From contig JACQZS010000341.1 in the NCBI GenBank assembly GCA_016213725.1, forward strand, positions 1-34,146: DNA of 34,146 nucleotides, read 5' to 3'. A program made the position numbers and the translations under genes. This document shows, piece after piece, positions 1 through 34,146 of the stretch (position 1 is the stretch's first letter; the number at the start of each line of letters is the position of its first letter). This stretch comes from Acidobacteriota bacterium. GTDB taxonomy: Bacteria; Acidobacteriota; Terriglobia; Bryobacterales; Bryobacteraceae. The notes below the pieces were generated by a model. It worked only from the letters and a program-made list of their open reading frames with translations, did no database searches and was not told the origin of the DNA.

Positions 1-6
1 CGGCGC

Positions 7-3000
7 TTACTCCGCCACCAGCCGCACCGGCCCGAAGAGTCCCGAGCGTAGCGGCTCCAGTTGCGCCCACGGCTTCTGGCCGGAGGTCACTACGTTTGTC
101 CGCGTCATCCGTTTCTCCGCCGGCAGCCGCGCGTCGCCCACCAGCCGGTTGTACCAGGTGTTGGTCACCTCCACCACCAGTTCATTCGTCCCCTCCTTCA
201 GCGCGCCGCTGCACTCCACGCGAAAGGGCGCCGTCCAGACGATCCCCAGCGGCCGCCCGTTCAGCCACGCCTCGCCGATGGTCCACAGGTCCCCCAAGTC
301 CAGAAACACCTTCCGCCCCGCCGTCTTCTGCCCCGCGGAAAACTGAAAACTCTTCGAGTACCGCGCCGAGCCGGCGAAGAACCTGATCCCTTCCTCCCCG
401 CTCTCCGTCCATGCTGCCAAACGCTCCATCGCTACTCCCGCCGGAGCGCCGCGCCCTTTCTCGAACTCCACGTTCCACACCCCTCCCAACACCGCCAGCT
501 CCACCTCCGGCGGCCTGGGCTTGCGCACCGCGCCCGCCCGCGCCGGCCGCCGGAACACCACGAACATTGACCCGTTCCTGTCGAACTCCAGCGGCACCTC
601 CACGCCATCCGCCGTGACAGTGTATTCCGGCGCATCCTCGATTGCCGCCGTCACCGGGTTCCACCGCTCAGGCGCGCGCCCCGCCACGCGGAACTTCGCC
701 CTGCCCTTCACCGCCTGCGCCGTCGTGTTCCGTACGAAGTAGATCTCCGCCTCCGGCGTGCTCCTGTGGATGTAGTCGAACGGATCCGGCGCCGTAAAAT
801 CCGGCGCGATCTTCAATCCGGCCAGCACGTCCTTCAACGCGCTCCCCCAGATCACTCGCCCCTTGCCGTGTGCGCGGCTTCCGCTGGCCGTCTCCTGCGC
901 GCCCCACAACCGCGCGGCTGACTCGCGCACGCGCCGGTCGCTCTCCGGAAATCCCTCCAGCCCCAGCGCCTGCCGCGGGCGCGGCCCCGCCACGGTGGCG
1001 CCCTGGGCCACCAGTTGCTCGATCTTCTCGAGCACTGCCGGGTTCGCCCCCGCCTCGTCCGGCAGCACCAGCACCGCGTAGCTTGGGCCGCCCGGCACGC
1101 TGAGCCGCCCGTTCTTCACCGTCAGCCGGTTCAGGATCACATCGGAGTTCGCCACATCGTAGTCGTAGCCGGCCGGATCCAGGTGCCGCGGCGGGATGAA
1201 CTTGTACCCGCCGTCGCCGTAGTAGTAGAGGATATCCGCCACAAACTGGCCCTGCTGCAGCAGGAACGACGAGCGGCCCAGGTACTCTGCAAACGGCTTC
1301 ACCTTCGGCCACCACGTCACATTCCGGTTCAGGTGCGTGCCGGCCAGATAGGCCCACCCCGGCAACCCCGCCTCCGGCGCGCTGTGCGCCCACGTGTGCC
1401 ACACGAAGTGGTTCGCGCCCTCCACCAGCACGCGGTCCGCGCTCCACTTGATGTCCTGCGGCCCCTCCCGCCACTCTTCAAACGAGGTGAACGACTCCAC
1501 GTGCACCCGCGGCTTCGCATACAGGTGCCCGGCCGACGCCGGCTCCTTCACCACCCACAGCCCGCTCACCTTCGGCCACCAGGGCCAGAACTCGCCCTGA
1601 ATCTCGTCCACCGCCTTGTTCGCCAGCAGCGCGTCCACCGGCACGTTGTGGATAGGCGGCCCCGGCCCGCCTGCCTCGGACTTGATCGTCAGCCCCGCCG
1701 CGTGCGCCGCCTCCCGCGCCGCCCCGTAGTAGGCCTCCACCAGCACCTCGCCCAGCGTCTTGCGGTAGTCGAAGAGAAACCGGTCCGTCGCCTCTTCCGT
1801 GCCCACCCGCGCTCCGAAGATCGCCGGCAGGTACGGCGCCATGCTGTAGCCGCGCCGCCTCTGAAACTCCGCCGTGAATCCGGGCGACCACACCGGCCCG
1901 CGCACCTCGTAGCTCGCCAGGTACAGGCTCCCCAGGCCGCTCGTCCGCAGGTCGTTGCCGAACGTCTCTTTGAGCCGCGCGATGACGTAGTCCATGTGCG
2001 CGCGCGTCGCCTCGGCGCTCAGATGATCGGTCGCCCAGCCGTCGGAGTTCGGGCTGGGCACCTTCAGCCGCTCACCCGTGTTCATGCAGACGAAGCGCAG
2101 AATCGTCCAGCGGCCCGGCGGCGCGTCCCATCGCAGCCGCCCCTCGGCGTCCACGTGTTTCGACACGTCCACCAGCTCCGCCGGCCCCTCGAAGGCAAAC
2201 GGCGGCAGGCCCGCTGAGGCAAACACCCCGCCCGCGCCTTTCGTGCTGCCGTCGTTGAAGTTGTCCACGCTCCACTGCCCGTCGTAGCCGATCGGTGTCG
2301 GGGCGTGAATCACCGCCGCGCCATTCGTGGTGTTGTCCGCCGAACGGCCCATCGCCACGTTCTGCCCCGCCATGTTGTAGAGCCCGAACTCCGCCAGCGT
2401 CCAGTGCGGTCTGGCGCTCTCGCGGCCGCTCAACAACCGCAGCCGCACAAACCGTCCGCGCGTCCCGGCCGGCAGCGCGAACCGCTGCGCCCCCGCCTCC
2501 GCCGCCAGCGTCCCCCGCAGCACCTCCCGGAAATCCTCGTCCCGCGATCCCGCCGCCGACACCGCCACGCTGAACTCCTTCACCGGCGTCATCTTCGCCG
2601 CCAACTCCGCCGCAGCGTTCGGCGTGCCGTTGTCCAGCACCACTTCTTTCAACTCGTGCACCTGGTCCGGAATCAGCCGCAACACCAGTTCGTGCCCCGG
2701 CCGCCGCTGCGCATCGCGTACCGCCAGAATCGCCACATCGCGCCAGAACGCCGGCTTGCCGTCCGCCCCCTTCGGCGCCGCCGGCGAGGCGATGGGAAAC
2801 GGCAACAGCGCTTCCACCCTGCCGCCGCCCGCCGCCGCCTCTAGCGTCGTCTCCACCGGATAGAGACCCATGCTCGCGTGCCGCGGCTCAATCCAGTGCC
2901 CGCCCAGGTCCCAACTGCTGATCACCGATAGATCCATCGCCAGCCCCAGCGAGCGCGCCTGCGCCGCAGACCGCTTCAGGTTTGCCAGCCATTCCTTGCT

Positions 3001-3270
3001 CAGAAACGCCGGCCCGGCCGGTGGACGCGCCGCCTTGTCTCCGCCCGCGCCCATGTCGAACAGCAGCACCCCGCCGAATCCCGCGTCTTTCAACGCCTGC
3101 AAGTCCTTCTCCGCCGAGGGAGGATCCACGTAGCCATTCATCCACAGCCAGTAAGTGTCCGGCTTGGCCAGTTGCGGCGGTCTGCGAAAACCCTCTTCCA
3201 GACTCGGCGTCGAACGCCCCTGCGCCAGCAGCGCCGGCGCCATCAGCAGAATCAATGCCGCATACTTCAT
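7..3270 (-). CDS. Secreted glycoside hydrolase, GH106 alpha-L-rhamnosidase-like, with C-terminal galactose-binding-like sandwich
   Basis: 1087 aa ORF with signal peptide (MKYAALILLMAPALLAQ); N-terminal GFRRPPQLAKPDTYWLWMNGYVDPPSAEKDLQALKDAGFGGVLLFDMG typical of GH106-like enzymes; Shine-Dalgarno GGGGAGGAG upstream of ATG. Confidence 0.85.
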   Translation of the reverse strand: MKYAALILLMAPALLAQGRSTPSLEEGFRRPPQLAKPDTYWLWMNGYVDPPSAEKDLQALKDAGFGGVLLFDMGAGGDKAARPPAGPAFLSKEWLANLKRSAAQARSLGLAMDLSVISSWDLGGHWIEPRHASMGLYPVETTLEAAAGGGRVEALLPFPIASPAAPKGADGKPAFWRDVAILAVRDAQRRPGHELVLRLIPDQVHELKEVVLDNGTPNAAAELAAKMTPVKEFSVAVSAAGSRDEDFREVLRGTLAAEAGAQRFALPAGTRGRFVRLRLLSGRESARPHWTLAEFGLYNMAGQNVAMGRSADNTTNGAAVIHAPTPIGYDGQWSVDNFNDGSTKGAGGVFASAGLPPFAFEGPAELVDVSKHVDAEGRLRWDAPPGRWTILRFVCMNTGERLKVPSPNSDGWATDHLSAEATRAHMDYVIARLKETFGNDLRTSGLGSLYLASYEVRGPVWSPGFTAEFQRRRGYSMAPYLPAIFGARVGTEEATDRFLFDYRKTLGEVLVEAYYGAAREAAHAAGLTIKSEAGGPGPPIHNVPVDALLANKAVDEIQGEFWPWWPKVSGLWVVKEPASAGHLYAKPRVHVESFTSFEEWREGPQDIKWSADRVLVEGANHFVWHTWAHSAPEAGLPGWAYLAGTHLNRNVTWWPKVKPFAEYLGRSSFLLQQGQFVADILYYYGDGGYKFIPPRHLDPAGYDYDVANSDVILNRLTVKNGRLSVPGGPSYAVLVLPDEAGANPAVLEKIEQLVAQGATVAGPRPRQALGLEGFPESDRRVRESAARLWGAQETASGSRAHGKGRVIWGSALKDVLAGLKIAPDFTAPDPFDYIHRSTPEAEIYFVRNTTAQAVKGRAKFRVAGRAPERWNPVTAAIEDAPEYTVTADGVEVPLEFDRNGSMFVVFRRPARAGAVRKPRPPEVELAVLGGVWNVEFEKGRGAPAGVAMERLAAWTESGEEGIRFFAGSARYSKSFQFSAGQKTAGRKVFLDLGDLWTIGEAWLNGRPLGIVWTAPFRVECSGALKEGTNELVVEVTNTWYNRLVGDARLPAEKRMTRTNVVTSGQKPWAQLEPLRSGLFGPVRLVAE

Positions 3271-3285
3271 GGCCGCACTCCTCCC

Positions 3286-4734
3286 CTACCGCACTACCGC
3301 CGCTTCCACGCCCAGCGCCGCCGCAATCCGCTCCAGCGTGTGCGCCCTGTGCCCGATGCCCAGCGCGAAATGGTGCGTCGGCCCGGCCGCCACCCAGCGC
3401 TTCAGAAACGTGCGCACGTCCGGCTCGAAGAAGCCGCGCGTGTTCGTGTTGCCCGTCGCCGGAATCGGCCCGTGCACGCTCTGCCCTTCGGCCAGTACAA
3501 AGCGAAACCGCCCTTCTCTGTTCAATCCAATACTCAGCATCGTGATGGGCCCGTCCTTGATGCGGAACTCCACGCCCGCCCCGTCGCCCGGCTTGCCGTG
3601 GTACTTCACCAGGCTGCGCAGCACCGGCCTGCCTTCGGCGATGTTGATGTGGTGCGGCCCGTCGTGGCCCACCAGCACGAAGCCCTCCTGGAAGTCCACC
3701 GGATGAAACTCGGCGAAGCTGCCGCCAATGCCGATGCGGTCCATCAGCAGCATCGCGATGCACGTCTTCAGGTCGGATTCGCCGCACATCGGGAAGCCCG
3801 CCGCCGTCAGCAGCGAGTTGCCCACAATCAGGTTCGTCACAATCTGCCGCAGCCGGCTGCCCGGCTCGCCCTCGTAGTAGTAGGCCAACCCGTCCAGCTC
3901 GTGGTGCGCCACGAACTTGTCCAGCGTCACGGCCACGCGCGCCGCCGTCTCCAGGTGTTCCGGCGTCAGCTTGCGCGTCAGCGGATCGGACACCGGGTCC
4001 GGCGTGTCGAACAGGTTCAGGATCTCCACCTTCTTGGCCGCGATCTCAGTGGCCTCCACCTCGCGCTCCATCCTCAGCAGATCGTCCGCCTCGGTCTGCA
4101 CGATGTGGCAGCCGAACGCCGCCGTCAGCGCCGTCTGGTCCGTCTGCATGTCCAGCATGTGCTCGATCGGGTGCCCGAAGTGGCCGATCCGCGCCCGCCG
4201 CACGGCGTGCAGCGCCATCGCCACGTCGCACCAGTCGCGGATCTCCGCATCGGCCTCCGGGTCGTTTTCGAGCGTCCCCAGAATCACCTCCGGCGCCGGC
4301 TTGCCCATGCGCAGCGCCACGCCGGTGAACTCCGGCACGGAACAGAAATCGTCGTTGGCCAGCTGCATGTGCGTGGTCGCGTTCGCGTAGTCCAGCGCCG
4401 CCCGCGGCTGCAGCGCCACCAGCACGATGGGCACGTCCAGGCTCCGCACAATCACGCCGAACGTCGCCGACGTCGCATAGGTGAGCATGTCGCAGAACAC
4501 CAGGTCGAGGTCGGCCGCCTTCAGCTGCGCCGCCGTCCGGTAGGCGTCCTGCGCCTTGTCCACCATGCCGAAGTTGACCGTCTCCACGCCCGTCGCCCGC
4601 ACCTTGCCCTCGAAAACCGCCAGCTTGCCCAGCAGTTCGTCGAGCAGCCCCGGGAACTGCCCCCAATAGACGTGATAGCCCACGCCAAAGATGCCCACCC
4701 GCGCCGTGCGCGCCTTCCTTCTCGGTACTCTCAT
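3286..4734 (-). CDS. L-fucose/L-arabinose isomerase-family protein
   Basis: In-frame ATG at 4734 (MRVPRRKARTARVGIFGVGYHVYWGQFPGLLDELLG...) inside the 866 aa ORF; conserved isomerase-like sequence to the end; ATG overlaps the MFS stop (ATGA). Confidence 0.8.
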   Translation of the reverse strand: MRVPRRKARTARVGIFGVGYHVYWGQFPGLLDELLGKLAVFEGKVRATGVETVNFGMVDKAQDAYRTAAQLKAADLDLVFCDMLTYATSATFGVIVRSLDVPIVLVALQPRAALDYANATTHMQLANDDFCSVPEFTGVALRMGKPAPEVILGTLENDPEADAEIRDWCDVAMALHAVRRARIGHFGHPIEHMLDMQTDQTALTAAFGCHIVQTEADDLLRMEREVEATEIAAKKVEILNLFDTPDPVSDPLTRKLTPEHLETAARVAVTLDKFVAHHELDGLAYYYEGEPGSRLRQIVTNLIVGNSLLTAAGFPMCGESDLKTCIAMLLMDRIGIGGSFAEFHPVDFQEGFVLVGHDGPHHINIAEGRPVLRSLVKYHGKPGDGAGVEFRIKDGPITMLSIGLNREGRFRFVLAEGQSVHGPIPATGNTNTRGFFEPDVRTFLKRWVAAGPTHHFALGIGHRAHTLERIAAALGVEAAVVR

Positions 4735-5933
4735 GCCGTCTCTCCTCTCGCCGCCAGCACCAGCCATGCCGCCGGATAGAGCAGCGCCGACACCAGAAAC
4801 ACGGGTGCAAACGAATAGTGATCGATCACCGGCCCGGTCACCAGATTCGACAGCATCGCCGCCACCCCGCCGCTGGTTCCCGTCAGCCCCACCGCCGTAG
4901 CCACCTCGTGCCGCTCCACCGTGTCCCCGATCAGCGTGATGAAATTCGCGATCCACACCCCGTGCGCCATCATCAACAGCGCCATCAGCCCGATGGCCGC
5001 CCCCACCGTCGGCGCCGACGACGCCAGATACGAAGCCGGCGTGATCACCGCCGCACCCAACATCATCGCCAGCCGCGCCCGCCGCGGAGCCCACCCGCGA
5101 GCCACCAGACGGTCTGAAAATCCGCCCGCCGTCACATTTACCACACCCAGCGCGAAGAACGGAATCCACGTCCATGCCCCAATCTCCTGCAGCGACAGCC
5201 CGCGCTCCTTCGACAGGTACTGCGGAATCCAGAACATGTAGAAGTAGAACACCGGGTCGAACAGAAACCGCGCATACAGCAGCCGCCGCACCGGCCGGCG
5301 CGCCAGCAGCGACCCGAAGCTCACCGCCCGCCGCTCCTCCGCCCGCTCCGCCTCCATCCCGCGCACCGCCCACAACCACGCCGCCAGCCAGATCAACCCG
5401 ATCAACGCCGTCCCCACAAACGCCCCGCGCCACCCCAACGCCCCCGCCGCCCAGGCCGTCAGCGGCGGCGCAACCACCGCCCCGAACGCCGACCCGCCGT
5501 TGGCAAATCCCACCGCCAGCGCCCGCTGCCGCGGCTCGGACCACTCCACCGCCCCCTTCGTCACCGCCGGGAAACACGCCCCCTCGCCCATCCCCAGGAA
5601 GAACCGCGCCAGCCCCAGGCTCGCCACCCCGCCCGCCAGCGCGTGCGCCGCGCTCGCCACAGACCATAGCCCCACCGACAGCGCCAGCCCAACCCGCGTC
5701 CCCAGCCAGTCCATCAGCCGCCCGCCCAGCGAGAACATCACCGTGTAGCTCAGCACGAACGCGAACACCACCCGCGAATACTCCGTGTTCGTCATGCCGA
5801 ACTCGGCCATCAGCCTCGGCGCCAGCACGCTCAACACCTGCCGGTCCAGGAAGCTCAAAGCCGTGGCGAAGAACAGCAGCCCGCACAGCAGCCAGCCCCG
5901 CCGCCCGCCGCTTGAACTCGTTGGTTCTTTCAT
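4731..5933 (-). CDS. MFS transporter, ACS/hexuronate-transporter-like
   Basis: MKEPTSSSGGRRGWLLCGLLFFATALSFLDRQVLSVLAPRLMAEFGMTNTEYSRVVFAFVLSYTVMFSLGGRLMDWLGTRVG; multiple TM segments; MFS loop motif GRLMDWLGTR. Confidence 0.85.
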   Translation of the reverse strand: MKEPTSSSGGRRGWLLCGLLFFATALSFLDRQVLSVLAPRLMAEFGMTNTEYSRVVFAFVLSYTVMFSLGGRLMDWLGTRVGLALSVGLWSVASAAHALAGGVASLGLARFFLGMGEGACFPAVTKGAVEWSEPRQRALAVGFANGGSAFGAVVAPPLTAWAAGALGWRGAFVGTALIGLIWLAAWLWAVRGMEAERAEERRAVSFGSLLARRPVRRLLYARFLFDPVFYFYMFWIPQYLSKERGLSLQEIGAWTWIPFFALGVVNVTAGGFSDRLVARGWAPRRARLAMMLGAAVITPASYLASSAPTVGAAIGLMALLMMAHGVWIANFITLIGDTVERHEVATAVGLTGTSGGVAAMLSNLVTGPVIDHYSFAPVFLVSALLYPAAWLVLAARGETA

Positions 5934-5948
5934 GTTCAAATACTGAAC
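5934..5948. promoter_or_regulatory. Perfect inverted repeat GTTCA-N5-TGAAC in the divergent intergenic region; candidate operator
   Basis: GTTCAAATACTGAAC directly abutting the MFS start codon and 31 bp before the divergent regulator gene. Confidence 0.5.
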
Positions 5949-5978
5949 GCGAACGTCCATTGGAAGCACAGTAGTTCT

Positions 5979-7085
5979 ATGCCACCCGCCTCCCGAAGTC
6001 AAGCTCGCACCATGCTCGACAAGGGCCTTACCGTCCTCGAAGCCGTGGAGTCCGCCGCGCAACCCCTCACCATTCAGGAGATCTCCGCCCACACCGGCCT
6101 CCAGCGCCTGGCCGTCTACCGCCTGCTCAACACGCTCCAGAGCCGCGGCTACGTGCAGCGCAGCGAGGACAAACGCTACCGCGCCTCCACCCGCCGCCGC
6201 CGCATGCTGGTGGGCTACCTCGCCCCGCTCGAAGGCAACCAGTTCCGCCTCGACGTCGCTGCCTCCATTGAGCGCGCCGCCGCCACCTCCGGCCTCGAAG
6301 TCCTCCTCCGCCACAACGACGAAGCCGACACCGCCGCCGCCCTCGCCAACACCCGCGAACTCATCGCCGCTCACATCGACGTCGCCATCCTCTTCCAGCC
6401 CGTCGAAGCCATCGGCTACCAGATCGCCGAACTCCTCAGCGCCGCCCGCGTCCCCTTCCTCACCGTGGAGCGCCCCATCCAGGGCGGCATCTATTTCGGC
6501 GCCAACAACTATCAGGCCGGCAAACTCGCCGGACAGGCCCTCGGCCACTACGCCCGCGAGCGCTGGCGCGGCCGCTTCGATCGTGTCGTCCTGGTCGAAG
6601 GCCCGCAAACCCGCACCAGCGTCCAGGCCCGCCTGGCCGGCGTCCTCGTCGGGCTCGAAGACGTGCTCGGTCCCATCCCACCTTCAGCCGTCCTGCACAT
6701 CGAAGGCGGCGCGCACACCGACGCCAGCCGCCAGGCCATGGCCCGCCTCATCCGCCGCCTCCCTTCAGGCACCCGCCTCCTCGTCGCCGGCTTCAACGAC
6801 CTCAGCGCCATCGGCGCCCTCGAAGCAGTGCAGGCCGCCGGCCGCGCCCGCGACGTCATCATCGTCGGCCACAACGCCGCCCGCGAAGGCCGCGCAGCAA
6901 TTCTCCGCCCCGGCTCCTGCCTCCTCGCCTCCGTCGCCTTCTTCCCCGAACGCTACGGCGACCGCCTCGTCCGCCTCGCCTCCTCCATCGTCGACGGCCA
7001 GCCCCTCCCCCCAGCCGTCTACACCGACCACGCCGTCATCCATCGCTCCAACCTCCGCAGCTTCTACCCCGATCCCCACGCCTGA
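5979..7085 (+). CDS. Chimeric transcriptional regulator: IclR-type winged HTH plus LacI/periplasmic-binding-type sugar-binding domain
   Basis: N-term MLDKGLTVLEAVESAAQPLTIQEISAHTGLQRLAVYRLLNTLQSRGYVQRSEDKRYRAS is IclR-like HTH; C-term resembles type 1 periplasmic-binding fold (RVPFLTVERPIQGGIYFGANNYQAGKLAGQAL...FNDLSAIGALEAVQAAGRARDVIIVGHNA). Confidence 0.8.
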   Translation: MPPASRSQARTMLDKGLTVLEAVESAAQPLTIQEISAHTGLQRLAVYRLLNTLQSRGYVQRSEDKRYRASTRRRRMLVGYLAPLEGNQFRLDVAASIERAAATSGLEVLLRHNDEADTAAALANTRELIAAHIDVAILFQPVEAIGYQIAELLSAARVPFLTVERPIQGGIYFGANNYQAGKLAGQALGHYARERWRGRFDRVVLVEGPQTRTSVQARLAGVLVGLEDVLGPIPPSAVLHIEGGAHTDASRQAMARLIRRLPSGTRLLVAGFNDLSAIGALEAVQAAGRARDVIIVGHNAAREGRAAILRPGSCLLASVAFFPERYGDRLVRLASSIVDGQPLPPAVYTDHAVIHRSNLRSFYPDPHA

Positions 7086-7121
7086 GCCCCCGGCGGCTGC
7101 GAAACCATGTAATCCAGGCGA

Positions 7122-7150
7122 TTGACCAAAACCTGCACTTCGGATATTCT
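7122..7150 (+). promoter_or_regulatory. Sigma70-like promoter for the corrinoid methyltransferase operon
   Basis: TTGACC (7122-7127), 17 bp spacer, TATTCT (7145-7150). Confidence 0.55.
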
Positions 7151-7207
7151 TATCGTGAATCGTGCACGGTTCCGGTAACGTTTAAGTTGTCTCCAGGAGC
7201 GCCCAAA

Positions 7208-8476
7208 ATGACGCTTTCGCGCAAAAGACTTCAGGATTCTCTCGCCCACCGCCAGCCCGACCGCATCCCCATCGACTTCGGCGGCTCCGCCGTCACCGGC
7301 ATCCATGTCTCCTGTGTCGCCGCCCTCCGCGACTACTACGGACTCGAAAAACGCCCCGTCCGGGTCCACGAGCCTTACCAGATGCTCGGCCTCGTCGAAG
7401 ACGACCTCCGCGCCGCCATGGGCCTCGACGTCACCGGCGTCTTTCCCCGCAACACCATGTTCGGCTTCCCCAACTCCGAGTGGAAAGAGTGGGACTTCCG
7501 CGGCCTCAACGTCCTGGTATCCAAGGACTTCCTCGTCCGCGAAGAACCTGGCGGCGACATTCTCATCTACCCCGAAGGCGACCCCACCGCGCCCCCCAGC
7601 GGCCGCATGCCCCTGGGCAGCGCCTTCTTCGACACCATCATCCGCCAGCAGCCCCTGCAGGAAGACCGGCTCGACCCCGAAGACAACTGCGAAGAGTTCA
7701 AGCCCATCGGCGACGCCGACCTCGAGCACCTGAAGACCTCCGTCGCCGCCGCTCGAGGCTCCGGCTACGGCATCCTGGCCACTTTCGGCGGCACCGCCTT
7801 CGGCGACATCGCGCTGGTGCCGGCGCCGTTCCTGAAAAACCCCAAGGGCATCCGCGACGTGGCCGAGTGGTACATGTCCACCGCCAGCCGGCCCGAGTAC
7901 ATCCACCGCATCTTCGAGCGCCAGTGCGAAGTGGGCCTCCAGAACCTGGCCCGCGTCCACGCCGCCATCGGCGATTCGGTGGATGCGGTATTCCTCTGCG
8001 GCACCGATTTCGGCACGCAGAGTTCGCAGTTCTGCTCCGTGCGCACGCTCAAGAGCCTGTGGTTCCCCTACTACAAGGCGGTGAACGACTGGGTGCACGC
8101 CAATACCTCCTGGAAGTGCTTCAAGCACTCCTGCGGCAGCGTGGAGAAGTTCTTCGAGACCTTCATCGAAGCGGGCTTCGACATCATGAATCCCGTGCAG
8201 TGCTCGGCCGCGGGCATGGAGCCGGAGAAACTCAAGGCCCGCTACGGAGACCGCATCGTTTTCTGGGGCGGCGGCGTCGATACGCAGAAAACCCTGCCGT
8301 TCGGCACCCCGGAACAGGTGCGCGTGGAGGTGCTGCGGCGCTGCGAGATCTTCGCGCCCGGAGGCGGCTTCGTCTTCGACGCGATTCACAACATTCAGGC
8401 CGGCACGCCGGTCGATAACATCGTGGCCATGCTCGATGCGGTCCACGAATTCAATGGAGCGCAAGTCAATGCCTGA
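7208..8476 (+). CDS. Uroporphyrinogen decarboxylase (UroD)-family methyltransferase
   Basis: ATG with CAGGAG upstream; MTLSRKRLQDSLAHRQPDRIPIDFGGSAVTGIH..., KHSCGSVEKFFETFIEAGFDIMNPVQ as in UroD-family corrinoid-linked proteins. Confidence 0.85.
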   Translation: MTLSRKRLQDSLAHRQPDRIPIDFGGSAVTGIHVSCVAALRDYYGLEKRPVRVHEPYQMLGLVEDDLRAAMGLDVTGVFPRNTMFGFPNSEWKEWDFRGLNVLVSKDFLVREEPGGDILIYPEGDPTAPPSGRMPLGSAFFDTIIRQQPLQEDRLDPEDNCEEFKPIGDADLEHLKTSVAAARGSGYGILATFGGTAFGDIALVPAPFLKNPKGIRDVAEWYMSTASRPEYIHRIFERQCEVGLQNLARVHAAIGDSVDAVFLCGTDFGTQSSQFCSVRTLKSLWFPYYKAVNDWVHANTSWKCFKHSCGSVEKFFETFIEAGFDIMNPVQCSAAGMEPEKLKARYGDRIVFWGGGVDTQKTLPFGTPEQVRVEVLRRCEIFAPGGGFVFDAIHNIQAGTPVDNIVAMLDAVHEFNGAQVNA

Positions 8477-9107
8477 ACTTCAGAAGCTATATGACGCCGT
8501 TCTGAACGGCGACCAGAAGACGGCCGTGGCCATCACCCAGGAGGCGCTTGCCGCCGGCGTGGATCCCATGGAACTCATCACCAACTACATGGTTCCGGCC
8601 ATGGACAAGGTGGGATCGCTGTTCGAGTGCGAAGAGTACTTCGTGCCGGAACTGCTGCTTTCGGCCCGCGCCATGAAGGGCTCGCTGGAACTCCTGCGCC
8701 CGCTGCTGGCCGCCGCCGGCGCTCAGCCCGCCGGCCGGGTCGTCATCGGCACCGTCAAGGGCGACCTGCACGACATCGGCAAGAACCTGGTGGCTTCCAT
8801 GCTGGAAGGCGGCGGGTTTGAAGTGATGGACCTCGGCGCCGACGTGCCGCCGGAGAAGTTCATCGAAGCCGTGCGCGCGCGCAACGCCAACATCGTCTGC
8901 CTCTCCGCGCTGCTCACCGTAACCATGCCGGCCATGCGCACCACCATCGACGCGCTGAAGACGGCGGGCGTGCGCGAGCAGGTGAAGGTGATGGTGGGCG
9001 GAGCGCCCGTCACCCCGCAGTTTGCCGACGAGATCGGCGCCGACGGCTACAGCGACAACGCCAGCGCCGCCGTCGGCCTGGCCCGCAAGCTGGTCAAGCA
9101 GGGCTGA
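8469..9107 (+). CDS. Corrinoid (cobalamin-binding) methyl-carrier protein, MtaC/MtbC-like
   Basis: B12-binding motif GTVKGDLHDIGKNLVASMLEGGGFEVMDLGADVP; N-terminal helical cap domain; start overlaps upstream stop by 8 nt. Confidence 0.92.
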   Translation: MPELQKLYDAVLNGDQKTAVAITQEALAAGVDPMELITNYMVPAMDKVGSLFECEEYFVPELLLSARAMKGSLELLRPLLAAAGAQPAGRVVIGTVKGDLHDIGKNLVASMLEGGGFEVMDLGADVPPEKFIEAVRARNANIVCLSALLTVTMPAMRTTIDALKTAGVREQVKVMVGGAPVTPQFADEIGADGYSDNASAAVGLARKLVKQG

Positions 9108-9108
9108 G

Positions 9109-10164
9109 ATGGAACGGAGTTTCTACCTCGGCCTCGCCGCCACAGGACTGCGCATGCCCATCGGCGCCGACCTCGTTTTGCACGAGCAAGGCGGCGCGGA
9201 GTCGATTCTTTACGACGCCGAGCGCCTCGGCAAAGTGGTGGCCGATGCGGCCGTCCGCTATAAGACGCCGCTCGCGTTTCCGCTGATGGACCTGCGCCTG
9301 GAAAAGGCCGATCTGCTCTCCCTGCTCGGCGTGCCCGAAACAGAAGTGGACCTCTACCACTTCCACACGGCGCCCGAGTCCGGCCAGGTGGAGGCGGTGC
9401 TGCGCGGCGGCGGCCGGCCCTTCTCCGCGCGCATCCAGGCCAACCAGGGCGCCGTGCGTTACATCGCGGAGCAGACCGGCCTCCTGCCCGTCGGCATGCT
9501 TATCGGCCCCTTCTCCCTCATGACGAAGCTCGTTGCCGATCCCATCGCCCCAGTGGCAATGGCCGGCGCGGGCGTTACCGCCGAGGAGGACGACGGCGTC
9601 CGCATGGTGACGCGCTGCCTCGACATGGCGCTGGCCACCGTGCTGCGCTCGGCCCGCGCCCAGATCGCCGCCGGCGCCAAGGCGATCATCGTCTGCGAGC
9701 CCGCCGCCAACACCGTCTACATCTCCCCCCGGCAGTTAAAGGGAGGCTCCGACATCTTCGAGCGCTTCGTGCTGGCGCCCAACCGCCAGCTCTGCGCCCT
9801 GCTGGCCGCGCACGGCGTCGACCTCATCTTCCACGACTGCGGCGAGCTGCTCACCGGCATGGTGCGCCAGTTTGCCGAAGAGCTGCGCCCGGCCGTCATC
9901 AGCCTGGGCGCCAGCCGCAGGCTATGGGAAGACGCGGCCGTCGTTCCGAAGGACATCGTGCTCTTCGGCAACCTGCCCACCAAGACGTTCTACTCCGACT
10001 CCGCCATGCCGGTGGAGGAAGTAAGGCGCCTGACGCGGGAAACCGTGGCGAACATGAGGGCGTGCGGCCACCCTCACATCTGCGGCTCCGAATGCGACGT
10101 GCTGCACGTGCCCGACGCCGCCGCCACCATCCGCCACAAGGTGGAAGTGATGCTGGAGGCGTGA
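9109..10164 (+). CDS. Second UroD-family protein, MtaA/MtbA-type methylcobamide methyltransferase-like
   Basis: MERSFYLGLAATGLRMPIGADLVLHEQ...; HDCGELLTGMV and HPHICGSECDVLHV metal-ligand-like motifs; start 1 nt after the corrinoid protein stop. Confidence 0.8.
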   Translation: MERSFYLGLAATGLRMPIGADLVLHEQGGAESILYDAERLGKVVADAAVRYKTPLAFPLMDLRLEKADLLSLLGVPETEVDLYHFHTAPESGQVEAVLRGGGRPFSARIQANQGAVRYIAEQTGLLPVGMLIGPFSLMTKLVADPIAPVAMAGAGVTAEEDDGVRMVTRCLDMALATVLRSARAQIAAGAKAIIVCEPAANTVYISPRQLKGGSDIFERFVLAPNRQLCALLAAHGVDLIFHDCGELLTGMVRQFAEELRPAVISLGASRRLWEDAAVVPKDIVLFGNLPTKTFYSDSAMPVEEVRRLTRETVANMRACGHPHICGSECDVLHVPDAAATIRHKVEVMLEA

Positions 10165-10190
10165 TCCGAATCGCCCGCCAGGCCTGGCCT

Positions 10191-11039
10191 TCAGGCCCTG
10201 GTTCCCACCACCGCCAGGTACTCTCCATCCACCACGGTCCGGCCATTGCGAGACTGGTTGTGCGTCGCCCACAACTCGACCAGATTCTGCCGCAGCGACA
10301 CCTGCTCTTCCTCGCCGAGCGACGCAAACGCCCGGTTCATGGGACCGTAATACTGCCGGAAGAACTCCACCACCTCGGCCGGTGAAAACGGGTAGTCGAA
10401 CCGGTAGTTCACCCGCGTCAGCCGCAGCTCTTTCATGCCGCTGCCCAGGCGCTCACGTACCGTCTCTTCCTGGCCCCAGAGCACCGGCGAAGGCATGCCG
10501 GGAGGCGCAATGAACTTGGCGATCACCCGGAACATCTTCCCGATGAGACCCTCCGGCGTCCAGTTGGCCATCGCAACCAACCCGCCCGGCCGCACTACGC
10601 GGAGCATTTCGCTGGCCACAAGTTCCGGCCGCGGCGCGAACATCGCACCGTACAGCGTCGCCAGCGCGTCGAAGCTCCCGTCGGCATAGGGCAGCTCCTC
10701 CGCATCACCTTCGTCGAACGCCGCGTCTAAGCCCTCATGACTGGCCCGCCCGCGAGCCTCCTCAATCGAATTCGTGGCGATATCCACGCCCGTAACCCGC
10801 AGCCCGCGCCGGGCCGCAACCAGAGCCAGCTGCCCCGACCCGCAGGCCACATCCAGCAGCCGGCTGCCCGCCGGCACTTCCAGCCGGTTCAGAAAATCCA
10901 CCGCGCTCTGCTCCATATAGCGCGAAAAATAGTCGTAGTCGCCAGCCATCCAGGTGGCCTTCAGCCGCGCTTTCAAAGTCTGCAGTGTGCCGTTGGCAGG
11001 GCCTGCGCCCGCGTGAGAGTTCGGTGTCGCTGTGGTCAT
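10191..11039 (-). CDS. Class I SAM-dependent methyltransferase
   Basis: LLDVACGSGQLALVAARRGLRVTGVDIA motif I; ATG at 11039 preceded by AAGGAGATGCAACG. Confidence 0.9.
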   Translation of the reverse strand: MTTATPNSHAGAGPANGTLQTLKARLKATWMAGDYDYFSRYMEQSAVDFLNRLEVPAGSRLLDVACGSGQLALVAARRGLRVTGVDIATNSIEEARGRASHEGLDAAFDEGDAEELPYADGSFDALATLYGAMFAPRPELVASEMLRVVRPGGLVAMANWTPEGLIGKMFRVIAKFIAPPGMPSPVLWGQEETVRERLGSGMKELRLTRVNYRFDYPFSPAEVVEFFRQYYGPMNRAFASLGEEEQVSLRQNLVELWATHNQSRNGRTVVDGEYLAVVGTRA

Positions 11040-11165
11040 CGTTGCATCTCCTTGCTCTCTACAATGCCCCACATCCCGGCAGAATCATTTACCCTTGCGT
11101 CCGGATTCCCTTGCAGCGCATCCGGATCTCTGCCATTCTGAGGAAACCTCACTGGGATTTCAGCA

Positions 11166-12164
11166 ATGCCCGTCCCTCCGCACGTCGACCCGCTGTCCGA
11201 AATCCTGACCGATCTGAAGCTCGACTCAGCCTTTTTCTTCAACGCCGAATTCGCCCCGCCCTGGTGTGTCCACTCGCCGCCATCCCGCGATTACGCCCCT
11301 CACCTGTCTCCGCGTGCCGGGCATCTCATTATTTTTCATATGCTTACGGCTGGCTCGATGTACGCCGGACTCGACCGGGACACAGACCGTGTCTCGCTTT
11401 CGCCGGGCGAGGTCATCGCCTTCCCTCACGGCGATGCCCACGTCCTTGGCAGCGGCGCCGGCGTCCACCAGATAGAGGCGGGCGACGCGCTCGCTCACGT
11501 CCGCCGCCGAGGCCTCGAACTGGCGCGCTTCGGCAGCGGCAAAGACTCCACTCGCGTTGTCTGCGGCTTCATGGCTCTGGATTCTCAACTCGGGCCCGCG
11601 GTTCTGGCGGGTCTGCCGCCCATGCTGAGGGTGAGTCTCCGCCAGGATCCCTCCGGCCACTGGCTGGAGAACTCCATCCGCTTCTCGGTCACCCAGGCAG
11701 CGGCTTCCGGCGACGGCTCGCGCGCCGTTCTCGCGCGCCTGGCCGAGACCCTCTTCCTGGAGGTGATCCGCCGCTACATCCAGCAATCTCCGGAAGCCGT
11801 TTCCGGATGGCTCGCCGCCCTGCGCGACCCGGCTCTCGCCACGGCCCTCTCACTGCTGCACAACCGGTCCAGCGAGCCCTGGACGCTGGCCGCCCTCGCG
11901 CGCGAATCCGGCCTGTCCCGCTCCGTGCTGGCGGAACGATTCAAGTCCTGCCTCGGCTACTCTCCCATGGCCTACCTCACCCGCCGGCGCCTGCAACTGG
12001 CGGCACGCCTGCTGGCCGCTCAGCAGATGAGCGTGGCGGAGATCAGCGCGGCCTCCGGCTATGAATCCGAGCCCGCCTTCCACCGCGCATTCAAGCGCGA
12101 ATTCGGCGTGCCCCCAGTGCGCTACCGCACCGGTCTTTCCAAGCCGCAGGAGACGGAACGGTGA
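11166..12164 (+). CDS. AraC-family transcriptional regulator with N-terminal cupin-type domain
   Basis: C-term LAALARESGLSRSVLAERFKSCLGYSPMAYLTRRRLQLAARLLAAQQMSVAEISAASGYESEPAFHRAFKREFGVPPVRYR. Confidence 0.92.
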   Translation: MPVPPHVDPLSEILTDLKLDSAFFFNAEFAPPWCVHSPPSRDYAPHLSPRAGHLIIFHMLTAGSMYAGLDRDTDRVSLSPGEVIAFPHGDAHVLGSGAGVHQIEAGDALAHVRRRGLELARFGSGKDSTRVVCGFMALDSQLGPAVLAGLPPMLRVSLRQDPSGHWLENSIRFSVTQAAASGDGSRAVLARLAETLFLEVIRRYIQQSPEAVSGWLAALRDPALATALSLLHNRSSEPWTLAALARESGLSRSVLAERFKSCLGYSPMAYLTRRRLQLAARLLAAQQMSVAEISAASGYESEPAFHRAFKREFGVPPVRYRTGLSKPQETER

Positions 12165-12256
12165 TGCCTACTTCCTAATCGACTGGCCTGATCGACTGGC
12201 CGGCGGGTTTCACAGGCCTACGCTGGACGCTATGCTGGTAGTTCCCTCCCTGCATC

Positions 12257-12985
12257 ATGCCCCACTTCGAACCCTGGCAGTGGATGATCGGCATCCTCTG
12301 CGCCTTCAACGTCGGCGTAGCCAAAACCGGTGTACCGGGCCTCGGCATTCTCGTGGTGCCGATGATCGTGCTCACCGTCGGCAATGCCAAGACTTCGGCC
12401 GCCTGGCTGCTGCCCATCCTCTGCACGGCTGACATCTTCGCCGTGGTCTACTGGCGCCGCCACGCGGCCGCCGGACGGCTGTTTTCGCTGGCGCCCTGGG
12501 CGCTGGCCGGCATGGCCGCCGGCGCCGCGGCTCTGTCTCTGGACGAACGCTACCTGCGTCCCATGGTGGGCGGCATCATCTTCCTGATGCTGGTGGCCTA
12601 TCTCATCCGGAAGCGCAGCAAGAACCCCGCCGCCATCACGCCGCATCCCGTGCTTTACGGCGTCAGCGCCGGCTTCGCCACCACGGTGGCCAACGCCGCC
12701 GGCCCGGTGATGAACCTCTACCTGCTGAGCAAGCGCCTGCCCAAGGAAGAGTTCATCGCCACGGGCGCCTGGTTCTTCTTCATCATCAATCTCACCAAGG
12801 TGCCCATCTACGCCTGGCACGGCATGTTCAGCCGCGAATCCCTGATGTTCGACCTGATGATGGTTCCGGCCGTCTTCGCCGGCGCGATGAGCGGACGCAA
12901 GATCGTCGATCACATCTCGCCGCAGCTGTTCGAAAACCTGGTGATCATTCTCACCGCGGTCTCGACGCTGCTGCTCTTCCGCTAA
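12257..12985 (+). CDS. TSUP (TauE/SafE) family membrane transporter
   Basis: Multi-TM protein; GVAKTGVPGLGILVVPMIVLTVGNAKTSAAWLLPIL and GFATTVANAAGPVMNLYLLSKRLPKEEFIATGAWFFFIIN typical of TSUP. Confidence 0.88.
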   Translation: MPHFEPWQWMIGILCAFNVGVAKTGVPGLGILVVPMIVLTVGNAKTSAAWLLPILCTADIFAVVYWRRHAAAGRLFSLAPWALAGMAAGAAALSLDERYLRPMVGGIIFLMLVAYLIRKRSKNPAAITPHPVLYGVSAGFATTVANAAGPVMNLYLLSKRLPKEEFIATGAWFFFIINLTKVPIYAWHGMFSRESLMFDLMMVPAVFAGAMSGRKIVDHISPQLFENLVIILTAVSTLLLFR

Positions 12986-14030
12986 GCAGCCGCGCCGTGT
13001 CGCGGGCGATCATCAGCTCTTCGTTGGTGGGAATCACCAGCGGCGTGAAGCCGCCCAAAGACTGAACGCCAGCCAGAATCCGTTGCCGGATCTCGGCGCG
13101 GTTCTCGCCGATGCCGCCGGTGAAGACCACGGCGTCGGCCCCGCCCAGCGCGGCCCAGAACGCGCCGATGTACTTGATCACGCGGTAGCAGAAGACGTCG
13201 ATGGCCAGTTCGGCCCGCACATCGCCGCCGGCCGCGGCCTGCACCAGGTCGCGCATGTCGTTGGAGCGGCCGGAGAGGCCCAGCAGCCCGCTGCGCTTGT
13301 TCAGCATCGCTTCCACTTCTTCCAGCGCCATGCCGCGCGAACGCACCAGATGGAAGATCACGCCCGAATCCAGGTCGCCGCAGCGCGTGCCCATCACCAG
13401 CCCTTCCATCGGCGTGAAGCCCAGCGAGATGTCCACCGCACGGCCGCCGTCCACGGCGCAGATGGAGCAGCCGCTGCCCAGGTGGCAGACGATCAGCTTC
13501 GCTTCGGCCGGATCGATGGCCAGTTCCTCGGCCGCCTTCGCGCTCACGTAGCGGTGCGAAGTGCCGTGGAAACCATAGCGGCGGATGTGGTCGTGCTCAT
13601 AGAGTTCCAGCGGCAGGCCGTAGAGGAACGCCCGGTGGGGCAAGGTGTGAAAGAAGGCCGTATCGAAGACGGCCACATGCGGCAGGCCCGGCAGGAGGAT
13701 GTGCGCCGCCCGGTAACAGGCCAGGTTGTGCGGGTTGTGCAGCGGCGCCAGCTGGCAGCACTCCTCGATGATCCGCTCCACCTCCAGGTCCATGACGACA
13801 GACTCGCGGAAGCGCTCGCCCCCGTGCACCACGCGGTGACCCACGCCGTCCACCTCGCCGGCCTCCGACAACGCCAGCCGCACCGCTTCGGCGTGGTCCG
13901 CGGCCTGGCCGCCGGCTTCGCCGATGCGCTCCACCGCGCCCTTGAACAGCACACGCTCGCGCCCGGGGACCACTTCAATCCCCTGGTACTTCAGCGAAGA
14001 GCTGCCGGCGTTCAGGACGAGAATCCGCAT
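12951..14030 (-). CDS. ackA: Acetate kinase
   Basis: MRILVLNAGSSSLKYQ, VGHRVVHGGERF, RRYGFHGTSHRYVS, VFTGGIGENRAEIRQRI. Confidence 0.95.
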   Translation of the reverse strand: MRILVLNAGSSSLKYQGIEVVPGRERVLFKGAVERIGEAGGQAADHAEAVRLALSEAGEVDGVGHRVVHGGERFRESVVMDLEVERIIEECCQLAPLHNPHNLACYRAAHILLPGLPHVAVFDTAFFHTLPHRAFLYGLPLELYEHDHIRRYGFHGTSHRYVSAKAAEELAIDPAEAKLIVCHLGSGCSICAVDGGRAVDISLGFTPMEGLVMGTRCGDLDSGVIFHLVRSRGMALEEVEAMLNKRSGLLGLSGRSNDMRDLVQAAAGGDVRAELAIDVFCYRVIKYIGAFWAALGGADAVVFTGGIGENRAEIRQRILAGVQSLGGFTPLVIPTNEELMIARDTARLLSGRAAASRPR

Positions 14031-14156
14031 TGAAATGAGTGTAGCCCAGGTATGGCACAGGCTACGCGGCAGGCCGGTTTCCGCCGGGCGGCGATTTGCG
14101 CTCCCCGGTTTCGCCCTTTCTCCGGCCGGGCGGGCGCGGCGCCCAACTGTACTTTC

Positions 14157-14186
14157 TTGCACGTTTTTAAGGCAACTTGGTATGAT
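14157..14186 (+). promoter_or_regulatory. Sigma70-like promoter of the radical SAM gene
   Basis: TTGCAC (14157-14162), 18 bp spacer, TATGAT (14181-14186), 12 nt before the ATG. Confidence 0.55.
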
Positions 14187-14198
14187 TTAAGTGATCCC

Positions 14199-15251
14199 AT
14201 GCGTAAGGTACCTCTGAGCCAATCCCTGCGAATCATCCAACAGGGGTCGTTAAATTGGCTGGCGCAGCGGCCCATCGTGGTCTCCTTCGAAGTCACAGAC
14301 TCCTGCACCTGCTACTGCAAGCACTGCGACCACGGCGGCCCGAAGGACGACAGCCGCAACCTGCGGCCGCAGGACTACCAGCGCTACATGGAAACCCTGC
14401 AGCCCTGCGTCGTGCAGGTCTCCGGCGGCGAGCCGCTGATGCGGGAAGATCTCTCCGAAGTAGTGCGCAACATCAAGCAGCCCAACGGCTTGCCCTACAT
14501 CATCCTGGTTTCGAGCTGGTCTCTGATGACCCCGCAACGGTACCTGGAGCTGCGCGAAGCCGGCGTGGACCAGTTCTCGGTTTCGCTCGACTTCCCGGAC
14601 TCGCGCCACGACGATTTCCGCCTGCTGCCAGGCCTCTACCAGCACCTGAACGAAGTGATCCCGCAGTGCGCCGCTTACGGCTACGACGACATCGTGCTGA
14701 ACACCTGCATCACGGCGGCCAATCTCGGCGAGATCAACAGCAACGCCGACCAGGCCGAAAAGTGGGGCGTGAACATCTGCTACAGCGCCTATTCGGCACG
14801 CCGCACGGGCTGCCGCGAGCTGTTCCCCGGCACGCCGGAGATGCTCAAGGTGCTGCATGAGCAACTGGATACCATCGAGAAGCGGCGCGACGAATCGAAT
14901 TGGATCGTGAGCGCGCCCACCACCATCTCGCACACCCGCGAGTACTTCGAGAACGGCGGCATGAGCGGCTGCAAGGCCGGGCTGCGCTTCCTGGTGGTGA
15001 CGGCCGACGGCAAGCTGCAGCCCTGCTCCATGCAGTTCCACCGCTACGAATTGAACGAGCAGCAGAAGCTGGTGCGGGAGTTCACGGAGAAGAACACGTG
15101 CGACGAATGCTACGTGGCCATCCGCTCGAACCTCGACAAATCGTTCCCGCAGCTGCTCAAGGAAAACGTCTCGAACTACTTCAGCTTCAGCTCCGGCAAT
15201 GAGAGCAATGGCAACGGCAAGCGCAGCGCCGCGGCCGGCGGCGGCTGCTAA
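14199..15251 (+). CDS. Radical SAM protein with C-terminal SPASM-like cysteine cluster
   Basis: CTCYCKHC (CX3CX2C) followed by VSGGEPL; C-terminal CKAGLRFLVVTADGKLQPCSMQF...NTCDECY. Confidence 0.88.
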   Translation: MRKVPLSQSLRIIQQGSLNWLAQRPIVVSFEVTDSCTCYCKHCDHGGPKDDSRNLRPQDYQRYMETLQPCVVQVSGGEPLMREDLSEVVRNIKQPNGLPYIILVSSWSLMTPQRYLELREAGVDQFSVSLDFPDSRHDDFRLLPGLYQHLNEVIPQCAAYGYDDIVLNTCITAANLGEINSNADQAEKWGVNICYSAYSARRTGCRELFPGTPEMLKVLHEQLDTIEKRRDESNWIVSAPTTISHTREYFENGGMSGCKAGLRFLVVTADGKLQPCSMQFHRYELNEQQKLVREFTEKNTCDECYVAIRSNLDKSFPQLLKENVSNYFSFSSGNESNGNGKRSAAAGGGC

Positions 15252-15272
15252 GTTCGAACCCGCGGATCAAAA

Positions 15273-15308
15273 CAGAGGGCCTTCGGCGGTTGCGCTGAAG
15301 GCCCTTTG
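15273..15308. terminator. Intrinsic-terminator-like hairpin between convergent genes
   Basis: AGGGCCTTC (15276-15284) pairs with GAAGGCCCT (15297-15305), extendable with G-U/A-T/C-G pairs; short T run follows. Confidence 0.7.
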
Positions 15309-15317
15309 CATTTCCGG

Positions 15318-16307
15318 TCAGGCGCCGGCGCGGACCACCACCTTGCCCATGGGCCCCTCGGCCAGCCGGCGGAAGGCGGCCGGCACCTCTTCAAAGGCGA
15401 ATACCCGGTCCACCACGGGGCGGCGGTTCAACGAATCCAAACGGCGGACGATTTCGGCCCACGCGGCCTGCGCGCCCTCGGGCGTGTAGTCGCCCACGGA
15501 GACGCCGCCGATGCGGTTGCGGCGGAAGAAGAGCGTGGCGGTATTGAACTCGGGCACGGGGCCGGCGCTGCGGCCCACCACGCTGATGCGGCCGGCGTAG
15601 CCGAGCGTGGCGATCACCTGGTTGAAGAGCGCGCCGCCGACGGAATCGACGGCGTAGTCCACCTTCAGCGGATCGATGGCGGCCAGAATGTCCTTGCGCA
15701 GCGAGGGCGAGGCGGGGTCGAAAACATGATCGGCGCCGAGGCCGCGCAGAGTCTGCGCCTTGGCGGCGCTGCGCGAGAGCGCCACCACGGTCAAACCCAT
15801 GGACTTGCCGAGCAGCACGCTGGCCACGCCGATTCCGCCGGAGGCGCCGGTGACCAGCAGCACCTGGCCCGCTTCCGGAACGCCGCCCCATTGAACCAGC
15901 GCCTGCCAGGCGGTGAGAAACACCAGCGGCGCGCCGGCCATCTGCTCTTCCTCCCAGCCCGCCGGAACGGGAGCCAGCGAGGCGGCGGGAACAACTGCCT
16001 TTTCGGCCAGCGTGCCCCAGACATTGACACCGGCCTCGCAGCGCAGAATGCCCGCGGTCTGGCCCGGCGCGACGCTGGTGACGCCTTCACCGACGGCCTC
16101 CACCACGCCGACGCCATCCCTGCCAAGGATGTGCGGCAGCGCCGGTTTTGCCGGGTATTGAGCCAGGGCCAGGAAGGCATCGGCGGGGTTCAGGGCGGAG
16201 TATTTCATGCGCAGCAGAACCTGCCCGGGGCCGGGCCGTGGAGTTTCCACTCCGGCCAGCCGCAACTTCTCAACGCCTTCGTAGGATTCCATCAACCAGG
16301 CACGCAT
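15318..16307 (-). CDS. Zinc-binding-dehydrogenase-like NADPH:quinone oxidoreductase (MDR superfamily)
   Basis: GQVLLRMKYSALNPADAFLALAQYP, PHILGRDGVGVVEAVGEGV, VLLVTGASGGIGVASVLLGKSMG. Confidence 0.9.
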   Translation of the reverse strand: MRAWLMESYEGVEKLRLAGVETPRPGPGQVLLRMKYSALNPADAFLALAQYPAKPALPHILGRDGVGVVEAVGEGVTSVAPGQTAGILRCEAGVNVWGTLAEKAVVPAASLAPVPAGWEEEQMAGAPLVFLTAWQALVQWGGVPEAGQVLLVTGASGGIGVASVLLGKSMGLTVVALSRSAAKAQTLRGLGADHVFDPASPSLRKDILAAIDPLKVDYAVDSVGGALFNQVIATLGYAGRISVVGRSAGPVPEFNTATLFFRRNRIGGVSVGDYTPEGAQAAWAEIVRRLDSLNRRPVVDRVFAFEEVPAAFRRLAEGPMGKVVVRAGA

Positions 16308-16355
16308 GGTCTTATTGTCGCGCCATGCAGGCAGGCAGATCCAGGGCGGCTCGCA

Positions 16356-17672
16356 TCAGATGAGACGCCAGGCGGCGCGCGGCGCGCGGGCGAGCAGGCG
16401 GGAGGCCTCGGGCTGGTTCCGGAAGTCCTCTCTGGCGGAGTCCCAGTGCAGCTTGAGGCCGGTCTTGTAGCTGATGTTGCCGAGATGCGGCACGATGGTG
16501 GAGCGGTGGCCATCCTCGATGCGGGCCGCGGGCGGGCGGAGCCCCTGGATGGCTTCCACGAAGGCTTTGGCATGCAAGGCAGTGGCGTCAGCGCCGGCCA
16601 CCTGCTTGCGCTCCATGCGGAAGGCGGGGCCGCCGGCGGCGGCGCGCGCGGGCCACGAACTCGGGGAGAGCTCGGGGAAGATCTCGTAGCCGATGCGGTC
16701 GGCGAGGAGCGTTCCGTTGGTGCCGTAGAAGGCCATGCCGTTGGGCCGGTCGTAGGGGCCGCGGGCGTTGTAGTATTTCATGCCGGGCGTGCGGACGCCG
16801 AGGCCGAGGCCGTTGGTATGGATCCCCTCATAGACGAGGACGAAGCCGGGGTATTCATAGGTGACGCTGAGCACGTCCGGCATCTCTCCGGCGTCGTTGA
16901 GCGAGAAGCGGCCGCCGGTGGCGTTGGCGGTGCGGGGCGCATCCGCGCCCATGATCTGGTGCACGGTATCGAAGCGGTGCGTGCCGTAGTCGGTGATGTA
17001 GCCGCCGGAGTAATCCCAGAACCAGCGGTAAGTGGAGAGGAAGCGCTTGCGGTTGTACGGCACCAGCGGCGCGGGGCCGCAGTACATGTCCCAGTTGAGG
17101 CCTTCGGGGGCGGGCTCGTCGGGCGCGCGGCCGATGCCGTCGGGGATCATGTTCACGGTGTTCCACACGCGCACGAAGTGCACTTTGCCCAGCTGCCCGG
17201 AGCGGACGATTTCGGCGCACTCGGCGAAGTGCGGCGCGGAGCGGTGCTGCATGCCCGGCTGGACGAGACGCTTGTAGCGGCTGGCCGCATCGACGATGGC
17301 CCGGCCCTCGCGGATGGAGTAGGCCAGCGGCTTCTCGACGTAGACGTGCTTGCCGGCCTGGCAGGCCAGCACGGCGGCGGCGGCGTGCCAGTGGTCGGGT
17401 GTGGCGACCAGAACTGCGTCGATCTCTTTGTTGTCGAGCAGGCGGCGGAAGTCGGCGTGGGCGGAACAGCCGGCTCCGGCCCATTCGCGGGCTGCGGCGG
17501 CGTTCCTGTCATAGACGTCGGCCACGGCGATGAACTCGGCGCCGGCGTCCTTCATGAAGCGCGCCACGTACCGGCCGCGGCCTCCGCAACCGATGAGGCC
17601 GAGGCGGGGCGGCGCGCCGGCCGCGGAGGCTCGGACGGCAGGCAGGGCGGTAAGGGCTTCGCGGCGGGTCAT
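16356..17672 (-). CDS. Gfo/Idh/MocA-family oxidoreductase
   Basis: PRLGLIGCGGRGRYVARFMKDAGAEFIAVADVYDRN; DAVLVATPDHWHAAAAVLACQAGKHVYVEKPLAYSIREGRAIVDAASRY. Confidence 0.95.
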   Translation of the reverse strand: MTRREALTALPAVRASAAGAPPRLGLIGCGGRGRYVARFMKDAGAEFIAVADVYDRNAAAAREWAGAGCSAHADFRRLLDNKEIDAVLVATPDHWHAAAAVLACQAGKHVYVEKPLAYSIREGRAIVDAASRYKRLVQPGMQHRSAPHFAECAEIVRSGQLGKVHFVRVWNTVNMIPDGIGRAPDEPAPEGLNWDMYCGPAPLVPYNRKRFLSTYRWFWDYSGGYITDYGTHRFDTVHQIMGADAPRTANATGGRFSLNDAGEMPDVLSVTYEYPGFVLVYEGIHTNGLGLGVRTPGMKYYNARGPYDRPNGMAFYGTNGTLLADRIGYEIFPELSPSSWPARAAAGGPAFRMERKQVAGADATALHAKAFVEAIQGLRPPAARIEDGHRSTIVPHLGNISYKTGLKLHWDSAREDFRNQPEASRLLARAPRAAWRLI

Positions 17673-17725
17673 TCCTACAGGGATATAACACTTCCGGGCG
17701 CAGCACGGCGGCGGCGCGAGCCGGC

Positions 17726-18655
17726 TCAGGCGCGGGAAGGCGTGGAGGGAGAGTCCGGACCGCCCGCGGAACGGGCCTCGCGCCCGGATGGAGGCGTGGG
17801 TACGGAGTCGAAGTGGAGCGGGTCCCGCAGGTTCTGCAACTCGCGGTAGTAGTAGAGCGCGGTGGGGCGGCGGTTGCGGAACTCGAGGCTCTTCAGGAAT
17901 TCAATCTCCTCGTCGGTGATGTTGGCGCTGAGGATGGGATCGCGCAGGAACTCCTCGAAGCCCGGCTCGATGAAGCGCGGCTGCTGCGGTTCGCGCTCCA
18001 CGAATTCGAAGCGCTTCAGGTGGCCGAGCGTGAGCCTGTGGTTGAGCGCGATCTCCATGCCGAAGGTCTCGAGGTCGATGTCCCAGGACTCGATCAGCGG
18101 CTCGAGGAACGCCACGCAGTTCTCCACCGTGACGTGAAACACATCCGTGTCGAGGAACTCGAGGATCCGCACGCGCATGTCCTGGTAACTGCGGCGGCTG
18201 AGACGGGCGATCATGCGGAGCCAGGATTCGCTCTGAAGTTCTTCGCTGGCCACGCCCTTGGCCACGTCGAGCAACTTCTGCGTGACCAGCCGCTCGATCT
18301 CGCCGAAGGTCTCTTTCTCGAAGATGTCGCGGACCAGGTTCCGGCGCTCCGGCACGCACTTGGCGAGCACCAAGCTGCGGAAGTCCTTGAAGAGCGGCTG
18401 GGGGGGATTGGAGATCTTCCGCTTCAGATCCTCGATGCGCTGGGCCTGTGCCAGCCGCGAGAGCTCCCCGGACGGCAGTTGGAGCACGGCCTCGAACTTG
18501 GTGTAGATGTCGCTCCGTTCCGGAGCGGGCGGCGTTTTCTTGCCCGCAAGTAGTTGGGAGACGTAGGACTCAGTGACTTCGGCGGCGACGGCAAGGTCGC
18601 GCTGATCCAGCGAGAGGGCCTTCAGCCGGTGGCGGACAACGAGCGCAAACTGCAT
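17726..18655 (-). CDS. Xre-type HTH regulator with long uncharacterised C-terminal region
   Basis: N-term RHRLKALSLDQRDLAVAAEVTESYVSQLLAGKKTPP is a Cro/CI-type HTH; C-term about 230 aa not recognised. Confidence 0.8.
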   Translation of the reverse strand: MQFALVVRHRLKALSLDQRDLAVAAEVTESYVSQLLAGKKTPPAPERSDIYTKFEAVLQLPSGELSRLAQAQRIEDLKRKISNPPQPLFKDFRSLVLAKCVPERRNLVRDIFEKETFGEIERLVTQKLLDVAKGVASEELQSESWLRMIARLSRRSYQDMRVRILEFLDTDVFHVTVENCVAFLEPLIESWDIDLETFGMEIALNHRLTLGHLKRFEFVEREPQQPRFIEPGFEEFLRDPILSANITDEEIEFLKSLEFRNRRPTALYYYRELQNLRDPLHFDSVPTPPSGREARSAGGPDSPSTPSRA

Positions 18656-18664
18656 AGAAAGTTT

Positions 18665-18745
18665 ACCGAATTTGATTAAGCTACCAGGTTCATTGTGACC
18701 AATCCTTGCTTGACAAGCAAATCTGATTCACCTAATATGGTTAAG
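18665..18745. promoter_or_regulatory. Divergent control region: perfect palindrome plus two 16-bp imperfect direct repeats
   Basis: TTGCTTG-A-CAAGCAA (18706-18720); ACCGAATTTGATTAAG (18665-18680) and ACCTAATATGGTTAAG (18730-18745). Confidence 0.65.
18710..18738 (+). promoter_or_regulatory. Near-consensus sigma70 promoter for the small-ORF cluster
   Basis: TTGACA (18710-18715), 17 bp spacer, TAATAT (18733-18738). Confidence 0.75.
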
Positions 18746-18837
18746 GAACAGAAACTCTTTCTCTTCTGCGGAACACCTGAGCTAAGTCATCTATCCGCCC
18801 CCCTCACTTAGCGATGCGCAGAACTCGGGAGGAAGTG

Positions 18838-19071
18838 ATGTTCTATCCAACGACAAAAGCGACGGGCAGGAGCTACACGGCGACCATCGCGTTGGCGAGT
18901 GTCGCGGTGGTGTTCATTCCGGCGTGCATTCTGCTCTCCGCGCCGGTAACGCCGGCGACCGCACGCGTGGCGGTGGCGGCCAGCGCCGGGTTTCTGACGA
19001 TGGCGTGGGGCAACTGGCGGCGGAACTCGCGGCTCACCATCCCGACGATCACAGCTCCGGGTGTGGAGTAA
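18838..19071 (+). CDS. Small membrane protein, two predicted TM segments, unknown function
   Basis: 77 aa MFYPTTKATGRSYTATIALASVAVVFIPACILLSAPVTPATARVAVAASAGFLTMAWGNW...; strong SD GGAGGAAGTGATG. Confidence 0.7.
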   Translation: MFYPTTKATGRSYTATIALASVAVVFIPACILLSAPVTPATARVAVAASAGFLTMAWGNWRRNSRLTIPTITAPGVE

Positions 19072-19080
19072 GCGCGGCGC

Positions 19081-19311
19081 ATGACGCAATTCACACTCAA
19101 ACTCACAAGCAAAGAAGTGGAACTGCTGGCGGGCTTGGCGGCGGATCAGCTTTTCCGGCGCGAGTTCATCGATCCGAAGATGCCGGGTTACCGGGCGGAC
19201 CTGGCGCACGGCAAGGTGCTGGTGGAGCGATTGAGGGCCCTGCTGGATCCTCGACAGGCCCTAAAGACAGAGCGTTTGTCCTCGAACAAGCGTCTGGGGG
19301 CGGCAAGATGA
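19081..19311 (+). CDS. Small protein of unknown function (76 aa)
   Basis: MTQFTLKLTSKEVELLAGLAADQLFRREFIDPKMPGYRADLAHGKVLVERLRALLDP...; co-directional, 9 bp after previous stop. Confidence 0.6.
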   Translation: MTQFTLKLTSKEVELLAGLAADQLFRREFIDPKMPGYRADLAHGKVLVERLRALLDPRQALKTERLSSNKRLGAAR

Positions 19312-19329
19312 ACGGAGAGCGAGGCGCCG

Positions 19330-19629
19330 ATGCCATTTGATCAGTTGTTCCCGCGAGCATTCACGGCGGCGTCGGTGCGAATGTATGCGCCGGCGCTGCC
19401 CGGGGTGTATGGGATTTCGAATGCGCGGGAGTGGCTCCAGATCGGATCGGCCGAGAATCTGCAGGAAGAGCTGCTGCGAATCCTGGTGGAAGGCGGAACT
19501 TCAATGCGCGGGCAGGCGCCGACCGGCTTCTCGTACGAGACCTGCGAGGTGGGCGCGCGGGAACCGCGGCGCAGGGCACTGGAGCTCGAATATGCACCGG
19601 GGCGAAACCGCGAGGCAGGCGGGCGATGA
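19330..19629 (+). CDS. Small protein with degenerate GIY-YIG-like N-terminus (99 aa)
   Basis: LPGVYGISNAREWLQIGSAENLQEELLRIL resembles UvrC/Cho-type GIY-YIG (PGVYx..YIGxAxNLxxRL) with substituted catalytic positions. Confidence 0.6.
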   Translation: MPFDQLFPRAFTAASVRMYAPALPGVYGISNAREWLQIGSAENLQEELLRILVEGGTSMRGQAPTGFSYETCEVGAREPRRRALELEYAPGRNREAGGR

Positions 19630-19973
19630 CGTATATCCTGAACGGCTTCTCGCAAGAAGGAGAATACCGCGTGTTCTCATTCGAGGGGATCGACTCAGAG
19701 CGCGTTCGAACGACGTTCCTGGTGCGCATTCACCTGGCGCTTTCGAGGCAGTACGGAATCCGGATCCAGGACCTGCCGCTGCTTTGCAAAGGGGTGCTGG
19801 AGCGCAGCGGCGAGGAGCCGGCCAGCCCGACCACCACCTTTACGGAACGCGAGATGGACGAGTATGCCAAAGTAGCCGCGGCGAGAGTCGCCGCGACACA
19901 GAGAACCGGGCCGCGCAAACCCGCAGGAGCCAACCTCGGAGCAGCCTGGCGCACACCTCCTCAGGGAGAGTGA
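19626..19973 (+). CDS. Small protein of unknown function (115 aa)
   Basis: MTYILNGFSQEGEYRVFSFEGIDSERVRTTFLVRIHLALSRQYGIRIQDLPLLCKGVLER...; ATGA overlap with preceding ORF. Confidence 0.65.
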   Translation: MTYILNGFSQEGEYRVFSFEGIDSERVRTTFLVRIHLALSRQYGIRIQDLPLLCKGVLERSGEEPASPTTTFTEREMDEYAKVAAARVAATQRTGPRKPAGANLGAAWRTPPQGE

Positions 19974-20185
19974 TGGCAGGGCTGGAGATGAGAGGAGACT
20001 CGACCCGGCAGATGGAAGAGATGACGACAGAGAACGGACCGATTCGCGAAGAACAATGGCGTGCCTGGGCGCACCTGGCACGGCGAGGCGCAGAAGAGCG
20101 GGAACGGCGGAGAAACCGCCGGGCGGGCATCGCTGCGGCAATGATGATGGCCGGACTGATTTCGTGTTACCTGGCGAACAGGTAA
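19973..20185 (+). CDS. Small protein with C-terminal TM segment (70 aa), unknown function
   Basis: MAGLEMRGDSTRQMEEMTTENGPIREEQWRAWAHLARRGAEERERRRNRRAGIAAAMMMAGLISCYLANR; TGATG overlap with preceding stop; SD GGGAGAG. Confidence 0.55.
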   Translation: MAGLEMRGDSTRQMEEMTTENGPIREEQWRAWAHLARRGAEERERRRNRRAGIAAAMMMAGLISCYLANR

Positions 20186-20242
20186 CGGAGCGGGCGGCCC
20201 AAGAGATTCGATAACGAGATTAGCGAAAAGAAAAGAGACAGC

Positions 20243-20524
20243 ATGACGAACATTTTTGTAGGGAACCTCAGCTTCCGGACGACGCAGGACGAGTTGCAGG
20301 AGGCATTCGCGAGCTTCGGCGCAGTGGAGCGCGTGAACATTGTCACGGACCGCGACAGCGGACAATCCCGGGGATTCGCGTTTGTGGAGATGACCGACCG
20401 GGCTGCCGCGCAAACGGCGATCGAGCGGATGCACGGCACGGAAATGCACGGGCGCACGCTGAACGTGAACGAAGCGCGGCCGAAGGAGCAGGGCGGCGGG
20501 GGGCGCGGTTTCAGCCGCCGGTAG
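20243..20524 (+). CDS. RRM-domain RNA-binding protein with glycine/arginine tail
   Basis: RNP2 IFVGNL and RNP1 RGFAFVEM; tail EQGGGGRGFSRR. Confidence 0.95.
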   Translation: MTNIFVGNLSFRTTQDELQEAFASFGAVERVNIVTDRDSGQSRGFAFVEMTDRAAAQTAIERMHGTEMHGRTLNVNEARPKEQGGGGRGFSRR

Positions 20525-20554
20525 TAACCCGCAACCAGTTCGGGATTGACAGAG

Positions 20555-20578
20555 TGGCGGCCTCTCCGGAGGCCGCCA
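20555..20578 (+). terminator. Strong hairpin terminator after the RRM gene
   Basis: TGGCGGCCTC-TCCG-GAGGCCGCCA, 10 bp perfect stem, followed by TATTCTTGTCT. Confidence 0.75.
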
Positions 20579-20678
20579 TATTCTTGTCTGCCGGGCTTTC
20601 GGCTGCGGGATCGCGCAGGCTGTCCGGGGCGGCCCGAGTCCGGCCGCCTGTTCTCCCGGGGCGGCGGCCCGGCGCTCA

Positions 20679-21542
20679 TCAACGGATGACGTCGAGGTCC
20701 TTGCCGTAGACGACCTGGCCCTGAAAATGGTCCTGGATCTCTTTCAGCATCTGCTGCGGCGGCTGCCCCATGGGGAGTTGGTGATAGAGCACCAGCTTGC
20801 CGGGCCGCAGCCGCGCCGCCAGCTGGCCGAGATCCGGCGCCGAGGTGTGATAGGCGGCATGGTAGCGGCGCCACTCCGGCGTGCGCTGTTCCCAGCCTTT
20901 CCGGCAATACACTTCATGCACCAGGATGTCCGCCCCGGCGGCGGCTTTTTCGAGCGAAGCGCTGAGAGTGGTGTCGCCAGAGATGACGATCACCTTGCCC
21001 GGCGTTTCGAAGCGGTAGCCGTAGGCGTGCTTCCACGCGCCGTGGTTGACGGGGAAGGCGATGACGCGCACCCGCGCATCGCGGTAGATCTCGCCGGGTT
21101 TCACATCGTGCGCCCGCACGGCGTAAGCCTTGGGCTCAGCGGGCTCGAGGTCTTTTAGGCGGATGTCCATATCTTCGCGCCATGCCTGGAGAATATGGCT
21201 GGTCATGGCGCGCAGGCCCGGCGGGCCGTAAACCTCCAGCGGCGAGAGCCGCCCGGTGACGGCGGGCGTGAAGAGAAAGTCCGGGTATCCGGCGGTGTGG
21301 TCGGAGTGCAGATGCGTGATGAAGAGTCGCGTGAGCTGCTTCATCGGGATGCCTGCCTGGGCGGCGCGGCGCACCACGCCGGGGCCGCAATCCACCACGT
21401 AAGCGGCTTCGCCAACCACCACCGCCACCGCCGGGCCCATGCGATCCGGCTCAGGATTCGGAGTGCCGGTGCCCAGCAGGATCACGCGGGCGTCCTGAGC
21501 CTGAGCGGCGGCCAGCAGAAGAAAAGCCCAGGCGAATCTCAC
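20679..21542 (-). CDS. Exported MBL-fold metallo-hydrolase, RNase Z-like
   Basis: [43 protein letters not shown]..., [28 protein letters not shown] start overlaps upstream TGA (GTGA). Confidence 0.85.
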
Positions 21543-24500
21543 CACAGGAATTGCACCCCTCCGCGGAAGGTGCGGCCTTCGTTCAGCGTGTTGGTGATCT
21601 GGCCGAAGTTGCCGTTGGCGAGTTCCAGCCCGGGTTCGGCGAACTGCGGCGTGTTGGTGGCGTTGATGGTCTCCAGGCGGAAGGCGATCTTCCGCGCGGA
21701 GTCGAGGGTCCAGGTCTTCTGCAGGCTGGCGTTGAGATTGCGGATGCCGCCCTTGCGGAATGTGCTGCGGCCCAGATTCCCACGCGCATCGGTGGGCTGG
21801 ATGAAGCCGAAGGCGGAGCGCGGCAGAAGCTGGCGGGAGGTATCGGGATTGCCGACGGTGCGGCCTAGAATGGACGGATCCAGCAGAATGGGCCGGTCGT
21901 TGCCGTTGCCATCGACGTTGCCGTAGCCCGGCGCATCGCTGCCGGAGACGACGGTGAACGGCGTGCCCTGCTTCAGCAGCAGCACGGCCGAGAGATTCCA
22001 ACCGCCCCACAGGTGGTTGCGGCCCGGCAGTTCATAGTTGCCCCGGCAGAGGAAGGAGTGCGGCTGATCGAACGTGCTGAGGCCGTGCATGTCGGCGCGC
22101 GTCTCGTATTCATAGGCGGCGCGGGACAGGCGCGTATCGGCATCGTAGGCGGTATTGGTGTAGGCGCTGCCGAGATCGATGGCTTTTGACCACCAGTAGG
22201 CGGCCTCCAGGCTGAGGCGATGCCAGCGGGGCGTGAGCACGGTGGCGCGGCCGGCGTCGAAGTAGCCGCGCGAGCCGTTGAGCACCCAGCGGAAATCGGC
22301 GATGGTGTGATCCGGGCGGCGGTCGTTGATGGTGGCCGTGGTTTGGGGAATGCCGGGGACCGGGTGCGCGCGGTTCCGGTACCACATGAGCAGAAGCTTC
22401 TGCGAACGGCTGCCGACGTAGCCCAACTGGATCCGCCAGCGGGCGGGCAGCTCGCGCTCCCAGCTGGCGTTGTACTGGACGCTGTAGGGCGTGGCGAGTT
22501 CCGGGTCCAGCGCGTAGATATTGCCTTTGACCTTGGAAGGGTCAGTGAGCAGCGGATGCGCGAGGTTGGGCGCGGGCACGACGATCTTGACGCTGCCTGG
22601 CGGGCTGAAACGCACTTGCGAATAGGTGACGGGGAAGATCTCGCCGAATTGCACACCGCCGGCCGCGCGGAGCACACCCCAATTGCCGGGCAGGCGCTGC
22701 GCCAGGCCGAGAGAAGGCGCCCAATTGTTGAGGTCGCTCGAATAGGGAATGGTATTAAGGCTGTTCACTTCGTAGGGCACGGTGACGGGCTGGTAGCGGA
22801 GGCTGTATTGGACGGTGAGATTCGTGGTGGGGCGGGATTGGCCTTCCCCATAGAACTGCATTTCCCAGTTGCGGAAGCCGCGGTGGATATTGCCGATGGA
22901 AACGATGTGCTGGGAGGGAACGCCCATGCGGAGGTTGGTGATGGAATCGCGGCCGAAGTCGTTGCCGAAGGAGAAGTAGCCGCGGTGGGCGTCGGTCTCC
23001 GCGCCGTTCATCTGGCGGCGGTCGACGCCGAAGCCGAGGGACCACTGGTGGCGGCCATTGATGCGCCGGAGGCGGCCAGCGGTGCGGTAGAGATTCATGG
23101 CCCGGTCGAGCGGAATGATGGCTTGCGGCCCCAGGGTTTCCAAACCTCCAGTGGAAATCATGGGGCCCACTGCATTGGGCTCTGGAACGAGCAATGAACC
23201 CAGGCGGTCAAAGCCGAGGGTGAAGTCCGTGATCAGGCGCGGATTCCAGCTGCGGGTCCAGGTGGCGCGTGCGCGATGGTTCTTATTCGTGGTGTCGGGG
23301 TTCTGCCCGGAGACGAGCTGAAAGGCGTCCACCACCTGCGAAGAGTAGATGTAATTGAACGCCAGGACGCCGGCGTTGCGGAGGTCCTGATCCAGCCGCA
23401 AGGCCGCGCTGGTGTTGTCGATGCGCTGCGGCGAGTTTGTGTTCAGCGCGCGCGGGTTGACGTCGGGGCGGTTGGGCAGCTCCTTGGGATAGGCGCCGAG
23501 GAACTTCTGGACGATCGGGAGAACCTCGGGATCCGCCGTGAGAGGCGTACGCTCGTCTGCTTTGGGCACCAGGACATTTCCATTCACCTGGCCGCGGATC
23601 TGCTGTCGCCCCGCGTCGGCCTGCAGCACGGCGCCTCGCCACACGGCATGCGAGACGCGGAAGCCGTAGTCGTTTTCGTGAGCGGGCTTGACGTCGCCCA
23701 CCTGGAAGAACGTGCGGGCCGTGGTCACGCTGTTGAGATGGGACCAGCGCAGCAGGCCGTGAAAATCGCGATTGAGCTTGCCTTCCACGCGCGGCGGCGC
23801 GGGCGGCACCACGCCGAACTCCGAGCCGAAGTAGGAGCGGTCTCCCCGATACTCGTTCACGATGGTGGCGGTAGTGCCCAGGCGGACGTTGAGTTCCTTG
23901 AGCGCGTTGTTGTCGACGAGGTTGAACTGCACGTTCTCATTGCGGCGGCTCTCGCCGGACTCGGTGTCGGCGGCGCCCAGAAGGTTGAGTTCAATGCGGC
24001 GGCGCTGCGCCTCGGCATGCGCATCGGGAGCGGGTGCGGCCAGCGCGGCGGCCTCGGCGGCCAGCGGGCGGAGCGTGGTGGTGAACGTCGCCTCGGTGCC
24101 ATCGATTTCAAAGTAGAGCGCGTCGCGGCGATTCGGCGGCGCGTCGGGCGCGTTGGCCAGCGTCACCTTCATGGGCGCGCTGGCCTTCACCGTGAGCCGC
24201 ATCCTGAGCCCGGCGTAGCTGATGGTGAAACCGGCCTCGGCGCCGGGTTTCGCCGTGCGCGCGTTGATCCAGTAGGCGAGGTTGAAGGCGGCATCGGGTT
24301 CGAATCCCGCCGGCGCTTCCACTGCGCCCTGCGGTAGGAAGGAGAGCGCCAGGCGGTGGGGCTTTCCATCGGTGGTGTTGATGCGGACTTCGTCCACCAG
24401 CTCGCCGCCACGCAGAGAGAGGCGGCGCTCGGCGGAGGCGCCGGGGCGGTACTCGGGCTGGCGCGCGGCCACGGAATCCGGCGCGAAGGAGATGAGTTCG

Positions 24501-25543
24501 CCGGGCGCCCAGACGGCCTGGCCCAGCCCGTCGATCAATGGCACGTTATGCGCCTGGCCCTTCTGGTAGTAGCCGGAGTGCAGCGGGGAGCCGTAGCCCA
24601 CCGTGCCGGGGTCGTGCGTGAGGTCGGTGGTGTTGTAGTAGGCCTCGAAGTTCAGCGCCTCGGATTGCGCGTGCGACCGGTCGAGCTGGCCGTAGTGAAA
24701 GTAGATCTGCCACGGCCCCTGCCGCAGGACGGCCATGCGCGAAGAGGCCAGGCTGCGGCTGGCAACTTCCGGAAGCACGACGGGGCCGGTGGGCGCGGCG
24801 GGCGGGTCGAGGAGGTTGTCCCAGTTCTTCAATCCGGCCGCGGCGGCCAGGCCGGCCGTGGTGGGAAAGACGCGGCGGGCGGCAATCAGGATGCCGGGTT
24901 CAGGCCATTTCTGGCGGTTGCTGGTGGAGTCGGCCGGCGTGGGCAGCTTGCCGTCGACGAAACGGAGCGCGGACGGCCCCAGCATGAGATTTTCGGCGAT
25001 CTCAGCCGGACGGCGGATCTCATCCAGATGCCCCTCCAGGCCGGCGTACTCGAACAGCGGAAGGAGGGCGGAGACGACGTAGGAATTGTAGCCCAGCGAC
25101 TGCTCCAGCCAGAGTCCGTCGCTGGTGACGCCGTCTTCCATCTGGCGGCGAATTCCGTAAGGACCGTCAATGGCGCGCTCCCACAACTGGTCGTCGCGCA
25201 TGTAGAGCCCGGCCATCGCCATGGCGGTACGCTGCCAGCAGCCGATGTTGTGGACGCGTTGAAACGTCTCGTCCAGCAGCAGGGCCATGGGCCGGAAGAG
25301 TTGAGCGCCCCACTTGTCCCTGCGGGCCTGGCTGGGATAGGAGCCGAGCGTGTGGGCGGTCTTGATGAACCGGACCAGCATGTTGGCGTCGTCCAGCGAC
25401 TGGTGCATGAGGCGGGACTTGCTCTTGGCGGTCTGGATCGGCCACTCCAGGTAGTGCTCGGCGTAGAAGTCGAGCTGCGCCGCGGCCCACTCGGCGTACT
25501 TCTGATCCCCGGTGAGGCGGTAGAGGCGCGCGGCCTCGACCAT
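21539..25543 (-). CDS. Fusion: C-terminal part of heparinase/alginate-lyase-like protein followed by TonB-dependent-receptor-like outer-membrane barrel
   Basis: 1334 aa ORF. N-term half: [26 protein letters not shown]...[19 protein letters not shown] (alpha-toroid lyase-like). C-term half: [28 protein letters not shown]...[17 protein letters not shown]...[18 protein letters not shown]...[11 protein letters not shown]. Junction about 24000-24080. Confidence 0.75.
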
Positions 25544-25615
25544 CTTCTCGCCGTTGCGCGTGCGGAAGCCGAAAACCCAGCCGCCGAAGACCTTGGGCGT
25601 GACGTTCTGAGGCGG

Positions 25616-25942
25616 CTAGGGGGTCCAGGTGAGAAAGGCGCCGTCCTTGTCGTTGACGAAGTCGTGCCACCAGCCGGCCACCCATTCCACGCGGTCGCGG
25701 CGGTTCGCCATCCACTCGTCGGTTTCAGCACGCCGCGCGGTGAGCCAGGTGGACCACGACGAATCCTCCTTCAGGATGCGGCGCGCACGATCCCAGTCCT
25801 CCTGCGGCGTCCGCACGGCCTGGCCCCGCTCGTCCAGCACCTTCAGTTCGTGGAAAGCCTGGCTGGGATTCGGCTTCGGAAAGCGCTCCTGAGCCGGCGC
25901 GGCGAGCAGGCAGACGAAGAGCGCAGAGAAGAATCTTGTCAC
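25616..25942 (-). pseudogene. N-terminal lyase fragment with signal peptide, separated from the downstream ORF by an in-frame TAG
   Basis: MTRFFSALFVCLLAAPAQERFPKPNPSQAFHELKVLDERG...DGAFLTWTP* ; same frame as the 1334 aa ORF; coding resumes as [33 protein letters not shown]. Confidence 0.7.
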
Positions 25943-25952
25943 TCTGGCAGTC

Positions 25953-25958
25953 TATAAT
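25953..25958 (+). promoter_or_regulatory. Consensus -10 element TATAAT upstream of the PQQ dehydrogenase gene
   Basis: TATAAT 13 nt before ATG 25972; no convincing -35. Confidence 0.4.
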
Positions 25959-25971
25959 GGCGGGAACTTCT

Positions 25972-28053
25972 ATGCTGGGCAAAAACACATTGTTATCGGC
26001 CGCATTGTGCGCCGCGGCGTGCGCGCAGGATTGGCCCGCCTACCACGGCGGCTACGAGAACACGAAGTACTCGGCGCTGAAACAGATCAATACGGGAAAC
26101 GTGGGCCGGCTGAAGCTGGCCTGGAAATACGATACCGGCGAGGCGCGCAAGGACAGCGAGATGCAATGCAATCCGCTGGTGGCCGGCGGCCGGATGTTCG
26201 TCTCCTCGCCGCTGCTGCGGGTGATCGCCCTGGACCCGGCCACCGGCAAAGAACTGTGGCGCTTCGACCCCCACAACGGAAAGCCGGGCGCCGGCAAGTA
26301 CCGCCACCGCGGGTTTAACTACTGGAAGAGCGGCGGCGAAGAGCGGCTCTACTTTGCCGCGGGACCATACCTCTATTCGCTAGATGCCAGGACGGGCCAG
26401 GTGGTGAAGAGCTTCGGCGACGGCGGCCGCATCGATCTCAAGAAGGGGCTGGATCGCGATGCATCCAACGTCTCCGTCTCAGTTTCAACACCGGGCGTCA
26501 TCTACAAGGACCTGTTGATCCTGGGCAGCATCGTCAGCGAAGGACTGCCCGCGGCGCCCGGCCACATCCGAGCGTTCGACGTGCGCACCGGCGAGCGGAA
26601 ATGGATCTTCCACACGCTGCCGCAACCCGGCGAGCCCGGCTACGAGACCTGGCCCAAAGAGGCCTACCAGTACCTGGGCGGCGTGAACAATTGGAGCGGC
26701 ATGGCGCTGGACGAGAAACGCGGCACGGTGTTTGTGCCTACCGGTTCAGCCGCCGACGACTTCTACGGCGCCAATCGCCACGGCGACAATCTCTACGCCA
26801 ATTGCCTGCTGGCGCTCGATGCCGCCACGGGCCGGCGCAGGTGGCATTTCCAGTTCGTCAGGCACGACGTGTGGGACCGCGACCTGCCTTCCGCGCCCAC
26901 GCTCCTCACCGTGCGCCACGGCGGCAAAGCCGTGGAGGCGGTAGCGCAGATCACCAAGTCCGGCCACGTTTGGGTGTTCGATCGCGACACCGGCAAGAGC
27001 CTGTTCCCATTTGAAGAGAGGGCGGTGCCCGGCTCTGAAGTGCCCGGTGAAAAGCTGGCGGAAAAACAGGTGCTGCCGCTGAAGCCGGCGCCCTTCGCCC
27101 GTCAGGCGTTCACGGAGGAGATGGTGACCAACCGGACGCCCGCGGCGCACGAGGCCGTGTTGCAGCGCCTGCGCCAGGTAAAGAGCGGCCGGCAGTTCTC
27201 GCCCCCCAGCTTTCAGGGCACCATCATCTTCCCGGGCTTTGACGGAGGCGGCGAATGGGGCGGCGGAGCCTGGGATCCGGAGACCGGCCTCTTCTATGTG
27301 AACGCCAACGAGATGGCCTGGCTGATGAAGATTGTGGAGCGCAAGCAGAAGGGCCGGCAGAGCGGCAGGACGGCCTATGTGCGCTACTGCGCGGCGTGCC
27401 ATAGAGACGACATGCAGGGCGCTCCGCCGGAGTTCCCCGCCCTGGCTTCGCTCAGCGGCCGGCGGACGGAGGAACAGGTGCGCAGTGTGGTGACCAAGGG
27501 TGCCGGCCGCATGCCCGGCTTCGGGCATCTCCAGCCGGAGGTGCTGAATGCGCTGTTGGCGTATGTCATGAAGGGCGAGGACAAGGAACTGACGGGCGAG
27601 GCCTCGGCATCGCCGTTCGAGCAGAAGTACCGCCTGGATGGCTATGTGCGCTTCCTGGACCCGGAGGGATACCCGGCCATGGTGCCGCCCTGGGGAACCT
27701 TGAACGCCATCAACCTGAACACCGGCGAATACGCCTGGAAGCAGCCGTTTGGCGAGTTCCCCGCCCTGGCGGCGCAAGGCCTGAAGAACACCGGCAGCGA
27801 GAACTACGGCGGCGGCGTGGTGACCGCGGGCGGGCTGCTTTTCATCGCGGCCACCAACAGCGACCACAAGATGCACGCGTTCGACAAGAAGACCGGCAAG
27901 CTCCTGTGGGAGTTCACCATGGATGCGGCGGGCAATGCCACGCCCGCTACCTATGTGGTGAACGGCAGGCAATATGTCGTGATCGGCGCCGGCGGAGGCA
28001 AGTGGGGCAATGTCTCAGGCGGCAGCTATTACGCCTTCGCGCTGCCTGACTAG
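25972..28053 (+). CDS. PQQ-dependent dehydrogenase (quinoprotein) with internal cytochrome c domain
   Basis: Signal peptide MLGKNTLLSAALCAAACAQDW; repeated propeller motifs (ALDPATGKELWRF, FDVRTGERKWIF, ALDAATGRRRWHFQ); heme motif CAACH at 27388-27402. Alternative ATG at 25957. Confidence 0.88.
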   Translation: MLGKNTLLSAALCAAACAQDWPAYHGGYENTKYSALKQINTGNVGRLKLAWKYDTGEARKDSEMQCNPLVAGGRMFVSSPLLRVIALDPATGKELWRFDPHNGKPGAGKYRHRGFNYWKSGGEERLYFAAGPYLYSLDARTGQVVKSFGDGGRIDLKKGLDRDASNVSVSVSTPGVIYKDLLILGSIVSEGLPAAPGHIRAFDVRTGERKWIFHTLPQPGEPGYETWPKEAYQYLGGVNNWSGMALDEKRGTVFVPTGSAADDFYGANRHGDNLYANCLLALDAATGRRRWHFQFVRHDVWDRDLPSAPTLLTVRHGGKAVEAVAQITKSGHVWVFDRDTGKSLFPFEERAVPGSEVPGEKLAEKQVLPLKPAPFARQAFTEEMVTNRTPAAHEAVLQRLRQVKSGRQFSPPSFQGTIIFPGFDGGGEWGGGAWDPETGLFYVNANEMAWLMKIVERKQKGRQSGRTAYVRYCAACHRDDMQGAPPEFPALASLSGRRTEEQVRSVVTKGAGRMPGFGHLQPEVLNALLAYVMKGEDKELTGEASASPFEQKYRLDGYVRFLDPEGYPAMVPPWGTLNAINLNTGEYAWKQPFGEFPALAAQGLKNTGSENYGGGVVTAGGLLFIAATNSDHKMHAFDKKTGKLLWEFTMDAAGNATPATYVVNGRQYVVIGAGGGKWGNVSGGSYYAFALPD

Positions 28054-29738
28054 GAGACGGCGCAGGAGTCCACCGCCGATGCCACGTGGTGCCGGATGTT
28101 CTCCTCGCCCAGGCGCGCGGTGAATCCGCTGCGGGCCAGAAACTCCAGAACCGGATCGGTCACCCGCGCCAGCACCAGGCGCACGCCGGACTCCTGAAGA
28201 TCCGCCCGGAGCTGTTCGAGCAGATCCAGCGAAGTCACGTCCGTCTCGGACACCGCCTCGAGGTTGAGGATGACGGCGCGGAGAGGCGCCGGCGCCTGCG
28301 CAATGGCCTGGCGGAGGTTGGCCATGATGCGGTTGACGTTGGCGAAGAACACCACTCCGTTCGGACGGTAGATCAGAAGCCCGGGGATCGGTTGAGCCTC
28401 TGGATAGCGCTTGATGTCGGCAAAGGTCTGGGTGCCGGGAATGCGGCCGAGCATTGATTCCTGGGGCGAGGTCAGCTTCTTCATTAGGGCTACCAGCGTG
28501 AGGCAGATGGCCAGCAGCAGGCCCTTCAGGATGCCCAAAGCGAGTACCCCGGCCAGGGCGGTGAGAGCGGAATAGATGGCGCCCGTGCGCAGGCGGGCGA
28601 ATCGCCGCAGTTCCGCCACATCGGCCAGATGGGCGACGGCGTGAATGACGATGGCGCCCAGCACGGCTTCCGGCAGGTCCCGGAAGAGCGGCGTCAGATA
28701 GGCGACGGTGATGAGCGTGAGCACGGAAGTGATGATGGTGGAGAGCTGCGTGCGGGCCCCTCCGGACGCATTGGCCGCCGTGCCGGACATGCCGCCGCCG
28801 ACGACAAAGCCCTGGAAGAAGCCGCTGGCGAGATTGGCCGTGGCCAGCGCGGCCAGCTCCTGGTTGGCATCGACGTCGTACTTGAACTTGGCGCCGAAGG
28901 TGCGGCCTGCCGCCAGAGCTTCGGCATACATGATGAGGACAATGCCGACGGCGCCGGCGAAGACGTCCGGCCACGCGTCCGGACCAATCGCCGGCAGCGT
29001 GAAATGCGGCACCCCGCCCTGAATGAGGCCCACCACCTCGACGCCGTGCTGTTCCAGGCCCAGGTACTTCGACGCCACAATGCCGCCGATGAAGACCACC
29101 AGCGCGGAGGGCACCCGGGGCGCGACAGCGCCCAGGCCGAAGGTGATCACCAGCGCGGAAACACCCACCGCCAGCGTCCAGGGATTGAAGTGCGTGAGCG
29201 ACGTGAGGAGATTCCAGAGTTGCTCAAAGAAACTGCCGGAGCCGTGGTGGATGCCGAGGAGTTTCGGCGCCTGCTTGACGATGATGGTGACGGCTATGCC
29301 GAAAACAAAGCCCTTCAGCACGGGCTTGGCGATGAACTCGGAAACAAAGCCGAGCTTGAAGAAGTAGCCGAGCCACAGCAGCACCCCCGCCGCAACGGCT
29401 GTGGCCGAGGCGAGCATGGCGTAGCGCGCCGCGTCGCCCTGGGCCAGCGGCGCCACCAGCGCCGCCAGCATCGCCGCGGAGCCGGAAGTGGCCGCGACTG
29501 CCAGATGGCGGGAGGAGCCGAACAGGGCGTAGGTGAACAGTCCGAATGCCGCGGCGAAGAGCCCCGCCTGCGGAGCCAGGCCGGCGATGCCGGCATACGC
29601 CATTGCTTCCGGGATGAGGAGCGCGCCGAGCGCAAGACCGGCCACGAAGTCCGCGCGGAGTGTATCTCCGCTGCACTTGGGGAGCCAGGAGATAATGGGC
29701 AACAGCCGGTGGAGGCGCGGCACAGCGGCGCTGGGCAT
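28050..29738 (-). CDS. SulP/SLC26-family anion transporter with STAS domain
   Basis: DFVAGLALGALLIPEAMAYAGIAGLAPQAGLFAA; C-term STAS-like VILNLEAVSETDVTSLDLLEQLRADLQESGVRLVLAR. Confidence 0.93.
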   Translation of the reverse strand: MPSAAVPRLHRLLPIISWLPKCSGDTLRADFVAGLALGALLIPEAMAYAGIAGLAPQAGLFAAAFGLFTYALFGSSRHLAVAATSGSAAMLAALVAPLAQGDAARYAMLASATAVAAGVLLWLGYFFKLGFVSEFIAKPVLKGFVFGIAVTIIVKQAPKLLGIHHGSGSFFEQLWNLLTSLTHFNPWTLAVGVSALVITFGLGAVAPRVPSALVVFIGGIVASKYLGLEQHGVEVVGLIQGGVPHFTLPAIGPDAWPDVFAGAVGIVLIMYAEALAAGRTFGAKFKYDVDANQELAALATANLASGFFQGFVVGGGMSGTAANASGGARTQLSTIITSVLTLITVAYLTPLFRDLPEAVLGAIVIHAVAHLADVAELRRFARLRTGAIYSALTALAGVLALGILKGLLLAICLTLVALMKKLTSPQESMLGRIPGTQTFADIKRYPEAQPIPGLLIYRPNGVVFFANVNRIMANLRQAIAQAPAPLRAVILNLEAVSETDVTSLDLLEQLRADLQESGVRLVLARVTDPVLEFLARSGFTARLGEENIRHHVASAVDSCAVS

Positions 29739-29766
29739 TAGGGAGACCTCGCTAGCTTGAGATGTT

Positions 29767-29796
29767 GCGCCGCGGCGGCAGGACAAGCCGCGGCGC
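29767..29796 (-). terminator. GC-rich hairpin between the DUF2252 and SulP genes; possible terminator
   Basis: GCGCCGCGGC (29767-29776) and GCCGCGGCGC (29787-29796), perfect 10 bp stem; no strong T tract. Confidence 0.4.
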
Positions 29797-29804
29797 GTCG
29801 GACT

Positions 29805-31232
29805 TCAGCTCACTTGTTCAAAGACGGCTTTTACGCTGCCCTTGCGCACTGCCTTGGCCAGCGCGTCGTGATCCTTTTCGTTCTGGTTCGCATAGGCGAC
29901 CGCGAAGCTGGCCATCGCCTCGTCGATCGCTTCGCTCTTGCCCAGGTAACCTGAAAGCAGAATGGGATCGCTGGAGCGGGCATGCGCCATCGCCAGGGCC
30001 TTGCCGCACCAGGTGGAATAGAGCCCCAGAAGGGACGCGTCGAACAGATCCACGCGCGGGCCGATCTTCACGTCGCGCAACTGGCGGACAAAGAAATGGC
30101 GCTTGGGGCCATAGGTCCATCCCAGGAACATGTCGCTGGCCGACTGCATCAGCCGGTAGCCGTTCACCACCCGCTGACCGTGATTGGAAAAGACGCTGGC
30201 GCCGGCATACGGCTCCAGAACCGAAGCGCGGGCCTCCTTCACCTGCAGGAACAGCGGATCGTGTTCTCCCGCCATGAACAGAAACACCCAGCACGAAGTG
30301 CCCACGCTGCCGATGCCGACGACCTTCATGGCAGCGTCGCGAATCGTGTACCGGCTCAGGAGGGTCTGCATGGAATGGGGCAGCGTGGAGCGGTAAACCG
30401 CCATGGCATCCACCAGCGCTTTCTGAACTTCCCCGGGGGCGTGGCCCTCGGCGTGGAAGATGGTGGGCAACTGGTCCTTGATCACGGGCGTTTCACCCTT
30501 GTGCTCGACGAGTTTGGGAAAGATCTCCTCGGCGGCGCTCTTGGCGCGCTCCTTCTCCACTCGGTTCACGATGCGCTGCCGGAGCCGCGGGTTTTGAATG
30601 CTGTCCAGGATCTCCGAGGCCCACAGCGCGTGGTACCACAGCTCCAGCGTGCGCATCTGGCTGAAGTCGGCCATTGACTCGCGGTAGCTGCGCACACAGC
30701 TCCCGGCGATGTCCTTCGCGGTTGCGTCGGAAATGCCCTTGTCCCGGCAGGCAACCACGAAGCTGGTGGCCAGGCGCTTGACGTCCCACTCCCAGGGCGC
30801 CGGCAGCGTCTCATCGAGATCGTTGATCGAAAAAAGGATTCGCCTCTCGGGCGTGGCAAAGCCGCCGAAGTTGCACAGATGAGCGTCTCCGCAGCACTGC
30901 ACCCGGATGCCCGAGTTGGGCGTGGTGGAGAGATCCGAGGCCATGGTCAGCGCAGCCCCGCGGTAGAAGGTGAAGGCCGAGCGGACCATGCGCCCATGGC
31001 GCAGCGGGAGCAGATCGGGAATCCGGCCCGCCTCCGCTTCCAGCACCAGGGCCACGGCATCCGGACGATGGGCCGCCGGCTTCCACGCCCCGTGGTCCTT
31101 CCGGGGACACTTTTCGCGCAGGGCCTTGCCCGCGGCATAGCGCTCCGTATAAGTGGCGAGCGCCTTCGCCTCCAACTTCACAAAGTGGTCTGTGGGCCCC
31201 GCTTTCTTCGGCTTGGCCGCCTTCTTCGCCAT
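29805..31232 (-). CDS. DUF2252-family protein
   Basis: RMVRSAFTFYRGAALTMASDLS...VQCCGDAHLCNFGGFATPERRILFSINDLDETLPAPWEWDVKRLATSFVVA; SD AGGAGGAACC. Confidence 0.92.
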   Translation of the reverse strand: MAKKAAKPKKAGPTDHFVKLEAKALATYTERYAAGKALREKCPRKDHGAWKPAAHRPDAVALVLEAEAGRIPDLLPLRHGRMVRSAFTFYRGAALTMASDLSTTPNSGIRVQCCGDAHLCNFGGFATPERRILFSINDLDETLPAPWEWDVKRLATSFVVACRDKGISDATAKDIAGSCVRSYRESMADFSQMRTLELWYHALWASEILDSIQNPRLRQRIVNRVEKERAKSAAEEIFPKLVEHKGETPVIKDQLPTIFHAEGHAPGEVQKALVDAMAVYRSTLPHSMQTLLSRYTIRDAAMKVVGIGSVGTSCWVFLFMAGEHDPLFLQVKEARASVLEPYAGASVFSNHGQRVVNGYRLMQSASDMFLGWTYGPKRHFFVRQLRDVKIGPRVDLFDASLLGLYSTWCGKALAMAHARSSDPILLSGYLGKSEAIDEAMASFAVAYANQNEKDHDALAKAVRKGSVKAVFEQVS

Positions 31233-31408
31233 CTGAGGTTCCTCCTTCAGGAGCGCAGTGCGGAATCACTCCTGGCTGAGAATAGCAGGACATATGCCGA
31301 ATACAAGGGCGAAGCGCGGGAATCAGATCAACAGGTTATGGACCATCGCCAGCGGTTACCGCACCACGGGGAGGATGTGGCACCAAATACGGTGTGCAGA
31401 AACACGAA

Positions 31409-31439
31409 GGGCGCGGCAGACCATCAAGGCGCCGCGCCC
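31409..31439 (-). terminator. Hairpin terminator downstream of tpiA
   Basis: GGGCGCGGC (31409-31417) and GCCGCGCCC (31431-31439), 9 bp perfect stem; minus strand continues TTCGTGTTTCTG. Confidence 0.6.
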
Positions 31440-31459
31440 GGAGGTTGATCAGGAAAGGG

Positions 31460-32212
31460 CTAGAAGTTGACGATGCCCGCGAAGTCTTCAGCCTTCAGCG
31501 CCGCACCGCCAACGAGAGCGCCGTCGATGTCCGGCTGAGCCATCAGGCCCTTCACGTTGTCGGGCTTCACGCTGCCGCCGTAGAGGATGCGGACGGCGTC
31601 GGCGCCGGCTTTGCCGAACTTGGCTTCCACGCAGGCGCGCAAAACCTTGTGAGCGTCCTCTGCGATCTCAGGGGTGGCAACCTTGCCGGTGCCGATGGCC
31701 CAGACCGGCTCGTAGGCTATGACAATCTTGGCGAACTCTTCAGCGGAAAGCCCGGCAATGCCGCCGGTGAACTGCGTGGAGAGCACGTCGTTGGTCTTGC
31801 CGGCTTCGCGGTCTGCCAGCAGCTCGCCCACGCAGACGATGGGGGTGAGCCCGGCTTCCAGGGCGGCCTTGGTGCGCTTGAGCACGGTTTCGTCGGTTTC
31901 GCCGAAATACTGGCGGCGCTCCGAGTGGCCGATGATGACGTAGGCGCAGCCTGCCGCCTTCAGCATGGCGGGCGTCACCTCACCGGTGAAGGCGCCTTCC
32001 TTGTTCTGCCAGTAGCAGTTCTGCGCGCCGACTCCGACGCGGGATCCCTGGGCGGCTTCGACAGCGGCCGGTACGTCGATGAACGGGGGGCAGATGGCGA
32101 CTTCCGCGTGGGTGGATTTCTCAACCAGCGGGAGGAACTTGGAGAAGAATTCTTTGGTTTCCGCCGGCGTCTTGAACATCTTCCAGTTGCCGGCCATCAG
32201 AGGAGTGCGCAT
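31460..32212 (-). CDS. tpiA: Triosephosphate isomerase
   Basis: MRTPLMAGNWKMFKT, VIIGHSERRQYFGET, IAYEPVWAIGTGKVATPEIAED, ILYGGSVKPDNV, DGALVGGAAL. Confidence 0.97.
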   Translation of the reverse strand: MRTPLMAGNWKMFKTPAETKEFFSKFLPLVEKSTHAEVAICPPFIDVPAAVEAAQGSRVGVGAQNCYWQNKEGAFTGEVTPAMLKAAGCAYVIIGHSERRQYFGETDETVLKRTKAALEAGLTPIVCVGELLADREAGKTNDVLSTQFTGGIAGLSAEEFAKIVIAYEPVWAIGTGKVATPEIAEDAHKVLRACVEAKFGKAGADAVRILYGGSVKPDNVKGLMAQPDIDGALVGGAALKAEDFAGIVNF

Positions 32213-32332
32213 GCTTCTAGTTTAGCTGGTTTGCGGAGGGTTTCGTCTGATTCGGCGGCTTGAAGGCCCGGACGCGCGGCCCGCGCAAGCGCTGGCCTGC
32301 CTGGGCGTACAGACGCAGCAGCCGCCTGCCGG

Positions 32333-34146
32333 CTAAGCCGTGAACCGGTCGAGCGCGATGTGCAGCCGCTCGCCTTTCTTTGTTTCGAGTTCCTGCTTCT
32401 TGCCCCGGTAAGAGAGCGCCAACGCACCGCCGAATTGGCTGCGCACGTACGCCTGGGTTAGCGCGCCGTTGCGCCACTCCAGATCGAACGCAAAGCCGCC
32501 GCGCGCGCAGATGCCGGCCACGCGGCCCGTGGGCCAGGCGGCAGGCAGCGCGGGCAGCAGCCTGACCACGCCGTTGTGGCTCTGCAACAGCATCTCGGCG
32601 ATGGCCGCGGCCCCGCCGAAGTTGCCGTCAATCTGGAACGGCGGATGCGCGTCGAACAGGTTGTCGTAGCTTCCGCCGCCGTTGGTCATGTTGAAGCCGA
32701 CGCTCTTCACGCCCACGGGCGCCAGCAGCATCCGCAGCAGCTTGTAAGCCCGGTCGCCATCGCCCAGCCGCGCCCAGATGCCCATCTTGTGGGCCAGGGA
32801 CCAGCCGGTGGACAGATCGCCGCGCGCCTCCAGCGACTTCTTCGCGGCGGCGGCCAGCTCCGGGGTCTCTTCGGGGGTGATTTCAGAACCCGGAAACACG
32901 CCCCAAAGATGAGAGACGTGCCGGTGGTGCGGTTCGGGCTCCTCATACGGCTCCAGCCACTCCATCAGGCGTCCGTCCGGAGCCACGCGGTTGGGGGCGA
33001 GGCGCTCTTTCTTGTACGCCAGGTCATCGCGGAGATCGGGGTCGGCGCCGAGCAGCGTGGCGGCCTGAATCGTGGCGTCGAACAGGTAGCGGATCAGCTG
33101 CATGTCCACCGTGGGTCCCATGCACACGCTGGCGCGCGCGCCGCTGCCGGTCTTGAATGAATTCTCCGGCGAGTTCGCCGGCGCCGTCACCAGCCACTTG
33201 TGGGCGGGCTCTTCGATGAGCAGATCGGAATAGAAGAGCGCGGAGCCCTTGAGGATCGGGTACGCCCGCTCCAGGAACTTGCGGTCGTGCGTGAAAAGCC
33301 AGTAATCCCACAGGTGCTGGCACAGCCAGGCGGAGCCGGTGGTGGTGGCGCCCCAGGAGGCGCCCTCGCCCGGCGAGGTGTAGCCCCAGACGTTGGTGAT
33401 GACGTGCGCCACCCAGCCCCGCGCCCCGTAGTAGGTCTGGGCCGTCTTCGTACCCGGCTCCACCAGGGAGCCGATCAGCGCGAACAGCGGCGTGTGCAGA
33501 TCGCTGAGGTTGCCGGAGCCCGCCGGCCAGTAGTTCATCTGAACGTTGATGTCCAGGTGGTAGTCGGCATTCCAGGGCGTCTGCAGTTCCTCGGCCCACA
33601 GGCCCTGCAGGTTGGCCGGAAGCCCTCCGGGCCGGGAGGACGAGATCAGCAGGTAGCGCCCGTACTGATAGTAGAGCGCGGCCAAACCGGGATCGGCGGC
33701 GCCTTCGGCCGCGGCCTTCAGGCGCGCCGGCGTGGGAAGCGTGCTGCCGGCGCCCAGATCGATGGCAAGCCGGTCGAAGTAGCTCCGGTAATCCGCGGTG
33801 TGGGCGGTCATCAGGGCGGCGTAGCGCTTGCTGGAGGCAGCCTGCGCGTCAGCCGCGGCGGCGGCTTCGGCGTTTTTTGACTGGCGGCCGGCGAAGCCCT
33901 GGAAGTCGGTGGCGGCCGTGATCAGCAGCACCGCCTCGTCCGCTCCTTCTACCTTGAGCACGCCGTTTGAAGACGTCAACCGGCCGGACTTCGCCGCCGC
34001 TGTGACGCGGGCGGCGAATTTCATCCCGCCGCCGCCCTTGCCGTCGCTCAACTGGCCGGTGAGCTGCATGCCGAATGTGCCCACGGAGGCGGAGGCGGCG
34101 CGCTCCGGCCGGTCCAGCCGCGCTTCGAACGAAAGCGTGCCCCGGC
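32333..34146 (-). CDS. GH95-family alpha-L-fucosidase-like protein (5' end outside the window)
   Basis: Frame stays open to the window edge (RGTLSFEARLDRPERA...); LPANLQGLWAEELQTPWNADYHLDINVQMNYWPA and HRHVSHLWGVFPGSEITPEETPELAAAAKKSLEARGDLSTGWSLAHKM are GH95-like. Confidence 0.9.
   Translation of the reverse strand, partial: RGTLSFEARLDRPERAASASVGTFGMQLTGQLSDGKGGGGMKFAARVTAAAKSGRLTSSNGVLKVEGADEAVLLITAATDFQGFAGRQSKNAEAAAAADAQAASSKRYAALMTAHTADYRSYFDRLAIDLGAGSTLPTPARLKAAAEGAADPGLAALYYQYGRYLLISSSRPGGLPANLQGLWAEELQTPWNADYHLDINVQMNYWPAGSGNLSDLHTPLFALIGSLVEPGTKTAQTYYGARGWVAHVITNVWGYTSPGEGASWGATTTGSAWLCQHLWDYWLFTHDRKFLERAYPILKGSALFYSDLLIEEPAHKWLVTAPANSPENSFKTGSGARASVCMGPTVDMQLIRYLFDATIQAATLLGADPDLRDDLAYKKERLAPNRVAPDGRLMEWLEPYEEPEPHHRHVSHLWGVFPGSEITPEETPELAAAAKKSLEARGDLSTGWSLAHKMGIWARLGDGDRAYKLLRMLLAPVGVKSVGFNMTNGGGSYDNLFDAHPPFQIDGNFGGAAAIAEMLLQSHNGVVRLLPALPAAWPTGRVAGICARGGFAFDLEWRNGALTQAYVRSQFGGALALSYRGKKQELETKKGERLHIALDRFTA

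Follow-up and report, generated by a model that had tools for sequence, protein, structure and literature searches.

A candidate stress-type operon with an Xre regulator and a putative cis-acting leader RNA in Bryobacteraceae (Acidobacteriota)

Acidobacteriota are abundant in soil, and little is known of their stress regulation. The HrcA/CIRCE system combines a repressor with an inverted repeat in the control of groESL promoters. In the DdrO/IrrE system of Deinococcus, scattered radiation-desiccation stress genes are governed by an XRE-type repressor via a shared DNA motif (PMC5552922). As to RNA elements, the Chlorobi-RRM motif is listed in PMC2864571; its name marks it as a cis-regulatory candidate tied to RRM genes.

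The locus described here lies in a window (the whole stretch of DNA analysed) of 34,146 nucleotides, contig JACQZS010000341.1 of assembly GCA_016213725.1. The assembly comprises 6.05 Mb in 341 contigs; the genome is 89% complete, and groEL was matched in it only by a fragment located at the end of a contig. A first-pass annotation of the window had proposed a regulated accessory module of unknown function; the parts which proved most informative (two operator-like palindromes, a conserved leader RNA and a chaperonin context) were absent from it. From the conserved architecture set out below, we lean towards reading the locus as an XRE-repressed operon of stress or RNA-protection type, headed by a new candidate cis-acting leader RNA.

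The regulator, its palindromes and the divergent genes

The gene coordinates and the lengths of the five small ORFs in the first-pass annotation were correct. An Xre regulator of 309 aa is encoded on the minus strand (17726-18655) and faces a row of plus-strand genes: ORF1 (18838-19071), a membrane protein of 77 aa; ORF2 (19081-19311), 76 aa, in which DQLFRREFIDPKMPG is invariant in the comparison with relatives; ORF3 (19330-19629), 99 aa; ORF4 (19626-19973), 115 aa; ORF5 (19973-20185), 70 aa, with a C-terminal hydrophobic segment; and an RRM RNA-binding protein of 93 aa (20243-20524). Two of the reported overlaps between small ORFs are present, ORF3/ORF4 by ATGA at 19626-19629 and ORF4/ORF5 by TGATG, whereas ORF1/ORF2 and ORF2/ORF3 are 9 and 18 nt apart. 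The hairpin following the RRM gene has 11 pairs (20554-20579, plus strand) and is the probable operon end, but shuffled sequences give similar numbers, which makes this evidence weak. The window contains no tRNA, as had been noted of the neighbourhood, and no integrase or phage genes were read off the ORF list of the flanks.

Coding signatures, the lack of which had been named as evidence against the cassette, were found in all six divergent genes: in comparison with relatives, dN is lower than dS and changes at third codon positions are in excess, which identifies ORF1-ORF5 and the RRM gene, on comparative grounds, as real genes under purifying selection. ORF5 is the least widespread, with a single relative in a genus-mate (L004; 51% over 57 aa).

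The GIY-YIG-like motif noticed earlier in ORF3 (GVYG..WLYIG) is indeed present and is what this protein has in common with the GIY-YIG domain of UvrC. Overall similarity to UvrC is marginal (E 0.035), none of the seven members has a Pfam match, and no invariant Arg follows YIG in alignment A3, as read by eye, unlike the conserved Arg of UvrC. Assignment as a GIY-YIG nuclease is unsupported by these matches, and ORF3 is probably not a nuclease. ORF4 had no credible relative among solved structures. In two leader-associated proteins of relatives (L222:1174-1794 and L225:2016-2645), a paralogous ORF4-like domain follows a cold-shock-like N-terminal domain (CSD matches with E 1.6e-4 and 1e-3, both below the cut-off), and these fusions suggest that ORF4 may be a partner domain of RNA-binding proteins. 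Proteins at L230 and L249 resemble the fusions by eye. The RRM protein is clearly classified, with 80.9 bits against Pfam RRM_1 (E 6e-23; cut-off 20.7) and 110.1 against NCBIfam NF058537, Rbp_regulator (cut-off 100). It thus exceeds the model cut-off for the small bacterial RRM proteins, and differs from them in that the RRM gene here ends an Xre/leader operon, as it does in a minority of loci.

The N-terminus of Xre is a Cro/C1-type HTH, which places the protein in the XRE family: the Pfam HTH_3 match has an E of 3e-4, under that model's own cut-off, and the modelled HTH superposes on 434 Cro, P22 c2 and SinR (TMt about 0.75-0.8). The structure model was built from 52 sequences (mean pLDDT 78.7, pTM 0.60) and replaced a poor one built from 10 (pTM 0.37); it displays a canonical HTH and a conserved, mostly helical C-terminal region. 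For that region there was neither a Pfam match nor a PDB fold match passing E 0.001. The best weak match to Xre is DdrO of Deinococcus (fold E 0.018, profile E 0.036; neither significant), a similarity which we treat as a lead and not as a claim of membership.

Palindromes were scored as sites when they matched at least 8/10 positions of TTAAC-N8-GTTAA, for which the chance expectation is 0.06 sites per 260 bp. At least two such 18-bp palindromes stand between Xre and the operon at 54/59 loci, usually spaced 63-66 bp apart. In the window, O1 (TTTACCGAATTTGATTAA, 18662-18679; 8/10) lies beside the Xre start codon and has an equivalent in most Xre loci, while O2 (TTCACCTAATATGGTTAA, 18727-18744; 9/10) lies 65 bp from it and overlaps the -10 box of a sigma-70-type operon promoter, TTGACA-17-TAATAT (18710-18738, plus strand), whose TTGAC is conserved at the same place in most loci. 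Conserved palindromes are found at both the regulator's own and the divergent promoter, as is characteristic of XRE repressors. Because the palindromes are co-conserved with the Xre loci, we infer that Xre binds O1 and O2.

The cassette in related genomes

Neighbourhoods of most Xre, ORF2 and ORF4 loci were fetched, and their ORFs were clustered and annotated with profiles; the genomes are a sample, many of them fragmented, and related sequences are not independent. Of 200 genomes of the family, 54 have an Xre homologue, 59 have ORF2 and 115 have ORF4 or a paralogue of it. ORF2 was confined to this family (Bryobacteraceae) in a sample of 396 genomes from the phylum; Xre is also present in two genomes from a different family of the order.

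Divergent cassette genes lie within 6.5 kb at 53/59 Xre loci. They are drawn from 13 families, namely ORF1, c4 (about 225 aa, with an N-terminal hydrophobic segment), c18, c13, c3b, GroES, GroEL, ORF2, ORF3, ORF4, c15 (basic), a small Zn-ribbon-like protein and RRM, and their order is strongly kept (363 concordant vs 13 discordant pairs). Only GroES, GroEL and RRM pass Pfam cut-offs. Xre with its divergent cassette is a family-wide system. The neighbourhoods also answer the second condition that had been named as counting against the cassette, that homologues never accompany Xre: homologues of ORF3 and ORF4 recur in the same layout, shared with those of Xre and ORF2, so that this condition did not refute it either. 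As the first-pass annotation had proposed, the module is accessory in being patchy and regulated in being linked to Xre.

Several Xre cassettes include groES-groEL; the window and its genus-mates carry an ORF1-ORF4 version that is free of groESL. Since further GroEL genes exist elsewhere in the same genomes (e.g. G016 and G562), the chaperonin linked to Xre is an additional copy. The Xre-linked GroEL proteins of L019, L131, L132 and L149 have short acidic C-terminal tails (e.g. MICGVVEE) with no GGM repeat. In one genome a duplicate cassette is decaying (L020, G016:C1 about 4504000-4506000): its Xre copy, the second in that genome, is interrupted by a frameshift or stop, and it retains an ORF1-like and a truncated groEL sequence. 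In the genus-mate L004 (85-1188) a transposase-like ORF lies directly upstream of ORF2-ORF5, ORF1 is truncated and the fetched stretch has no Xre; the arrangement suggests that an insertion has damaged the cassette.

The leader RNA and its target genes

Downstream of the promoter, the predicted transcript would begin with a leader of about 75 nt (18741-18815, plus strand; 46 bits with our model R1) made up of two hairpins, P1 and P2, and a CUUAG element. P2 (18768-18798, plus strand; alignment A6, pair counts) exposes the loop CUAAG (18782-18786), complementary to CUUAG at 18807-18811 on the same strand. We delineated P1 and P2 by visual inspection of the sequences and went on to test them by counting pairs. 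In 34 sequences aligned without regard to structure, 81% of the cells were paired, compared to 27-36% for slid partners; 13/18 pairs had changed on both sides, and 0/500 shuffles reached the observed values. These 34 leaders had been selected with a pattern in which the loop core and CUUAG were obligatory, so that the conservation of those letters within this set is partly due to selection, while the hairpin covariation is independent of the pattern. Two-sided changes were found for 17/18 pairs in 53 sequences, and the picture was similar in a phylum-spanning set, both of these alignments being fitted to the model and leaning towards it. The compensatory base-pair changes exceed the controls, and by this comparative measure the leader is a structured RNA.

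In 96/107 model matches the leader retains both the CUAAG loop and, 20-25 nt downstream of it, a CUUAG, which suggests that the two pair as a pseudoknot. This pairing is weakly tested because the two elements are nearly invariant, the one compensated pair being CCAAG/CUUGG in L027. RNAalifold on a MAFFT alignment recovered only part of P2, and energy folding of single leaders was uninformative, as they fold no better than shuffles. No Rfam family matched the leader, riboswitches, thermometers, Chlorobi-RRM and Acido-1 included; a SNORD29 match (20.4 bits vs 48) was put down to chance. A scan of viral contigs for CTGANCTAAGTC-N-CTTAG gave over 120 matches, no more than a rough chance estimate, and was discarded. 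Among open-licence papers we found no description of the leader or the cassette.

With model R1, whose E-values are rough, the leader was detected in 79/200 family genomes, with as many as six or more sites in a single genome, and in 27/376 phylum genomes, the weakest near threshold. It goes with Xre (43/54 Xre genomes vs 36/146 others; Fisher 2e-12, counted by hand from the two genome lists and uncorrected for relatedness), but the two are separable, as about a quarter of the family genomes without Xre keep the leader. Away from Xre it also stands before cassette families, before YSC84 genes (L145, L223), ABM-like genes (L223, L221, L252, L253, L254, L256), a DUF2934 gene (L258) and the cold-shock-like/ORF4 fusion genes. 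In L220 (1134-1676), away from Xre, an Hsp20 gene follows a leader at a distance of 23 nt, a matching operator is present, and this gene is likely to be a trans target. In other Acidobacteriota families the leader mostly precedes an ABM-like protein of about 106 aa starting MFAR/MYAR (L252:1597 onward, L253, L254, L256). As the leader and cassette genes include groESL, Hsp20, YSC84, RRM and cold-shock-like proteins, the regulon looks like a stress-type one, a label which rests on a minority of members, most cassette proteins having no known relative.

One possible explanation for the leader is that it is bound, at CUUAG or CUAAG, by an RNA-binding protein of the regulon itself (the RRM protein or the ORF4 domain) in a feedback loop. 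Single-stranded motifs containing UAG are common RRM targets, and leaders precede RRM genes in the window and, standing alone, in another family (L257, L259), as well as the cold-shock-like/ORF4 fusions. However, the RRM gene is present in only 7/59 Xre operons, and an unlinked RRM-like sequence (a DNA match only) is also found in the window's genome; we regard this explanation as unlikely. Also unlikely, in our estimate, is a small-molecule riboswitch or RNA thermometer, for which a compact hairpin with a candidate pseudoknot near the start codon, and Hsp20 and groESL among the targets, would speak. In many loci (among them L124, L131, L120, L022 and L252, just 5' of the first ATG) a short CAACC-GAGGA-GGUUG-like hairpin holds the ribosome-binding site in its loop, but this hairpin is missing in the window. 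Further, the downstream genes share no common metabolite pathway, such strong sequence conservation is unusual for thermometers, and the Rfam search was negative. Lastly, the conserved segment could act as DNA, as further regulator sites or a cruciform, given that it abuts O2 and that inverted repeats can be protein sites; that it lies on the coding strand between the promoter and genes, also where operators are lacking (L237, L145), and shows compensatory changes across two hairpins makes this quite improbable.

Proposed regulation and comparison with known systems

Starting from the observed gene layout, palindromes, promoter sequence, leader covariation and target list, we propose that Xre binds the two 18-bp palindromes 65 bp apart and that the divergent operon would be shut off because O2 covers the -10 box; O1, beside the xre start codon, would make autoregulation possible. 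Release of Xre may then follow a stress signal, which the conserved C-terminal region perhaps senses, and allow the synthesis of one mRNA that would start near position 18745 and reach the end of the hairpin at 20579. At its 5' end the P1-P2-CUUAG leader, whose fold is supported by covariation, may tune the translation or stability of the message. The products would protect proteins and RNA: in the window the small proteins and RRM, and in sister units GroES-GroEL, which the window copy lacks, Hsp20 and the cold-shock-like/ORF4 fusions. The function, which the first-pass annotation had left blank, is hereby narrowed to a putative stress-type regulon by the chaperonin and RNA-binding context.

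A rival reading takes up the annotation's mention of phage switches and toxin-antitoxin modules and sees a domesticated phage switch or a toxin-antitoxin or defence island, with Xre as immunity repressor or antitoxin and the small ORFs as toxin or anti-host proteins. It is suggested by the divergent Xre layout, the patchy distribution, the small overlapping ORFs and the transposase-like ORF in L004, but we reject it as very improbable, since no toxin, antitoxin or defence model was matched over its cut-off (the best was a weak match of the Xre HTH to the Y4mF antitoxin model, 23.8 bits vs 71.65), the small ORFs have no defence match, Xre no plasmid match and ORF4 no phage match, and the partners are chaperonin, Hsp20 and RRM.

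To return to an XRE-repressed operon with a leader RNA, a wider claim would be that such leaders form a new class of pseudoknotted cis-regulatory RNA across the phylum and, jointly with the family-specific XRE repressor, coordinate in Acidobacteriota a regulon for the protection of proteins and RNA, including protein families with no known relative (ORF1-ORF4, c3b, c4, c13, c15 and c18); we give this an even chance. For the Acidobacteriota, the locus and its relatives offer a concrete candidate regulon with its repressor, in which operator and leader RNA are defined and the target genes make up a short list; they also offer a candidate new leader-RNA class and link several unnamed small-protein families to chaperonins and RNA-binding proteins.

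Of the described systems, HrcA/CIRCE is similar in its repressor and inverted repeat at groESL promoters, whereas here the repressor is an XRE protein, TTAAC-N8-GTTAA takes the place of CIRCE, and small genes and a leader RNA are added. The Chlorobi-RRM motif, compared by name, is likewise a candidate cis-regulatory RNA with RRM genes; it belongs to a different phylum, did not match our leader in Rfam, and in our set other gene classes dominate. The DdrO/IrrE regulon (PMC5552922) has in common with the Xre system an XRE-type repressor, scattered stress genes and a shared DNA motif, DdrO being also the best, non-significant match to Xre; the two differ in the size of the repressor (129 aa for DdrO, about 290-310 aa for Xre), in operator and in gene set, and the leader RNA is an additional element of the Xre system.
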